Assembly (NCBI GenBank): GCA_951828585.1
Contig: OX639991.1
Span: 620,001-684,000 of the forward strand
DNA length: 64,000 nt
Source of the DNA: Longimicrobiales bacterium
Lineage (GTDB): Bacteria; Gemmatimonadota; Gemmatimonadetes; Longimicrobiales; Gaopeijiaceae
Direction: 5' to 3'
Positions 1 to 64,000 of the stretch are shown in pieces. Both the position numbers and the translations under genes were made by a program. Below the pieces are notes generated by a model. It saw only the letters and a program-made list of their open reading frames with translations, did no database searches and was not told where the DNA came from. Each line of letters starts with the position of its first letter. Position 1 is the first letter of the stretch.

Positions 1-122
1 ACCGTGCGATCTCGGTCTTCGATTCCGGAGGAACGTTTGGTCGCTCGTTTGTCCTCGAATCTGGAACCGACCGTCCGCTCGAGCCCCGGTTCGCGTTGCG
101 TTGACAAGGGGGGGATGACCGG

Positions 123-563
123 TCAGGGATCGGATCCCCCTGATACCCCCGCCCGTCGGTTGATGAAGTCCCTCGGCGCAACGATCGGAATCCCGCAGAA
201 CGGTGACATCGCCAGGAGATCCCGGTCACCCGTGATCAGACAATCCGCCTCACCCATCAGCGCCGTCTCGAGGATCTTGTCGTCATCCGGATCACGGCAG
301 CCCAGCTTGGCGCCCACGATCGACACCCTTTCCGACACGGCCATCAGCTGAGCCAGGAAAACCATTCGGCCCTCCATTCCGACGTATGCATCGAACTTCG
401 GACGGAGGAGACGACTCTGGAATTCCTCGAACGACTCTTCGGAGAAAAGCAGTACTCCGTTCCCCAACCGCACGCCATCCAGGACGCCGCGCGGCGGGCC
501 GGTCGGCCGAAGTGCTGCGCTGATCAGGACATTTGTGTCGACAACGACCCGTTCAGCTTTCAT
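123..563 (-). CDS. PIN-domain toxin (COG1569-like putative endoribonuclease)
   Basis: A 146-residue PIN domain of the putative toxin-antitoxin PIN family. Visible acidic metal-binding positions are the Asp of VVDTNVLISA near the N-terminus, the Glu cluster around SEESFEEF, the central RDPDDDKILETAL motif, and the Asp of LITGDRDLL. PIN toxins of this type cleave RNA with Mg2+ or Mn2+. It follows the Phd antitoxin with an 11-bp overlap, the usual antitoxin-first order. Length is normal for the family. The last roughly ten residues after RDFINRR look unconserved. The RNA target cannot be read from sequence. Confidence 0.85.
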   Translation of the reverse strand: MKAERVVVDTNVLISAALRPTGPPRGVLDGVRLGNGVLLFSEESFEEFQSRLLRPKFDAYVGMEGRMVFLAQLMAVSERVSIVGAKLGCRDPDDDKILETALMGEADCLITGDRDLLAMSPFCGIPIVAPRDFINRRAGVSGGSDP

Positions 564-804
564 CGGCCAGAAGCGCCTCGAGCCTGGCGTCGGTCAGTCC
601 CTTGGCGGTGGCTTCTTCTCCCAGCGCATCCAATGTGCCTGCCAGTTGCTCCCAGGCCGCACCTCGAAGGCGCTCGAATTGACGCACGGACATCACCACG
701 CCGACCGGTCTGCCGTTCCGGGTTACGCGCACCGGCGTGCTCTGGATGATGTCCAGCAACTGTCCGAAGCCGTTCTTGGCGTCCTTGGCGGTGATCTCTT
801 TCAT
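553..804 (-). CDS. Phd/YefM-family antitoxin
   Basis: This 83-residue protein begins MKEITAKDAKNGFGQLL and continues with VRVTRNGRPVGVVMSVRQFE, the classic Phd/YefM antitoxin N-terminal fold that binds its own operator. The C-terminal half is charged and probably disordered until it binds the toxin. The frame is open further upstream, but the ATG at 804 starts exactly at the family N-terminus and follows a good promoter, so I chose it. The stop overlaps the start of the PIN toxin gene by 11 bp, which fits translational coupling and autoregulation as in other Phd operons. The role is inferred from family and order. Confidence 0.85.
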   Translation of the reverse strand: MKEITAKDAKNGFGQLLDIIQSTPVRVTRNGRPVGVVMSVRQFERLRGAAWEQLAGTLDALGEEATAKGLTDARLEALLADES

Positions 805-811
805 GGGGACT

Positions 812-840
812 ATAGTAGCTGGAGTGGCTCTAATGGGCAA
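812..840 (-). promoter_or_regulatory. Predicted leaderless promoter of the Phd/PIN operon
   Basis: Read on the minus strand, TTGCCC (840 to 835) is followed by a 17-bp spacer and TACTAT (817 to 812). Only seven bases separate the TACTAT box from the ATG at 804. That is the spacing expected when transcription starts at or next to the start codon, so the mRNA would have little or no leader. No Shine-Dalgarno sequence fits in the seven bases. The promoter match is seen; leaderless expression is inferred. Confidence 0.55.
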
Positions 841-882
841 CGCGAGGTGTCGCCTTGACATCGGGATCCCGGAGGCCCGCGC

Positions 883-2316
883 CTACCGATCCAGCCTGGG
901 CAGTACATCCTCCTGCAACCGACACATCTCGTTTACCAGGCCGACTGCCTGCCGATAGGACTCGGTCGTCGGATCCAGCAGCAGGGCCTGAAGCAGGGTG
1001 TGGCGGGAACGGTCCCTGAACGCATCCACCAGCAGGCGGTTGATGCTGGTCTGGGTCCTCAGCAGTGCGAGGATGGCCTCGGGGAGGGGGTCCATGGTGA
1101 AAGGATGGAGGCCGGATTCGTCCACAGTGGCGGGGACCTCGACGACCGCACACCTCGCGAGGCCCGGGACGTTGCCGGCGTTTGGGACATTGACCGCGTC
1201 CAGGTAGCGTTCCTCGCCGCACAGGACGCCTTCGAGGAGGGGGATGGCGAGTTCGCCGGATGGGGTGAGTGGAGTGGACGGACCGGATTCGGGGGACACG
1301 TCGGCCTGGCTTGATCCGGATGGCTGGTCAACGCCAGCCGCCCGGGCCGCCTCCCGCTCTTCACGCGTGTCCCGCGCGCGCCCTCGCCGCCGTTCGGGAA
1401 ACAGCGGCGTATCGGTCGGGTGGTCGCCCAGGTTGTAGATCCAGGTGGGGACTTCGCCGGTCTCCCACGGGTGGCCCTCGGCGGGATCGTAGAAGAACTG
1501 GATCGCGCTGCTGGCCAGGAAGTCGCCCGCCCAGCGGATGTACTCGCCGATGTGGTTCGCGCCGGGGCTCGGAAAGCGGCCGAAAACGCGAAAGAGGATG
1601 CGGCTGAGCGCGATCTCGTCCCAATCGTGAAGCCAGTCGGCGGCGCGCTCCCGTTCGCGCAGTCGGGGGTAGAGGTCCTCGCCGGTCTCGTGGTCGGTGA
1701 CGGTGTCAAACCAGGTGAAGTGGTTGAGCCCGCTCGCCCGCGCGTCGAGGCGGTCGGGGGGCAGCTCCAGGATCCGCGCCATCTGTTCGATGCCGTGGAA
1801 GACGCCGTGGCAGAGGCCGACGACGCGGATGTCGGTGAGGCGGGTCGCCGCTTCGCAGAGTTTGGTCAGAGGGTTGGTGTAGTTGATGAGCCAGGCGTCG
1901 GGGCAGTGGACCTCCATCGCGCGGGCGATGTCGACGGTGGGTCCCATGTTGCGGAGCGCGTGGAAGAGGCCGCCGGGGCCGCCGTTCTCGCCGTAGATCT
2001 GGCGGAAGCCGAAGGCGCGAGGGACGTGGAAGTCCTGCGCCCAGTAGAAGTAGCGGTTGATCTCGATGGCGACGATGACGGCGTCGGCGTTGGGGAGGGC
2101 GGTGGAGAGGTGGGTGGTGTGCGAGATGGTGGCCGGGCGCTGGAGGCGTGCCGCGACGGATTCGGCGTAGGCGTGTGTGCGGGGGAGGCCGGAGGGATCG
2201 GTGTCGACGAGTGCGATCTCGATGCCGTTGTCGCAGAGGGGGTCGCTGAGGAGGAGGTCGCGGATGGTGGCCGGGCCGAATTCGCGGCTGCCGGCGCCGA
2301 CGAGGACGATCTTCAT
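883..2316 (-). CDS. Glycoside hydrolase family 4 (alpha-glucosidase/alpha-galactosidase-like)
   Basis: This 477-residue protein belongs to GH4, whose members hydrolyse glycosides by an NAD- and metal-dependent redox-elimination mechanism. The N-terminal Rossmann motif GAGSREFGP is at residues 7-15. NYTNP is at 145-149, the metal-ligand Cys169 lies in GLCHG, and His199 lies in GLNHFTWF. The ATG at 2316 starts the family's MKIVLVGAGS and overlaps the symporter stop as ATGA, which decides the start over longer in-frame options. With the symporter and the PIG-L deacetylase it forms a carbohydrate uptake and breakdown module. The anomeric and sugar specificity cannot be assigned. The C-terminal third contains a low-complexity Arg/Glu/Pro stretch (about residues 310-350) that looks like an insertion. 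Confidence 0.88.
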   Translation of the reverse strand: MKIVLVGAGSREFGPATIRDLLLSDPLCDNGIEIALVDTDPSGLPRTHAYAESVAARLQRPATISHTTHLSTALPNADAVIVAIEINRYFYWAQDFHVPRAFGFRQIYGENGGPGGLFHALRNMGPTVDIARAMEVHCPDAWLINYTNPLTKLCEAATRLTDIRVVGLCHGVFHGIEQMARILELPPDRLDARASGLNHFTWFDTVTDHETGEDLYPRLRERERAADWLHDWDEIALSRILFRVFGRFPSPGANHIGEYIRWAGDFLASSAIQFFYDPAEGHPWETGEVPTWIYNLGDHPTDTPLFPERRRGRARDTREEREAARAAGVDQPSGSSQADVSPESGPSTPLTPSGELAIPLLEGVLCGEERYLDAVNVPNAGNVPGLARCAVVEVPATVDESGLHPFTMDPLPEAILALLRTQTSINRLLVDAFRDRSRHTLLQALLLDPTTESYRQAVGLVNEMCRLQEDVLPRLDR

Positions 2317-4118
2317 GGGGTGGGGTAGGGGGATGACGTGTCCGCGTCCGCCAGCCGCACGGTCAGGATCCCGGCCGCTATGGAAACCGCCACCAGCAGT
2401 GCTCCGACCCAGGCTCTTCCCGTCAGCAGGCAGCCGATCCCGAGAAGACTGCCGTAGACGAAGAGCGCGCCAAGGCCGAAGCCGGTCCACATGCGGCTTG
2501 CCGGGGGATCGGCGGAGACGACGCCGGTGCGGGCGGCCACCGGACCCCACCATCCCCCCGGACGCACTCGCCGATGGAACCGGTCCAGCACTTCATCCCG
2601 CTCGGACTTTGTGAAACGAATCACAAGCAGCCAGATGAGCGTGCAAGTAACGAGGATCGCCACGGCCCGCACCAGATCCATCTCGGGCGCGTAGAACCGC
2701 TCCGCCATCGAGAGCAGTCCCGCGGGCAATGGAATGGTCGATTGGGCCAGCCCGACCAGCACCCGGCCGTTCGCCAGCACCACCGAACCCACCATCGCCG
2801 CGATCTCCGCCCACGCGTTCACCCGCCACCAGTACCACCTGAGCAGCCACACCACCGCCACCCCCGCGGTCAGCTCGATGATGTAGATCCACCCGCGCTG
2901 GATCGACTCCATCTGCCACGCAACCAGGGCCGCCAGCACCGCCAGCCCCACCACCGCCCCCCGCGACACGGCCACGTAGTGCCGCTCGGATCCGTCCTTC
3001 TTCACAAAGCGCCGGTACACGTCGTTCACCATGTACGACGCCCCCCAGCACAGATGCGTATCCATGGTGCTCATGAACGCGGCCAGGAACGTCGCCACCA
3101 TCAGTCCGCGCAGTCCCACCGGCATCAGTTCGCGGATCATCATCGGGTACGCGAGTTCGGGGTCGGCCGCGAGCGCCGGGTCGATTCCCGCGCCCGCCGG
3201 GAAGACCAGCAGCGACCCCAGCCCGGCCACGATCCAGGGCCAGGTCAACAGCACCGTCCCCGCGAAGGCGAACCAGAGCGACGCCATCACCGACTGCCGC
3301 TCGTCCCGGGTCGCGAACAGGCGCTGCGCGACGTAGCCGTCACCCTGCCCGCTTCTCATCCAGAGCACCAGGATCAGGCACAGGAAGGACAGCACCTCGA
3401 GCGACGACGCGTTCGCCGCGCTCGGCACCAGGTCGAGCGCCCCCGCCGGTGCATCCGGCGCCTCGCGCACCGCCGCCGCCATCCCCCCCGGCCCCCCGAA
3501 CCGCGCCAACACGATCCCCGCCAGCGTGATCGACCCCAGCATCCCGGCCACGAACTGCAGCATGTCCGTCACCACGACCCCCCAGAGCCCGGACGCCACC
3601 GTGTACACCAGCGCGAGCCCCACGCACACCGACAGCGTCAACGCGGCGTCCCATCCCAGCAGCACCTGGCTGAACTTGACCATGGCCAGCATCACCCACC
3701 CCATGACCACCGCGTTCTTCACCAACCCCTGATACACCGCCGAGAACCCCCGCAGGATGCGCGCGGGAGCACCGCCGTAGCGCAGCTCGATCACCTCGGC
3801 GTCGGTGAGGACCCCCGCGCGCCGCCACAGCCGCGCGTAGAAGAAGGTCAGCATGAGGATGCCGGCGGCTTCGTACCACCACAGCCAGTTGCCGAAGACG
3901 CCCTGGCGGCGAACGAGCGCGGCGGTGGCCAACGGCGCGTCGCTCGCGAACCAGGTGGCGGCGATCGAGGTGCCCGCGATCCACCAGGGCAGCGACCGGC
4001 CGGCGATGAAGTAGTCCTCGACGGAGCGTCCCGCCCGCCGCGCCAGACGGAGGCCGATGGCGAGGGTCAGCACGCCGTACGCGGCGACTACGATCCAGTC
4101 GATGGTGGTGAGGGTCAT
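2313..4118 (-). CDS. Sodium:solute symporter (SSS family)
   Basis: A 601-residue polytopic membrane protein with about 13 hydrophobic segments. It begins MTLTTIDWIVVAAYGVLTL and contains the SSS hallmark SVEDYFIAGRSLPWW after the first helix. SSS proteins use the Na+ gradient to import sugars, amino acids or sialic acid. The ATG at 4118 directly precedes the first predicted helix; the longer upstream frame has no membrane character. The gene lies 16 bp after the PIG-L gene and overlaps the GH4 gene by 4 bp, so the three are probably one transcript and the substrate is probably a glycoside or amino sugar. That substrate is inferred from context only. Confidence 0.9.
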   Translation of the reverse strand: MTLTTIDWIVVAAYGVLTLAIGLRLARRAGRSVEDYFIAGRSLPWWIAGTSIAATWFASDAPLATAALVRRQGVFGNWLWWYEAAGILMLTFFYARLWRRAGVLTDAEVIELRYGGAPARILRGFSAVYQGLVKNAVVMGWVMLAMVKFSQVLLGWDAALTLSVCVGLALVYTVASGLWGVVVTDMLQFVAGMLGSITLAGIVLARFGGPGGMAAAVREAPDAPAGALDLVPSAANASSLEVLSFLCLILVLWMRSGQGDGYVAQRLFATRDERQSVMASLWFAFAGTVLLTWPWIVAGLGSLLVFPAGAGIDPALAADPELAYPMMIRELMPVGLRGLMVATFLAAFMSTMDTHLCWGASYMVNDVYRRFVKKDGSERHYVAVSRGAVVGLAVLAALVAWQMESIQRGWIYIIELTAGVAVVWLLRWYWWRVNAWAEIAAMVGSVVLANGRVLVGLAQSTIPLPAGLLSMAERFYAPEMDLVRAVAILVTCTLIWLLVIRFTKSERDEVLDRFHRRVRPGGWWGPVAARTGVVSADPPASRMWTGFGLGALFVYGSLLGIGCLLTGRAWVGALLVAVSIAAGILTVRLADADTSSPYPTP

Positions 4119-4134
4119 GGGTCGGCTGGCGGGT

Positions 4135-7014
4135 TCATCGGGCCGGCGGGCGAGGCCATAGCAGATTCGACAGGATTCGATATGCGCCCGGCACGCCGTA
4201 AGGCAGCTGCCGATGCAGGGCCAGCGCCACGTAACCGTACCGCCCCGCACCGACCTCCGCGGTCAGCCAGATCCCCCGTTGCGGCTCCTGCCCCGTGTCG
4301 TGTGTCTCCACCAGCGGCGTGTACGCATCGTCCCACTCCGTGAAGAACTTCGACCCGCGCTGCTCCAGCCAGCCGTCGAAGTCCGCCTCGGTGATTCGGT
4401 TTGGAGTCGCCAGCAGCGGATGCGACGGCGCCAGCAATCGCACCGGCGCATCCTCCTCCGAGACCTCCTCCGCGCCACGGGGCAGGGAGGCCGGCCAGGG
4501 CGCCATCTCGCCGGGGACGAACTCCTGCGTCTGGTAGAGGACGACCAGGTTGCCGCCGCCGCGCGCGTAGTCGAGGAGCCGCTGATTGTTTTCGAGCAGG
4601 TCCCGCCGCACGGCATACGCCCGCGTCCCCACGACAACGGCGTCGAAGGCGCCCAGATCGCCGCTGGCCAGATCCGCCTCACCGAGCAGCCGCACCGACG
4701 CGCCCAGCGCCTCGATCGCGGCGGGCACCTCGTCCCCCACACCCATGACGTAACCCACGTCCAGCCCGTCAAGCGGCGCCACCGCAACGGAACGAATCGT
4801 GGTCCGAGCCGTGGTTGCGAGCCGTGCCAGCGGCAGATCCCGGTGGTTGATCGTCCGGTACCCGGCGCGGTACTCGCGAGCCTGCCCATGGAGGGTTGCA
4901 CGCGCGACCGCCTCGACGACGACATCGCCTTCCCACGCCCCGGGCGCCTGGATGGAGAAGGAAGCGTCGGCCATCTCGCCGCGGCCGCGGAAGTCGTGCC
5001 GAACCGAAGCCGGCGTCGCTGTCCAGCCTGCGGGGAGTTCGAGTTCCGCGTTGACGGAAACGTCCGGGGCGTTGGCCTCCATCCGGACGAGTACGTCGAT
5101 GGTGCGGGCACCGTCGGCGCGCCCACCCCGAGGCACCACCAACACCGCAGGCGCGACCGACACCGACACCGCCGGCAGCACTTCCACCCGGCGCGCCAGC
5201 GAGCCGTATGGCAGCTGCGGCACCGACCCCGTGACAGGCAGCGTCATCGACACTTCGGCTCCGTCCAGCACCAGGTCGACCACCGCCAGGAACCGCGGTC
5301 GCTCCCACGGCAGATGAAGGTCCACGGAATCGGACACCTGGTAGTGATTCTCGTGGATCCCGGCGCGGGAGAAATACGGCTTCGCGGTTGGGGCGTTACG
5401 GGGGATCCGAACATTGCGGTGCCCCGCAGCTGCGTCAGTCACCATCGGACCGCCCCCGGGAACCACGCTCACCCCCACCACCTCGACCCGGCCCGGAATC
5501 GCGCTCTCGACACTCACGACCACCCCCACCTCTTCACCCGGCACGACCACCGCACCCCCGCCCTCCACCTCGGCCAGCACCTCCACCCCCGCCGCGGCGA
5601 CGATCGCGTCCTCGAACTGCCGCTCCTTCACGGCCAGGTGGAAGCCCGTCTCCGGCGGCACCCCCGCCCCTGCCGTCACGGCGCGCAGCATGGCGAGGCC
5701 CCGCGCGAGCCCGGCCACCGAAGCTTCCGGCGCGGTGAAATCAAAGTCGCGGACCACCCCGTCGATCGCTTCGTCCACCTCGGCCAGCCGCCCGGCCACC
5801 CCGGGACCGACCTCTTCGCCCAGGAGCGCAGGCAGTCCCGCGAGCCTGGTGTCCAGCCCCGCGAGGAAGTTGTCCGCCACTTGCGGCCCATAGTGGCCGA
5901 CAAACCCGGATTCCTGACCGTTGTCCGCCACTTCGGGCTCATAGTGGCCGACAAACCCGGATTCCTGGCCGTTGTCCGCCACTTCGGGCCGATTGTGGCC
6001 GACAAAACCGGCCTCCCGCGGGTCACGTGCCCCCCGCTCGGCCTCTGCGAGCCGTTCATACCGGTACACCTGCCCCCCGCCGCGCCTCATCCGCCCGGAC
6101 GTCTGCGACCGCTGCAGGCTCAGTCCCATGCTCGCCCACCGCTGGTGGGTCGTTCCGAGCGACGGGCTGTAACCGTTCGCGTCCACCGCCACATGGTACG
6201 GCTCCCCTGGCCGCACACCCCCGCGATAAACCCTCGGTACCCGCCACGGGCGCAGGCCCTCGCGGGTGATCTGCTCCGGGAAGCGGGTTGGGTCGGCCGC
6301 CGCCGCGACCGCCTCCGGGGTGAGCACCCCTGCAGCATGATGGTTCCCGTGACCATCGCGCCTCGTTCCGTGGAAGCGCGACACGACCACGAGCGGGCGG
6401 TTGAGGCGGATCACGCGCACCATGTCCTCCAGCACGGCTTCGCGATCCCAGCTGCGGAACGTCTCCTCCACCGACTTCGAGTAGCCGTAGTCGACTGCGG
6501 TGGTGAAATAGAGGTCGTCGAGCGCGTAGTAGCGGCCCGAGAGGACCAGTTCGCGGGTGCGGATCAGGCCGAGGGCGTCGAAGAGTTCGGGGCCGATGGC
6601 GTTGGCGCCGGCTTCGCCTCGGTTCAGGCTGAGCAGCGCGGTGCGGGCGCCCCAGCCGCGGCTGGCCAGGGTGAGCATGCCGGAGTGCTCGTCGTCGGGG
6701 TGGGCGGTGATATGGAGGATGCTGGCGGTGGTGGCGAGTTTGCGGATCCGGTGCCAGGCGCCGGTGGCGCCGCGGTCGGGGTGCAGCGACTCGCCGGGGA
6801 TGGGGACCGGGAAGGCGAGGACGCGGTCGAGGGGGGGTGGGGATTGGGCTGAAGCTAGTGCGGTGAAGGGCGTGGGCAGCCAAGCGGCGGTGGGGGTGCC
6901 TGCCAGGGCGGCGAAGGCGAGCGTCAGCCCGGTCACCATCGCACGACGACGGGGGGACGACCACTTGGTGCCCACCCCCGCCCATAGCGACACCGTCGCC
7001 GCCCGAGTCGCCAT
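4135..7014 (-). CDS. Secreted PIG-L/LmbE-family deacetylase, multidomain
   Basis: A 959-residue exported protein. An N-terminal signal region (about residues 26-57) precedes a PIG-L/LmbE zinc deacetylase domain with AHPDDEH at 104-110 and the distal ligand motif DGHGNHH at 220-226. These enzymes remove N-acetyl groups from sugars or glycoconjugates. The rest is beta-rich and ends with a glutamine-amidotransferase-like segment (ALGASVRLLGEADLASGDL, then VVVGTRAYAV), an architecture common in large PIG-L proteins of Gemmatimonadota and Bacteroidota. An odd block of three 17-residue repeats lies after the catalytic domain. The start at 7014 has AGGGAGGGAG upstream; the alternative ATG at 6939 has no Shine-Dalgarno sequence. 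It leads the operon with the symporter and GH4. Confidence 0.85.
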   Translation of the reverse strand: MATRAATVSLWAGVGTKWSSPRRRAMVTGLTLAFAALAGTPTAAWLPTPFTALASAQSPPPLDRVLAFPVPIPGESLHPDRGATGAWHRIRKLATTASILHITAHPDDEHSGMLTLASRGWGARTALLSLNRGEAGANAIGPELFDALGLIRTRELVLSGRYYALDDLYFTTAVDYGYSKSVEETFRSWDREAVLEDMVRVIRLNRPLVVVSRFHGTRRDGHGNHHAAGVLTPEAVAAAADPTRFPEQITREGLRPWRVPRVYRGGVRPGEPYHVAVDANGYSPSLGTTHQRWASMGLSLQRSQTSGRMRRGGGQVYRYERLAEAERGARDPREAGFVGHNRPEVADNGQESGFVGHYEPEVADNGQESGFVGHYGPQVADNFLAGLDTRLAGLPALLGEEVGPGVAGRLAEVDEAIDGVVRDFDFTAPEASVAGLARGLAMLRAVTAGAGVPPETGFHLAVKERQFEDAIVAAAGVEVLAEVEGGGAVVVPGEEVGVVVSVESAIPGRVEVVGVSVVPGGGPMVTDAAAGHRNVRIPRNAPTAKPYFSRAGIHENHYQVSDSVDLHLPWERPRFLAVVDLVLDGAEVSMTLPVTGSVPQLPYGSLARRVEVLPAVSVSVAPAVLVVPRGGRADGARTIDVLVRMEANAPDVSVNAELELPAGWTATPASVRHDFRGRGEMADASFSIQAPGAWEGDVVVEAVARATLHGQAREYRAGYRTINHRDLPLARLATTARTTIRSVAVAPLDGLDVGYVMGVGDEVPAAIEALGASVRLLGEADLASGDLGAFDAVVVGTRAYAVRRDLLENNQRLLDYARGGGNLVVLYQTQEFVPGEMAPWPASLPRGAEEVSEEDAPVRLLAPSHPLLATPNRITEADFDGWLEQRGSKFFTEWDDAYTPLVETHDTGQEPQRGIWLTAEVGAGRYGYVALALHRQLPYGVPGAYRILSNLLWPRPPAR
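5869..6021 (-). repeat. Three 51-bp tandem repeats inside the PIG-L gene
   Basis: Units at 5869-5919, 5920-5970 and 5971-6021 are 51 bp long. The first two are nearly identical and the third is degenerate. The length is a multiple of three, so the frame is kept and the protein gains three copies of GFVGHYEPEVADNGQES-like units. They sit between the deacetylase domain and the following beta-rich region. Confidence 0.9.
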
Positions 7015-7029
7015 CCGCTGACTCCCTCC

Positions 7030-7377
7030 CTACTGGGCCATCGGGTTCAGCCGACGCCCGCCCATGAGGTGGAGGTGCAGGTGATAGACCTCCTGCCCGC
7101 CATGGTCCCGGCAGTTGATCATGACCCGGTAGCCGTTGTCGGCGATCCCCTCCCTGGCCGCGAGGTCGGCTGCCACGCGCAGCATCCTTCCCAGCACGGG
7201 CTCGTGGTCTTCCGAGACATCGGCCAGCGTCGGGATCACCTCGTTGGGGACGACCAGGATGTGTGTGGGCGTGAGGGGCTGGATGTCCCGGAATGCCGTA
7301 ACCAGGTCGTCCTGGTACACGACATCGGCGGGAATCTCGCCGCGAACGATCTTCGAGAAGATGGTGTCCTGGGCCAT
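7030..7377 (-). CDS. HIT-family nucleotide-binding protein (HinT-like)
   Basis: A 115-residue histidine-triad protein. It begins [16 protein letters not shown], has the nucleotide-pocket sequence THILVVPNE, and ends with the catalytic triad HLHLHL (His99, His101, His103). HinT proteins are small cytoplasmic phosphoramidases that hydrolyse AMP-amino or AMP-lysine compounds. Longer in-frame starts exist, but the family N-terminus begins at the ATG at 7377. The gene lies 15 bp upstream of the PIG-L gene and may be cotranscribed with it, although no functional link is evident. Confidence 0.92.
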
Positions 7378-7619
7378 GTCGGTGACGGGTTGGGTGGTGG
7401 GGGGAGAGGGGTTGGCGCGGGCTGGTATCGTAGCACATGGCATACGGCCCGGACGAGTCCCCCCCCTTTCGGGCTGCTTCGCCATCGGGGCTACCTTGTG
7501 GCGCGCTGCCCACTCCTGCCCGGTCAGCCTAGCTCTTGCCCCTCCTCACCAGGTAGCAAATCGTGCCGAAGCGCGTCATCTTGGTGGCTGCGATCCATCC
7601 GACCTTGACGGAGACCCGA

Positions 7620-8846
7620 ATGGCCGAACGGCCGCATCCCCTTCTGAAGGCCATCACCATTGAGGGCTTTCTCTCATTTGGGCACGGTACCGGGGACTTC
7701 CCGTTGGCGCCGTTGAATGTCGTCATCGGTCCGAATGCGTCTGGCAAATCCAATCTCGTTGAAGCACTGTCCGTCCTGCGCGCCGTGCCCCGAGACCTTC
7801 CCCGACCGATCCGACAGGGTGGCCGCGTACGGGATTGGCTCTGGAAACCCGATCCTTCGAGCACGGAAGCTGGTTCCCAGGTGGCCTCTCGGTCCGCCCG
7901 TATCGAGCTGGTGTTCACCGAAGGCCGAATAGTACGACATCGTTCTGATCCGGCTGTTCGGTATCGGCTGGTCTTCGGGGCCCAGGGCGATTCGTTCGTG
8001 GTGCTGGACGAGCGATTGGAAAATGCCGAAAAACCGCCGAACAAGGATAAGCCATACTTCTACTTCGGGTACGAAAATGGCCGCCCCATGCTGAACGTAC
8101 GGGATGGCGGGAGCCGGGAGCTTCGAAGGGAAACCCTCGACATGACCCAGTCCATTCTGTCCTAGCGAAGGGATCCTGAAGCGTATCCGGAGCTGGGCGA
8201 ACTGACGGATGCCCTGGCGCAGATCCGGATCTACCGACGGTGGCAGTTCGGTCCGGACGCGACCGTCAGGGAGGCTTGCCCCCCGGACGTACGGTCGGAT
8301 CATCTGTCCGAGGACTTCGACAACCTCCCCGCACGGCTTCTCGTGCTCAAGGCCAACCCTTCCGTCAATCGCCAGTTGCGCGATCTGATCCGTGAACTGG
8401 CCCCGGGATTCAGCGATTTCGCGGTAGTTCCCGAAGGCGGAGCCCTGACGCTCTACCTTACAGAGGGCAACCTGTCCATTCCTGCGCCCCGCGTGTCCGA
8501 CGGGACACTCCGCTTCCTTTGCCTACTGGCAATCCTGGTCGATCCGCAGCCCCCGCCGCTCATCGCCATCGAGGAACCGGAACTGGGGTTGCACCCGGAC
8601 ATCCATCCGCAATTGGCGACACTCCTGCTTGACGCGAGCAAGCGTACGCAGCTCGTCGTGACCACCCACCCGGACATACTGGTCGATGCGCTCACGGAAA
8701 CGCCCGAGGCGATCATCGTCTGCGAGAAGATTCGCGGCTGCACCCAGCTGGAGCGCCTCAACTCCGAGAAACTCAAACCGTGGCTCGACAAGTATCGTCT
8801 TGGGGAGTTGTGGGTGCGGGGAGAGATAGGAGGCACCCGTTGGTGA
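7620..8846 (+). pseudogene. AAA (ABC-type) ATPase of the AAA_21 kind, interrupted by an amber codon
   Basis: The reading frame is open from the ATG at 7620 (GGAG seven bases upstream) to 8846 except for one TAG at 8163-8165, codon 182. Walker A is GPNASGKSN (residues 37-45), the signature region is around RVSDGTLRFL, and Walker B is LIAIEEPELGLHP near residue 316, followed by the H-loop VVTTHPD. The stop falls in TQSILS-stop-RRDPEAYPEL. From memory, relatives have Gln there (SILSQR), so a single CAG to TAG change explains it. The gene is otherwise full length (about 408 codons) and overlaps the next gene as GTGA. Such ATPases pair with DUF4276 proteins and are suspected, not proven, phage-defence or toxin-antitoxin systems. 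Readthrough cannot be excluded. Confidence 0.8.
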
Positions 8847-9287
8847 GCATCACGCTCTACGTGGAGGGTGCTTCTCGTTGATGCGGAGGGTACCCTGAGT
8901 GCGGAGAGTCCATGGGATCACGTTCTTGACCAGGACGGTTGGGATCGCCCCAATGGCGCGGGCGATCGCCATTGCCACCTGATGGTCCAGATCATGGAAT
9001 CATGGTTCCTGGCCGACAGGTCGGCCCTGGTGTCCTTCTACGGCCACGAGTTTCAAGAGGGAGCACTCCCTGAGAACCGTAGCGTCGAGCAGATCAGCAA
9101 GGCTGACGTTCTGCGCGGGCTCAAACGTGCCACCAGGAACAACACGACGAAAGGGCGCTACCACAAGGGATCGCACAGCTTCACGATCCTGGGCAAGATC
9201 AACCCGATTGTCGTGGAGTCCGGGGCACCGTCCGCCAAGCGCTTCCTCGACGTGTTGCGTGCCGGGGGACCGGGCCCGGCGCGATGA
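8843..9287 (+). pseudogene. DUF4276-family partner protein with internal deletion
   Basis: A GTG at 8843 overlapping the ATPase stop begins MSITLYVEGA, the usual start of DUF4276 proteins, but the frame ends after about a dozen codons at TGA 8879-8881. In another frame, from about 8868, the family sequence resumes with LLVDAEG, then PWDHVLDQDGWDRP, HLMVQIMESWFLADR and ADVLRGLKRATRN, to the stop at 9287. The part normally lying between these blocks (by memory some 60-80 residues) is missing. A deletion with frameshift around 8862-8870 is the simplest reading. DUF4276 proteins have a Toprim-like fold and travel with AAA ATPases, so both members of this pair are damaged. Confidence 0.75.
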
Positions 9288-9363
9288 GCAGTCCAGCTCG
9301 TCGTCGCGCCCGAGAGCGCTTGGGCACGGCTCTCGGCGCTCGTGCGGATTTGTCTGCGGACGC

Positions 9364-10269
9364 CTACCGCCCGTAACGGCTCCGCAGCGAATCCAGCCTC
9401 TGCCGGTAGCCCGCGTACCGACCGCCGCAGGACTGGTCCGGGGCCGAGTCGTCACGCCGCCCCACGGGTTCCGCAAACGCCGTCAGGTGAACGACCGTCC
9501 GGCCGGATACGAGCGCGCCCGCAACCAATCCTTCACCAACCACCCCCACATCCCGTCCCAGCCCGACCGCGGCGTGATCGTCGTACGTGCCCTCGACGAT
9601 CCGGTGCAGGAAGCGCCCCGCCTTGCCTTCGAGGGACCCGTTGGCCTCAGGCCGCCTCCTGCCCAGAACGTCGATCGCGTAGCTGCGCACCAGCTTCGGC
9701 AGGAACGCAGCGAAGGTCGCCGGCCGGTCGAGGAGATCCGTCCCGTAGCGCCGTCCTCCGACGACGAACACGGCGCCCAGCTGCCTGGGACTCGCCTCCA
9801 CCGCACTCACGTAGTCGTCCAGACTGTCCTTGTGGCGCTCGAACATGGCCCCCATCTCGCTCGTGGGGGAGGCCGCGCCCAGAGAGGCGGATTCCTCCTC
9901 GATCGAGTCCCACACCCAGCCCTGGTCCGACCGCCGGCTGCCGTGCTCGCGGATCGAGTGCCGGACGCTCTCGAGCTTCTCCGCCCGCCCCCGCGCATTC
10001 TGCACGCGGTCGCTCACGTCGAAGTCTGGGGTCCGGTACGACCACCGTCCCGCCTCGACGCACGACACGGGAATGACCGTGGTGCGCTCGGCCGGAATCA
10101 GCATGGTCAGGTTGGCGACCCGGTTCTGCTTGGCGCCGACGAGCTCCTCGCTGTCGACGATCAGCACGGGCAGGTCGGCCCGGTTCCGCACCGTGAGTTC
10201 GGGGACGCTGCCGCCCTCGGAGACCTCGCGGATGGTGACGAGCTCCTTCCGCAGCCCGTCCTCCAGCAG
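9364..10269 (-). pseudogene. ARPP-1-like (DUF6569) protein, 5' end lost
   Basis: From about 10269 down to the TAG at 9364 the minus strand encodes about 300 residues resembling ARPP-1 (DUF6569). The start reads LLEDGLRKELVTIREVSEGG and is followed by SVPELTVRNRADLPVLIVD, EELVGAKQNRVANLTMLIPA and PVSCVEAGRW, all highly typical. The normal first 40 or so residues are absent. Upstream of 10269 the open frame is only the antisense of a MerR-like gene and is Arg/Pro/His-rich nonsense. No start codon with a ribosome site precedes the homology. The biochemical function of ARPP-1 is not known. Confidence 0.65.
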
Positions 10270-10839
10270 ATCGCGTACTACGTGCAGGAGGGGCTGCTTC
10301 CGCGGGTGGGCCGGCGCGGACCGCGGACCCGGTATCCCGGGCTGGTGCGGGACCGGTTGCTGTTCATAAGGCGGGTGCGGGAGGCGGAGGAGGCGGGTGA
10401 GGTGTCGGCGGTGTCGCTGAGCGACATGCGGGTGGTGTTCGAGCGGGTTTCGCCGGGGCTGATCGCGCGGGTGGCCGATGGGGAGATCGCGGTGACTCCG
10501 GAGCTGGTGGAGCGGGCGTCGACGGCGTTTCGGCTGCCGGAGATGCGGCGGGCGGTGTTGGCGAGGCGGGTGATGGCGCGGGAGGGACGCGCGGAGGAGC
10601 CGAGGCTTCACGCGCCGGTGGAGACGAAAGAGGACCTGCGCGATGTCCTGAGGGAACTTCAGGATCGGGCCCGGGAGCGAGTCGTGCGCTCGCGCTCGTC
10701 GATGGACACCTGGACCCGGATCGAGATCACACCCGAGATCGAGGTGTCGGTGCGGGGGATCACCGATGAGGATAGGGGGCTGGTGGAGAGAGTGAGGCGG
10801 GCGATATGGCGGTTGGTTGGGGAGCGTGGGGCAGAATGA
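10261..10839 (+). pseudogene. MerR-like regulator, 5' end lost
   Basis: The plus strand from about 10264 to the stop at 10839 reads QIAYYVQEGLLPRVGRRGPR, then TRYPGLVRDRLLFIRRVREA, which is the second half of a MerR-type winged-helix DNA-binding domain. A charged linker and a C-terminal tail follow. The first helix of the HTH (about 12-15 residues with the start codon) is missing. In its place is the reverse strand of the ARPP-1-like gene. It is therefore a truncated regulator joined head to head with another truncated gene. Confidence 0.65.
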
Positions 10840-10935
10840 AGTGCTAACATCACGTTTTTCGCCCTGTTCTCCGTTTTATATTACAATAATTCTCACCCAA
10901 GTGCCCAGCGGACCCGCTATCGACCGATAATTCCC

Positions 10936-12420
10936 ATGAACCGCGTACTGAACGACATGCCCGAGGCCTTCGTGTCTCATACGTCGATCAGCCGGGCCGT
11001 GTCGCGGGCGGTCAAGGCCGGGAAGCTCCGAAAAATCGCTTCCCGCCTCTACACCAGCAACCTGGATGACGCTCCCGAGGACATCGTGAGGAGGAACCTC
11101 TGGGGCATCGTCGCGGGGTACTTCCCCGGGGCGCTGATTGCGGACCGCACCGCCTTCGAAGCGGCTCCCGCATCCGACGGCTCCCTCTGCCTCGTCAGCG
11201 AGCGGGGGCGCGGGGTCGAGTTGCCCGGCGTCGTGCTGCGGCCGCGGCGGGGACCCGGGGCGATCGGGTCGGACATGGCGTTCGTCAGTGGACTGCATGT
11301 CAGCTCCCGGGCCAGGGCCTTCGTGGAGAACATGCGTCCTTCACGCGCCCGGGGAGGTCGCGCGCCGCGCACCTTGAGGCGCGCCGAGCTCGAGGAGCGC
11401 CTGGATCGACTGATCCGCACCGCCGGTGAAGAAGGCGTCAATCGACTGCGGGACGACGCCCGGGCCATTGCGGCCGAACTCCGCCTGGAGCCGGAGGCCG
11501 CCCAGCTCGACGCCCTGATCGGCAGTCTGCTCGGGACCCGCCCGGGCCGCCTCGATTCACCGGTGGCCATCGCGCGCGGCCGGGGACGTCCGTACGATCC
11601 GGATCGGATGGAGCTGTTCCACAGGCTGCATCGATCACTCCGCGATCGCCCCCCCAGCTTCCGGCCGGCCCCGCCGCGCAACGCAAGGGGCCGGGCGACG
11701 CTGGCGTTCTTCGAGGCCTATTTCTCGAACTTCCTCGAAGGGACCGAGTTCCTGGTGGACGAGGCCATCCGAATCGTCTTCGACGGCGAGATTCCACGAA
11801 ACCGGCCGGCGGACGCCCGCGATGTGGCCGAAACCTGGCGTATCGTGTCCGATGCGCGGGAGATGGCCCGGACGCCCGGAGACTTCCGCGAACTCGCCGG
11901 CCTCCTGCGAGCGCGCCACCGCAGGATCATGGCGGGACGCCCGGAGGCGCTGCCCGGGGAATTCAAGGCGGAAGAAAACCGTGCCGGACTGACCGTGTTC
12001 ATGGCCCCCGATCTGGTTCCGGGCACCCTGGCCGAGGGATTCGCCCTGTACCGGAGCCTGGAGTCGCCCTTCGAGCGGGCCGTCTACATGATGTTCCTCG
12101 TCAGCGAGGTGCACCCCTTCGCGGACGGCAACGGAAGGATCGCGCGCGTCATGATGAACGCGGAGTTCGTTGCCGGGGGAGAGGAGCGGATCGTCGTTCC
12201 GACCGTGTACCGCGGCAACTACCTCGCGGCGCTGCGGGAGCTGTCTCGAACCGGGCGGCCGGAGCCGCTCGTGCGGGTCCTGGACTATGGGCAGCGGTGG
12301 ACCGCGGCGGTGGACTGGAGGTCGCTCGAGGTGGCGGAGCGGGAGCTGGAGGCGTGCAACGCGTTTCTGGATTCGGATGAAGCCGAGGCGGAGGGCAGGC
12401 GGTTACGGATGCCAGGGTGA
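10936..12420 (+). CDS. Fic-family protein (AMPylator) with N-terminal winged helix
   Basis: A 494-residue protein. Residues 1-60 form an AbiEi-like winged helix (SHTSISRAVSRAVKAGKLRK) that probably binds DNA. The Fic domain carries the full catalytic motif HPFADGNGRIAR at residues 393-404, with the His needed to transfer AMP from ATP to a target hydroxyl. An inhibitory-helix motif of the S/T-xxx-E-G kind, SNFLEG, is at residues 264-269, making this a class II Fic that is autoinhibited until the helix moves. The 96-bp upstream region is strikingly AT-rich compared with its surroundings. The target is unknown. Proteins of this architecture (COG3177) are common and often lie in accessory regions, as here. 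Confidence 0.9.
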   Translation: MNRVLNDMPEAFVSHTSISRAVSRAVKAGKLRKIASRLYTSNLDDAPEDIVRRNLWGIVAGYFPGALIADRTAFEAAPASDGSLCLVSERGRGVELPGVVLRPRRGPGAIGSDMAFVSGLHVSSRARAFVENMRPSRARGGRAPRTLRRAELEERLDRLIRTAGEEGVNRLRDDARAIAAELRLEPEAAQLDALIGSLLGTRPGRLDSPVAIARGRGRPYDPDRMELFHRLHRSLRDRPPSFRPAPPRNARGRATLAFFEAYFSNFLEGTEFLVDEAIRIVFDGEIPRNRPADARDVAETWRIVSDAREMARTPGDFRELAGLLRARHRRIMAGRPEALPGEFKAEENRAGLTVFMAPDLVPGTLAEGFALYRSLESPFERAVYMMFLVSEVHPFADGNGRIARVMMNAEFVAGGEERIVVPTVYRGNYLAALRELSRTGRPEPLVRVLDYGQRWTAAVDWRSLEVAERELEACNAFLDSDEAEAEGRRLRMPG

Positions 12421-13250
12421 GGGCGCGGGGGAGCTGGGACTGCGGCACGATCAACCAATTGCCGGACGATGACGTCTTCCACGTAGTTCGCCCCGCCGCG
12501 CTCGCGAATCACCGAGGGTGGAACGCCGACGCGCCGTCGCGCAAGCCGGCGATAGTTCGCGCGGTGGGAAAAGCCGAGGGCAAGGGCCACGGCGCCCCCT
12601 GGCTGCCCGCTCCAGTCGGCGAGGTGCTCGACCGCGAAGATGCGCGCCAGCGACAGGACGGCCCCGGGAGCGGGTATCCCGAGTGCGTTGCAGCGGCGGT
12701 AGAGGGTGCGTTGCGCCAGAGCGAGCCCGCTGGCGGCCTCCAGCACGGTGGAAGCGCCGAGCGACCGGTGCAGCGCATGTCGCAGGAGCCGGTGGGCGAC
12801 CGGGTGCGCGTCGCGTCGTACGCGTTCCAGCAGTTGGTCCACGCGTCGCGCGTCAATGCTCCGGAGGATGGCCGTGTCCAGGGAAGCGATGTCGTCGTCT
12901 ACGCCCTGGCGCAGTCGGGCCGTGAACGGGGCTGCCGGACTCGCCGGGGTAGTTTCCGCCGAGTCGGTTCCTCCATAGTGGATGAGCGGGGTGTCCGACC
13001 AATCCCGGGAACCGGCCCGGCGCGCGTTGGTGGAGGATGGCCCGTTGGTGCGTTCAGAAGTCGCGTCTATGACAGCGGGCGCCCCCGGATGTAGCTCTCC
13101 GAGCTCCGCGAGTTCCTCCCAGTCCGCCGCACGGATCATCGGGCCGATCACGCGGGCGGAATCCCCCATGCGAAGAACCGTTTCGATTCGAACGGCAACC
13201 CGGGACGTTGGGTTCAGAGCAAGGAGCGGGGGCGTGGTTTGGCCAGTCAC
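12285..13250 (-). CDS. AraC-type helix-turn-helix regulator
   Basis: A 321-residue protein read from GTG 13250, which overlaps the stop of the upstream membrane-protein gene as GTGA. Residues about 165-255 form a double-HTH AraC-type domain: SGLALAQRTLYRRCNALGIP, then GGAVALALGFSHRANYRRLA and VGVPPSVIRERGG. The N-terminal 160 residues match no family I recognise. The last 45 codons run antisense to the end of the Fic gene for 136 bp and are Ser/Arg-rich, so the natural stop may once have been earlier. Coupling to the membrane protein suggests the two act together, for example as sensor and regulator; this is inference. Confidence 0.65.
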   Translation of the reverse strand: MTGQTTPPLLALNPTSRVAVRIETVLRMGDSARVIGPMIRAADWEELAELGELHPGAPAVIDATSERTNGPSSTNARRAGSRDWSDTPLIHYGGTDSAETTPASPAAPFTARLRQGVDDDIASLDTAILRSIDARRVDQLLERVRRDAHPVAHRLLRHALHRSLGASTVLEAASGLALAQRTLYRRCNALGIPAPGAVLSLARIFAVEHLADWSGQPGGAVALALGFSHRANYRRLARRRVGVPPSVIRERGGANYVEDVIVRQLVDRAAVPAPPRPHPGIRNRLPSASASSESRNALHASSSRSATSSDLQSTAAVHRCP

Positions 13251-14437
13251 GTGCTCGCCGTCGCGGCCAGCGTCGGACGGCGGCTCGCAATCCAGACAAT
13301 CGCTGCGGATCCCACGAAACCCACCGCCACGGCCGAGACGACGCTCATCGGCACTCCGCCAATCGGGCTGACGAGCAGGAGCCCTGCGGCGAGGCAGGTC
13401 CAACCGGTGTAGAAGCCGCCGATACGGGTCAGCTCGAGTTGTAGCCTCTTCCATCCGGCAGTCCTCGGCTCAGCTGCGGCTGGTGCTGTCTGCAGGGCTT
13501 TGACGATCTCCTTGGCCTTGCTCTCCGAAAGGGTCGCCGCAGGTGCGGCGATGCGGCGAATGGCGCTTGCAAGGTGCGCCATTTCACGTTCTTGCCGGGT
13601 GAGGGCCACGGTATCGAGGTCCAATTCCGAATCCTGGGCGACGGCGGAGACGATGCGATCCAACGACTTCGGGTCCACCGAGTCCGCCGCGCTCGCGAAT
13701 CCCCGACCGATGCGGATGCCCAAGGCGTGGCGTTCCCGCCAGGCCAGGAGGGCGGTCAAGAGGGTCGGCAGGAACAGCGGACCCAGTATGATCCATGCGG
13801 CCGAGGCGCCGCGGTTTAGAATGAAGCTTGTCGCAATCAGGAGCGGCAGCAGAAAGGAAGCTACCAGAGCCAGGCATGCGAACCAGTGTGCGACATCGCG
13901 GTTGCGGGGACGCCACCCCCTTGTGACATGCCCGACCAGCGCACCCGCGCATCCCGCGACAAGGGTTAGAAGCCCCACGGTGACCGGGAGCGCGAAGCGA
14001 ACCAACTGGAGGGTTCTCGGCGTTGCCCGTGCCGGTTCGGGCGGTGTGCCCTGGCCCGCTTCCACCAGGGATTCGGTGATGGTCGGGCCAAATGCGGCGA
14101 GCACATATGCAGCCAGCGCGAAGGCGACCACGAGAACCCACTGACGGGCTCGGGTTCCCGGCGTCTGGCAGCCGGTCAGATCGAAGCGGTCCCGAGCGGC
14201 GGCGAATACCGCCGGCGCGATCAGGAGCGACAGCGCGAGCGTCATGGGGCCAGCCACCATGACCAGCCTACCCAAGGTGGTCGTTTCTGCTCGCAATCCA
14301 ACGAGGGCGGTCCACATGTAAAGCGCATAGAGCCCGGACAGTCCCAGGAACCAGGTTCCCGCGAGACGGGCGAACGCCGCGACCGGGGCCCGTTTGGCCG
14401 ATCCGGGACGACGGGGGGGACCCTGGGAGGTCATCAT
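13247..14437 (-). CDS. Polytopic membrane protein of unknown function
   Basis: A 396-residue protein with a basic N-terminus and about eight hydrophobic segments: six between residues 25 and 235, a soluble stretch of about 90 residues (RIGRGFASAADSVDPKSLDR onward), and two more near the C-terminus. I do not recognise a family. The C-terminal soluble part is charged and probably cytoplasmic. The gene follows the second propeller gene by 121 bp in the same direction and is coupled by GTGA to the AraC-type gene. It might be a signal-transducing membrane partner for that regulator. Confidence 0.6.
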   Translation of the reverse strand: MMTSQGPPRRPGSAKRAPVAAFARLAGTWFLGLSGLYALYMWTALVGLRAETTTLGRLVMVAGPMTLALSLLIAPAVFAAARDRFDLTGCQTPGTRARQWVLVVAFALAAYVLAAFGPTITESLVEAGQGTPPEPARATPRTLQLVRFALPVTVGLLTLVAGCAGALVGHVTRGWRPRNRDVAHWFACLALVASFLLPLLIATSFILNRGASAAWIILGPLFLPTLLTALLAWRERHALGIRIGRGFASAADSVDPKSLDRIVSAVAQDSELDLDTVALTRQEREMAHLASAIRRIAAPAATLSESKAKEIVKALQTAPAAAEPRTAGWKRLQLELTRIGGFYTGWTCLAAGLLLVSPIGGVPMSVVSAVAVGFVGSAAIVWIASRRPTLAATAST

Positions 14438-14558
14438 GGATAGCTGGAGTCGGGGGTGCGGGAGGGTGGTCTGTCAACGGGGAACGATCAATCCAAGGAT
14501 CCCAACTGGCTCACCAGCTCAGGCTGCGAGCCAGATTGAGGATCATAGCTTAGCTAAG
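14438..14558. other. Short intergenic gap with two small dyads
   Basis: This gap holds an inverted repeat CTGGCTC / GAGCCAG with a 15-base loop and, next to the stop of the propeller gene, the 10-bp palindrome CTTAGCTAAG at 14549-14558. Neither has a following T-run, so I do not call a terminator. Confidence 0.4.
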
Positions 14559-15644
14559 TCAGTCCCGGATTCGCAATCTCACCAGCGATGTGACGCCGAG
14601 GGCATCGTACCGCGTGGCGAGTAGGTCCCCATTCGAGCACTGGAACCACGGCTCATAGAGGACCGCATCCGACCGTTCTTCGGCGGCCAGCGTACCATCG
14701 GCATCAAACAGCTGCCAGATGGTGTGGCGCAGTGCGGGGTCGGGATTGGACCGGGTGATGACGTTCAGGACCCTACCATCGCCGAGCCCAAAGACGCCCC
14801 GTGATTGCGGATACCAGGCTCGGAAGCTGGTAACAGGAACTCCTTCGTCGTTTACCTCTTTGATGAGAATATCGTCCCCGGGGGACTTCAGCAGTCCTTC
14901 GATGGCTGCGATCTTATGGGCTTCGGGGGCTGCGGTCGTGAGGGCCGGGTCTTCGTATTGGATGATCTCATGCGGCGCTGCTCTTGAGTAAAGGAGGGAG
15001 CCATCCGCCAGGGCATCGAGCGCCCCGCCTGTACCCGCGAAGCGGGCCATCATGTCCTCGGCTTCCATCGGTGCGCCGAAACTGCGAATGTAGGCCCCGT
15101 CATCCCCGAACTGGTGAATGGCGTAGGGGGTTCCGAACACTCCGCCGCTGATGGCGAAACCGCCCGAAGGCAGGGCTGCAAATCCCTTGATCCATCCGAC
15201 CTTCAACGGGAGGGTGATGCGGCGAACCGATTCACCGGCGGGAGTGAAGATCTCGATAGCATTCCGGCTCATATCGTTGACGGCGATATTGCCATTGGGG
15301 AGGATGTCGATCCGGTTGATCCCGCGTACTTCGCCGGGTCCGTCCCCTTCCCTGGCGACGATGTAATCATCCTCCCTGGTTCCGTCCGGGTCGATGACCC
15401 ACACCTCGCGAACGTCCGCAATCCAGATTGTGCCCATGGAGGTTTCGATAGCTGCCCGGATCCTCGAGAGTCGGTCCAGCCGGGAGTTGCCGTCGAGTAC
15501 CCATACCTCGGTGACGGAAAGCCTGCCTACGGGGGTTTGCTGGCCCCAAAGGGGAGAGACGAGGGCCAGGGCCGTCCACCCGGCGAGCGCCGCGGCCCGC
15601 CGGGTGGACTGAGGGGTCCTAACCGTCAATTGGTGCCGCCGCAC
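14559..15644 (-). CDS. Exported six-bladed beta-propeller protein
   Basis: A 361-residue protein with an N-terminal signal (AALAGWTALALVSPLWGQQ) followed by repeated blade-like segments, for example GTIWIADVREVWVIDPDGT, then EGDGPGEVRGINRIDILPNG and GRVLNVITRSNPD. The GEGPGE-type motif is typical of the NHL/6-bladed propeller proteins abundant in Gemmatimonadota and Bacteroidota. No catalytic residues stand out; a binding role at the cell surface or in the periplasm is likely. Its start overlaps the Cys-rich protein gene by 26 bp, so the two are probably cotranslated. Confidence 0.75.
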   Translation of the reverse strand: MRRHQLTVRTPQSTRRAAALAGWTALALVSPLWGQQTPVGRLSVTEVWVLDGNSRLDRLSRIRAAIETSMGTIWIADVREVWVIDPDGTREDDYIVAREGDGPGEVRGINRIDILPNGNIAVNDMSRNAIEIFTPAGESVRRITLPLKVGWIKGFAALPSGGFAISGGVFGTPYAIHQFGDDGAYIRSFGAPMEAEDMMARFAGTGGALDALADGSLLYSRAAPHEIIQYEDPALTTAAPEAHKIAAIEGLLKSPGDDILIKEVNDEGVPVTSFRAWYPQSRGVFGLGDGRVLNVITRSNPDPALRHTIWQLFDADGTLAAEERSDAVLYEPWFQCSNGDLLATRYDALGVTSLVRLRIRD

Positions 15645-16146
15645 GGAGGCGGTCGTTCAGCATGTGGACATATTGGGTCAGGGAATACCGGAGTCGGTAG
15701 GCATCGAATTGCTCCCCTTCCACGCGATCAAACGTTCCGTCTCCGATCGCACGATACGCTACCGTCAGTTCTCCGTTTCCGCAGCCCCATGTTCCGAACA
15801 CATCTCCTTCCAGTCTCGCGACCACCACGCCCTCAGCTTCGCCGGTTTGCTCGGGGGGGACCAACTGCATGTCCCCGTCTTCGAGGTTCAGGGCAAAGGT
15901 GGGGTTGCAGATGTCGCCGGCGAGTTGGCAACATCCGTTGTTGGGGTTGTCCGGGTCGGTACCGCCCATGTTGCAGGAGGTGGACCCCCACACCGAACGG
16001 TCGCAATTGGCGCAGTCCGTGCAGGTCATGCAGCGCTCCGGCAGCGGCGGTCCGCCTCCATCTTGGGCGCTGGCGACACCGGATGTCGCGAGTGAGAGGG
16101 CGACCGCGATGAACGCGATCCCGAGTTTCCTGATTACCTCGTTCAT
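15619..16146 (-). CDS. Exported cysteine-rich protein, 175 aa, unknown family
   Basis: The ATG at 16146 is preceded by AAGGAGAA, an excellent ribosome site, so the longer frame upstream is not used. A clear signal peptide (residues 1-28, ending VASAQ) precedes a Cys-rich head with CMTCTDCANC, then single and paired cysteines in STSCNMGG, GCCQLAGDICN. A ninth Cys lies in GTWGCGNG. The C-terminal half is a small acidic beta-rich domain with no Cys. I recognise no family. It overlaps the second propeller gene by 26 bp and follows a smaller Cys-rich peptide gene, so it looks like part of the same exported, disulfide-dependent system. Confidence 0.65.
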   Translation of the reverse strand: MNEVIRKLGIAFIAVALSLATSGVASAQDGGGPPLPERCMTCTDCANCDRSVWGSTSCNMGGTDPDNPNNGCCQLAGDICNPTFALNLEDGDMQLVPPEQTGEAEGVVVARLEGDVFGTWGCGNGELTVAYRAIGDGTFDRVEGEQFDAYRLRYSLTQYVHMLNDRLRAAAPIDG

Positions 16147-16210
16147 GAGGGGTTCTCCTTGTGTAGGAGGGTGAAGGGCGGCTGGGACGCGTATCGTCCC
16201 TGCCGCTGGC

Positions 16211-16229
16211 GGGTCGGATTTCCCGACCC
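16211..16229. other. Stable hairpin between the two Cys-rich genes
   Basis: GGGTCGG and CCGACCC form a perfect 7-bp stem around a 5-base loop. It lies between the peptide gene (ends 16295) and the Cys-rich protein gene (starts 16146). There is no U-run on the minus-strand transcript, so it is more likely an mRNA-processing or stability element than an intrinsic terminator. Confidence 0.45.
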
Positions 16230-16294
16230 TATCGATCACGCCATCGGCCCTGGGTTCGTGTCCTCCTAGGGGGAGGCGGGAAATGATTGGAGAC

Positions 16295-16525
16295 TTACTG
16301 GCTCTCGTCTGGTCTCTCGCAATCCTCGGTGGTCAGACAGTTCCAGACGAAGAGGCAACACCTGTCACAGCAGTAGGGCCGCCCGGATGTCGTCTTCTTG
16401 CAACAATGGAAATAGAAGGCGCTACGAGCCTCCTGCGCCCTGCCCTCCGAGGCTCCTGTCACGAGCGGTAGGAGTGCGAGGTTGGCGAGGAACGCGATTA
16501 GTATCCAAGTGGGTTTGTTCTTCAT
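16295..16525 (-). CDS. Small exported Cys-rich peptide, 76 aa
   Basis: A signal peptide (MKNKPTWILIAFLANLALLP, cleavage probably near residues 24-31) is followed by a mature part of about 45 residues with eight cysteines in the pattern CC-x9-CC-xx-CC-x5-C-x5-C. The start ATG overlaps the stop of the upstream propeller lipoprotein as ATGA, supporting this as a real coupled gene despite its size. I recognise no family. The neighbouring thioredoxin-like protein could form or reduce its disulfides. It might be a structural, signalling or toxin-like peptide; nothing in the sequence decides. Confidence 0.7.
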   Translation of the reverse strand: MKNKPTWILIAFLANLALLPLVTGASEGRAQEARSAFYFHCCKKTTSGRPYCCDRCCLFVWNCLTTEDCERPDESQ

Positions 16526-17775
16526 GGCTTGAGTTTTCCTCGGTTCGTGGGCCACGCTTGGCGCGTGGCTGGGATGGTGGATGGTGATCGTGGGCGTTGA
16601 CGGGCGAAAGGCGGAACAAAGACGGTCGCGAGGCGCTGCAGGCCACCGGTGTCGGCGACCACTCCGAAGGCAAACGACTCGGTAATGCGGTGTGGGATGA
16701 AACCGGCGGGGAAAACCACGCGTGAAAAGGCCGGGGACGTTCGGTGAAAGCTCACGGTCGTCCACAGGGGACCATAGCCGAGAGGATGAGATCCTTCGAA
16801 GCTCTGGATCCAGACCAGGTTCGGGGCACACTTGAGGTCGACGGCGATTGGCTTTTCGGTTGCAAACAGGTCGGCGAAGTTCGCGGCCGCCTCGGTCGCA
16901 AGGCTGGAGATCTCGGTCTCCGAGGCACTCCCTCGCTCGATCTCGGCCCGGACTCTCGACATCATGTATGCAATCCGGGCGTCGCTGCCCAGCGGTTCAG
17001 AATGCCACGGCAGGGCAAACGCCGCGCGCTCGTTTCGAGCCGGATCCAGCATGAAGAGCGCTCGGGAAACGGGATCGAGAACGGCAATCCGCCCATCCGG
17101 ACAACCGTCCCAAAGGGGCACGGGCGCCAGGAGGCTGGCGGAGGGGAGGTGCGCGGCTCCGGGCAGATCCGTGGCGAAGTCAAACAGCGCTCTTGGGTCA
17201 CCGCCGTCGTCGGGAATGCGCACCAGTCGGCCGTTCCACAGGTCGCTGCCGCGGTTGACCCCCGAGTCGTAGCTCGCCACGACGAGACCGCCGGGCACGG
17301 GAACGGCCCTAAATGGGTCGCCGAAGGTGACGGTACCGATGTCCGACCGGATGGCTCCCCGAAGGGGGGTGCGCGAGGAGGAGAGCAGGGCACCGCCGGT
17401 GGAAAAGGTGAGAGCCGCGAAGGATCCCGAATCCCACACGGTAAGGGAGCCGCTGGATCCGCCGGGCCAGATGGCTGATGGAAAACGGAACTCGCCGGGT
17501 CCCTCTCCGACACTTCCGAATCTGGCCGTCAGCTTCCCGGTCGGTCCGACACCATGCACGTGGGGCGCGGACGCAGTCAGAGCCCATATTGTGTCATCAA
17601 CGACCAAGACATCCCTGACATCCCACAATGCGTCCTGGGCGGGAGACAGCACGGTGAGCGACTGCGGGTCGATCGGAATGACCGGCATATCCACGAGTTG
17701 TGGCCCGTCGCATGACGAAATGGCGAGTATCGCTGGAAGCGCGAGCGAGCATGGGAGACGTGTCACTTCTCTCAT
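16522..17775 (-). CDS. Beta-propeller lipoprotein
   Basis: A 417-residue protein with a lipoprotein signal (SLALPAILAISSC, lipid-modified Cys near residue 22). Blade-like repeats such as DDTIWALTASAPHVHGVGP and FGSVGEGPGEFRFPSAIWPG mark a six-bladed propeller of the same class as the gene at 14559. The last 35 residues are Pro/Arg/Thr-rich and look unstructured. It starts inside the stop of the thioredoxin-like gene (ATGA) and ends inside the start of the Cys-rich peptide gene (ATGA), so three products are translationally linked. It is probably anchored in the outer or inner membrane facing the periplasm. Confidence 0.75.
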   Translation of the reverse strand: MREVTRLPCSLALPAILAISSCDGPQLVDMPVIPIDPQSLTVLSPAQDALWDVRDVLVVDDTIWALTASAPHVHGVGPTGKLTARFGSVGEGPGEFRFPSAIWPGGSSGSLTVWDSGSFAALTFSTGGALLSSSRTPLRGAIRSDIGTVTFGDPFRAVPVPGGLVVASYDSGVNRGSDLWNGRLVRIPDDGGDPRALFDFATDLPGAAHLPSASLLAPVPLWDGCPDGRIAVLDPVSRALFMLDPARNERAAFALPWHSEPLGSDARIAYMMSRVRAEIERGSASETEISSLATEAAANFADLFATEKPIAVDLKCAPNLVWIQSFEGSHPLGYGPLWTTVSFHRTSPAFSRVVFPAGFIPHRITESFAFGVVADTGGLQRLATVFVPPFARQRPRSPSTIPATRQAWPTNRGKLKP

Positions 17776-18356
17776 CTCGTCGACTCGGAGCGTCGTGCCG
17801 CCGCCGACACGGAGGTGATTTCAGCAACTGCGTGGTCCACGCGCTCCAGCTCCGCTCCGTGACCGTGGAATCGGAGGACGCCATCCGGGTCGAAGACGTA
17901 GACCCAGGGGGTTCTCGATACCAGGAAGGCCTCTGGACTCGTTTCCTCGAAACCCGATACGCTCAACAAGTCGATGTTCCAAGTGAACCGCTCGGCGTAG
18001 GTTGCGGCGGGCCCGGGGAGCTCGCGGGTTACGGCAATCCTTCGAACGGGAGCCGCCCTTGAAACACCCGTAGCGAAGTGGGCGGCCCATTCGGGGGCCA
18101 CCGTGTCGCAAAACGCGCACTCGGGGTGGAAGGCGTAGACGACCGTCGCGGTGTACGGGGCGGTATCGAGGAGGACCGTCGTCAGGACGCTGTCTTCGGT
18201 GTAGCCGTTCAGCGATGTCACCGTGTCTCCGATCAGCACCGTCGGTGCCGGTGCCATCGCATCGTCTGCGGGCTGGGCGCGGACAATGACGTGAAGAGTC
18301 TGCGCAATGATCGCCAAGACCAGAAGGAACAACGCCACATCCTGATACCGCTTCAT
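17772..18356 (-). CDS. Membrane-anchored thioredoxin-like protein (TlpA/peroxiredoxin-like)
   Basis: A 194-residue protein with an uncleaved N-terminal helix (VALFLLVLAIIAQTLHVIV) and a periplasmic thioredoxin fold. The active site CAFC is at residues 80-83 in YAFHPECAFCDTVAPEW. The cis-Pro region is SRTPWVYVFDPDGV. TlpA-like proteins reduce or oxidise disulfides in exported substrates. It is the first gene of the ATGA-coupled set with a propeller lipoprotein and a Cys-rich peptide, so that peptide is an obvious candidate substrate (inference). Its upstream region is shared with the ParB-like gene at 26135 through repeat B. Confidence 0.78.
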   Translation of the reverse strand: MKRYQDVALFLLVLAIIAQTLHVIVRAQPADDAMAPAPTVLIGDTVTSLNGYTEDSVLTTVLLDTAPYTATVVYAFHPECAFCDTVAPEWAAHFATGVSRAAPVRRIAVTRELPGPAATYAERFTWNIDLLSVSGFEETSPEAFLVSRTPWVYVFDPDGVLRFHGHGAELERVDHAVAEITSVSAAARRSESTR

Positions 18357-18366
18357 GTCCCATCAA

Positions 18367-18600
18367 CTCCGGTTCGGGTTCACCAAATGCTTATCGCGCG
18401 GCAACTCGCGCAACGGCGGCGAGAGTGCGGCATATCCTGTTAATGCGGGGGACCACGGTTATGGGGGGTCACTTCCTGCCATTTGGCTGTTTTCGCTCCT
18501 AAACGGCCCCAATACGGCCCAATACCAGCCCATCCACTCCGCCAACAGCCCCCGCATGCGCTTCAACCGGATCATACCAACGTTTTCAGGATTGAGCGGA
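18367..18600. repeat. Repeat B, copy 1 (sigma-gene leader region)
   Basis: This block aligns with 26858-27100. Shared landmarks include a CTCCGGTT(C/A)GGGTT start, a TAATGC tract, a GGGGGGTCACTT core and CC(A/T)TCCACTC(C/T)GCCA. In both copies it separates the 3' end of an ECF sigma gene from the first gene downstream on the minus strand. That gene is the thioredoxin-like gene here and a ParB-like gene in copy 2. Confidence 0.75.
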
Positions 18601-18710
18601 CGGCATCTTTGGCTCACCGCAGGATTTCGTCGGTGTCCTCGGTGGTCTTCCCCCGTAGCAATCCCAAGATCGCGTGCCCGTTCGCGGTCGGGGAGCCGGA
18701 AACCGGTCAG
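18520..18710 (-). pseudogene. ECF sigma factor remnant
   Basis: On the minus strand, frame-shifted pieces read EALTGFRLPDRERA, then a sigma-4-like DHRGH region and MIRLKRMRGLLAEWMGWY. These match the 3' third of the sigma gene at 27012-27524 (ALARLPDREREV, TTAEAAQILKV, TRLKRMEELRGLLAEWKGW). The 5' two thirds are gone; the coding homology runs directly into repeat C at about 18705. It is a relic of a second copy of that sigma gene. Confidence 0.7.
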
Positions 18711-18840
18711 CGCCTCCGTCGCGTTGGATGCTCAGCGAGCCTCGCCACCCGCTTCCTCTTCCCTCCTTTCTCTTCCGGCGGCCGCGTCCTGTCCATATCC
18801 TCAACGTCGCACCCCCCGAAACGCCGGACACGCTTCGCTC
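18705..18840. repeat. Repeat C, copy 1 (3' end of an M14 peptidase-like gene)
   Basis: This block aligns with 27589-27715, starting GGTCAGCGCCT and including GATGCTCAGCGAGCCTCGCC and CCTCAACGTCGC. In copy 2 the same bases are the last codons and stop of the M14 peptidase gene (stop TGA at 27618 to 27616). Here the equivalent stop is at 18734 to 18732, but no peptidase gene is attached. It is therefore a detached gene tail. Confidence 0.75.
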
Positions 18841-18896
18841 CTGCGGATTCCGACGGATTTCGATCACCCATTCCGATTGATTCCGATCACCTTGAA

Positions 18897-18999
18897 GTGA
18901 GCGAGTAGGAGCGCTGGAGAACCTGTTGTAGCGGCACCCTCTTCCATCCTCGCCAGAGGTCCCCTGAGACGAAGAGGGCAAGAGGAGATGCCACAGAAG
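18897..18999. repeat. Repeat A, copy 1
   Basis: About 100 bp, some 85 percent identical by eye to 26004-26102 in the same orientation. It starts GTGAGCGAGT, contains CTGGAGAACCTG and CACCCTCTTCCATCCT, and ends CACAGAAG. Copy 2 has an 11-bp inverted repeat (GACACCCTCTT / AAGAGGGTGTC); copy 1 keeps only CCCTCTT / AAGAGGG in place. Both copies are preceded by clustered ATTCCGATCA-like motifs. Confidence 0.8.
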
Positions 19000-19099
19000 A
19001 GACATCATGGATTGACCTGCCCTGCCGCGGGTAGCGGGAGCTACGCTCAAGGCAGGGGAACCTCATCCGGCGCAGAGCCACAGCAAGGAGGGCGGGGCA

Positions 19100-20231
19100 A
19101 TGGCCGAGTACAGGGCGTACGTGGGGCTGGACATTCACAAGGAAACAATCGCAGCTGCGGTTCGCATGGCCGGACCGGGAAGAGCCCGAGTACCGGGGGG
19201 GTCCTTCAGAACCGGCGCCGGGCGTTGCAGAAACTCGTCCGTGGACTGCAGGGCGCGCACGGCGAGGTGCTGAGCTTCGCCTACGAAGCGGGTCCGTGCG
19301 GCTACGGAGTGTACCGCGAGATCACCGGGACCGGCCACGACTGCCAAGTTGTGGCGCCGGTCTCATCCCGCGCAGGCCCGCCGATCGCGTCAAGACGGAT
19401 CGCCGAGACGCGCTGACGCTGACGCGCCTGCACCGGGTCGGCGAACTCACGCCGGTCGTGGGTGCCGGGTCCGGATCAGGAAGCGGTGCGCGATCTGACC
19501 CGAGCACGCGAGGACATGAAGGCGGTCGAACTCAAGGCCCGGCAGCGTCTGGGGGCCTTCCTGCTGCGTCATGGTCGGGTCTATGAGGGCAAGGCCCGAT
19601 GGACGCAGGCTCATTCTCGGTGGCTCGAGCAGCAGAGATTCGATCTGGCAGTCCAACAGACGGTCTTTCAAGAGTACGTGGACGCTGTGGTCGCGGCCGT
19701 GAAGCGAACCGACGGGATCAAGGCCCAGATGCATAAGACTCTCCGCACCTGGTCACAACGCCCGGCGGCCGAGGCTCTGATGAGTCTGCGGGGCGTGTCG
19801 ACGATCACCGCGATGACCATCCTGGCCGAACTCGGCGATCTGACGCGCTTCGATTCCCCGTCAGCTGGTGAGCTTCCTCGGTCTGGCCCCTGGGGAACGC
19901 TCCTCGGGCTCTCGGCGGCGCCAGGGGGCGATCACCAAGACCGGCAACGGTCACGTTCGCCGGGTGCTGACCGAGGCGGCATGGGCCTATCGCTTTCCGG
20001 CCAGAAAGACTGCTCACCTGCGCCGCAAGGCAGCCAATGTTCCGGACCGGGTCCAAGCGATGTCTTGGGCGGCCCAGAAACGGCTGTGCCGTCGATATAT
20101 GAGGCTTCTATCAGCGCGGCAAGGTCAAGAACAAGGTGATCACGGCGATCGCCCGCGAGCTCGTGGGCTTCATCTGGGCCATTGCGTGCGAGGTGCAGGG
20201 TAAGCCTCACGGCACCCGGATGACCACCTGA
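19100..20231 (+). pseudogene. IS110-family transposase, multiply frameshifted
   Basis: The ATG at 19100 begins MAEYRAYVGLDIHKETIAAA, the DEDD domain start of IS110 transposases. The sequence then shifts frame at least four times: RALQKLVRGLQGAHGEVLSF, RRPADRVKTDRRDALTLTRL, DQEAVRDLTRAREDMKAVEL and [13 protein letters not shown] lie in successive frames. A further shift leads to [20 protein letters not shown] and the stop at 20231. The conserved C-terminal transposase_20 part is recognisable. The element cannot make a working enzyme, while its neighbours are intact, so this is decay and not poor sequence quality. Confidence 0.88.
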
Positions 20232-20574
20232 GCTGGGAGACGACACACAGACCACCAACAACATTCACCAAGAGAGGCTGTTACGGAAAATCGGGATATG
20301 GGCGGCCGGTGAGGAGAACCCTCGAGACAACCTGGTGACGCCGGCCCCCTCCCGGGCAAGGACGACTCACGAAGAGAGAGAATGAAGAGGCAGCTCCGCG
20401 ACGAAGTGAAGTCAGGTGGTAGACAACCCACGGATATCAGAGTGATCCACCGTCGCAACAAGCTGCCCGCATCCCGAGGCCCTGAAGCAGCCAGAGGAAG
20501 GAAGCCGATCAGATAACCAGAAAGACAGGCACGAAGCGAAACGGGTTGACAGATCAATCCATATCAGGCTGTCC
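20232..20574. other. Non-coding stretch after the IS110 transposase
   Basis: I see no gene. It is purine-rich and probably contains the IS110 3' flank, which in this family carries structured RNA sequence. The junction with the next element (the IS21-like relic starting near 20575) is not marked by an obvious inverted repeat. Confidence 0.4.
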
Positions 20575-21290
20575 ATGCGGAAGATTCGAGAACTGCTGCG
20601 TCTGAAGTAGTACGAGGTCGGGCGCAGCCACCGCGAGATCGCCGCGTCGCTTGGAATCGCCAACAGTACGGTGAGCGACTACGTGCGGCGGGCAAGCGCC
20701 GGGGGCTTCTCCTGGCCGTTGCCGGAGGGACCGGACGACGCCGCGCTTGAGGCGGCGCTGTTCCCGCCCCCGCCGCCGTCGCGGGTTCCCCGGCCCGAGC
20801 CGAACTGGGAGCAGGTTCACCGGGAGCTTCAACGCCACAAGGGCGTGACGCTGCAGCTGTTGTGGCTGGAGTACCGGGCGGCGCATCCGAATGGCTACGG
20901 GTACAGCTGGTTCTGCGAGCGCTACAGAGCGTGGCGGGGACGGATCGATATGGTCATGCGGCAGGTGTATCGGGCGGGCGAGAAGGCGTTCGTGGACTAC
21001 GCCGGCCCGAAGTTCGAGGTCGTGGACCGAGAGACCGGCGTGGTGCAGGGCGCCATGGACTTCGGTGGTGTCCTCGGCGCCTCGAACTACACCTTCGTGG
21101 ACGTGACCCGAAGCCGCGCCCTGTCGGTCTGGACGATGTAGCACGGCCGGATGTTCGAGTTCTGGCGCGGGGTGCCGGAACTCGTGATCCCGGACAACGA
21201 GAAGGCCGCGGTCCACAAGGCCAGCCGGCACGAGCCGGACCTCAACCCCACGTACCAGGAACTGGCCACGACCAGACCGACGACCAACAG
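20575..21290 (+). pseudogene. IS21-family istA relic
   Basis: From the ATG at 20575 the frame reads MRKIRELLRLK, TAG (20608-20610), then YEVGRSHREIAASLGIANST, the IstA HTH. It continues through ERYRAWRGRIDMVMRQVYRA and KAFVDYAGPKFEVVD of the DDE core to a second TAG at 21139-21141. After it come [20 protein letters not shown] and [10 protein letters not shown], beyond which the C-terminal part is deleted. Two nonsense codons and a 3' deletion make it inactive. Confidence 0.85.
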
Positions 21291-21386
21291 TACACACTCT
21301 TCCCTGCCCACCCAGCACGCCCACATCCGCAAGCCCAGGTACTACACACACCACCTCCCCAGAACGGAAAGGAGTCCTGACCATCC

Positions 21387-21593
21387 ATGCTTCGCCAACC
21401 CACCCTCGACCTGCTTCACGAACTCCGGCTCGCGGGCATGGCCAAAGCCTTCGAGGAGCAGGCCGCCATGCCCCGACATCGCCGAACTGTCCTTCGAGGA
21501 CCACCTCTCCCTGCTCCTCGAACGCAAGTAGATCAAACGGGAGCAGCGCCGAGTAACGCGCGCCGCCGAGCAACAAACCCATGCCCGGTAGCT
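21387..21593 (+). pseudogene. IS21-family istB fragment
   Basis: The ATG at 21387 starts [20 protein letters not shown], an IstB helper ATPase N-terminus. After FEEQAAMP the frame shifts to [18 protein letters not shown], stops, and continues as REQRRVTRAAEQQ before homology ends. The ATP-binding part is missing. The IS1380 element begins about 25 bp downstream and may have cut the rest away. Confidence 0.8.
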
Positions 21594-21616
21594 CGTCTTG
21601 GTTTCCTTAATTCCTG

Positions 21617-23378
21617 CCTTATTCATGAACTTACTCAGGGAAGGCAATCTGGGGGGTTGACGGGGCTTCGGCAGACGGGAGGTCCGCCGAACGGGGTTTT
21701 GGGGGCGGTGCGAGCGGGGGCCGGGGTCGGAACACGCAGTTCATCCGGCGCGGATGGGCGATTTTCGGCACGAGGAGACACCTCGGTGCCGTGCAGGCCG
21801 CAGGGGGCCGGGAGAGGGGTCGGCGTGGCTGTTGTGGCCCCGCTATCCGGAGGGCCCGTGCAGCGTCGCGAGCCCGCGGGCGAGCATGCGCCAGTGCGCC
21901 GACGCGCCTCCGGTGGTCATCGTGATGCGGCGGCCCGATACGGTGAAGCGCGCCGGGGTGCGAAGCACGCGTTCGGCGAGGCGCCGCAGGCTCCAGCCGG
22001 TGCCGGTCGCGCGCTCCAGCAGGGCGCGCTGAACGTGCATGATCTGGTAGCCGAAGCCTGCGAGCAGCAGGCGCACCTGGTTGCACGCGAAGGGGTCCAC
22101 ACCCTTCTCGCGCTTCGCGATCTTCTTGCCCCGGTAGTGGCTCTTGCGGCGCGACGTGGACGACAGGGCCGGGGAGACGACGCTCATCAGCTCGCCCAGG
22201 TGGCCCTCCGCCTTGCCGCGCTTGCGGTACAGCGCCAGGAGGTCCTCGCCGGACATTTCCTCCGACGGCATCGAGGTCAGCAGCCAGAAGCAGCGTGGAA
22301 TGAGTTCGCCCGGCCGCTCGACGACGACCTGCACGACCCGGCGGGAACGGGACCACGACCCGGCCCGGTAGGACGACTCGCGGACCCAGGTGCGGGGTTC
22401 GCCGCCGGGCGCCCCGTTGTTCAGCGCATCCCAGGCTACGGCGTCCATGGCCGGCAGCGCCGGGCGCTTCAGCACGGCGTTGTTGCGCACCCGGGCCACA
22501 TAGTGCGTGCCCCGTTCCTCCAGCGCCGCCATCAGCGGCTCGCCGGGATATCCCGCGTCGAAGCGCACCGCTGCCTTCCCGCACAGATGCCGCTCCGCCC
22601 GCTCCAGCACCTCGAGGACGAACTCCAGCCCGCCGTCCGCCGTGTGCACCTGCCCCTCGCGCAGCCGCAGATCCAGGATTTCGCCCGTCTCCCCCGCCGA
22701 CGCGACGATCGGATGATACACGCGCCGGTGATAGTAGCCGTTCCACGCGCTGCCCGGCTGTTCCCCGTGGACCTCGACCGGCAGGCTGTCGATGTCGATT
22801 ACCAGCGTCTTCGGACGCCGCCGGCCGCCCATCGCCTTCAGCCGCCACCCCGCCAGCCGCTGCAACCCCTCGCGCAGCACCTCGACGCCCTCCTTCGCCG
22901 ACCACGCCGCCACCCGCCGTGACAGCGTCGGCTGCGAGGGCAGGCGCCCGCCCTTGCCCAGCGGAGCCGTGCCCGCCCGGTCGCCGGTGGCCAGCCGCAG
23001 CGCCGGATCGTCGCGCAGCTCCGTCGCGTCGCTATGCTCCCGGCGGCCCTGCCCCGCCAGCAGCAGAAGCGTCCGCGCCAGCCGCCTCTGAGAATGCCGG
23101 ATCCGGCGCCCGTCCCGCTTGTCCGGCAGCCCGTTCGCCAGAAACCGCGCCACCCTGCTGCGCCGCAGCAGCTCGCGCCCCGTCAGAGCCCCCGAATCCC
23201 CCGTGATCCGGTCCCGGCGGGACCCGATCCTGATCAACCTGTTGAAGCTAAACGGCGCATCCATCATCTTCACCCCTGGCGTGATGGCTGGCAGGTGCTC
23301 GCGATTCCCTGTAACGCATTGAATCTAAACACTTGCCGCCTCAACGTCGCCTCGCCTCCCGGCCATTCGTGAATAAGG
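21617..23378. mobile_element. IS1380-family insertion sequence
   Basis: The transposase gene is flanked by near-perfect 13-bp inverted repeats, CCTTATTCATGAA at 21617-21629 and TTCGTGAATAAGG at 23366-23378 (one mismatch). I could not find a clear 4-bp target duplication. The element sits directly beside the istB fragment on one side and ends only 4 bp from the stop of the DsbA-propeller gene on the other, so it may have replaced that gene's downstream region. Confidence 0.85.
21843..23273 (-). CDS. IS1380 transposase (DDE, group 1)
   Basis: A 476-residue full-length transposase. Features include the N-terminal region around RRDRITGDSGALTGREL, the first catalytic Asp block KTLVIDIDSLPVEVHGEQPG, the second in VRFDAGYPGEPLM, and the C-terminal YRKRGKAEGHLGEL with the catalytic Glu. 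The frame has no interruption, unlike the neighbouring IS110 and IS21 relics, so this is probably the most recent arrival and could be active. Confidence 0.92.
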   Translation of the reverse strand: MKMMDAPFSFNRLIRIGSRRDRITGDSGALTGRELLRRSRVARFLANGLPDKRDGRRIRHSQRRLARTLLLLAGQGRREHSDATELRDDPALRLATGDRAGTAPLGKGGRLPSQPTLSRRVAAWSAKEGVEVLREGLQRLAGWRLKAMGGRRRPKTLVIDIDSLPVEVHGEQPGSAWNGYYHRRVYHPIVASAGETGEILDLRLREGQVHTADGGLEFVLEVLERAERHLCGKAAVRFDAGYPGEPLMAALEERGTHYVARVRNNAVLKRPALPAMDAVAWDALNNGAPGGEPRTWVRESSYRAGSWSRSRRVVQVVVERPGELIPRCFWLLTSMPSEEMSGEDLLALYRKRGKAEGHLGELMSVVSPALSSTSRRKSHYRGKKIAKREKGVDPFACNQVRLLLAGFGYQIMHVQRALLERATGTGWSLRRLAERVLRTPARFTVSGRRITMTTGGASAHWRMLARGLATLHGPSG

Positions 23379-23382
23379 GGGG

Positions 23383-25239
23383 CTAATGCCGAATCACCCG
23401 CAATGCGGTCATTACTGGTACATCAAGCGCGTCCAGGGTCAACACTACAACCACGTCATCGCCAAGAAACGCGACAGGGAACGGAGAATCGGGTGGGAGG
23501 GTACCCATATACTCCCCATCTGCTCCAAACACATCCACGTTGTTGGGTTCATCCGACACTCTTCCCCGCTGTATCCATATCTCCTCTCCATCACCCGACA
23601 TCACGACTCCTGACACGGCCTGCAGGTGCTCCCCGAACCCGAGACCATCAACTACACGTGCAGCAGGAAGACTGCTACACCTGTGGCTAACCAACTCCGG
23701 TCGTGCTACAACCTCCCGCCTAGCCATGCTAGCACTCACCGGTCGCGACGATAAGTCACGCTCGATTCGAAGTATCACGTCCTCCCCGTCAAAAACATGA
23801 ATGACATAATCACGATCTTCGGCAATGACGATGCGACTGCCCTTCGCATCCCATGCTAGTCGTGGCTCGAAAATCTTGGGCATGTATGTACCAGTGAAAC
23901 CGCAGGAGGGAAAATCAACTGGCGCTCTACTTATCTCCAAACCCTCGATCAGCGTAGTCGTCTCTGTCTCCGTCGCACGTGCTACGTGGTGCCTTCCAAC
24001 CAATACGTCATCGTCGCCGCCGCGTGCACCTCCAAGCATCTTGAGCCCCAGAAACACCGCATTTCGGTCGTATACATGCAACCCCCTTGCGTGCCCAAAT
24101 GGCTCTGCGAGTCTGAGCGGATCCATCCCGGACCACTCGCCAAACTCGCCAACACGCCACCGAACTATTCGGCCACGATCAAAGACACTCAGCACACTGT
24201 CTCCAGTTAGGCCCAGTGCCAATGGGTTCAACATTTCTCCCGGACCTTCACCACGCCTTCCAACTGAGTCTACGACCAATCCCCCGACAACGACAAGCAC
24301 CTTCTGCCGCCGCCGGTCCAGGACAAATACCCTGCTGCCATGCGAATCCGCGTCGACGTGCGCGGCGGTCAAGAAAGGAATGCCGCCAATGCGGGTGTCG
24401 GCGATACCTCCGACCTGCCATTGTGGCTCGAAAGTCCAATCCAGCTCCGTGTCTTCACCTGTGTGTTTGACTAACACTGGGGCAACCTGTGCCTCCTGGG
24501 CCGCTACCGGTCCCGGACGTGCCAGCTTGTCCACGAACTGCGAGATTGCGTTGATCCCGCTTTCCCTATTGATTCGCGAGAGCGATTCCACCACGAATGC
24601 GCGCATTTCTCGAAGGCCGATGTAGCCCTCCACAAGAAAACCGTCTACAATGTAGCTCGGTGTCCCCCTTAGGGGTACGCGAGAATAGCCAAGGCTAGGA
24701 CTCGGCGGCCGGGCAGATTCGATACAACCAGCCAAGGGTTCAGCGCGGTCCGCGAATCGTCTATCGATGGCCTTGTCCCATGTCGCGACAACGAAATCGC
24801 TATAGTTGGCGAACAGGAAATCCTGGACATCAGTGAACCAACCCATCGTATTCCCACAGTGTAGCGCACGCTCTACTAAGTCGGCTTTCATAGTGCCGAA
24901 TGGAAACTGGTGGTAGACGACCCTAAGATCCTGTGGGAACTCAGCTCGCAACGCGCGCAAGTCATGAACCGCATCAGCACATGGTCCGCATCCATAGTCA
25001 ATGAACACAACCACAGTGACATCGGCATTCTCAGGCCCGTGCCGATAGCCAGTAGCCGCCAGCGCCTCCCAGCCTTCCACTTGCTCAGCGCCGGTGGTCA
25101 GCGTTGGGTCCGACAGTGCACATCGAACAACAAGCAGAGCGGCAATGACCGTTACCGTGAGCGCAGTGAGGTTCGCACCAACCAATCTGTCTGAGACCCT
25201 GGATACTATCATGGTCGCGTCTCTTGTTGGGGTTTCCAA
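23383..25239 (-). CDS. DsbA-like thioredoxin domain fused to a beta-propeller
   Basis: A 618-residue exported protein. Residues about 23-42 form a membrane anchor or signal. Residues about 70-215 form a DsbA-like thioredoxin domain with CGPC at 84-87 (VVVFIDYGCGPCADAVHDL) and the cis-Pro block RGTPSYIVDGFLVEG. From about residue 255 on it is a six-bladed propeller with the GRRGEGPGEMLNPLALGLTG motif. The G+C content is visibly lower than in flanking genes, suggesting a different history. The fusion unites in one chain the two functions that are separate genes at 16522-18356. A small Cys-rich peptide gene lies 131 bp upstream. The gene ends 4 bp from the IS1380 inverted repeat. Confidence 0.8.
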   Translation of the reverse strand: METPTRDATMIVSRVSDRLVGANLTALTVTVIAALLVVRCALSDPTLTTGAEQVEGWEALAATGYRHGPENADVTVVVFIDYGCGPCADAVHDLRALRAEFPQDLRVVYHQFPFGTMKADLVERALHCGNTMGWFTDVQDFLFANYSDFVVATWDKAIDRRFADRAEPLAGCIESARPPSPSLGYSRVPLRGTPSYIVDGFLVEGYIGLREMRAFVVESLSRINRESGINAISQFVDKLARPGPVAAQEAQVAPVLVKHTGEDTELDWTFEPQWQVGGIADTRIGGIPFLTAAHVDADSHGSRVFVLDRRRQKVLVVVGGLVVDSVGRRGEGPGEMLNPLALGLTGDSVLSVFDRGRIVRWRVGEFGEWSGMDPLRLAEPFGHARGLHVYDRNAVFLGLKMLGGARGGDDDVLVGRHHVARATETETTTLIEGLEISRAPVDFPSCGFTGTYMPKIFEPRLAWDAKGSRIVIAEDRDYVIHVFDGEDVILRIERDLSSRPVSASMARREVVARPELVSHRCSSLPAARVVDGLGFGEHLQAVSGVVMSGDGEEIWIQRGRVSDEPNNVDVFGADGEYMGTLPPDSPFPVAFLGDDVVVVLTLDALDVPVMTALRVIRH

Positions 25240-25287
25240 AAACTCTTATCGCCGGATTGAGATGAAACGGAGGAAAGCCTCGTAAGG

Positions 25288-25354
25288 GGCCGGGGAACCC
25301 CCTGAGTCACTCGCAGAACCTGAAGGAAAGTCTTGCTCATGGGGGTCCCCGGCC
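25288..25354. promoter_or_regulatory. Large inverted repeat between peptide and DsbA-propeller genes
   Basis: GGCCGGGGAACCCCC at 25288-25302 pairs with GGGGGTCCCCGGCC at 25341-25354 with one extra base, around a 38-base loop. It begins about 16 bp after the peptide stop on the transcript. A strong stem here could terminate or attenuate transcription, or protect the peptide mRNA so that much more peptide than enzyme is made. The structure is seen; the role is inferred. Confidence 0.6.
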
Positions 25355-25370
25355 TCTAACACGGGTGCGT

Positions 25371-25598
25371 TCAGCTCGGACCGCCGACTACATCGTCGGG
25401 TGGGACGTTCGTCGTACACCGATGGTCCCCTGGGTCGTACATCCAACACCTCTTTCCGCAACACAACTGTGGGTCGATTCCATAGCAATCAGACCCGTCG
25501 GTGAGACACATGGGACGTGAGACAGCTCTTGTGGGGCCGGCGGACATGGCGGCTAGTGAAATCGTCACAGCCATGAACATGATCCAAATGCGGCGCAT
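25371..25598 (-). CDS. Small exported Cys-rich peptide, 75 aa
   Basis: A signal peptide (MRRIWIMFMAVTISLAAMSA, cleavage near residues 20-26) precedes a mature part of about 50 residues with six cysteines in the pattern C-x6-C-x7-CC-x3-C-x9-C. The ATG at 25598 has AAAGGATGG about ten bases upstream. It lies directly upstream of the DsbA-propeller gene. It is not similar in sequence to the peptide at 16295, but size, export, Cys richness and company are the same. No family recognised. Confidence 0.65.
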   Translation of the reverse strand: MRRIWIMFMAVTISLAAMSAGPTRAVSRPMCLTDGSDCYGIDPQLCCGKRCWMYDPGDHRCTTNVPPDDVVGGPS

Positions 25599-25922
25599 CG
25601 GATACCATCCTTTCGGTGGTGGTTGTGTGGTGCCCGTTCGCAGACAGTTGCGACGGGAATGTCAACGTGAGCGATGAATATGGGGCGTGGCCGGATGGTC
25701 GTCAACTGTGGGCGAAGAAATAAATCGAAATCTGGCCGGACTTGTAGCACGTAACCTGGCCGTGTTCGCGCGCGGTCGGTGGACCCCACCGGGCGCGATA
25801 CTATATCCCCCTGTGTTGCAGGGCGGTCGCTGGGGGCTCCCAGGAGGGTGTGGGGGCGCCGGTCGGGCGGTCTGTGGGTGCTGGTGGGAACGGGGTGCGT
25901 GGGGGGCCGGGGAGTGGGTTGC
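25599..25922. other. Gene-free stretch upstream of the Cys-rich peptide
   Basis: I see no credible gene. The proximal part (25600-25760) is moderately AT-rich and probably carries the peptide promoter. The distal part (25800-25920) is strongly G-biased on the plus strand, with many GGG and GGGG runs. Confidence 0.5.
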
Positions 25923-26000
25923 GGATTCCGATCACTGATTCCGATCACCGATTCCAGGGTATGCCGATCAGTGATTCCAGAGCATGCCGATCACCCCAAG
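25923..26000. repeat. Clustered ATTCCGATCA-type short repeats
   Basis: GATTCCGATCAC, GATTCCGATCAC and then two longer variants (GATTCCAGGGTATGCCGATC and GATTCCAGAGCATGCCGATC) stand in tandem. A shorter, more degraded cluster is at 18845-18893. Both immediately precede a repeat A copy. They resemble an iterated protein-binding site. Confidence 0.65.
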
Positions 26001-26003
26001 AGT

Positions 26004-26102
26004 GTGAGCGAGTGCGAGCACTGGAGAACCTGCTGTAGCGACACCCTCTTCCATCCTTGCCCGAGGTCCCCTGAGGCGAGGAGAAAGAGGGTGTCACAGA
26101 AG
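26004..26102. repeat. Repeat A, copy 2
   Basis: This is the partner of 18897-18999. It contains the perfect 11-bp inverted repeat GACACCCTCTT / AAGAGGGTGTC enclosing about 40 bases, so the RNA or single strand could fold into a long hairpin. It ends about 30 bp from the stop of the ParB-like gene. Confidence 0.8.
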
Positions 26103-26134
26103 TTGATTGCAAACGAGATGAACACAACTTTGGC

Positions 26135-26851
26135 TCACCTCCAGGCATCCCCCCCGCATATCGAGTCATCCCGTTCCACGGTGAGTCTCTCAACCTCCTC
26201 CATCAGCTCAGAGATCCTGGTGTCCTTTCTTTTAATCTCGGTCTTCAGGAACGCAACCTCGCTTCGCAGTTCGGCCACCTTCGATCTCTCTTGCCGCTCT
26301 TCGCCCCCCGCCTTGCCCGCGTTTTCTCGAGCCTTCGCCGACGCGCCCTTCCTCGCCTTCGCCGCCAACGATCGCAGCGTCTCAGACCCTGTGGCCAGCG
26401 CCGCCCCGTGCCCAGCCTGAATCTGGGCCTTCACCCGCTGAATCGTTCTCTTGCTGACGCCCGCCCGAGCAGCTGCGGCGTCATTGGATAAGGGTGACAC
26501 AGTGTCACCCTTATCCTTGGTCGCAGGTCGATGAGCCGGCATCCAGTCGGCCGCGAGCATCACGACCGCCGCCCGCTGCTCCGCCGTCATGTGCCGACGA
26601 TGCGCGTTCTTTCCCAGGACGTACCCCACCAGTTCCGTTTCTTCCGGAAGGGCTCGCGTCTTCGGTTCAAGCTCCAGGAGCTGGCACGCTCGATACCGAT
26701 GCCAGCCATCTACGATTTCGTCGCCGACCAAATCGATCGGCTCAAGCTGTCCCTGCTCTCGAATATCATCGACCAGGGCCTTGAACGATTCAGCATCCAT
26801 GTCACCACAGAGTGACGAAAGAGAGTGGCGGGTGAATACTCGATTGGCCAT
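26135..26851 (-). CDS. Orphan ParB-like protein with C-terminal coiled coil
   Basis: A 238-residue protein. Residues 1-90 are a ParB/Srx-like domain (LVDDIREQGQLEPIDLVGDE then IVDGWHRYRACQLL, and GKNAHRRHMTAEQRA). A helix-turn-helix follows around AAAARAGVSKRTIQRVKAQI. The C-terminus (KVAELRSEVAFLKTEIKRKD and onward) is a predicted coiled coil for dimerisation. AGGAAGGA precedes the ATG. There is no ParA neighbour, so chromosome segregation is unlikely; such orphans are usually element-borne regulators. It lies between repeat A and repeat B, downstream of the ECF sigma gene. Confidence 0.8.
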   Translation of the reverse strand: MANRVFTRHSLSSLCGDMDAESFKALVDDIREQGQLEPIDLVGDEIVDGWHRYRACQLLELEPKTRALPEETELVGYVLGKNAHRRHMTAEQRAAVVMLAADWMPAHRPATKDKGDTVSPLSNDAAAARAGVSKRTIQRVKAQIQAGHGAALATGSETLRSLAAKARKGASAKARENAGKAGGEERQERSKVAELRSEVAFLKTEIKRKDTRISELMEEVERLTVERDDSICGGDAWR

Positions 26852-26857
26852 TCCTTC

Positions 26858-27100
26858 CTCCGGTTAGGGTTCGCCGAGTGGCTCATCGCGCCGACTGGCC
26901 CACCAGCAATGACGAGGAGCGTTTCCATTCTCCTAATGCCGAGGTCCACGGATTTGGGGGGTCACTTTCTGCCAGTTCGCCGTTAGTGGCCTGCAATCAC
27001 CCGAAAAAGCCCTAATCCCAGCCCTTCCACTCTGCCAGCAGCCCCCGCAACTCCTCCATTCGCTTCAACCGTGTCATTCCACGGTGCAGGATCACCCGGA
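26858..27100. repeat. Repeat B, copy 2
   Basis: This is the partner of 18367-18600. It covers the intergenic region between the sigma gene and the ParB-like gene and extends into the sigma 3' end. Conservation of non-coding bases in two copies suggests a shared leader or promoter that drives whatever gene lies downstream. Confidence 0.7.
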
Positions 27101-27524
27101 CGCCAGCTTCACTCACCTTCAGGATCTGAGCGGCCTCCGCCGTGGTCTTCCCCTCGAGCAATCGCAAGACGATCACCTCCCGCTCACGGTCGGGAAGCCG
27201 GGCCAGCGCTTCGTGGGCAACCCGCTCCCAGCGCAGTTGTTCCGATTCCCACCCGGCCGGTGCTCCGTCGTCGCCGAGATTGCTCCAGGTTTCCTCGTGG
27301 AAATCGACCTCCACCACACCTGCCCGTTTCCTGTCGCGCAGGTTCGTCAGGCAGACGTTCTGGCTGACCTTCGTCGCCCATCCCGCGAAACGACCCGACG
27401 GTTCGTACTGGTCCAGCCGGTCCAGAATCTGCACCCAACATGCCTGGAGCAGGTCGTCCACCTCCTCGTCGCTATCCGCAAACGGGCGAATCGCCACCCG
27501 AATCCGCGGACTGAGCTCCCGCAC
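27012..27524 (-). CDS. ECF-type RNA polymerase sigma factor, start codon uncertain
   Basis: Read from GTG 27524 this gives 170 residues. Region 2 is EVDDLLQACWVQILDRLDQY with FAGWATKVSQNVCLTNLRDR; region 4 is HEALARLPDREREVIVLRLL followed by the HTH AEAAQILKVSEAGVRVILHR. Family-like sequence extends upstream of the GTG (DLERLRARDPELLTELV) in frame to about 27588, but that stretch has no ATG, GTG or TTG before the stop at 27591-27593. The original start seems to have been lost where repeat C begins (27589). It could start at the GTG or at an ATT (27585-27587). No anti-sigma gene is adjacent. Confidence 0.72.
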   Translation of the reverse strand: MRELSPRIRVAIRPFADSDEEVDDLLQACWVQILDRLDQYEPSGRFAGWATKVSQNVCLTNLRDRKRAGVVEVDFHEETWSNLGDDGAPAGWESEQLRWERVAHEALARLPDREREVIVLRLLEGKTTAEAAQILKVSEAGVRVILHRGMTRLKRMEELRGLLAEWKGWD

Positions 27525-27588
27525 CAGCTCCGTCAGCAGCTCCGGGTCACGCGCGCGTAGGCGCTCGAGGTCGGGCGGGTCGCGAATC

Positions 27589-27715
27589 GGTCAGCGCCTT
27601 GCTCGCGCGGGATGCTCAGCGAGCCTCGCCACCGCCCCCAACCTCCTCCTCCGGCGGCCTCGCGCGGCTCATCCTCAACGTCGCGCCCCCCCGAAACGCC
27701 GAACCGCTCCGCTCC
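27589..27715. repeat. Repeat C, copy 2 (end of the M14 peptidase gene)
   Basis: This is the partner of 18705-18840. It contains the last about 33 codons and the stop of the M14 peptidase gene plus 27 bp beyond it, ending exactly where the sigma reading frame begins. Confidence 0.75.
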
Positions 27716-30700
27716 ACCTTGTGATTCCCATCGTAGAGGTAATCCAGAATCGCCTGGTCCCACGACAGGCCCGCCTTGGCCACCAGTTCCATCCACGGAC
27801 CGTACGCGGTTTCGTCGGGTGCCTCGGTGATTCCGCTCCAGATGGTGATCCGGGGACTGAAGCTGCCGCCGCCCCCGAATCCGGGCGAACCCTTGAGCGG
27901 CATGTGGATCATGACGCTGTCGGTCATCGGCAGCCGGAAAACCTCGGTGTCGAAGTCGGCGCCGTAGCGGCGGTAGCGGTCGTAGTTGCGCTGGTTCATC
28001 TCGAAGACGTCGCGGTTGGAGTTGATCCCCGCGGTAATGTAGTCGCGGATCTTGAAGGCGGCGTCCTTGTGGCGGGGTAAGGACGGATCGTCGATGTAGC
28101 TGAAGCCGGGCATGAACCAACCCTTGTTGAGGCCCCAGTTACGCTCCGTCACGCGTCCGCCGCGCACCAGTCCGGAGTACTCCGAAAAGAGCTGGACGAC
28201 CTGGTGGCTCGGGTAGCCATGGGGGTTGAGGAAGATGTCGGGAAACCACCGGTCCCAGAGTTTGCCGCGCACCTTCGATTCGGGATAGATGGGGAACGAT
28301 CCGCCGCCGCCCACGCCCGCGCCGAGCGATCCCAGGTAGCCCGCGTGCAGGATGTAGTCGGGGGTGATCCGGAAGAGGTCATAGGCGAGCTGGGCGCCGT
28401 CCGGGTTGGTGAAGGGATGAATGACCACATTGACCTTGTCCAGCCTGGCGCGCTGCACCGAATCGGCAAGGAGGAGTTCGGCGTGCCGCAGCACGTGACT
28501 GGTGGACGAGACCTCGTTGGCGTGCTCGCGTGCGGAGTAGATGACGGTCGGTTTGAAGGTGGTCGCCTTGACGCGCGACCAATGGGTTGCCGTGATGGGC
28601 GACATGAGGTCCATGGCCCAGATCTGTTTGCCCAGGTAGCTCTCGCCGACGTGATACATGTGGGCTTCGTCGAAGGCGTGACTCATCTTCGCCGTCATCT
28701 CGTGGCCCTCGGGCGGGGGGATCGGGGTCTCCCACTGGACGATGCGTTCGCCCTGGTAGCTCCACCCCTCGGGAACAAGGTCCGTCCACACGGGGAGCGG
28801 GGCGGGAACCCCGTTGTGGGGGAGGATGGCGGTGACGTGCGACGAGTCCTCCTCGACCTCCAGCGAGTCCTCCTCCATCCCCAGCGAATCGACCTCCACC
28901 TCCAGAGAGTCCTCCTCCACCTCCAGCGATTCCTCCTCGTCGTCGTCGCCCCACTCGACCCGGACACGCATCTCGCCGACGTCGTGGTAGGCGAGCGCGT
29001 CGCGATACAGGCCCGCATCGCGAAGGGCTCCGAGGTTGGCCACGGTGGCCGTGATCTGCTCGGCCGACACCCAACTCCGGTCCACGAATTCCGCGGACGC
29101 CAGGGCCACGAGGGAGTCGCGCAGGTTCTTCTCGGAGTCGACCTCGAGGCGGAAGTCGAGACGGGGAATGGCTGGCTGGCTGGATCCGGCCGGTTCGCCC
29201 CCCGCCGATGCGATCACCGCGCGGTAGAGGCTCGGGCGCTCCATCGAGACCTTGGTGATGTCGCGCCGCAGTTCGCCGCTTGTCCCGTCGCGGGTCTCGT
29301 AGCGCACGATCACGGTGGGGCGGCTGGCGGCGAAGCCCGTCATCGTGATGTGGCCACGTCCGGGCGCGCCGTCACCCTTGGGCCGCATGACCGGGATGAT
29401 GCGTCCCGGATAGGAGAGGCCGCCCCCCTGCGCATTCCGCCCGGTCATCGTGAAGAACTCGATGGTGCCGAAGTAGAACTCCTCGTGCAGCGCGTCCATA
29501 GGCGCGATGATCTCGTTGTCGATGCCGAGGCGGTAGTCGGGCTCGCTCAGCTCCAGGTCGATGGTGAGGGTGCCGAAGAAGGGCGCGTCCGGGCCGCCCC
29601 TCGGTTTCGCGTCGTGGCGGTCCATGACGTAGTCCCAGATGGCGGGCAGGGTGCTCGCCTGGTAGCGGTCCCAGACCCATTCGGGGTCGGTGACGATGCG
29701 TTGGTGGGCCAGGGTGTCGGCGCCGGAGGTGGCGGTGACCCAGCCGGTGGTGACGCGCACCTGCTCGTAGTCGCGGAAGCGGTCGAAGTAGGGGCGCAGG
29801 ACCCAGACGGGGTCGAAGGTGTCTTCGAGGAGGGTGCTTCCGTCGGGGGCGGTGGCCGTGACCCGGTAGATGGGGCCGTTGTCCGCCATTTCGAAGCGGA
29901 TCTGGCCGAGGTCGAGGCCCAGGTCGGCCACCAGGATCTCGTCGATGGGGAAAATCTCGTGCAACCAGCGGAGCGGCGTGTGAATGGACTGATGGGGCCA
30001 CTCCTCGGGCGGGTCGTTGCGGAGGAACTCGATGACGATATCGCCGATTTCGTGGCCGGCCAGCCGGGGCGCGACCGATTCGCGCAGCCAGGAAAAGCCC
30101 TGCTTGAATGCGGACAGCACCTGGACGGTCGTGGCATCGGGATCGGCGCCGGCGTCGATGAGGCGGCGGCGGGCTTCCGCGGCGACGCTCGCGCGGATCT
30201 CGGGTGGCTCCGAGAGGCGGGCTTTGAGGCTCACCGGTTCCCCGTTCGCGACGCCAGCGACGATGCGTTCGTCGAACACGGACCAGAAGCGGTCCACTTC
30301 GGAGGGGACTTCAAATTGGTCGTCGATGATGGTGGCGGCGTTCTGGACGTCCCGGTTGTCGATGGTGACGGTGATGTCCGGAGCGGATGCGGTCGAACCC
30401 CGGAAATGGGCGACGGCCCGGTCACGCACGAAATCCGCGATCCCGTCGGAGGATTTCTCGAGCGACATGAGGATTTCGGCACTGGCGATCTCCTCACCCT
30501 CGGCGGCCATCTCCTCCGTGAGCTCGGCGAGCACTAGATCCAGTTTGTAGAGCCCGAAGGCTGCCTGTCCCGCCGGCGTGTAGCCGGAGAGGGTGGCCCA
30601 GAGCTCCTGTTCGATGTCGTCGAAGGTGGGGGCTCCGTCGCCGCGGACGCTGACGTTGGGGAAGACTTCCGCCAGGCGCTTCGTCGCCGCGGTGGCGCCC

Positions 30701-32145
30701 TCGGCGTCCGCGCCGGTGACCACCAGGGCAAGTTTGCCGCCGAAACCGTCTGGCACGACTTCGAGCAGACCGTGGCCGGGAGCGAGATCTTCGATCGAAA
30801 TGGTGCCGGAATCGACCAGTTCGGTGATATGGGGGTTGTCGCTGCCGACCAGCACGGCGGTGGGTTCGCTGGGTGGGGATTCGATTTCGTCCAGCCCCCG
30901 GACGATGGGCACGGTGAACCCGGTGGTCTCCAGCGCCATGCGGGCGGTCAGGTCCGGGACGCCCTCGGCGCCGCGGCCCGGAACCACGACCACGTCGACA
31001 GCGCTCGGGATCTGCCCGCCGCCCAGGAATCCGGCGGTGGTGTACAGGTTGGAGAGGTCGAGGCCGCTCTTGGGAGCCCCGCGTGGACGGGATCCGGGGC
31101 CCCCGGCGGGTGGCGTCACGAGCGTGGGCAGGACAACCTGGCGTTCCGCAGCTTCGAGGGTGAGCGAGGCGAGGTTCCGAAAACGCAGGTCGTCGGAACC
31201 GGGGCCGTCCGCATCGTCGCCGCGCCGCTCCCACGCCAGGAGCTGCACGCGGTCGAGGGCGTAGCGGGCCTGGGTGGCGCCGGGGTCGTCGGCGAAGGCG
31301 ATATCGGCAATGAGATGGACGTGGTTGGTGGTGTCGGGGAGGGTTGCCCGGTGGAAGGCGAGGGTGGGGGTGGGGGCGGTGCTGTCGGTGCCGGCGAGCC
31401 AGGTACCGAGTTGATGTGTAACTTTCTTCAGAGATGGGCCGGAGAGGTTACTAACGTGTGGCAGGGAGCCGGCGAGGTGGCGGGCGGCGCGGAGGAGGGC
31501 CCGGTCGTCGCCTCCGAGGACGGCGACCCACCGCGCGCCATCGGGGGTGGTGAGGGTGGCGACGGTGGGGGGTGGGTCTGCGGGGGGTGCCGGGACGGAA
31601 TCGGGGTGGGGGGGGATGGTATCCGGGTCGGGGGTGGGATTCGGATTGGTCGGGACGGTATCGGGATTGGGATCTGGGCCTGCGGCTTTGGCTTCCGCTT
31701 GAGGGTCGGGGGGATCCGGCGGTGCCGCGATGATCAGACCGACGTCGGAAGGCGAAAGGCCTGCCGTTTCGAGGGCGCGGGTGCCGATGAGGATGCCCAC
31801 GCGGCCGGGCTGCAGGCCGCGCCGCACGGGGAGGTCGAGGGACATGGTCTCGAATCCCAGGCGGGCGGCGATCTCGGCGGCGGCGGCTCGTTCGGCGTCG
31901 GTGGGGTCCGGCGGCAGGACGATGGACGCGCCGAGGCGGTCGGGCACGCCGTCGCCGTTCTCGTCGAGGAGGAGATGGCCGAGATCGAACAGGGTGGCCA
32001 GGTGGAAGGGGGGTGGGGTGGCGGGGGTCTGGGCGGTGGGGGGTTGGGCGGTGAGGGGGGGGGCGAGGAGGGAAAGGGCGAGGAGGGGTGGCAGCGTGAT
32101 GGGGGGGCGTTCTGGCTTGATGTTTCCGGTTGGCTTGAGCCGCAT
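27616..32145 (-). CDS. Very large exported M14 zinc carboxypeptidase-like protein
   Basis: A 1509-residue protein. The ATG at 32145 has AGGGAGG upstream and begins a signal peptide (LPPLLALSLLAPPLTAQ). A Pro/Asp/Asn-rich linker lies near residues 150-200. The long middle is beta-rich and unassigned. Near residue 1110 an acidic run of DSLEVEE-type heptads occurs. The M14 domain follows: zinc ligands HANE at about 1208-1211, then VVIHPFTNPDGAQLAYDL and a distal His region LNPHGYPSHQVVQLF, with WSGITEAPDETAYG near the C-terminus. M14 enzymes remove C-terminal residues or cleave peptidoglycan peptides. A typical M14 domain is about 300 residues, so over 1000 residues here serve other roles. Confidence 0.8.
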   Translation of the reverse strand: MRLKPTGNIKPERPPITLPPLLALSLLAPPLTAQPPTAQTPATPPPFHLATLFDLGHLLLDENGDGVPDRLGASIVLPPDPTDAERAAAAEIAARLGFETMSLDLPVRRGLQPGRVGILIGTRALETAGLSPSDVGLIIAAPPDPPDPQAEAKAAGPDPNPDTVPTNPNPTPDPDTIPPHPDSVPAPPADPPPTVATLTTPDGARWVAVLGGDDRALLRAARHLAGSLPHVSNLSGPSLKKVTHQLGTWLAGTDSTAPTPTLAFHRATLPDTTNHVHLIADIAFADDPGATQARYALDRVQLLAWERRGDDADGPGSDDLRFRNLASLTLEAAERQVVLPTLVTPPAGGPGSRPRGAPKSGLDLSNLYTTAGFLGGGQIPSAVDVVVVPGRGAEGVPDLTARMALETTGFTVPIVRGLDEIESPPSEPTAVLVGSDNPHITELVDSGTISIEDLAPGHGLLEVVPDGFGGKLALVVTGADAEGATAATKRLAEVFPNVSVRGDGAPTFDDIEQELWATLSGYTPAGQAAFGLYKLDLVLAELTEEMAAEGEEIASAEILMSLEKSSDGIADFVRDRAVAHFRGSTASAPDITVTIDNRDVQNAATIIDDQFEVPSEVDRFWSVFDERIVAGVANGEPVSLKARLSEPPEIRASVAAEARRRLIDAGADPDATTVQVLSAFKQGFSWLRESVAPRLAGHEIGDIVIEFLRNDPPEEWPHQSIHTPLRWLHEIFPIDEILVADLGLDLGQIRFEMADNGPIYRVTATAPDGSTLLEDTFDPVWVLRPYFDRFRDYEQVRVTTGWVTATSGADTLAHQRIVTDPEWVWDRYQASTLPAIWDYVMDRHDAKPRGGPDAPFFGTLTIDLELSEPDYRLGIDNEIIAPMDALHEEFYFGTIEFFTMTGRNAQGGGLSYPGRIIPVMRPKGDGAPGRGHITMTGFAASRPTVIVRYETRDGTSGELRRDITKVSMERPSLYRAVIASAGGEPAGSSQPAIPRLDFRLEVDSEKNLRDSLVALASAEFVDRSWVSAEQITATVANLGALRDAGLYRDALAYHDVGEMRVRVEWGDDDEEESLEVEEDSLEVEVDSLGMEEDSLEVEEDSSHVTAILPHNGVPAPLPVWTDLVPEGWSYQGERIVQWETPIPPPEGHEMTAKMSHAFDEAHMYHVGESYLGKQIWAMDLMSPITATHWSRVKATTFKPTVIYSAREHANEVSSTSHVLRHAELLLADSVQRARLDKVNVVIHPFTNPDGAQLAYDLFRITPDYILHAGYLGSLGAGVGGGGSFPIYPESKVRGKLWDRWFPDIFLNPHGYPSHQVVQLFSEYSGLVRGGRVTERNWGLNKGWFMPGFSYIDDPSLPRHKDAAFKIRDYITAGINSNRDVFEMNQRNYDRYRRYGADFDTEVFRLPMTDSVMIHMPLKGSPGFGGGGSFSPRITIWSGITEAPDETAYGPWMELVAKAGLSWDQAILDYLYDGNHKVERSGSAFRGGATLRMSRARPPEEEVGGGGEAR

Positions 32146-32259
32146 GGGGGGGGCCTCCCTTCCTCGGGTCGCAGGACGCCGGGATGGAGCGACAGCGTCG
32201 CCTGTGGTGGGGGTGACTGAAGTAGCGTGGGGTCGGTGAATTGGGGTGCTTGCGTTCAT

Positions 32260-32487
32260 CGCGGGGCTGATGAGGGTGTTCGGGGGTGGTGTGGTTCAGG
32301 GGAACATGCTACCGACGATGGGGTGGGCCAAGGTCGGGGACGACTTCGGGAATCGCGTCTTGCGTCCCATACGAGCATGCGGGTGTCCCTTGATTTGCCG
32401 CGGCGGCGGGGCCTGTTCGCAACCTCACTGGCCTTCCCTGAACTCGCCGAACCCCGCCCTCGCTGGCCCAGGATCGTCTGATCGCAA
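32260..32487. other. Gene-free stretch upstream of the M14 gene
   Basis: No gene is visible. It contains the M14 promoter region and runs into the 40-bp repeat array. The bases CCAAGGTCGGGGACGACTTC near 32328 do not belong to any recognised gene. Confidence 0.4.
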
Positions 32488-32812
32488 CGCATCCAGGGTT
32501 CACCGTCTCGCCAAATTCGTCTGCCGCAGGCCCCGCCGAGGGTCACGGTTTCAAATCTCGTTCGGCGGGCTCACCGAGGATCGCCCTCCCGGATCGGGTG
32601 TTCGACAGTCCCGCCGAGGATCGCCCTCCCCGGATCGGCGTTCGGCAGACCCCGCCGAGGGTCGCTGTCCCAGGATCGGCGTTGCAGGCCCCGCCGAGGG
32701 TCGTCCGTCCCGGATCGCGTTCGGTGGACCCCATGCGTGCATCACCGTCCCAAATCCCCGTTGCTCAGTCCCGTCCGAGCATCACCGTCCCAAATCGCCC
32801 GATCACAGGCCG
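32488..32812. repeat. Tandem array of about eight 39-41-bp repeats
   Basis: Units start near 32488, 32527, 32566, 32606, 32646, 32685, 32725 and 32766, with a partial unit from 32806. The best units (32606, 32646, 32685) read approximately CAGNCCCCGCCGAGGGTCGC followed by YGTCCCRGATCGGCGTTCGG. Each contains CGCCGA and TCGGCG about 20 bases apart, so each can form a hairpin. Units drift in sequence from the centre toward both ends. There are no distinct spacers and no cas genes, so it is not a CRISPR array. It is intergenic between divergent genes. Confidence 0.85.
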
Positions 32813-33067
32813 ATTTGACTATGTCCATTTTGAAATCAGCGCTCTTGTGAAGGCCGGGACCGTTACCACAATGCCCCCCACAGCCCCCCGCAAGCCCCAG
32901 GACCGCACGCGTCACCCTCGCGACCCTTTGATGCCCCCCCCACCCCCGGTTTTCGCTTCCTGAGCCATCCTGAGAAGCCAAAATCACCCCACGTATATTG
33001 TAGTCGGGACGCACACCCGTGCCCCCCGAAACCCCTTTGCCACACTACCAATTCAGGAGATTCAACC

Positions 33068-34372
33068 ATGTCCGACGACCTCTTCGAACTCGGCGAGCGC
33101 ATCGCCGAACTCGCCGCCCGCATCAACATCGCCACCTTCGACATGCTCACCCTCGTCGCCGACTTCGACCGGCGCGAAGGCTGGGCCGACATCTTCACCT
33201 CTTGCGCCGAATGGCTCGCGTGGCGCACCGGGCGCACCCTGGCCGCCGCGCGCGAGAATGTCCGGGTCGCCCACGCGCTCGCGGACCTCCCCCGCACCGC
33301 CGATGCCATGAAGAGCGGCCAGCTCTCGTACACCAAGGTGCGCACCATGACCCGGGTCGCCACGCCCGAGACCGAGGCCACGCTGCTCAAGTACGCGCAC
33401 TCCACCTCCGCCGCGCGGCTGGAGCAACTCGCGCGGGGCTGGAAGACGCTGTCGCGGGACGGCGAACTCACGGCCGAAGAGGCACGCCACCGCAGCCGCA
33501 CCTTCTCGGTGGCGATCGACGCGGACGGGATGTATGTGGTGCGGGGGCGGCTGGAGCCCGAAGTAGGCGCCATGCTGATGCGCGCGATCGAGGCCGCGAG
33601 CGACGCGCTGTACCGGGGGGAGGATGGGGAGGGGCGGCCGCGCAATCGGCAACGGCGGGCCGAAGCGGCGGGACTGGTGGCCGAGCGGGCGCTGGCGGTG
33701 GGGTTTGGGGGGGGTGGTCGCGGCGGGGCCGGGGAGGGCGATGACGTGCGCGACGGTGGGGGCGGGGCGGTGGGGAGCGGCAGCCGTGCCGAGCGCTACC
33801 AGGTGGTGGTCCACACGGAGGCCGCGACGCTGGAGGAGCGCGGCGAGACTGGACGCTCCGAGCTCGACGGGGTGCGGGTCTGCGCGGAGACATCGCGGCG
33901 CATGGCGTGCGACGCCGCGCGGGTTGCGATGTGCCACCGGGACGGCGAAGTGGTGAGCGTGGGGCGGCGGACGCGCACAATCCCCCCGCACGTCCGCCGC
34001 GCTCTCGAGGAACGCGACCGTGGCTGTCGCTATCCCGGGTGCGCGAGCCGCTTCACCGAGGCCCACCATGTAAAGCACTGGGCCGATGGCGGCGAGACCA
34101 GTCTGGCCAACACGATCCTGCTCTGCCGCCGCCACCACCGCCTCGTCCACGAGGGCAAGACGCGCATGGCGCTCGACCGTGATGGCAAAGCCGCGTTCTT
34201 CAGCCGCGCGGGTCAGGTGATCGGGAGCGCGCCGCCGTTGCCGGAACCGCTGCGCAAGCTGCCGACTCCCCCCACCCCACCCCCCGACCGCCTGTCCAAC
34301 GGCGCCCCACGATTCGTCGACGCCGAGGTCCCGCTGTCGCTGGAACTCGAAGCGCTGGAGGCGGTGGCGTGA
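33068..34372 (+). CDS. DUF222 / HNH endonuclease domain protein (13E12-like)
   Basis: A 434-residue protein preceded by AGGAGATTCAACC. Residues about 1-260 are the DUF222 helical region (WLAWRTGRTLAAARENVRVA). A Gly-rich linker lies at about 215-240. The HNH motif is near residues 315-365: DRGCRYPGCASRFTEAHHVK, HWADGGETSLANTILLCRRH and HHRLVHEG, with the expected Cys and His metal ligands. Such proteins are numerous in Actinobacteria and some Gemmatimonadota, often beside repeats, and are suspected mobile nucleases. It stands next to the 40-bp repeat array, a possible link. Confidence 0.88.
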   Translation: MSDDLFELGERIAELAARINIATFDMLTLVADFDRREGWADIFTSCAEWLAWRTGRTLAAARENVRVAHALADLPRTADAMKSGQLSYTKVRTMTRVATPETEATLLKYAHSTSAARLEQLARGWKTLSRDGELTAEEARHRSRTFSVAIDADGMYVVRGRLEPEVGAMLMRAIEAASDALYRGEDGEGRPRNRQRRAEAAGLVAERALAVGFGGGGRGGAGEGDDVRDGGGGAVGSGSRAERYQVVVHTEAATLEERGETGRSELDGVRVCAETSRRMACDAARVAMCHRDGEVVSVGRRTRTIPPHVRRALEERDRGCRYPGCASRFTEAHHVKHWADGGETSLANTILLCRRHHRLVHEGKTRMALDRDGKAAFFSRAGQVIGSAPPLPEPLRKLPTPPTPPPDRLSNGAPRFVDAEVPLSLELEALEAVA

Positions 34373-34386
34373 TCACCCGCCCGCAC

Positions 34387-34503
34387 GCCGCCGCGGCAAA
34401 AGGCGGGACAGCGGCATGTCGGAATGGGACTACCCTGGCCCACGGGACCACCCTGGCCTCGCCGCCGCGGCAAAACCCGGGACCTGAGCATGTCGGATTG
34501 GGA
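34387..34503. repeat. Pair of 43-bp direct repeats between convergent genes
   Basis: Copies at 34387-34430 and 34461-34503 share GCCGCCGCGGCAAAA, then CGGGAC, then GCATGTCGGA(A/T)TGGGAC. The spacer itself contains two ACCCTGGCC copies. They lie just after the HNH gene stop in the convergent gap before the penicillin-acylase-like gene. No gene is visible in this gap. Confidence 0.75.
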
Positions 34504-34588
34504 CCGTGTGTTCGGGGCAGGATGATGACGGCTTCGCCGGGCGGCAGGCTACAGGCAGGCGGGCGCGCAAGCTCGCCAAAAGACACCG

Positions 34589-36586
34589 TCACCCCCGCCC
34601 CCCCGCCTCCTCCCCCGGCCGGTACCGCCTGATCGCCGCGGCCCGGATCTCCACCTCGGTCCACGCCACGCGCTTCAGTTCACCGCGCGCGAACATGGCC
34701 GCCTGGTCCGCGTAGTGGGGCGCCCCACTCCTCGCCGTCTGGCCGTATGCCAACACCGTGTAGGCCCTCGGCACGTCCCCGAATTCGACCAGCAGCACCC
34801 ACGAATCGCCCCGGTTCGCCGCCCTGCGCCCATCCTCCGTCGGCTCGAACATAAGGACCCGGAAGCAGCCCAGCGTCGGCGGGCATCCCGAAACCGGCGC
34901 GTTGACATTGCCGCGAATGACGCGGTGGATGTCGCCCCAGGGTGCATCCAGGGGAATACCCTCTTCCCGAAGCGAGCCGACCGCCCATCCGAGGGCCTCC
35001 ACCGCCGCCCCCTCGTCACCCAGTCCGTTCGGCGTCGTCACCGGATTCGACGGGTCCCACGGCTCCCGCCAACGGAGCGAGTCGGCCACCGCCGCGAAAT
35101 ACGCCGCGGCCCATCGCTCGAATAGCACCGCGCCCCGGCTGTCAGCGGCCGCCCTCCGGTCCCAGGCCTCGAGCACGGCCACGGCTTCGGCCAACCCCGG
35201 ATCCGCCTCACCCCCCGCCGCCGTCACCAGCTCATCCACCACCCTCTCCGCCATCAGCACACGCGGCGAGTGCTTGAGCTCGACCACATCCTCCAGCGTC
35301 AATCGATCGCCCGCCCGGGCCGCCAACTCCAGCGACAACTGGCTCCTCAGCCTCAGCCGCCGCTCCGGCAGGTTGTGCGGGACCGTGTCCCGGTCCAGCG
35401 GCACGTTGAGATTCGTGTAGTCCGGCGGATCGTTCGCCTGCTGCACGTACCCGCCCGGCGGATTGATGTAGAGGGGAAGCGTCGCCCAGGGGACCAGCTC
35501 GGACCAGATGTCTGCGGAAGTAACCGCGACCGCGGCCGTGTCGCCGGTTACCGGGTGGGGCAGCAGCGGGAGCCGCGCGTTGTAGTAATGCGCGATGTTC
35601 CCCGCGCGATCGGCATAGGTGAAGTTCGAGGTCGGGTGGGCGCGCATCCTCATCACTTGGAGCCACTCGTCGAAGGTGCGGGTCATCATCATGCGCAGAA
35701 ACTGCTCGCCGCGGCGGAACTCGCCGTCCCGGGGGTCCTTGAGCAGGTAGACGTGCTCGCCGGTGCGGTGAATGACCGGACCGTGCGGCGTGCTCCAGGA
35801 GGTCCTGGTTTCGAGGGCCGTGGCGCCGTCGTCCGCCAGGTAGTCGACGGTGCCGGAGGGGCGGGAGAGGAGGTCGTGGTCGCCGTCCCAGCGAAGGTGC
35901 GGGTTGCGGAGCAGGATGGTGTGGCCGGATGCCGTGCGGGTGCCGTGGAAGGCCCAGGCATTGGAGCCGTCGAGGGTGAAGGACTGCTCGGGTGGGGGAC
36001 GGATGGCTGGATCCCGGTTGGCCTCCGGCGCGTCGAACTGCGCCACGAAACGTGCAGCGTCGCGCCGGCTCCAGGTCTGAACGTCGCGGGCCAGCGCGTC
36101 GATGCCGGTGAAGTCGGGGGTCACCCAGGACGGGAATGCATCGGGGTGAAGACGGATGTAGTGGTTGACGCCCTCCGCGAAGCCGTCATACACATCGCGG
36201 GTGCGCGGGTCCAGGCGGTGGAAGGTAGCGACGGCGCGGGCGTGGACATCACGGGCGACGAAATCGGCGTCGAGTTCGTCCGCGCCCAGGTGTCGGGCCA
36301 GGGTGCCGCGGCTCCTGATCATCCCGACGGCGATGGAGATGCTGTAGTCCTCCGACTGGACGTAGCCGAGGCCGAAACCCATCGCCTTGAGGTCGTCTGC
36401 CAGGATGTGGGGGACTCCGTACGCGGTGCGGACGATTTCGACGCGCTCGGCGAGGACGTGGATCGTATCGGTGAGGGGGCGCGAGACGACGGTCCCGGAG
36501 GGGGCGGGCCGCCAAGCGGTGGCCGGAGTGACCGCGGGAATCGCCGAGGGTTGGATGGCCAGCGCGAGCAGCAGCGCCCCGATCAT
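34589..36586 (-). CDS. Penicillin acylase-family amidohydrolase, possibly internally deleted
   Basis: A 665-residue Ntn-hydrolase precursor with a signal peptide at the N-terminus. The alpha part contains RTAYGVPHILADDLKAMGFG; the nucleophile that would start the beta subunit after autocleavage is Ser208 in LDGSNAWAF. The substrate-face motif RNPHLRW is at 227-233. In relatives roughly 100 residues separate this from the HGPV motif; here only about 36 do (HGPVIH at 268-273), so a segment appears missing. The rest (TSNFTYADRAGNIAHYYNAR, ANDPP) is normal. The family cleaves amide bonds in beta-lactams, acyl-homoserine lactones or peptides. The start overlaps the HEAT-cyclophilin gene as ATGA. 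Confidence 0.8.
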   Translation of the reverse strand: MIGALLLALAIQPSAIPAVTPATAWRPAPSGTVVSRPLTDTIHVLAERVEIVRTAYGVPHILADDLKAMGFGLGYVQSEDYSISIAVGMIRSRGTLARHLGADELDADFVARDVHARAVATFHRLDPRTRDVYDGFAEGVNHYIRLHPDAFPSWVTPDFTGIDALARDVQTWSRRDAARFVAQFDAPEANRDPAIRPPPEQSFTLDGSNAWAFHGTRTASGHTILLRNPHLRWDGDHDLLSRPSGTVDYLADDGATALETRTSWSTPHGPVIHRTGEHVYLLKDPRDGEFRRGEQFLRMMMTRTFDEWLQVMRMRAHPTSNFTYADRAGNIAHYYNARLPLLPHPVTGDTAAVAVTSADIWSELVPWATLPLYINPPGGYVQQANDPPDYTNLNVPLDRDTVPHNLPERRLRLRSQLSLELAARAGDRLTLEDVVELKHSPRVLMAERVVDELVTAAGGEADPGLAEAVAVLEAWDRRAAADSRGAVLFERWAAAYFAAVADSLRWREPWDPSNPVTTPNGLGDEGAAVEALGWAVGSLREEGIPLDAPWGDIHRVIRGNVNAPVSGCPPTLGCFRVLMFEPTEDGRRAANRGDSWVLLVEFGDVPRAYTVLAYGQTARSGAPHYADQAAMFARGELKRVAWTEVEIRAAAIRRYRPGEEAGGRG

Positions 36587-38679
36587 CGCGCGACCACCTC
36601 CGCGCGCTCGATCACCCCACCCTCCTGTACCGCGTCCACGATCTCCATGCCTTCGACCACCTCGCCGTAGATGGTGTAGTTGAAGTCCAGCCGCACATTG
36701 TCCACCAGGTTGATGAAGATCTGGGCGTCGCCGGTGTCGCGGCCGCGCGTGGACAGGCCGACCGTGCCGCGCCAGTGGGGATGGTCGCTGATCTCGTCGC
36801 GGCTATACAGGCCGTCGCCCATGTATTCGTTGGCGTGGGGACTGCCGCCCTGAATGACGAAGTTCGGCACGACGCGGTGGAAGGTGAGGCCGTCGAAGTA
36901 GCCCTCGCGGGCGAGGCGCGCGAAGCGGTCGGCGTTGGTGGCGGCAAGGTCGGGGCGGAGCTGGATCACGATCTCGCCCAGACCGGCCATGTGGAGTACG
37001 ACCTGGGAGCCGGCCAGCGTGGCGATCCGGGCCGCGTCGGGGGGTGGGGTGCGGGGGAGCCGCTGCGGCGCGGCCTCGTGGACCGATCCGGTCGACTCGG
37101 TCAGCAGCGCGGCGGCCAAGTCGGCCACGACGGGATCGAAGTCGGTGAGGTACGGAGTGAGGTCGTCGCTGGGAAATCCGCCCACCTCGCCGATCCCCTC
37201 GAGAAGGGCGACGCGGACGTCCCGTTCGGTCTCGCGGCGGGCGGCGGTGAAGCGGGCGAGAGGGGCGAGCAGAGCGGAAACAAATGTTTCAGCGGCAGCG
37301 TGTTCAAGCAGCAGCCGGGTCGCGTTCATCACCAGTTGCGGATCCTCGCTCTCCAGAGCAGACAGGTAATGGTCCACGCCCCCACCCCCCACCCCCGCCC
37401 CCAGCCCCTGCAGCGCGGCCTCGCGCACATTCGGATCCTCGTCGCCGCTCAGCCCGTTCAGCACTTCCACCTCTCCCGCCCGCCCCGCCGCCCGCGCCGC
37501 CCACGCCCTCACGAACGGGTTGCCGTGCCGCGCGTACCGCCGAATCTCCTCCCCCGCCCCATCCGGCGCGATCCCCGCGACGGCGTATAGCGCCCGCGAC
37601 TGCAACCGCCAACCGTCCCCCTCCTCTTCCAACTGCCTCACGCGGGTCGCGAGCACTTGGCGCTGGAGTTCCAACTCCCTCTCGGGGCACGGCTCCGCCG
37701 CCAGACCGAGGGCGGTCGCGGCCACATGCGGGTCGGGGTCGCCCACGGCGGCCAGGATCCCGCGGCACCCCTCGGCCCCCAGACGGATCCACCGGTCGTA
37801 GGCGCGGATCGCCTCCACCCGAACACGCGGGTCGGGGTCCCTGAGACCGGTGCGGATCATCGCGCCCGCGTCCGTCCCGTCCCGAGTCGCCCAGATCATC
37901 GCCTGGCGGCGCACCCCCCGGTCTTCGTCCTGGAACAGCGCGGTGGCGTGAGCGGCCGTGAGCGCGTTGGTGTGGATGAGCGCCGCCGTCGCGAGCCGTC
38001 TGACGCGAGCCGCGGTCAGGGGGTCGGCCGCCGTGGATGCCGTCGTGGACAGCTCCGTTGCCGCGGCCACCAGCTCCGCCGACAGCGAGCCGTCCGTCCC
38101 GCCACCACGCGCAAGAGCTTCGATGCCGCGCGCCAGACCCAGCCGCGCAGCGAGTCCGGCGTCATCCTCCAACTCCGCCTTGCGGGCGATGCCCTCGATG
38201 GCTGTTGCCGCCGCCTCCCGCTGCGCACTGCTCCCAAACGCCAGACGGCCCAGGTGCACCGCCAGCGCTCCGAGAACCGCCGGATCGGTCTCGCTCCCGA
38301 CCCGCCCAGCCAGCGCCGGCAACACGTCCCCCGGATCCCGCCCGTAGACGGACTGCGCCATCGCCCCAGCGGCCGCAATCCTCACCACGGCGTCCGGATC
38401 GTCGAGCATCCCCTCGATTCGCCCGATCCGTTCCGCCTCCTCCAGCCTCCCCAGCGCCCGCACCGCCTTCCCGCGAACCACCGGATCATCACTCTCCAGG
38501 TGCGCATGAACGCGATCCAACCCGGCTTCACCGCGTGCGTCCTCCTCCGCGACGATTTCGGCGTAGGCCACCCGCGCCTCTGAGGTCGGCGACGGCGCGT
38601 CTGCGCAACTCGCCAGCAACCCCGCGAGCGCGCCCGCCATCATCCTCACCCGTACGGATCCCAACCGAACTGTTCCCAT
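36583..38679 (-). CDS. HEAT-repeat lipoprotein with C-terminal cyclophilin domain
   Basis: A 698-residue lipoprotein. MGTVRLGSVRVRMMAGALAG leads to the lipobox LLASC. About 15 HEAT-like repeats follow (SDDPVVRGKAVRALGRLEEA, DPDPRVRVEAIRAYDRW and similar), forming a superhelical scaffold. Residues about 535-698 are a cyclophilin-type prolyl isomerase (FDGLTFHRVVPNFVIQGG, AQIFINLVDN). GGAG precedes the ATG at 38679, which overlaps the preceding alkyltransferase-like gene by 34 bp; a later ATG at 38643 is possible but loses the basic signal-peptide region. It probably helps fold exported proteins, and its coupling to the acylase gene suggests that enzyme as a client (inference). Confidence 0.85.
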   Translation of the reverse strand: MGTVRLGSVRVRMMAGALAGLLASCADAPSPTSEARVAYAEIVAEEDARGEAGLDRVHAHLESDDPVVRGKAVRALGRLEEAERIGRIEGMLDDPDAVVRIAAAGAMAQSVYGRDPGDVLPALAGRVGSETDPAVLGALAVHLGRLAFGSSAQREAAATAIEGIARKAELEDDAGLAARLGLARGIEALARGGGTDGSLSAELVAAATELSTTASTAADPLTAARVRRLATAALIHTNALTAAHATALFQDEDRGVRRQAMIWATRDGTDAGAMIRTGLRDPDPRVRVEAIRAYDRWIRLGAEGCRGILAAVGDPDPHVAATALGLAAEPCPERELELQRQVLATRVRQLEEEGDGWRLQSRALYAVAGIAPDGAGEEIRRYARHGNPFVRAWAARAAGRAGEVEVLNGLSGDEDPNVREAALQGLGAGVGGGGVDHYLSALESEDPQLVMNATRLLLEHAAAETFVSALLAPLARFTAARRETERDVRVALLEGIGEVGGFPSDDLTPYLTDFDPVVADLAAALLTESTGSVHEAAPQRLPRTPPPDAARIATLAGSQVVLHMAGLGEIVIQLRPDLAATNADRFARLAREGYFDGLTFHRVVPNFVIQGGSPHANEYMGDGLYSRDEISDHPHWRGTVGLSTRGRDTGDAQIFINLVDNVRLDFNYTIYGEVVEGMEIVDAVQEGGVIERAEVVAR

Positions 38680-38960
38680 GAAGCTTCTCCAAGCTCGTCG
38701 AAGACGATGCCTTCGCGCTCCAGCAGCGCTCTCTGGCGCTGGGCCAGGCCACTCGCGCGCGAAGTCGAAATGGCACCCCGGCGGTTGACGACGCGCCACC
38801 AGGGCACGTCGGTGTCGGGGGGCAGGTGGCTGAGCGCGTAGCCCACGCCCCGTGCGGCGCGGGGCTCGCCCACCATTGCGGCTACGCTCCCGTAGTTGAT
38901 GATCCGACCGTTGGGAATCCGTCGCACGCAGGCGTATACTCGTTGGGAAAACGCGCTCAT
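38646..38960 (-). CDS. Alkyltransferase-like protein (Atl, MGMT homologue without Cys)
   Basis: A 104-residue homologue of the C-terminal domain of O6-methylguanine methyltransferase. It has RIPNGRIINYGSVAAMVGEP and the DNA-binding helix ARGVGYAL. The catalytic PCHR motif is replaced by PWWR at residues 53-56, so there is no alkyl-acceptor Cys. Known Atl proteins have Trp (PWHR), bind O6-alkylguanine and flag it for nucleotide excision repair. The second Trp in place of His is unusual. It is the first gene of the minus-strand trio with the HEAT-cyclophilin and acylase genes. Confidence 0.88.
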   Translation of the reverse strand: MSAFSQRVYACVRRIPNGRIINYGSVAAMVGEPRAARGVGYALSHLPPDTDVPWWRVVNRRGAISTSRASGLAQRQRALLEREGIVFDELGEASWEQFGWDPYG

Positions 38961-39014
38961 TGCGGCGAAAACCTATTCCCGGCCGCCCGGTCGCGCTACG
39001 ATCAGGTAAACGGG

Positions 39015-39044
39015 AGTATACAGATTGTAAAGCGCAGTATACAG
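39015..39044. promoter_or_regulatory. Paired AGTATACAG sites, 21 bp apart
   Basis: Two identical AGTATACAG sequences at 39015-39023 and 39036-39044 lie exactly two helical turns apart, between the divergent Atl gene and the LVIVD lipoprotein gene. A GTATAC-like core also occurs at 38934-38940 (CGTATACTC). They could be an operator or duplicated -10 boxes for the plus-strand gene starting at 39067. Confidence 0.5.
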
Positions 39045-39066
39045 TCACGACTTCGGAGAGATTTAC

Positions 39067-41280
39067 ATGCTCAGATCGGGAAACGGGTTGCTGATGAAGA
39101 ATGACCCGCGGGGCCGGGGAACACTTTCCGGGGTCGCGCTGGCCACCCTCCTGTTCATGGCGGGCTGCGCCGGCAGCACCTCACGGGCGACGATCGACCC
39201 TTCGCGACCGCCTCCCCCCTCCGAGCCTCCTTCCGCCGAGCCCGTGGTCCAGCCCGAGACTCCACCGCCGGACAGCACCGCCGCCGAAACCCCCAACACT
39301 CCCGCGCCCACTCCCGGGTACACCCCCGCCGTCCAGATCGGCGCCCGGGTCGCGGTGGTGCGCACCGAGCCGGCCGAAGTCGTCGTCGAAGTCGGCGATT
39401 CGCTCGAGATGGGCGAGGACCTCGACCTGGTCGCCTACGACGCGGCGGGCAACCCGGTGCACGGCGTCCGGATCCTTGCCAACATCGATTCCCGCTTCGC
39501 GATTCTGGAGGGGGGGTATGTCATGGGACTGGGGGAGGGGGAGGCCGAGCTGCGCATGTCGATTCAGGCGCCGCCCGCCAGCGGCACGGGACCGCCCGAG
39601 ATCAAGACGTTCAGCGCATCGCTGACCGTGGTCGGACCCCCGGTTGTAGACGTCGAGATCGTGGATCCGGGCGTGCGCTTCCTCACGGGCGCGCTGGTCC
39701 GGCTCGAGGCCCGGGCCCTTACCGCGGAGGGTGGCGTGCGGCGGCGCGTGGAGGTCGAGTGGACCAGCAACAGGCGGCGCCTTGCCACCGTCGACGCGCG
39801 CGGGTTCGTGACGGTGCTTCGCCCCGGCGAGGTGACGATCAGCGCCACCGTCGACGACGAGATCACGGGCACGTACTCCTTCGAGGTCAAGGAGAATCCG
39901 GTCGAGGCGGTCGAGGTGACGGGGCCGTCGCGGGGACGGACGGGGGACGTGCTCCGCTACTCGGTGGCCGCGCGCGACGCGGGGGGCGGGGTGGTGGAGG
40001 GGGCGCCCGTCGACTATGCGGTGGCGTCCTTCGAGACGCGTACCGACATGGGGGCATCGATCTACCCGGACGGGGCCTTTGTCGCCGAGCGCCCGGGTCT
40101 GTACCGGGTGACCGCCAACGTGGCCGGGCGGACGGGCCAGGCGCTGGTCGAGGTGGTCGAGCGGGGGATGGAGCACGAGGTCGTCGTGACCGGACGGGGC
40201 CTGGTGGCCGACCGGCCCACCTCGGACCTGTGGGCCTTCACCGGCAACGACGGGCGCGACTACGTCTACACGGGAACGCACCTGGGCGGCCAGCGCATGC
40301 TCGCGTGGGATGTCACCAACCCCGCGAACCCCGTCCTCACCGACTTTGTGGAGGTCGACGCGCGGGTGGTGAACGACGTGAAGGTGAACCACGATGCCAC
40401 CGTGGCCGCGATCACGCGCGAGGGCGCGTCGGACCGCAAGAACGGGATCGTGGTTCTCGACCTGACCGATCCGGCCCACCCCGTGATCGCCGACACCTAC
40501 ACGAAGGACCTGAGCGGAGGGGTGCACAACGTCTTCTTCTGGGGTGACTACCTCTACGCCATCCACAACGGGACCCTCGACGTGCACATCCTCGACATCT
40601 CCGACCCCAGCGATGTGGAGGAGGTCGGGCGCTGGGGGATCGACAAGCCGGGCAAGTACCTGCACGACATCTGGATCGCGGACGGGCTCGCCTACGTCTC
40701 CTACTGGAACGATGGCGTGTACATCCTCGACGTGGGCGACTTCCGCTGGGGCGGGACGCCCACGGTGCCGGTCGAGGTGAGCAGCTTCGCGTACGAAGAG
40801 GGCAACACGCACGTCGCCTTCCCCTACACCAACGCCGACGGTCACCCCTATCTATTCGTCGGGGACGAGATCTTCGACTGCGAGGACTGCATCTCGCGCA
40901 ACGGCGTACCGGGCGACGGATCGCGCGGGTTCATTCACGTGCTCGACATGGAGGACCCCGAGAATCCGCGCGAGGTGGCGCGCTACGAGGTCCCCGAGGC
41001 GGGCGCGCACAACCTGTGGATCGAGGACGACAGGATGTACGTGGCCTACTACCAGGCCGGACTCAGGGTCGTCGACGTGTCGGGCGAACTCAGGGGCGAC
41101 CTGTACAGGCAGGGACGCGAGATCGCGTGGTTCCCGACGGGGACGCCGGACGGGCACGTCGTGAACTCGCCGATGGCGTGGGGACCGCAGCCGTTCAAGG
41201 GTCACGTCTTCGTGTCGGACCTGAACTCCGGGCTGTGGGTGGTGCGGGTGGTGCCGAAGAAGAAGGCTCCGATTTCGTGA
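39067..41280 (+). CDS. LVIVD-repeat lipoprotein with Ig-like domains
   Basis: A 737-residue lipoprotein. GGAGAG precedes the ATG; the signal ends at the lipobox LLFMAGC (Cys about residue 34). A Pro/Ser/Thr-rich stalk follows, then two or three bacterial Ig-like domains (about 95-360, for example GVRRRVEVEWTSNRRRLATV) and a propeller of LVIVD repeats (RMLAWDVTNPANPVLTDFVE, GIVVLDLTDPAHPVIADTYT, LDVHILDISDPSDVEEVGRW). It is probably exposed at the cell surface for binding. Its stop overlaps the next propeller gene as GTGA. Confidence 0.85.
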   Translation: MLRSGNGLLMKNDPRGRGTLSGVALATLLFMAGCAGSTSRATIDPSRPPPPSEPPSAEPVVQPETPPPDSTAAETPNTPAPTPGYTPAVQIGARVAVVRTEPAEVVVEVGDSLEMGEDLDLVAYDAAGNPVHGVRILANIDSRFAILEGGYVMGLGEGEAELRMSIQAPPASGTGPPEIKTFSASLTVVGPPVVDVEIVDPGVRFLTGALVRLEARALTAEGGVRRRVEVEWTSNRRRLATVDARGFVTVLRPGEVTISATVDDEITGTYSFEVKENPVEAVEVTGPSRGRTGDVLRYSVAARDAGGGVVEGAPVDYAVASFETRTDMGASIYPDGAFVAERPGLYRVTANVAGRTGQALVEVVERGMEHEVVVTGRGLVADRPTSDLWAFTGNDGRDYVYTGTHLGGQRMLAWDVTNPANPVLTDFVEVDARVVNDVKVNHDATVAAITREGASDRKNGIVVLDLTDPAHPVIADTYTKDLSGGVHNVFFWGDYLYAIHNGTLDVHILDISDPSDVEEVGRWGIDKPGKYLHDIWIADGLAYVSYWNDGVYILDVGDFRWGGTPTVPVEVSSFAYEEGNTHVAFPYTNADGHPYLFVGDEIFDCEDCISRNGVPGDGSRGFIHVLDMEDPENPREVARYEVPEAGAHNLWIEDDRMYVAYYQAGLRVVDVSGELRGDLYRQGREIAWFPTGTPDGHVVNSPMAWGPQPFKGHVFVSDLNSGLWVVRVVPKKKAPIS

Positions 41281-42410
41281 GGGTGACTTCGTTTCGGCTG
41301 CTGGCCATGGCGCTCGCGCTCCTTGCGGGGGGCGCGCTGGCCCAGTCGCCCGTATACCGGGTCTACGTCGCCAACGAGTCCTCCGACCTGATCAGCCGGG
41401 TGGCCTTCACGCCGGGCGAAGGCGCCGTGATCGAAAACGAGATCGCCGTCGGCGTCATGCCCGGCGACAATGATGGCGCGCACGGGCTGAGCGTGTCGCC
41501 GGACGGCCGTTACTGGTACGTGACCATCGCCCACGGCACCCCGTACGGCTACGTGTGGAAGTTCCACGCGGGCCCGGACACCCTGGTCGCGCGCACGCGG
41601 CTCGGGCTCTTCCCCGCCACCATGGGCATCACCCCCGACGGGCAGTTCATGCTGGCGGCGAACTTCAACCTGCACGGCGACATGGTCCCGTCCGACATCT
41701 CGGTCGTCTACACACCCGAGATGGTGGAAGTCACCAAGGTGCGCACCTGTCTGATGCCGCACGGCAGCCGGGTGCGGCCCGACGGCGCGAAGCAGTACTC
41801 GGCGTGCATGCACTCGGAGCAGCTGGTCGAGATCGATGTGAGCACCTTCGAGGTGAGCGGCCGCTTTGGGGTCGCGCCGGGACACGAGGGTGCGATGGCG
41901 GCGGATGGGGGCGGTGGCGACATGGCGGAGCACGGAGGGGATCAGGTGTGCAGCCCGACCTGGGTCGAACCGGGGCAGGGGGCGCGCGCCAACCGGGTGG
42001 TGTACGTGGCGTGCAACAAGAACCGGGAGATCCTCGAGGTCGATACGGACAGCTGGGAGGTATCGCGCCGGTTCGCCACCGGTAAGGCCCCCTACAACCT
42101 GGAGGTGACCGCGGACGGCGCGCGGATGGTGGCGACGCTCAAGGGCGAGCAAGCGGTGGCGGTCTTCGATCTGGAAAGCGGTGAGGAGATCGGACGCGTG
42201 GGGACTTCACGACCGGTCACGCATGGGGTGGTGGCCAGTCCGGACGGCCGCTACGCCTTCGTGACGAACGAATCCGTGGGGTCGGTGCCCGGCACCCTGG
42301 ACGTGATCGACCTCGAGACGCTCGAGCTGGTGGCCACGGTGGAGCTGGGACACCAGTCCGGCGGCATCGACTTCTGGCCGGGCCCGCCCGCTTCCGGCGG
42401 GGTTCGTTGA
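41277..42410 (+). CDS. Exported YVTN-type beta-propeller protein
   Basis: A 377-residue protein starting at GTG 41277 inside the preceding stop codon. A signal peptide (FRLLAMALALLAGGALAQS) is followed by YVTN/cytochrome-D1-like blades: VYRVYVANESSDLISRVAF, GLSVSPDGRYWYVTIAHG, VVASPDGRYAFVTNES. No haem-binding motif is present. It forms a pair with the LVIVD lipoprotein. Its ending overlaps the methyltransferase gene start as TTGA. Confidence 0.83.
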   Translation: MRVTSFRLLAMALALLAGGALAQSPVYRVYVANESSDLISRVAFTPGEGAVIENEIAVGVMPGDNDGAHGLSVSPDGRYWYVTIAHGTPYGYVWKFHAGPDTLVARTRLGLFPATMGITPDGQFMLAANFNLHGDMVPSDISVVYTPEMVEVTKVRTCLMPHGSRVRPDGAKQYSACMHSEQLVEIDVSTFEVSGRFGVAPGHEGAMAADGGGGDMAEHGGDQVCSPTWVEPGQGARANRVVYVACNKNREILEVDTDSWEVSRRFATGKAPYNLEVTADGARMVATLKGEQAVAVFDLESGEEIGRVGTSRPVTHGVVASPDGRYAFVTNESVGSVPGTLDVIDLETLELVATVELGHQSGGIDFWPGPPASGGVR

Positions 42411-43051
42411 GGGGTCGACTACGCAGGGCGAGGCGGCGGATGGTGTGCCGCCACATCAAGGGGCGCGGGATCTCCGATCCGCGGGTGCTCGAAGCCATGG
42501 CGGCGGTGCCGCGCGAGGCGTTCGTCGGGGCTGTCCAGGCCCGCCGTGCCTATGCGGATGGACCGCTTCCGATCGGCGAGGGGCAAACCATATCGCAGCC
42601 GTACGTGGTGGCTTGGATGGCGGAGGCGGCGGAGGTGGGCCTGGGGGACCGGGTGCTCGAGGTGGGGACCGGCTCCGGGTACGCGGCCGCCGTGCTGGGC
42701 AGGCTGGCGGACGCGGTCTACACCGTCGAACGGAACGCGGTGCTTGCGCAGGCGGCGGCTGAGAGGTTGCGGGAACTGGGTTGCGACAACGTGAAGGTGC
42801 GGCACGGGGACGGAAACCAGGGCTGGAGCGAGCACGCACCGTACGACGCGATCGTGGTCGCGGCGGCGGGCCCGGCCGTGCCGGGCGCGCTCAGGGCACA
42901 GCTGCGAAAGGGGGGACGCCTGGTCATCCCGGTAGGTGGGCGGTGGGCGACGCAGCGGCTGGTGCGGGAGCGGCGTAGGGAATCGGGTGAAATCACATGC
43001 GAGGAACTCGGCATGGTCCGGTTCGTGCCGCTGGTCGACGAGGTCTGCTGA
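42407..43051 (+). CDS. pcm: Protein-L-isoaspartate O-methyltransferase
   Basis: A 214-residue repair enzyme that methylates isoaspartyl residues in damaged proteins using SAM. The SAM motif I is VLEVGTGSGYAAAVLG (residues 83-98). The family signature region GQTISQPYVVAWMAEA and the C-terminal GRLVIPVGG are present. The TTG at 42407 gives a 4-bp overlap with the previous gene and a basic N-terminus; the ATG at 42440 is the alternative. Cytoplasmic, although placed after two exported proteins. Confidence 0.9.
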   Translation: MRGRLRRARRRMVCRHIKGRGISDPRVLEAMAAVPREAFVGAVQARRAYADGPLPIGEGQTISQPYVVAWMAEAAEVGLGDRVLEVGTGSGYAAAVLGRLADAVYTVERNAVLAQAAAERLRELGCDNVKVRHGDGNQGWSEHAPYDAIVVAAAGPAVPGALRAQLRKGGRLVIPVGGRWATQRLVRERRRESGEITCEELGMVRFVPLVDEVC

Positions 43052-43067
43052 CAGTGCGTGTTTTCGG

Positions 43068-43535
43068 CTACACCAGAACCCGCAACACCCAGACCACCAA
43101 CTGGAAGCCGAGCAGAATCATCGGCAGGACCAGGGTGAGCCCCACGGAGAAGATCAGTCCCGCGCGGAACAGGTGCGGTCCGATCGGCAGGACCTCGCGA
43201 CCCCACAACTTGTGGGCCAGGCTCTCCACGATCGGCCCCAAAGTGTAGCAGGCGTTCGCCGCCAACAGAACGGGAATGACCGGAGTCAGAATGAACGCCA
43301 GCGAGACGGAGTTGCCCTGCAAGAGGAGCATCAGCCAGAGGCCGGAAAGGGAAACAGCGCCTCCCACCGAGATGATCGCGTTGTAGGCCAGCCGCCTCCG
43401 CTCCCACCACTTGAAGATGGCGCCCACGGTGCGCCGGGCGGGCCTTGGGTAAAGAAAATCCGCGAGTGCAGACCGGGATCGGGACTCCTCGCTGTCGGCT
43501 TTGAAGATGGAAAGCGGCATATCAGTGAGACGCAT
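43068..43535 (-). CDS. Small membrane protein of unknown function
   Basis: A 155-residue protein with about four hydrophobic segments (for example AIISVGGAVSLSGLWLMLLL, LAFILTPVIPVLLAANACY, LIFSVGLTLVLPMILLGFQ). I chose the ATG at 43535 because the upstream frame is Pro/Arg-rich and unlike protein; the ATG at 43520 is also possible. It is convergent with pcm (16 bp apart). No family recognised. Confidence 0.6.
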   Translation of the reverse strand: MRLTDMPLSIFKADSEESRSRSALADFLYPRPARRTVGAIFKWWERRRLAYNAIISVGGAVSLSGLWLMLLLQGNSVSLAFILTPVIPVLLAANACYTLGPIVESLAHKLWGREVLPIGPHLFRAGLIFSVGLTLVLPMILLGFQLVVWVLRVLV

Positions 43536-43603
43536 GTTGGGGTGGCCTGGTTGCCCTCCGTGCAGTGCTGGCCTCGCCGGCTGCTCCGGCCATACCTTCC
43601 CGC

Positions 43604-44368
43604 ATGACCCGGCAGCGACTCCTTCTCGAAGAGATGACCTGGCCCGAGGTGGAGGCGTCCATCGCAAGGGGGTTCACGTCGGTCGTGGTCGCCGCCGGGG
43701 CGGTCGAGCAGCACGGCCCGCACCTCCCGCTCCTGGTGGACGCGGCCCGGGGGGACCGGCTGGCGCTCGAGGTTGCGAGGCGGTTGGGGAAGACACTCGT
43801 GGCCCCCACGATCCGGGTCGGCTGTTCGGAGCATCACATGGGGTTCGCGGGCACCCTGTCGCTGCGGGACTCCACCTTCAAGGCGATCTGCACGGACTAC
43901 GCCGTGAGTCTGGCGCGCCACGGCTTCCGCGCCGTGCTCTTCGTCCCCTCCCACGGCGGCAACTTCGAACCCCTGGCCACCATGCTTGACGATCTTCGGG
44001 ACGCGGTCGCGCCCGGGTGCGAGGTCCGCGCCTACACCGATCTGCACGGCTTCGTCGCGCTCTGGAAGGAGGCGGTGGCCGAGGTGGCCCCGGAGGTGGT
44101 GGACCGGGTGGGTGGGCACGCCGACATCGCGGAGAGCTCGGAGATGCTTTGTATCCGGCCCGAACTGGTGCGGGACGATCTGGCTGCCGCCGGCTACGTT
44201 GCCGGTTTCGACGAGACGGTGGCCGAGCGAATCTTCCGGGACGGTTTCCGCGCCGTCACCCCGAGTGGAGTGCTGGGCGATGCCCGGGGCATGAGCCGCG
44301 CGATCGGCGAACGATGCATCGCCCGCGCCGCGGACGGCATCGCGGCCGCCCTGCGAAGCGCACCGTGA
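43604..44368 (+). CDS. Creatininase-family amidohydrolase
   Basis: A 254-residue metalloenzyme of the creatininase/MftE/formamide-hydrolase superfamily. Metal-binding residues sit in GAVEQHGPHLPL (Glu35, His37, His40), in SHGGN, and in a later Glu within GGHADIAESSEM. The ATG at 43604 matches the family start (LLLEEMTWPEVEA). It hydrolyses a cyclic amide or similar bond; the substrate is unknown. It is coupled by GTGA to a PLP-dependent dehydratase, hinting at breakdown of a nitrogenous or hydroxy-amino-acid compound. Confidence 0.85.
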   Translation: MTRQRLLLEEMTWPEVEASIARGFTSVVVAAGAVEQHGPHLPLLVDAARGDRLALEVARRLGKTLVAPTIRVGCSEHHMGFAGTLSLRDSTFKAICTDYAVSLARHGFRAVLFVPSHGGNFEPLATMLDDLRDAVAPGCEVRAYTDLHGFVALWKEAVAEVAPEVVDRVGGHADIAESSEMLCIRPELVRDDLAAAGYVAGFDETVAERIFRDGFRAVTPSGVLGDARGMSRAIGERCIARAADGIAAALRSAP

Positions 44369-45333
44369 AGCCGGTCGTCCCCATCGGTTTCGACGCGATC
44401 CGGGCCGCCCACTCGCGCATCGCCGGGACGGCCATACGGTCCCCGCTCCTGCCGCTGGACGTTCCCGGCGCGCCGGCCGAGGTGTGGGTCAAGCTGGAGT
44501 GCCTGCAGCCCATCGGGTCGTTCAAGGTCCGTGGCGCGGCCAACGCCCTGGCGCTGGCGGATCCAGCCGTGATCGCGCGCGGCGTCTACACGGGGAGTGC
44601 GGGCAACATGGCGCAGGGGCTGGCCCTCTCGGCCCGGCGGCTGGGGGTGCCGTGCCGCGTGGTCGTGCCGGAAACCGCGCCCCGCAACAAGCTCGAGGCC
44701 ATCGCGCGGCTGGGCGCGACCGCGGTGCCGCTGCCCTTCGACGAATGGTGGGCCGTGCTGCGCGACCACGGCCACCCCGCCGAGGATGGGCACTTCGTGC
44801 ATCCCGTATCCGATCCGGCGGTGATCGCGGGCAACGGCACGGTGGGGCTGGAGATCGCCGAGGAACTGCCGGATGTGCGCGCGATCGTGGTGCCGTACGG
44901 GGGCGGGGGGCTGTCGTGCGGGATCGCGGCGGCGGTGGGGGCGGTGAGGCCGGATGTGCCGGTCTTCGCATCCGAGATCGAGACCGCGGCTCCCTTCGCG
45001 GCGGCGCTGGGGGCAGGGCATCCGGTCGAGGTCAGCCACACGCATTCCTTCGTGGACGGCATCGGCTCGACTCGTGTGCTCGGCGAAATGTGGCCGCTGG
45101 CCCGAACGTCCCTCGCCGGGTCGCGGGTCGTTTCGGTGGCGGAGGCGTGTGCGGCGATCCGGTTGCTGCTCGAACGTGGCCGCGTGGTGGCGGAGGGGGC
45201 GGGGGGGACATCGGTCGCGGCGGCGCTGAAGGGGTTGCCGGGAATCGACGCCGGTCCGGTTGTCGCCGTCGTCTCCGGAGGCAACATCGATGCGGCCGCG
45301 CTACGGGCGATCATGGACGGGCGCGTGCCTTGA
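44365..45333 (+). CDS. PLP-dependent threonine/serine dehydratase-like enzyme
   Basis: A 322-residue fold-type II PLP enzyme starting at GTG 44365. Lys54 in GSFKVRGAANAL is the cofactor lysine, VPYGGGGLSCGIAAAV binds the phosphate, and VVSGGNID is at the C-terminus. It lacks the ACT regulatory domain, so it resembles catabolic threonine dehydratases, serine racemases or hydroxy-aspartate dehydratases more than IlvA. Coupled to the creatininase-like gene. Confidence 0.85.
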   Translation: MKPVVPIGFDAIRAAHSRIAGTAIRSPLLPLDVPGAPAEVWVKLECLQPIGSFKVRGAANALALADPAVIARGVYTGSAGNMAQGLALSARRLGVPCRVVVPETAPRNKLEAIARLGATAVPLPFDEWWAVLRDHGHPAEDGHFVHPVSDPAVIAGNGTVGLEIAEELPDVRAIVVPYGGGGLSCGIAAAVGAVRPDVPVFASEIETAAPFAAALGAGHPVEVSHTHSFVDGIGSTRVLGEMWPLARTSLAGSRVVSVAEACAAIRLLLERGRVVAEGAGGTSVAAALKGLPGIDAGPVVAVVSGGNIDAAALRAIMDGRVP

Positions 45334-45347
45334 CCGCACGCGCATAG

Positions 45348-45748
45348 TCTGGTGTCGGCCGTCCAGTGCCTCCAGAGGTGACGTACCGGATCTCGCAGGT
45401 GTCGACGTCCCCCTTGGTTCAACGGAGATTTCGGCGAATTCATCCTGGCCGGCCGACACCTCCGTGAACACATATACGCTCGTCGGCGACTCCATCGTGG
45501 ATGGACGCGCACTCACCGGTATCCGGATTTCCGGAGTGACAAAGTCCAGGGGAGCCTCGAACTTGGGCGGATTGTCGATCGTACAGACCCTTGTGGGTTC
45601 CTACACGGGATTCCTGCTCTGGAACCCGCAACGCAACGCAGTCCATTCAATCGAGAGCAAGAGCGACTACAACGGCACGTTCAGCATGCCGATGGGAGAG
45701 TTTCCCACGGCCGGTTGGGCCACTTCTCGCCTATCAGTCCGTGGTTAG
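45348..45748 (+). pseudogene. 3' fragment of a lost exported-protein gene
   Basis: After the dehydratase stop the plus strand encodes a protein-like tail without a start codon: VNTYTLVGDSIVDGRALTGI, then GGLSIVQTLVGSYTGFLLWN and RLSVRG-stop at 45748. Its composition (beta-rich, Thr/Ser/Gly) resembles the C-terminal domain of exported proteins common in this kind of genome. The frame runs in from inside the dehydratase gene, so it is a truncated remnant. Confidence 0.5.
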
Positions 45749-45750
45749 AG

Positions 45751-45787
45751 CCGCTTGAATGCCGGGGGGATCTTGTCCACGGGCTGC
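45751..45787 (-). repeat. 37-bp repeat, inverted relative to 48498-48534
   Basis: On the minus strand this reads GCAGCCCGTGGACAAGATCC then CCCCGGCATTCAAGCGG, matching 48498-48534 at all but a few positions. In one frame it encodes PVDKIPPAFKRL and a stop, like the C-terminus of a protein, so it may be a gene tail. The rest of 45788-46013 holds no recognised gene. Confidence 0.65.
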
Positions 45788-46013
45788 TATGGACGAAGAA
45801 CTGAGCCGGTGGCACCAGAGGGTCCGGTTCCGACGCACCCTCGCAACCCCCTGGATGGGTGTTCGCGGGCACCGGAGGCAGTGAGGAACGTGGCGCGCCC
45901 GCCGTCCCCTGCGGATCGTGAACCCGCCCGACTCGCCCCCGGGCGCCTCAGACCGTAGGTTGCCCGTCGGACGCGAACCGGTCAACCAGGCTTCCCGCAA
46001 CCCAGAGGTGCAC

Positions 46014-47513
46014 ATGTCGACTCCCAAAGGGATCGAGTTCGAACCCGGCCTGTTCCCAGGCCATCCGAGGGGACTGCCCACGCTCTTCTTCACGGAAATG
46101 TGGGAGCGCTTCTCCTACTACGGGATGCGCGCGCTCCTCACGCTGTACCTGACCGGAGTGACGATCGGCACGAACCCGGGGCTCGGATTCGATGTCGTGA
46201 CCGCGGGCGCCATCTACGGACTGTACACGAGCTTCGTCTACCTGCTCGCTCTGCCGGGCGGCTGGGTCGCGGACCAGTTGTGGGGGCAGCGCAAGGCGGT
46301 CTTCGTCGGAGGCTGCATTATCGCGGCGGGTCACTTCAGCATGGCGATCCCGACTCAGTTCACGTTCTTCCAGGGATTGGTCCTGATCGTCATCGGCACG
46401 GGGCTGCTCAAACCCAACGTGAGCGCGGTGGTGGCCGACCTCTACCCGGAAGGCGGGGCGCGGCGCGACGCCGGGTTCTCGATCTTCTACATGGGGATCA
46501 ACGTCGGGGCGATGCTCGGGCCATTCCTCTGCGGCTTGCTGGGTGAAAACTACAACTGGCACCTGGGCTTCTCGTTGGCCGGGATCGGCATGGTCGCCGG
46601 CCTGATCCAATTCCGGCTCGGCTACCGCAATCTGGGGAATGCCGGGATCCTGCGTACCGACAAGACTCCCGAGGCGGTGGCCCGCACCGGCCGGACGTTC
46701 TTCGGTACGTGCACTGCCATCGCCGTGGCCCTGGTCGCATTCGGACTGCTGGTGTCCAGGGGCACAATCCCCGTGGGCCTGGCCGATATCGCCGAGTACA
46801 TGACCTACGGGATTCTGGGCATCATGGGAGTCTATTTCCTGTACGTCGTGTTCTGGGGTGGCCATGACTCCGAGGAGCGAAAGAAGGTCGTGGTGATCTT
46901 CTGGCTCTTCCTGCTGGCGGCGCTTTTCTGGTCCGGCTTTGAACAAGCGGGGACTTCGCTCAGCCTCTTCGCTCGCGATTTCACGGACCGCACGATTGGA
47001 TCCTGGGAGTTCCCGGCCAGCTGGTTTGCGTGGGTGAACGCCCTCTTCATCGTCATCCTGGCACCCGTCTTCGCGTGGTTCTGGGTGTGGCTGGCCAACC
47101 GTCAGGCCAACCCGTCCGTGCCGATGAAGTTCGCCCTCGGACTCCTCGGCCTCGCGGCCGGTTTCTTCGTGATCGCCTGGGGCGCCGCCAACGCGACGCC
47201 GGACTCTCCGGTATCGGCTTCCTGGCTGGTCGTCATGTACTTCCTGCACACTGTCGGCGAGCTCGCGCTTTCTCCGGTCGGGTTGTCGGCGATGACCAAG
47301 CTGGCTCCGCGCACCCGGGTCGGCCAGATGATGGGCGTCTGGTTTGTCGCGGCGGCTCTTGGGAATCTTATCGCCGGACGGGTGGCCGGGCGGCTCGAGG
47401 GTCTCGAACCGTCACCGCTCTTCATGTCCGTCGCTCTGATCATCGGTGGAGGCGGTCTGGTCGCGATGATCGTCAGTCCCTTCATGAAACGCCTGATGGG
47501 AGACGTGAAGTAG
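46014..47513 (+). CDS. POT-family proton-coupled peptide transporter
   Basis: A 499-residue transporter with about 14 hydrophobic segments. The hallmark TEMWERFSYYGMRALL (the ExxERFxYYG proton/peptide motif) is near residue 30. The region KPNVSAVVADLY and the GFEQAG motif in a later helix also fit. POT proteins import di- and tripeptides with protons. GAGGTG precedes the ATG. The longer upstream frame is not membrane-like. It stands alone. Confidence 0.92.
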   Translation: MSTPKGIEFEPGLFPGHPRGLPTLFFTEMWERFSYYGMRALLTLYLTGVTIGTNPGLGFDVVTAGAIYGLYTSFVYLLALPGGWVADQLWGQRKAVFVGGCIIAAGHFSMAIPTQFTFFQGLVLIVIGTGLLKPNVSAVVADLYPEGGARRDAGFSIFYMGINVGAMLGPFLCGLLGENYNWHLGFSLAGIGMVAGLIQFRLGYRNLGNAGILRTDKTPEAVARTGRTFFGTCTAIAVALVAFGLLVSRGTIPVGLADIAEYMTYGILGIMGVYFLYVVFWGGHDSEERKKVVVIFWLFLLAALFWSGFEQAGTSLSLFARDFTDRTIGSWEFPASWFAWVNALFIVILAPVFAWFWVWLANRQANPSVPMKFALGLLGLAAGFFVIAWGAANATPDSPVSASWLVVMYFLHTVGELALSPVGLSAMTKLAPRTRVGQMMGVWFVAAALGNLIAGRVAGRLEGLEPSPLFMSVALIIGGGGLVAMIVSPFMKRLMGDVK

Positions 47514-47621
47514 ATGGCGGTATCTTGGTCCGCACCACGGAATCCAATACCTTGTAACGAACACCCACAGGCCAGCGTAGCGGGTTCGCGCATTCCCGGA
47601 TCAGTACGGTAACCTTCGTCC

Positions 47622-48065
47622 ATGTCACTATGGAACAAGATCTTCGGCGGGCCCGGAAGGGCCGCGCGGATCGACTACTATGAAGAGGGTCTCCTCCTTG
47701 CCCAGGAGGGCAAGTTCCACGAGGCACTCACCTCGTTGCGGCTGGCGCTGAAGGAGACGCCGGGCGACCCCATCGTCCTCCAGCAGATCGCCATCGCGTA
47801 CACGCGCATCGGTATGGAGGAGGAGGCCATCAAGACCTACCGGCACGTCCTGCACAGGAATCCGGATGCCCCCGGGGCGCACTACGGTCTGGCGTTTCTG
47901 CTGCTGCACCGCGATGCCTCGTCCGAGGCGGTTGAGCATCTGGAGGCGTTCCTGTCCAACGCCCCGACCGATGCGGAAGCGCAGGACTATGTGAATCACG
48001 CGCGCCGGACGCTGGCGGAGCTCAAGGGTGGGGCGGAGGAAGAACCGGAACCCGTCGAGGCCTGA
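47622..48065 (+). CDS. TPR-repeat protein
   Basis: A 147-residue soluble protein with two to three tetratricopeptide repeats (EGLLLAQEGKFHEALTSLRL, QQIAIAYTRIGMEEEAIKTY, YGLAFLLLHRDASSEAVEHL). The C-terminal tail is acidic. A protein-binding scaffold of unknown partner. It lies 18 bp before the OsmC gene and probably shares its transcript. Confidence 0.8.
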   Translation: MSLWNKIFGGPGRAARIDYYEEGLLLAQEGKFHEALTSLRLALKETPGDPIVLQQIAIAYTRIGMEEEAIKTYRHVLHRNPDAPGAHYGLAFLLLHRDASSEAVEHLEAFLSNAPTDAEAQDYVNHARRTLAELKGGAEEEPEPVEA

Positions 48066-48083
48066 GCAGCCCGTGGATACGAA

Positions 48084-48497
48084 ATGAAGGCGGACAAGGA
48101 AGTTCGGCTTTCCTGGACCGGCTCAGGCCTGGTCTTCGACGGAGGTCCGACCGGCGGCCCGCAGCTCGTCGTGGACGGCGACTCGGCCACCGGTCCGTCC
48201 CCGATGGACCTGGTCCTTTCGGCCGTGGCCGCCTGCATGGCGATCGACATCAAGGTCATCCTCGAAAAGGGGCGCGTCCCCTTCGACAGCCTGGATGTCA
48301 CGGCCCGCGGCCAACGCCGCGACGAGCCGCCCCGCCACTACCGCGCCGTTCAGCTTGTGTTCTCTGTCACGGGGGTGCCGCCCGGAAGCCGTTCCAAGGT
48401 GGAACGCGCGGTCGAGCTCTCTCGCGAGAAGTACTGCTCGGTCCTGTTCTCCCTGCGGAGGGACCTGGACCTGGAGACCGTCATTGAAGGGGGTTGA
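48084..48497 (+). CDS. OsmC/Ohr-family protein
   Basis: A 137-residue OsmC-fold protein. The two redox cysteines are Cys51 in AVAACMAIDIKV and Cys117 in SREKYCSVLFSL. Such proteins reduce organic hydroperoxides with a thiol partner. The motif TGPSPMDLVLSAVAACM is characteristic. It sits between the TPR gene and the 37-bp repeat. Confidence 0.88.
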   Translation: MKADKEVRLSWTGSGLVFDGGPTGGPQLVVDGDSATGPSPMDLVLSAVAACMAIDIKVILEKGRVPFDSLDVTARGQRRDEPPRHYRAVQLVFSVTGVPPGSRSKVERAVELSREKYCSVLFSLRRDLDLETVIEGG

Positions 48498-48534
48498 GCG
48501 GCCCGTGGACAGAATCCCCCCGGCATTCGAGCGG
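48498..48534 (+). repeat. 37-bp repeat copy immediately after osmC
   Basis: This is the partner of 45751-45787 in opposite orientation, starting two bases after the OsmC stop codon region. In frame it reads RPVDRIPPAFERR. The first 12 bases also recur just after the TPR gene stop at 48066-48077 (GCAGCCCGTGGA). Confidence 0.6.
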
Positions 48535-48749
48535 CGATGCATCCGGGCTGGACGCTCCGCTTCACCTGTTCGCGATGTAAAGAGAAGATTACATTATGTC
48601 ATGTGCAGTATACATGTCGTCAATCGAGAGCTTCGCTTCGCGTTGCTCCTCGGGCGAATAGCGGTGCTATTCCCCTCTCGTTGCGCCTTGCCAGCCCGGC
48701 GCCTCACCACTCTCGGTGCTCGGGCGGCTCTATCCAAGGACCGCTGACA
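48535..48749. other. Leader region of the acyl-CoA synthetase gene
   Basis: No gene is visible. An unusually AT-rich stretch at 48578-48625 contains the imperfect dyad CATGTGCAGTATACATG, again with a GTATAC core as upstream of the LVIVD gene. It is a plausible promoter/operator. Confidence 0.45.
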
Positions 48750-50575
<1,826 letters not shown>

Positions 50576-50579
<4 letters not shown>

Positions 50580-50606
50580 TATCAGTATGATATTATTGTG
50601 ATATCA
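50576..50606. promoter_or_regulatory. Two GTGATATCA palindromic sites, 22 bp apart
   Basis: GTGATATCA occurs at 50576-50584, over the stop of the acyl-CoA synthetase gene, and again at 50598-50606, over the GTG start of cutA. TGATATCA is a perfect palindrome, and the intervening bases are very AT-rich for this genome. Two palindromes about two helical turns apart suggest cooperative repressor binding or a promoter for cutA. Confidence 0.5.
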
Positions 50607-50939
50607 AGTGGCGATGCGGTGGTGACGGTGCTCATGACGGCGCCCGGAGTGGACACGGCGGAGCCGGTCGTCCGAAGTCTCCTGGACGAGAGGCTGGTCG
50701 CCTGTGGCAATGTGCTTCCAGGCGCGGTGAGCCTCTATCGCTGGGAGGGGGCGGTCCATCGCGAGGAAGAGGTGGTGGTGATCCTGAAGACGGTCCGGCG
50801 GCTGGTTCCGCAAGTCATCGAGCGTGCACAGGCGCTTCATCCGTACGAAGTCCCCGAAATGCTCGTGCAGGAGGTGGTGGATGGGAATCCGGCGTACCTG
50901 CGGTGGGTGGAGAAGGAGTGCGGCGGGGGTCGCCCATGA
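50598..50939 (+). CDS. cutA: CutA1-like protein
   Basis: A 113-residue trimeric CutA-fold protein. Characteristic segments are LLDERLVACGNVLPGAVSLY, YRWEGAVHREEEVVVILKT, and HPYEVPEMLVQEVVDGNPAY. CutA1 was linked to divalent cation tolerance but its cellular role is still debated. The GTG at 50598 is used, and its stop overlaps the next gene as ATGA. Confidence 0.93.
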   Translation: MISSGDAVVTVLMTAPGVDTAEPVVRSLLDERLVACGNVLPGAVSLYRWEGAVHREEEVVVILKTVRRLVPQVIERAQALHPYEVPEMLVQEVVDGNPAYLRWVEKECGGGRP

Positions 50940-51421
50940 TCGACCGAATCAAGTCCTTTTTCTATCGTGAGATGGCCCCGCCGCCGCACGATGACGAGGG
51001 CGGGCCGGCTCCGGCGGAGCTGCGTATCGCGGCCTGCGCGCTTCTCCTGGAGGTAGCAAACGCCGACGACCATTTCAGCGAGGGCGAGCGCAAGCACATG
51101 CGGGGACTGGTGCGGCGCCACTTCGGCCTGAAGAGCGACGCGGCCGACGAGCTGATCGTGCTGGCCGAGGACGAAAGGCGGGGAAGCGTGGACCTGTGGG
51201 GTTTCACCAACCTGATCAAGGCGCACTACTCCACGGGACAGAAGCTGGTGCTGGCCGAAGCGATGTGGGGCGTGGTGCTCGCGGACGGTGAGTTCGCGGC
51301 GCGCGAGGACTACATCATGAGGAAGATCTCGCACCTGGTCGGGCTCGAGACGGGCTACCTGGCCGAGGCGAGGAAGCGCCTTGAGTCGGGGGATAGCGGG
51401 GAGGAGGTGGAGGGGCGGTGA
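50936..51421 (+). CDS. TerB-like (tellurite-resistance B fold) protein
   Basis: A 161-residue all-helical TerB-like protein (AACALLLEVANADDHFSEGE, then EAMWGVVLADGEFAAREDYI). The acidic pairs DDHFSEGE and DGEFAARED are the metal-binding loops of the fold. TerB-like proteins are cytoplasmic or membrane-associated and poorly understood. Coupled by ATGA to cutA and by GTGA to the next small gene. Confidence 0.85.
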   Translation: MIDRIKSFFYREMAPPPHDDEGGPAPAELRIAACALLLEVANADDHFSEGERKHMRGLVRRHFGLKSDAADELIVLAEDERRGSVDLWGFTNLIKAHYSTGQKLVLAEAMWGVVLADGEFAAREDYIMRKISHLVGLETGYLAEARKRLESGDSGEEVEGR

Positions 51422-51795
51422 CGATCACCATCGGCAAGATCCTCATCGGGATCCTGGCTGTCGTGCTGGGCATCGTGCTGGGCCTGCCCGGGAGGGGTGG
51501 GCCGGTCGCCGCGAAGGGCCGAAGGTGGAAGGTTCACACCTCCGGGCGTTCCTCCGAAGTGCACGACGAAGGGGAACTGGACCAGCTTGAGCGGGATCTC
51601 GGGCGTGCGACCACGATGAGCGGGCGGGCGAAACGCTACTTCACGCCCCTCGGCTTCCTGCGAAAGGAGCCGCGCGCGTCCGACCGCCGCCGCACGCGGC
51701 GCTACTTTCACACCGCCGCGCCGACGAGGAAGCCTCCGAGCAGCGCGGACAAGCCCCCCGCGCCTACCCGAAAAGGGAATCGACCACCACCATGA
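51418..51795 (+). CDS. Small membrane-anchored protein, unknown
   Basis: A 125-residue protein from GTG 51418 with one N-terminal transmembrane helix (GKILIGILAVVLGIVLGLPG) and a basic, Pro-rich cytoplasmic tail. The start overlaps the TerB-like stop (GTGA), which supports translation. Its last 32 bp overlap the end of the convergent DUF445 gene, and its C-terminus is low-complexity, so the true stop may have drifted. No family recognised. Confidence 0.5.
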   Translation: MTITIGKILIGILAVVLGIVLGLPGRGGPVAAKGRRWKVHTSGRSSEVHDEGELDQLERDLGRATTMSGRAKRYFTPLGFLRKEPRASDRRRTRRYFHTAAPTRKPPSSADKPPAPTRKGNRPPP

Positions 51796-53335
51796 TGCCG
51801 CCGATGGTGGCGCCCAGGGCGTAGCCGAGGTAGATGATCATCCTCAGCTCCCGTTCGGTGACCCCGCGGACCATCTTCTCCATTCTCTCGACCGGCAGCT
51901 CCAGCACCTTCGTTTCGACGCGGCCGGCCACGTCCAGCCGCTGCACCACGGACGGGATCTGGGCCTGAAGCCACTCCCACAGCGGCTCGCTCAGCGCCCG
52001 TTCGATCTTCGGGACCGCGCCCTCGGGCAGAAACCGTCCCGGCCGCCCCACGGGCCGCTCCAGAATCGCCGTGGCCAGCGCGCGAGCCCCTTGCCGGTAC
52101 GCCTTGTCGGCGATCTCGCTCCGGGCCGCCCTCACTACCCACTCCGAGATCCGTTCGGGGGGGATGCTGCCGAGCAGGTCGCCCCAGGTGCCGCTGGAGG
52201 CGCGTGACAGCCCCGCCTCGAGCCTGCGCGACACGAAGTCCCGCGTGTCCGGGTCGCGCGCCAGGTCGACGATCCACGACTCGATCGTATCGCAGGCCCT
52301 GATCACCGCCTCGTCGTCCGGATCGCCGAATACTTCGTTCACGGGGCGGTTCAGGAGGTCGGCGATGGCCTCGCCGATTCCGGTGGCCATCGCTTCCTTC
52401 AGCGGACGTTCCCCGAGCATCTTCCTGATCCGCTCGGCACCCTCCACTTCGAGGGTCCGGAGGACCTTTTTCACGGTGTCCTCGGTCATCACCAGGCGGG
52501 CCACGACACGCTGGTGGAACTTCAAGTCGTGCATGAAGCGGTGAAGCACATCCTGCACGGCGCGCTGGAGGCGTTTGCGGGCCTCGGGCCTGTCCAGCAC
52601 CGACCCCAGGCGCTGGATCGCCAGCGGCACGTAGCCCTCGACCGCCCGTTCCAGCGTCCCGGCCACGCCCGGCGGGAGCATGTCCTGGATCGTCCGGTCG
52701 GCGGTGAGCAGCGTTTGCGAGCCGCGCCGCACGTACTTCCCGACCATCTCGCGGAAGGCCTCGCCCGTCACGGCGCCGTCGATCCACTCCTCGGCGGACT
52801 CCGTGATCCGGGCCTCCCGCGCCGGGGTGAGGAGGTCCCCGACCGGTTCGTCGGCCAGCACCTCCGCCAGTGCGCCGGCCCTCCCCTCGACCGATGTCTC
52901 GAAGGCCTCCGAATGCACGAAGCTCCCGACCCTCTCCGCGGTGTGATCGAGCACTTCACCGACGATGTCGTCGACTTCCTTCATGACCTCCGGCCCGAGG
53001 AACTCGCTGAGCGAGCCGCGCTCGACCTCCAGCAACTCATACAGAAAACGGGACAGCCCCTCGTCAAAGGCGTCGCGGAATTCGGGCTGTCCCAGCACCT
53101 CGGTGAGGTCGTCCTCGGTGAGGAGACGGGTGCCCACCGCGCGACCGATCGCCGAGGCGAGCCGGGGCTGGTTCTTGGGAATGGCGCCGTGGAGGAAGCG
53201 GAGACGACGTCCGGCCACCGACGGGGGACGGTAGGGGTGGAAGAGCATCCAGATCGCCACCGTGTTGGTGAGTCCCCCGGCCACCGCTCCGGCCAGCACC
53301 GTGACAATCGCCTTGATGATCACTTCGCTCGTCAT
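51764..53335 (-). CDS. DUF445-family membrane protein
   Basis: A 523-residue protein with a membrane helix at each end: the N-terminal AIVTVLAGAVAGGLTNTVAI with the conserved NTVAIWMLFHPYRPP, and the C-terminal IIYLGYALGATIGGIMVVV. Between them lies a long helical, coiled-coil-like cytoplasmic or periplasmic region. DUF445 proteins are widespread and of unknown function. The start overlaps the stop of the upstream lipoprotein gene (ATGA). Confidence 0.85.
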   Translation of the reverse strand: MTSEVIIKAIVTVLAGAVAGGLTNTVAIWMLFHPYRPPSVAGRRLRFLHGAIPKNQPRLASAIGRAVGTRLLTEDDLTEVLGQPEFRDAFDEGLSRFLYELLEVERGSLSEFLGPEVMKEVDDIVGEVLDHTAERVGSFVHSEAFETSVEGRAGALAEVLADEPVGDLLTPAREARITESAEEWIDGAVTGEAFREMVGKYVRRGSQTLLTADRTIQDMLPPGVAGTLERAVEGYVPLAIQRLGSVLDRPEARKRLQRAVQDVLHRFMHDLKFHQRVVARLVMTEDTVKKVLRTLEVEGAERIRKMLGERPLKEAMATGIGEAIADLLNRPVNEVFGDPDDEAVIRACDTIESWIVDLARDPDTRDFVSRRLEAGLSRASSGTWGDLLGSIPPERISEWVVRAARSEIADKAYRQGARALATAILERPVGRPGRFLPEGAVPKIERALSEPLWEWLQAQIPSVVQRLDVAGRVETKVLELPVERMEKMVRGVTERELRMIIYLGYALGATIGGIMVVVDSLFG

Positions 53336-54282
53336 CGCTGGAAGTGGCGCAGGAAACCCTTCACGTCCACCCGGGTCTCGCCGACGGTAACCTGTCCGGC
53401 CACTTCGTAGATCCCGAGCACGGGAAGGATCGGATCCTCCCCCGGGATGGCCTGCAACTGTTGGCTCACGGGCTCGACTTCACCCATCAGTTCGCCGTCG
53501 CTGGATCGGAACCGCCAGAGCAGCGGAATGTCGCGGCGGGCGTGCTCGAAACTCCGCGTTTCTCCCCAGGTGAGGGTCACGGTGGGCCAGGACGTCTCTT
53601 CCGAATCCCGCATCCCCCAGGCCCGGGCCGTTCCCGTGCCGTCGAGGTCGGCGAGGAACAGGTAGAGAGGACCGTCACCGATGAGCAGTACCCACTCGGA
53701 GGGCCGGTCGGAACCGTTGGTGCCCGGCGTGTACACGTCGACCACCAGCCCCGGGTACTCCACTGCGGAGAGCCTCGCGACGCCGCTGAGGAGCCGGTAC
53801 GTGTCGCCCCGTTGACCGCTCCACTCGGCGATAACCTCTCCGGGCCGCACCGAGAGGTCGGCGATGCCTTCCCTGTAGTAGATCTCGCGCAGTACGTCGT
53901 CGAGCCCCATCACCATGCGCGTGGCTCCACGGGGGAGGATCCGCCAGGGTGTTCGGGTCAACGGCGTAACCCACTGTTCGTCGGCGAACCGGGCCCACTC
54001 GCCGCCGCGTCCGAGCCAGCCCCGCAGCACGTGCCGGACGCTGTCGGGCTCGGTGCGGTTTTCAAAGTCCCAGGGAACGAACATGGTCTTCTCGTTCGAG
54101 ACATCGATGAAGACCAGGGAGCGCTGATAGATGGTTCCCGGAGCAATCTCGGAACCCGTGGTCTCCCCGCCTGCCGTTCCGGAAGCGGTGGAGGCATCGG
54201 CGTTGCCGGGGTCCGATCCGTCCTGCGAGCACGCCGCGACGGAAAGAACCACGGAGATCACGAGCGGCATCACCCGTATCAT
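53332..54282 (-). CDS. Lipoprotein of unknown function
   Basis: A 316-residue protein starting MIRVMPLVISVVLSVAAC with lipobox VAAC (Cys18), followed by a Ser/Thr/Gly-rich stalk. The body is beta-rich with no recognised domain (IYQRSLVFIDVSNEKTMFVP, then WVLLIGDGPLYLFLADLDGT). Cotranscribed with DUF445 downstream (ATGA) and a DUF1499-like gene 20 bp upstream. The ATG at 54282 was chosen because the signal peptide begins there. Confidence 0.65.
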   Translation of the reverse strand: MIRVMPLVISVVLSVAACSQDGSDPGNADASTASGTAGGETTGSEIAPGTIYQRSLVFIDVSNEKTMFVPWDFENRTEPDSVRHVLRGWLGRGGEWARFADEQWVTPLTRTPWRILPRGATRMVMGLDDVLREIYYREGIADLSVRPGEVIAEWSGQRGDTYRLLSGVARLSAVEYPGLVVDVYTPGTNGSDRPSEWVLLIGDGPLYLFLADLDGTGTARAWGMRDSEETSWPTVTLTWGETRSFEHARRDIPLLWRFRSSDGELMGEVEPVSQQLQAIPGEDPILPVLGIYEVAGQVTVGETRVDVKGFLRHFQR

Positions 54283-54301
54283 GCGTGTCCCCCGCCGCGC
54301 G

Positions 54302-54784
54302 TCAGGCCGCATGCCGCGCCGACGACCGTGGTTCCAGGATCTGTCCGGGCCGGGCATCGAGCGAGAGGTCGAGCGAGCGAAAGAAACGCTTGATCCTCCG
54401 GTGGTTCACACCGAGGTCTCCCCACCGGTGGTTGCCCAGGGCCGACATGTCGACGCGCGTCTGGCCGTTCGGGTCCAGGATCACGGAGACGAGCACGTTG
54501 GCCTCCAGCGGGAGCAACGGGCCTCGCACATCGGCGCGGATCACACCCAGCTGGTCGTCGGAACTGACCAGCGTCCACCCCTTCAACCCACCGCTGGAAA
54601 GTTCCAGCGCGGCATTCCACACGGAATCGAAGGGTATGGCGTAGGTGCGCCCCGCCAGGACGGGGTCGTCACTGTCGGGGCTGGTGCGAGCCGCGCGTTC
54701 GGTGAATCCCTTCCACATGTCTGGAAGCTGTCCAAGACCCGTATCGGAGGTCAACCGACGGAAGGGATTTCGTGGCGCTCTCAA
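54302..54784 (-). CDS. DUF1499-like protein
   Basis: A 160-residue protein. The pattern AIPFDSVWNAALELSSGGLK, then GWTLVSSDDQLGVIRADVRG, DPNGQTRVDMSALGNHRWGD and LGVNHRRIKRFFRSLD matches the DUF1499 layout of a VW..A helix, alternating strands and a terminal DLG.N.RRI motif. No signal peptide is obvious. The function of the family is unknown. It leads the lipoprotein-DUF445 operon and is divergent from the isopropylmalate-synthase-like gene. Confidence 0.65.
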   Translation of the reverse strand: MRAPRNPFRRLTSDTGLGQLPDMWKGFTERAARTSPDSDDPVLAGRTYAIPFDSVWNAALELSSGGLKGWTLVSSDDQLGVIRADVRGPLLPLEANVLVSVILDPNGQTRVDMSALGNHRWGDLGVNHRRIKRFFRSLDLSLDARPGQILEPRSSARHAA

Positions 54785-54927
54785 AGTGTCGGATCAGTAG
54801 CGGGTTCTTTCCCCGCGTGACGGGGTATGGCAATCTTGAAACGGTCTTGCGGCGCGATTGCGGCGGCGGTCGGGCCGGCCGCGCGGCGGGGCCGCCGGAC
54901 CTGGCCAACATAAAGATCGGAGCCACC

Positions 54928-56163
54928 ATGGATGACGTTCCGCTGATTCACGACTGGAATGTAGAGGAGTTCGAGACGCTGGCCTGGGGCCGTCACGTCG
55001 AGCTGGACGACGAGACGCTGCGAGACGGCCTGCAGTCCCCGTCCGTCACCGATCCGCCGGTCGGCGCCAAGATCGAATTGCTTCACATGATGAACCAGCT
55101 GGGGATTCACACCGCCAACATCGGCCTTCCCGGCGCGGGTCCGCGGGCGGTCGCCGACATCACCCGCCTCTGCGAGGAGATCCGCGACGCCAACCTGTCG
55201 ATCACGGCCAACTGCGCCGCGCGCACCGTACTGGCCGACATCCAGCCCGCGGTGCGGATTTCCCAGCAGACCGGCGTTCCCATCGAAGTGTGCGCATTCA
55301 TCGGCAGCTCCCCCATCCGGCTCTTCGCCGAGGAGTGGACGATCGACGGAATGCTGCGAACGGCCGAGGAATCGGTCTCCTTCGCCGTACGGGAGGGCCT
55401 GCCGGTCATGTTCGTCACGGAGGACACGACCCGGGCGGATGGGGAGACGCTCAAGGCCCTCTACGGCAACGCCATCCGCTGGGGGGTCCGTAGAATCTGC
55501 CTCTGCGATACGGTGGGCCACGCCACGCCTTCCGGCGTCAGGGCCCTGATCCGCTTCATCAGGCGGGAGATCGTGGACCCTTCCGGCGCCAATGTGAAGA
55601 TCGACTGGCACGGCCACCGCGACCGGGGACTGGGGCTGGCGAACGCCCTGGTGGCCATCGAGGCCGGCGCCGACCGCATCCACGCCACCGCGATGGGTAT
55701 CGGCGAACGGGTGGGCAACGTCCAGATGGACCTCCTCCTGGTCAACCTCGCGCTGGCCGGGGTGCACGACGCCGACCTCACCCGGCTGGCCGACTACTGC
55801 GAACTGGTCGCCCGCGAGTGCGGCGTGCCCCTGTCCCCCAACTACCCCGTGCTCGGGGAGGATGCCTTCCGCACGGCAACCGGCGTGCACGCGGCCGCGA
55901 TCGTCAAGGCGCAGGCCAAGGGGGCGAACTGGCTGGCCGACCGCGTCTACTCCGGAGTGCCGGCCGCCATGGTAGGCCGGCGGCAGGAGATCGAGATCGG
56001 GCCCATGTCGGGAATCTCCAACGTCAGGTACTGGCTCGCTCAACGAGGGTACGATCCGGACGACACGGCGCTCTGCCAGCGGATCTTCGCACGGGCCAAG
56101 AACTCGGACCATACCCTGGCCGAGGATGAAGTGCTGAGCATCGTGAGGGAGCCGGCCGCTTGA
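54928..56163 (+). CDS. 2-isopropylmalate synthase/homocitrate synthase-like enzyme
   Basis: A 411-residue HMGL-superfamily TIM-barrel enzyme that condenses acetyl-CoA with a 2-oxo acid. The catalytic metal motif is DDETLRDGLQSPSV, IDWHGHRDRGLGLANALVAI supplies the HxH metal ligands, and ATAMGIGERVGN is the phosphate/acyl-CoA loop. It lacks the C-terminal LeuA regulatory domain (leuA proteins run about 510 residues), so feedback inhibition by leucine is not expected. It could be an isopropylmalate, citramalate or homocitrate synthase. The ATG at 54928 was chosen because the upstream frame is non-conserved. Confidence 0.82.
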   Translation: MDDVPLIHDWNVEEFETLAWGRHVELDDETLRDGLQSPSVTDPPVGAKIELLHMMNQLGIHTANIGLPGAGPRAVADITRLCEEIRDANLSITANCAARTVLADIQPAVRISQQTGVPIEVCAFIGSSPIRLFAEEWTIDGMLRTAEESVSFAVREGLPVMFVTEDTTRADGETLKALYGNAIRWGVRRICLCDTVGHATPSGVRALIRFIRREIVDPSGANVKIDWHGHRDRGLGLANALVAIEAGADRIHATAMGIGERVGNVQMDLLLVNLALAGVHDADLTRLADYCELVARECGVPLSPNYPVLGEDAFRTATGVHAAAIVKAQAKGANWLADRVYSGVPAAMVGRRQEIEIGPMSGISNVRYWLAQRGYDPDDTALCQRIFARAKNSDHTLAEDEVLSIVREPAA

Positions 56164-56209
56164 CACCGGATACGCCGCTGGCCGGTGGGATCCGCCTCCG
56201 GCCTCAGCT

Positions 56210-57961
56210 ATGAGGATTCCGCTTCGTTCGGCGGTGTGGGCCCTCGGGGGCGGGGCGGTGGTTCTGGTCGCGGCGACTGCGTGGGGGGTGGCCCGTTGGG
56301 CGGCGGTGGAAGCCATGTACGAACAGGGTGAGAGGCGCCTTGAGGCGGCCACGGCCCTGGGAGCCGAACAACTGCGCGCTTCCCGCGGCCAGCCACTCGA
56401 CAGCGTGGCCGGGGCCCTGGCCCTCGCTACCGGCTACCGGGTGAGCGTTTTCGACTCCGAGATGGCGCTGCTGGCCGACTCGGATCTCGGCCCGGCCACC
56501 CTGGACACCTTGGCGGACCGCACGCGGCGCAGCGAGGTGGAGGGGGCTCTGCTTCGCGTCAGCGGCTCGTCCCGGCGGAAGAGCCTCCCGGACGGACAGA
56601 GCTACCTCTTCAGCGCGACCCGCCTCTACCGGGGGGAGTCGGTGGTGATCCGTTTCGGCGACCCCGTGGAGCCGATGCAGGACGCGGCCGCCCGCGTTGC
56701 GCGTCAGGTGGGTGCGGGCATTCTGGCAGGGGGACTGATAGTACTCATCTTGATCCACCGGGCCGCGGGTGTGGTCACCGGATCGCTCGGCGAGGTCAGG
56801 CGGCTGCTCATTCGTTTGGCGGCAGGCCAGTCCCCGGGTCCGCGGATCAAGCTGTCCGGTGTCACCGAGCTTGCCCGGCTGGCTTCGTCGGCGAACCGGG
56901 TCAGGGCCGAACTCGAGGAGCAGGTGGCGCGGGTCTCGCGGGAGCGTGACGAACTGGCGCAGCTCCTGGACGAGGTGGTGGAGGGACTGATGGCGCTGAC
57001 CAGCGACGCCCGCATCCTGCTCATCAATCCGGCCGCGCGGGAACTCCTGGGGCTGGGCAAGGTGCCGGCCTTCGCGCCGGTCGGATCGATCGTGCGCGAT
57101 CCCGTGCTGCGCGACCTCCTGGAGGCGTCGGTCGTTCGGCCGGAGGGCCGCCTGGAGGTCAGGATCGGAGGTCGCGAACTGGAGGTGCGCACCAAGATGG
57201 GCACCGGGGGCGGGTCGGTGGTCCTCCTCGTGGACGTGACCGAGATGCGGCGTCTGGAGGCGGTCCGCTCGGACTTCGTGGCCAACGCGTCGCACGAACT
57301 CAAGACGCCGCTGACCGTGATCCGCGCCGCCGCCGAAACGGTCATGGACGAGGGTCTTCCCCAGGGGCTTCGGCGCAAGTTCCTCAATTCGATCGAGGGC
57401 AACACGGTGCGGCTCCAGCGTCTGGTGGACGATCTGCTCGACCTGTCGCGCTACGAGTCGGGCGAGTGGCGCCCGGCGCGGGAGCGGGTCGAGATCGATC
57501 GGGTGGCGTGGGCCGCGTGGCAGGAACAGGAGACCACCGCGGCGCGGCGCGGGGTCGCGTTCGATGTGGCGGGCGCGGGCGAGGCGGTGGGGGACGAGGC
57601 GGCGGTGTACCAGATCTTCCGCAACCTCTTCGAGAACTCGCTCCGCTATGTGCCGGAGGACGGGGGGCGGATCGGCGTGGAGATCGGTGCCCGCGGCGGC
57701 TTGGCGGTGGTGGCCGTGAAGGACAACGGCGCGGGTATTCCGGCCGCGTCCCTGCCCAGGATCTTCGAGCGCTTCTACCGGGTGGACGCGGCGCGGTCGC
57801 GGAAGGAGGGGGGGACGGGGCTGGGGCTGGCGATCGTGCGCCACCTGGTCTCGAGCATGGGGGGCGAGGTTTCGGCGGAGAGTGTCTGGGGATCGGGGAC
57901 GACCATCACCTTCAGCGTACCGCTCCACCGGGACGCCGTGGCGGGGGTGGCCGCGACATGA
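56210..57961 (+). CDS. PhoR-like sensor histidine kinase
   Basis: A 583-residue membrane kinase. The first TM helix is at about 8-30, an extracytoplasmic sensor region of about 125 residues follows, a second TM is at about 168-184 (AGILAGGLIVLILIH), then HAMP, a small PAS domain, HisKA with the phospho-acceptor in SHELKTPL (about His362), and HATPase_c (FENSLRYVPEDGG, KDNGAGIP, GTGLGLAIVRHL). It overlaps pstS (ATGA), so it probably senses phosphate limitation via the Pst system. No response regulator gene is adjacent; the cognate PhoB would have to be elsewhere. Confidence 0.88.
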   Translation: MRIPLRSAVWALGGGAVVLVAATAWGVARWAAVEAMYEQGERRLEAATALGAEQLRASRGQPLDSVAGALALATGYRVSVFDSEMALLADSDLGPATLDTLADRTRRSEVEGALLRVSGSSRRKSLPDGQSYLFSATRLYRGESVVIRFGDPVEPMQDAAARVARQVGAGILAGGLIVLILIHRAAGVVTGSLGEVRRLLIRLAAGQSPGPRIKLSGVTELARLASSANRVRAELEEQVARVSRERDELAQLLDEVVEGLMALTSDARILLINPAARELLGLGKVPAFAPVGSIVRDPVLRDLLEASVVRPEGRLEVRIGGRELEVRTKMGTGGGSVVLLVDVTEMRRLEAVRSDFVANASHELKTPLTVIRAAAETVMDEGLPQGLRRKFLNSIEGNTVRLQRLVDDLLDLSRYESGEWRPARERVEIDRVAWAAWQEQETTAARRGVAFDVAGAGEAVGDEAAVYQIFRNLFENSLRYVPEDGGRIGVEIGARGGLAVVAVKDNGAGIPAASLPRIFERFYRVDAARSRKEGGTGLGLAIVRHLVSSMGGEVSAESVWGSGTTITFSVPLHRDAVAGVAAT

Positions 57962-58953
57962 TTGCGATCGGCCCCCGGTCCGGTTCGCGCGAAGGCCCGG
58001 CGCGTCAAACGCCGGGAGGAGGGCTGCTTCTCCGGACTGCCAGAGCGGTGACTCTCCTTTCCGCGCTCCTGACGGGGTGTTCGACCGATGGGGGAGACGG
58101 TGGATCCATCCTGATCGTGGGCGGCTCGAGCAGCCTGTACCCGCTCTCGGAGGCGGTGGCCGAGGACTTCGCCCGCGAGCACCCCGGATCACGCGTCGTC
58201 GTCCGCGTGTCCGGCACGTCGGGGGGACTGCGGCGTCTGTGCGAGGGTGAAATCCACATCGCCGGCGCCTCGCGTCCCATGACATCCGCCGAAGCGGCGC
58301 GCTGCCGGAGCAACGGGATCGGATACCTGGCTCTGCCCGTCGCACGGGACGGAGTCGCCGTGGTCGTGAACGCCGACAACGTTGCGGTGGATTGCCTGAC
58401 CCTGGCCGAACTCAGACGGCTGTGGGAGCCGGGCAGCGCCGTCTCGACCTGGCGCGACCTGAGACCGGTGCTGGCCGCCGAGAGGATTCGTCTCTTCGGA
58501 CCCGGCACGGTTTCGGGCACCTACCACTTCTTCACCGCGGTGGTCATGGGACGCGCCGGCGCCAGCCGCTCCGACCACTATCAGACCGAGAACGACCATC
58601 TCATCGCCCGCGGCGTGGCCGGCAACCGGTGGTCGCTGGGCTACCTGGGGTCGGCCAGCTACGCGGCGAACGAGGACCGTGTGCGCGCGCTCGAGGTGGA
58701 CACGGGGTTCGGCTGCGTGCCCCCCACGCCCGCCACGATCGCAGACGGCAGCTACGGTTCGCTGGCGCGCGACCTGTACATCTATGTCTCCGATGTGTAC
58801 AACAAGATGTACAATAGCCTGTACAACTTTGCGATTCACTACGTCTCCGTCACCCAGGCGCTGGCCGGCGAAATGGGCTACGCGCCGCTTCCCGCCGGGG
58901 AGTACGAGCGGAGTCTGGCGCGGCTGGCCACGGCGTCGGAGGGCCCGTCGTGA
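57958..58953 (+). CDS. pstS: Phosphate ABC transporter substrate-binding lipoprotein PstS
   Basis: A 331-residue periplasmic phosphate-binding lipoprotein. The signal ends at LLSALLTGC. Binding-site segments are VGGSSSLYPLSEAVAEDF, VSGTSGGLRRLCEGEIHIAG, and GPGTVSGTYHFFTAVVM. It belongs to the short PstS type. The ATG overlaps the kinase stop and the stop overlaps pstC (GTGA). Confidence 0.92.
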   Translation: MIAIGPRSGSREGPARQTPGGGLLLRTARAVTLLSALLTGCSTDGGDGGSILIVGGSSSLYPLSEAVAEDFAREHPGSRVVVRVSGTSGGLRRLCEGEIHIAGASRPMTSAEAARCRSNGIGYLALPVARDGVAVVVNADNVAVDCLTLAELRRLWEPGSAVSTWRDLRPVLAAERIRLFGPGTVSGTYHFFTAVVMGRAGASRSDHYQTENDHLIARGVAGNRWSLGYLGSASYAANEDRVRALEVDTGFGCVPPTPATIADGSYGSLARDLYIYVSDVYNKMYNSLYNFAIHYVSVTQALAGEMGYAPLPAGEYERSLARLATASEGPS

Positions 58954-59867
58954 CGGCGGCCGGGATCTCCGTGACCCGCCGCGCGCCGCGCAGGCTCGCC
59001 GACCGGCTGGCGCGGCCTGCATTCCTGGCCTGCACGGTGCTGGCCGCCGCGACCCTCGTCGCGGTGGCGGGGGTTCTGGGCGTGGAGACGGTGCGCTTCT
59101 TCGGGACCGTTTCGCCCGTTCGCTTCTTCACCGAGGTGGACTGGACCCCCTTCGCCGAAGAGCCCCGCTTCGGCGTGCTCCCCCTGCTCGCCGCGACTGC
59201 GCAGATCACCGCGGGCGCCGCGTTCTTTGCGGTTCCGGCCGGGCTGATGACCGCGGTCTACATGGAGCACTACGCCGGCGTGCGAACGGAGCGTGTGCTG
59301 GCGGGCGTGACCGGTCTGCTGGCGGCGGTCCCGACCGTAGTCCTGGGCTACTTCGCGCTCACCTTCGTGACCCCTCTGCTCCGCGCCCTCTGGCCGGGGA
59401 CGGAGGCGTTCAACGCACTGTCCGCCTGTCTCGCGGTGGGCCTCATGATCCTTCCCACGGTGATCGTCTTCACGCGCAACGCGCTCAGGTCGGTGCCGGC
59501 GGCGCTCATGGAGACGGGGCTCGCGTTGGGGGCCGGCCGTGGCCGGGTGGTGGCGCGGGTAATGGTTCCGGCGGCGGCCCCCGGGATCGGCGCGGCAGTG
59601 TTCCTCGCGATGGCCCGGGCCGCGGGCGAAACCATGATCGTGACCCTCGCGGCGGGCAACCAGGCGCAGCTCACCTGGAGCCCGCTGGAGGGGCTGCGAA
59701 CGCTCACCGCCTACATCGCGCAGTCGAGCCTGGGCGACGCTCCCTCGGGCACGGTTCAGTACGGGGCGTTCTTCGCGGTGAGCGCGGTCCTGTTCGCGGT
59801 CACCTGGGGACTGCACGCCACGGGAAGATTCCTGATGTCGCGCCGCAGCCGGGGGGGTTTGGGGTGA
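58950..59867 (+). CDS. pstC: Phosphate ABC transporter permease PstC
   Basis: A 305-residue permease with six membrane helices (ATLVAVAGVLGVETVRFF, MTAVYMEHYAGVRTERVLA and others). The ABC coupling loop is ETGLALGAGRGRVVARVMVP. Start GTG 58950, stop overlapping pstA as GTGA. Confidence 0.9.
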   Translation: MTAAGISVTRRAPRRLADRLARPAFLACTVLAAATLVAVAGVLGVETVRFFGTVSPVRFFTEVDWTPFAEEPRFGVLPLLAATAQITAGAAFFAVPAGLMTAVYMEHYAGVRTERVLAGVTGLLAAVPTVVLGYFALTFVTPLLRALWPGTEAFNALSACLAVGLMILPTVIVFTRNALRSVPAALMETGLALGAGRGRVVARVMVPAAAPGIGAAVFLAMARAAGETMIVTLAAGNQAQLTWSPLEGLRTLTAYIAQSSLGDAPSGTVQYGAFFAVSAVLFAVTWGLHATGRFLMSRRSRGGLG

Positions 59868-60705
59868 GGGGCCGGACCGTCCCCCGGGACCGGGTCGGGA
59901 TGGCGTGCGGTGTGGCCGCCGCGATGGTCGCGGCCGCCTTCCTCACCATGGCCGTGGTTCTGGTCGCCAAGGCCTGGAGCGCAGCGGACCTCGGCTTCCT
60001 GTTCGATCCGTCCTCGCGCGTGGCGGACCGCGCGGGGATCGGTCCGGCGCTGGCGGGAACGCTGTGGCTCGCCGCGTTGACCGTGGCCTTTGCCTTTCCG
60101 GTCGGCGTCGGTACGGCGGTCTACTTGGAGGAGTACCTGCCACCAGGCGGGGTGGCGGTGGTGGTGAGCGGGGCCGTGGCGAACCTGGCCGGGGTGCCCT
60201 CGGTGGTGTACGGGGTGGCCGGGCTCGCGCTCTTCGTCAGGGGCATGGGCATGGGTCCGACTTTGCTGGCCGGCGGTTGCACGCTGGCCGCGTTGGCGCT
60301 TCCCACGGTGATCGTGACGTCGCGCGCGGCCATCCGCGCGGTGCCGCGCGGGTTGCGAGAGGCGGCATACAGCCTGGGCGCGACGCGGTGGCAGGTCGTC
60401 CGCGGCCAGGTGCTTCCGGCGGCGGCGCCCGGGATCGTGACGGGCAGCTGCGCGGCCTTCATCCGCACGGTCGGCGAGGCGGCGCCGCTCCTGGTCCTGG
60501 GCGCCGTCTCCGTCATGACCTTCGCCCCGCGCTCTCCGGCCGACCCGCTGACCTCGCTGCCGACACAGGTCTTCGCGTGGAGCACGCGCTCTCAGCAGGA
60601 CTTCGCGGCGGTGGCGGCGGGCGCGGGTGTCGCCCTTCTCCTCGTGCTGCTCGTCATGAACCTGGTGGCGCGGGTCGTTCGCCGCCGTCTGCAGGGAGTG
60701 TCCGC

Positions 60706-60709
<4 letters not shown>
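59864..60709 (+). CDS. pstA: Phosphate ABC transporter permease PstA
   Basis: A 281-residue permease paired with PstC. The coupling loop is EAAYSLGATRWQVVRGQVLP, and the typical TVGEAAPLLVLGAV motif follows. Start GTG 59864, stop overlapping pstB as GTGA. Confidence 0.9.
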
Positions 60710-61475
<766 letters not shown>

Positions 61476-61479
<4 letters not shown>

Positions 61480-62156
61480 CCGACCCCCTGCCCGTTCGCG
61501 GTCCCTTCGAGGCCGAGCTCGACCGCCTGCAGCAGTTGCTGCTGGAAATGGCGGGCCGAGCCGAGGAGTTGGTGCGTTTGGCCATGGAAGGACTGGCCGC
61601 AAGGGACCCGGAAATGACGCGGCGGGTGCGCGGGGCCGACGACCGCATCGATGAGCTCGAAGTCGAGATGGACGAACGGGTGATCGAGTTGCTGGCGCTT
61701 CGGCACCCCATGGCGGGTGATCTGCGGTTGGTATTCGTCGCTCTCAAGGCCTCCAACGACATCGAGCGCATCGGGGACCACGCCGTCAACATCGCCAAGG
61801 CGAGCCTGCGCATGACACGTCATCCGCCGCTGCCCGACTTCCCCGAGATCGGCGAGATCGATGACCAGGTCCGCAGGATGCTCGGCAGCGCGCTGGACGC
61901 CATGGTGAACCGGGACGCGGACAAGGCCAGACGCGTCATCGAGCGCGACCAGCGCGTGGACGACCTGCGGCGCTCGGCCTTCCGGATCATCGTCTCGTAC
62001 ATGCTGGAGCAGCCGCGCTACATCAGTCCCGGGCTCGAGATGATCCTGGTGGTGCAGAACCTGGAGCGGATCGGCGACCTGACCACGAACATTGCCGAAG
62101 ACGTGGTGTTCCTCGTGGAGGGAAGGTCGATCAAGCACATGGCGAGCCCGGCGTGA
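61476..62156 (+). CDS. phoU: Phosphate signalling protein PhoU
   Basis: A 226-residue all-alpha protein of two three-helix bundles, each with the metal-binding motif: ASNDIERIGDHAVNIAK and LERIGDLTTNIAEDV. PhoU links PstSCAB to the PhoR kinase and keeps the Pho response off when phosphate is plentiful. Starts within the pstB stop; its stop overlaps the SDR gene as GTGA. Confidence 0.92.
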
Positions 62157-63034
62157 GCGAGTCTCCGGAAGGGGCGGCGCAGACGTCCGGCGGCCAGCCC
62201 GGCATCGACGAAGCGGTCGAGGGACTGCTGACCCGCATGGAGACGGGGACGGCTCCTGGGATGGAGGCGGAGAGCGAGTCGCTGCGGGGGAGGGTGGCGG
62301 TGGTGACCGGCGGCTCCAGCGGGATCGGGCGGGCCATCGTGGTGGCCTTCGCGGAGAGCGGCGCCAATGTCGCCTTCAACTACCTGGACACCGGCGAGGA
62401 AGGCCGGCGGATGGCGGAGGAGACGTGCGAGATGCTGCAGGGCAGGGACGTGCGGGTCTTCGCCCGGGCCGCCGATGTGCGAGACCCCGAGGAAGCGGCC
62501 GCGTTCGTGGCGCAGGCGCATGACCGGCTTGGCGGGCTCCACTTCCTGGTCAACAACGCGGGCATCGGGCGCGACCGCGCGCTGTGGCGCATGAGCGACG
62601 ACGAGTGGCGGTCCGTGATCGACACCAACCTTTCGGGGGCGTTCTACTGCACCCGCGCGGCCGCTCCGTACATGCGCGCCCAGGAGTTCGGCAAGATCGT
62701 CAACGTCTCTTCCGTGCACGGACTGTCCAGCGAATTCGGACTCGTCAACTACTGTTCGACGAAGGCGGGCCTGCTAGGCTTCACGCGCAGCGCGGCGCTG
62801 GAGCTGGGGTCCGCGAACATCAATGTGAACGCGGTGGCCCCCGGATACATCCGCACCACGCAGCTGACCGAGCGGGTCCCGGCCGAGATCCTGGACCGGG
62901 CCCGCGAGCGGAGCGTGCTCGGCCGGCTGGGCGACCCGCAGGACGTCGCCTCGGTGATCCTGTTCCTGTGCTCCGAGGCTTCGCGTCATATTACGGGAGC
63001 GGTGATTCCCGTCGACGGAGGATACCTGATATGA
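62153..63034 (+). CDS. Short-chain dehydrogenase (FabG-like SDR)
   Basis: A 293-residue classical SDR. The NAD(P) motif is [18 protein letters not shown] follows, catalytic Ser lies in VNVSSVHG, and the Tyr-Lys pair in NYCSTKAG. The C-terminus [10 protein letters not shown] is FabG-like. Substrate unknown. It has an extra 45-residue N-terminus before the Rossmann fold; a later start ([12 protein letters not shown]) would remove most of it, but GTG 62153 gives the 4-bp overlap with phoU. Confidence 0.85.
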
Positions 63035-63456
63035 AGAAGACCGCCGGCCCCGATGCGGCCAGCGTGCAGAAGACCAATCGCGAATGGCGCCAGGTACTGA
63101 CGCCGGAGCAGTTCAAGGTCACCCGCAAGGGCGGGACCGAGCGCGCCTTCACCGGCGCGTACTGGGAGCACAAGGAAGACGGAACGTACCTGTGCGTCTG
63201 CTGCAAACAGGCACTCTTCGAGTCCTCGGACAAGTTCGACTCGGGCACCGGGTGGCCCAGCTTCACCCGTCCCGCTGCCGGGGGACATGTGGGCGAGAAG
63301 GACGACCGCAGCTTCTTCATGCGGAGGACCGAGGTGGTCTGCGCCGGTTGCGACGCGCATCTGGGGCATGTGTTTCCGGACGGACCGGGACCGGAGGGAC
63401 TGCGCTACTGCATCAACTCGGCGGCGCTGGATTTCGAGGCGGAGGACGAGGGGTGA
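63031..63456 (+). CDS. msrB: Peptide-methionine (R)-S-oxide reductase MsrB
   Basis: A 141-residue enzyme that repairs oxidised methionine. The structural zinc is bound by Cys55/Cys58 ([12 protein letters not shown]) and Cys104/Cys107 ([12 protein letters not shown]). The catalytic Cys127 lies in GLRYCINS. The motif [10 protein letters not shown] is present. The ATG lies inside the SDR stop region, the seventh consecutive 4-bp overlap of this operon. Confidence 0.93.
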
Positions 63457-63474
63457 CCTGCACACATGCACATA

Positions 63475-63488
63475 TACTCATATGAGTA
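63475..63488. promoter_or_regulatory. Perfect 14-bp palindrome over the start codon of the dehydrogenase gene
   Basis: TACTCATATGAGTA is its own reverse complement and contains the ATG (63482-63484). The preceding bases are AT-rich and carry a run of CACAT/CATAT steps. It could be an operator, or a weak hairpin that hides the start codon. No Shine-Dalgarno sequence precedes it. Confidence 0.5.
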
Positions 63489-64000
63489 GGTCCGTCACCG
63501 TCATCCCCGGCGACGGGATCGGTCCCGAGGTCACCGCCGCGGTGCTGCGGGTCCTCGACGCGGCCGGCGCGCGGCTCGACTACGACGAGCAGGTGGCGGG
63601 GGAGACCGCCCTCAGGTACCAGGGCAGTCCCCTCCCGCAGGAGACGCTCGACTCCATCGAGACCAACCGGGTCGCGCTCAAGGGACCCCTCACGACGCCC
63701 TCCGGCTCCGGGTTCCGCTCGATCAACGTCGCCATCCGCAAGGAGTTCGACCTTTTCGCCAACGTGCGGCCGGTCCGCACCATCCTGCCCGGCGGCCGCT
63801 ACGAGGACATCGACCTCGTGCTGATCCGCGAGAACACCGAGGGGCTGTACGTCGGGGTCGAGCACTTCATCGGCATGGAGAACGACCCCAAGGCGGCCGC
63901 GGAATCGGTCATGATCACCACCCGCTACGGGTCGGAGCGGATCGTTCGCTTCGCCTTCGACTACGCGGTCGCCAACGGCCGCCGCAAGGTGACGCTGGCG
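63482..64000 (+). CDS. Isocitrate dehydrogenase (NAD-type), 3' end beyond window
   Basis: The first 173 residues of an isocitrate/isopropylmalate dehydrogenase family enzyme. VTVIPGDGIGPEVT starts the fold, LKGPLTTPSGSGFRSINVAI and RKEFDLFANVRPVR bind substrate, and IRENTEGLYVGVEH is the active-site helix. The pattern KGPLTTPxGxGFRSxN fits NAD-dependent isocitrate dehydrogenase better than LeuB. The gene is cut by the window end. Confidence 0.88.
   Translation, partial: MSRSVTVIPGDGIGPEVTAAVLRVLDAAGARLDYDEQVAGETALRYQGSPLPQETLDSIETNRVALKGPLTTPSGSGFRSINVAIRKEFDLFANVRPVRTILPGGRYEDIDLVLIRENTEGLYVGVEHFIGMENDPKAAAESVMITTRYGSERIVRFAFDYAVANGRRKVTLA

What the first reader, a model, noticed from the sequence alone, without database searches (positions are those of the whole stretch)
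23383..25598. Second copy of the module with thioredoxin and propeller fused in one protein
The same three functions recur about 7 kb away: a 6-Cys exported peptide and, 131 bp downstream, a DsbA-like domain (CGPC) fused to a six-bladed propeller. Gene fusion of neighbours elsewhere separate is strong circumstantial evidence that they work together. The peptides are not alike in sequence, so the shared property is export plus cysteine richness.
Basis: partly seen in the sequence, partly recalled or inferred. Interest (0 to 1): 0.78.

Follow-up and report, generated by a model that had tools for sequence, protein, structure and literature searches.

The report
Dedicated disulfide folder for exported peptides
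In a little-studied soil and water phylum of bacteria, a membrane-bound disulfide-bond enzyme, here fused to a propeller-shaped protein, is coded again and again beside small exported peptides whose sequence varies wildly but whose cysteine number is almost always even, which points to an undescribed, widespread system for making disulfide-rich peptides.

Summary
Window 25371-25598(-) encodes a 75-aa exported six-cysteine peptide. 131 bp downstream lies a 618-aa protein: a membrane helix, a DsbA-like domain (CGPC) and a six-bladed NHL-type propeller (AlphaFold pLDDT 87). More broadly, 63 of 88 members of this membrane-anchored DsbA-like family, from about 47 genomes of one class (apparently Gemmatimonadota), have an exported Cys-rich small ORF beside them, against 3 of 453 random ORFs and none of 117 ordinary DsbA genes from other phyla. 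The cysteine number is even in 65 of 67 peptides. Among close pairs the leader is more conserved than the mature part, and all are under coding constraint. The propeller is the commonest partner (52/88) but not the only one: TonB-dependent receptors or MacB/FtsX permeases replace it elsewhere. Best reading: a dedicated oxidative-folding device for a variable disulfide-rich secreted peptide. It works like PedC-pediocin or DsbA-STII but belongs to no described family. The peptide's role is unknown. The '7 kb away copy' is an analogous module with a different thioredoxin and a conserved 8-Cys peptide.

The parts
25371..25598 (-). Exported six-cysteine peptide precursor (75 aa)
   Evidence: homologues L088 and L093
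25524..25598 (-). Predicted Sec signal peptide (about residues 1-25; cleavage site inferred from an AxA-like site)
   Evidence: hydrophobicity rule; no SignalP available
25374..25523 (-). Predicted mature peptide, Cys spacing C-X6-C-X7-CC-X3-C-X9-C (knottin-like spacing)
25240..25370 (-). 131-nt spacer that can form a strong hairpin between peptide and fusion gene (z -2.3)
23383..25239 (-). DsbA-propeller fusion protein (618 aa; TTG start, or ATG at 25212)
25114..25206 (-). N-terminal membrane helix (residues 12-42)
24562..25086 (-). DsbA/ScsC-like thioredoxin domain (residues 52-226)
24979..24990 (-). Active-site CGPC (C84-C87)
23389..24477 (-). Six-bladed NHL-type beta-propeller domain (residues 255-617)
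17772..18356 (-). Neighbouring analogous module: TlpA-like thioredoxin (CAFC)
16522..17775 (-). Neighbouring module: propeller lipoprotein
16295..16525 (-). Neighbouring module: exported peptide of a conserved 8-Cys family

Best explanation
A dedicated periplasmic folding device for a secreted disulfide-rich peptide. The small precursor is exported through Sec. Its membrane-anchored DsbA-like neighbour oxidises (and perhaps proofreads) the cysteines. The genome's only VKOR probably recycles the enzyme, since no DsbB was found. The propeller is fused to the oxidoreductase here and is usually a separate lipoprotein or exported protein; it holds or hands on the peptide at the membrane. Related loci use an outer-membrane TonB-type receptor or a MacB/FtsX permease instead. 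The peptide's final role is most likely extracellular (antagonism or signalling), as it is the fast-changing part. Shown here: co-localisation, recurrent fusion, even Cys number, coding constraint, folds. Inferred: that the peptide is the enzyme's substrate, the recycling route, the propeller's holding role, and the peptide's extracellular function.
For: 63/88 family members have an exported peptide with 4 or more Cys nearby on the same strand. Controls: 3/88 on the opposite strand, 3/453 random ORFs, 1/9 generic DsbA in the class, 0/117 generic DsbA in other phyla; Fisher p 1e-57 and 3e-32, rows not independent. 5/5 fusions have a six-Cys peptide immediately upstream, with at least three tree positions. 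Cys number even in 65/67 peptides, or 20/21 rough families. Cys spacings of 3-8 enriched, CxC and CxxC depleted. pN/pS below 1 in all 39 close pairs; leader more conserved than mature part in 16/16 DsbA-linked pairs. CXXC found in every family member examined. Own genome has VKOR and no DsbB. Fold: DsbA/ScsC/BdbD-like domain plus NHL propeller. Hairpin after the peptide gene in 19/67 against 3/60 controls, consistent with more peptide than enzyme being made.
Against: No direct evidence that the peptide is the substrate. 25/88 family members lack a peptide under the strict filter, though some are contig-edge cases or just miss the filter. Propellers most similar to the fused one (L085, L086) have no peptide nearby, and about 120 propellers lying far from a DsbA gene mostly lack one, so the propeller is not specific to peptides. 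AlphaFold could not fold the peptide (pLDDT 50.6).
Confidence: 0.7

Rival explanations
1. The peptide is a bacteriocin-like weapon: secreted, hypervariable, folded by a dedicated oxidase, with the propeller or receptor acting in immunity, docking or export.
For: Leader conserved and mature part variable in 16/16 pairs; tandem divergent copies (L100, L173, L185); 62 distinct Cys spacings among 67. Literature: PedC, BdbA and BlpGst serve disulfide bacteriocins (PMC4919988); MacB-type pumps export small disulfide-bonded peptides (PMC5985334), and FtsX/MacB permeases lie next to several loci.
Against: Mature peptides are acidic (median net charge -4; 55 negative, 7 positive), unlike most membrane-active bacteriocins. 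No recurrent immunity gene or leader-cleaving ABC exporter. No activity tested.
Confidence: 0.35
2. The peptide is a small structural or regulatory subunit that stays bound to its propeller, receptor or permease in the envelope and is not released; the DsbA folds this complex.
For: The partner is exchanged between loci while peptide plus DsbA stay constant; Oar-like TonB receptors with CarboxypepD_reg domains, often with a PDZ protein, lie next to the DsbA in about 16-18 of 36 propeller-free loci; acidic peptides.
Confidence: 0.25
3. The peptides bind metal (metallothionein- or copper-stress-like) and the oxidoreductase is an ScsC-type copper-tolerance protein.
For: The DsbA domain's closest solved folds include ScsC proteins (Z about 18).
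Against: CxC and CxxC spacings are depleted (10 and 26 against 44 and 40 expected); His only 1.4%; even Cys number; no recurrent metal-handling neighbour.
Confidence: 0.06
4. The module is a thiol-redox sensor: the peptide is an oxidisable signal read by the propeller, unrelated to secretion of a product.
For: The neighbouring module's TlpA-like thioredoxin often keeps only the first active-site Cys, so not every such partner is an oxidase.
Against: The DsbA-linked family keeps CXXC and looks like an oxidase/isomerase; a sensor peptide would not be expected to hypervary.
Confidence: 0.1

Closest known systems
PedC-pediocin, BdbA-sublancin, BlpGst-thermophilin (dedicated thiol-disulfide oxidoreductases in bacteriocin operons)
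   Same: A CXXC thioredoxin-fold enzyme is encoded beside a small disulfide peptide and promotes its correct bonds (PMC4919988).
   Different: Those are Firmicute bacteriocins with dedicated export. Here the peptide has a Sec-type leader, the enzyme is a membrane-anchored DsbA/ScsC type, the peptides hypervary across a Gram-negative class, and a propeller, receptor or permease is the partner; bioactivity unknown.
STII (heat-stable enterotoxin II) with DsbA and MacAB-TolC
   Same: Same proposed path: Sec export, periplasmic DsbA makes the disulfides, MacB-type pump sends the small peptide out (PMC5985334).
   Different: STII uses the general periplasmic Dsb system and pump; here the oxidase is dedicated and linked, sometimes fused to the partner. 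No sequence relation is claimed.
NHLRC2 / SOQ1 (thioredoxin-like plus NHL propeller)
   Same: [quoted passage not shown] quenching-protein lumenal structures among the fold matches).
   Different: Their thioredoxin is TlpA/Trx8 type with CCINC and no oxidoreductase activity in the insulin test, and no conserved gene neighbours; here it is DsbA type with CXXC and a peptide gene upstream.
Knottins (inhibitor cystine knot)
   Same: The window peptide's six-Cys spacing fits the knottin pattern; Pfam's nearest family is an ICK toxin family, but only at E=0.22.
   Different: Only 3 of 67 peptides have the CC-type knottin pattern; no confident fold.
Bacteroidota exported propellers (DUF5128, DUF4221, BF0058)
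   Same: Exported six-bladed propellers of the same fold.
   Different: Sequence match below family cut-offs; any link to Cys-rich peptides there was not tested.

Membership tests
DsbA-like thiol oxidoreductase (Pfam Thioredoxin_4/DSBA) | Thioredoxin fold with helical insert, CXXC and cis-proline | tested here: met
   Pfam 28.2 bits against cut-off 23.2; family invariant C84, C87, P194; fold Z about 18 to ScsC and 16 to BdbD
DsbA-like thiol oxidoreductase (Pfam Thioredoxin_4/DSBA) | Oxidase activity recycled by DsbB or VKOR | not testable with these tools
   Only indirect: one VKOR in the genome, no DsbB
NHLRC2/SOQ1 family | Six-bladed NHL propeller C-terminal to a thioredoxin fold | tested here: met
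NHLRC2/SOQ1 family | TlpA/Trx8-type thioredoxin with CC(I/V)NC motif | tested here: not met
   DsbA-type domain with CGPC here, CPFC/CPAC/CPYC in relatives
Bacteriocin operon with dedicated TDOR (PedC type) | CXXC thioredoxin-fold gene next to a small disulfide peptide gene | tested here: met
   63/88 loci, 5/5 fusions
Bacteriocin operon with dedicated TDOR (PedC type) | Leader-cleaving dedicated ABC exporter in the operon | tested here: not met
   Recurrent neighbours are propeller, TonB receptor, PDZ protein and FtsX/MacB only; leaders are Sec-like
Bacteriocin operon with dedicated TDOR (PedC type) | Antibacterial activity and immunity gene | not testable with these tools
   no assay; no recurrent immunity candidate
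Knottin / ICK peptide | Six cysteines with ICK spacing | tested here: met
   C-X6-C-X7-CC-X3-C-X9-C; same type in L088 and L093
Knottin / ICK peptide | Cystine-knot fold | tested here: inconclusive
   AlphaFold pLDDT 50.6
NVEALA and other curated peptide families | Match to a curated Pfam or NCBIfam model | tested here: not met
   68 peptides scanned; only stray weak hits, none shared by the set
Radical-SAM-modified Cys peptides (TIGR04117-like, sacti/ranthipeptides) | Radical SAM enzyme in the neighbourhood | tested here: not met
   0 of 526 neighbouring gene calls have CxxxCxxC in a 200-700 aa protein

The most novel reading that the evidence does not exclude
This bacterial class holds an undescribed, hypervariable repertoire of disulfide-rich secreted miniproteins (some knottin-like). 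Each is made with its own membrane-anchored oxidase and an exchangeable envelope partner (propeller, TonB receptor or MacB permease), a bacterial analogue of venom or defensin arsenals.
Probability: 0.4. Interest if true: 0.88.

Novelty: new variant of a known kind. Interest (0 to 1): 0.74.

Why it matters
Dedicated disulfide enzymes for single peptides are known from a few Gram-positive bacteriocins. A class-wide Gram-negative system with variable peptides, none in curated families, would be a new source of stable disulfide miniproteins. It would also give a natural series of enzyme-substrate pairs, some with the enzyme covalently fused to a presenter domain, for asking how DsbA enzymes choose substrates, and a function for part of the large propeller expansion in these genomes.

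Tried and rejected
Chance ORF: rejected (3/453 random anchors, pN/pS below 1 in all close pairs, homologous copies). Propeller as the common denominator: rejected (120 propellers far from a DsbA gene mostly lack peptides; closest propellers L085 and L086 have none). Radical SAM peptide (weak TIGR04117 matches, E 0.004 at best): rejected, no radical SAM neighbours. Metal-binding peptide: disfavoured by spacing and His content. Knottin fold for the peptide: not resolved (pLDDT 50.6). Searching relatives of the window peptide (A6) in 121 genomes found only three clear members (window, G007, G018). Literature: 8 searches, no description of this association found in the held open library (subscription papers and preprints not covered).

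Full report
Setting. The window lies in a 4.47-Mb single-contig genome.

Observation. On the minus strand, 25371-25598 encodes a 75-aa peptide with a hydrophobic leader and six cysteines, and 23383-25239 a 618-aa protein 131 bp downstream. Pfam sees a Thioredoxin_4 domain (E 2.6e-6) and only a trace of a propeller. The AlphaFold model (42-row alignment, mean pLDDT 87) has an N-terminal helix 12-42, a DsbA-like domain 52-226 and a six-bladed propeller 255-617. Structural matches: NHL propellers (1q7f, Z 19.4, 3.7 A over 256) and ScsC/BdbD-type DsbA proteins (Z 16-18). The relative placement of the domains is less sure (pTM 0.66).

I built a profile from ten DsbA domains (A1) chosen by similarity to the enzyme or propeller, not by having peptides, searched 295 genomes of the class and fetched the surroundings of the strong matches. 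Five proteins are true DsbA-propeller fusions: the window's, L088, L104, L100 and L209, in five genomes of one genus. All five have a six-Cys exported ORF upstream (50-237 bp from the DsbA domain). On a 96-row tree the fusions occupy three places, with at least four label changes forced by well-supported branches; the window row has a long branch, so its exact place is unsure.

Beyond fusions. Of 88 distinct family members with the membrane helix (about 47 genomes, families f1, f3, f4, f6, f7 of the class), 63 have an exported small ORF with 4 or more Cys, ATG start and ribosome-binding site within 1.7 kb upstream or 1.35 kb downstream on the same strand. Controls: 3/88 on the opposite strand, 3/453 random long ORFs, 1/9 generic DsbA genes of the class, 3/120 propellers far from a DsbA gene, and 0/117 generic DsbA genes, nearly all from other phyla, while both Gemmatimonadota family members in that set did have one (one of them is the same contig as L161). 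With complete upstream sequence: 54/74; outside the seed loci: 51/78. Signal peptides were judged by a simple hydrophobicity rule, not by SignalP.

The peptides. Cysteine number is even in 65/67 (4, 6, 8 or 10). Spacings of 3-8 residues are over-represented and CxC/CxxC under-represented. 62 distinct spacing patterns occur among 67; mature parts are acidic (median net charge -4). Close pairs show coding constraint (pN/pS below 1 in 39/39; median 0.51 for DsbA-linked pairs), and the leader is more conserved than the mature part in 16/16 DsbA-linked pairs, the reverse of what is usual for signal peptides (pairs are not independent). No Pfam or NCBIfam family covers them. The window peptide and its two relatives in G007 and G018 share a knottin-type spacing, but AlphaFold gave no confident fold.

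Partners. A propeller lies next to or fused with the DsbA gene in 52/88; it usually carries its own lipoprotein or Sec signal. In about half of the 36 others a TonB-dependent receptor with CarboxypepD_reg domain and/or a small PDZ protein is adjacent; in 5 an FtsX/MacB-type permease. No recurrent protease-exporter, radical SAM enzyme or immunity gene was seen. The genome has one VKOR, next to an ordinary DsbA, and no DsbB.

The neighbouring module. 14559-18356 holds a TlpA-like thioredoxin, propellers and an 8-Cys peptide. This trio recurs mainly in the same genus with a conserved peptide (all eight Cys invariant in 20 sequences). The thioredoxin keeps the first active-site Cys always but the second only in part of the family; its profile reaches thioredoxin-like and disulfide-isomerase structures. 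So two different thioredoxin classes have been paired with exported Cys-rich peptides and propellers. That strengthens the functional link, but it makes 'second copy' inaccurate.

Mechanism. The best-supported reading is Sec export of the peptide, oxidation by the linked membrane-anchored DsbA, and hand-over to an envelope partner. The scheme parallels STII (Sec, DsbA, then MacAB-TolC; PMC5985334) and the dedicated TDORs of bacteriocin operons (PMC4919988). A thioredoxin-NHL chain is known in NHLRC2/SOQ1 (PMC6107167), but with another thioredoxin class, without oxidoreductase activity in the insulin test, and without conserved gene neighbours. That the peptide is the substrate, and what it does afterwards, remain inferences.

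Noticed in passing
whole genome G000: About 90 matches to the propeller across one 4.5-Mb genome, many in tandem runs (for example near 265-274 kb and 2.72-2.73 Mb): a striking propeller expansion, mostly without peptides.
   Followed up: partly
window 17772-18356 (-) and relatives L325-L342: TlpA-like thioredoxin family paired with a conserved 8-Cys peptide; the first active-site Cys is invariant but the second is Ser or Thr in several members.
   Followed up: partly
window 15619-16146 (-): 175-aa exported protein with nine Cys near its N-terminus, between the 8-Cys peptide and a second propeller; function not examined.
   Followed up: no
window 25240-25370 (-): Strong hairpin in the spacer between peptide and fusion gene (z -2.3); similar hairpins follow 19 of 67 peptide genes against 3 of 60 controls, perhaps setting peptide-to-enzyme ratio.
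   Followed up: partly
window 21843-23273 (-): IS1380-family transposase directly downstream of the fusion gene; the 19-21 kb stretch also looks like remains of other transposases, so the two modules sit in a mobile-element-rich region.
   Followed up: no
L098, L099, L135-L143, L149: Peptide plus DsbA accompanied by a small PDZ-domain protein and an Oar-like TonB-dependent receptor instead of a propeller.
   Followed up: partly
alignment A4 (68 peptides): One peptide matches Pfam's plant defensin-like family AtDEF-like at E 8e-5; probably a shared cysteine pattern, not checked.
   Followed up: no
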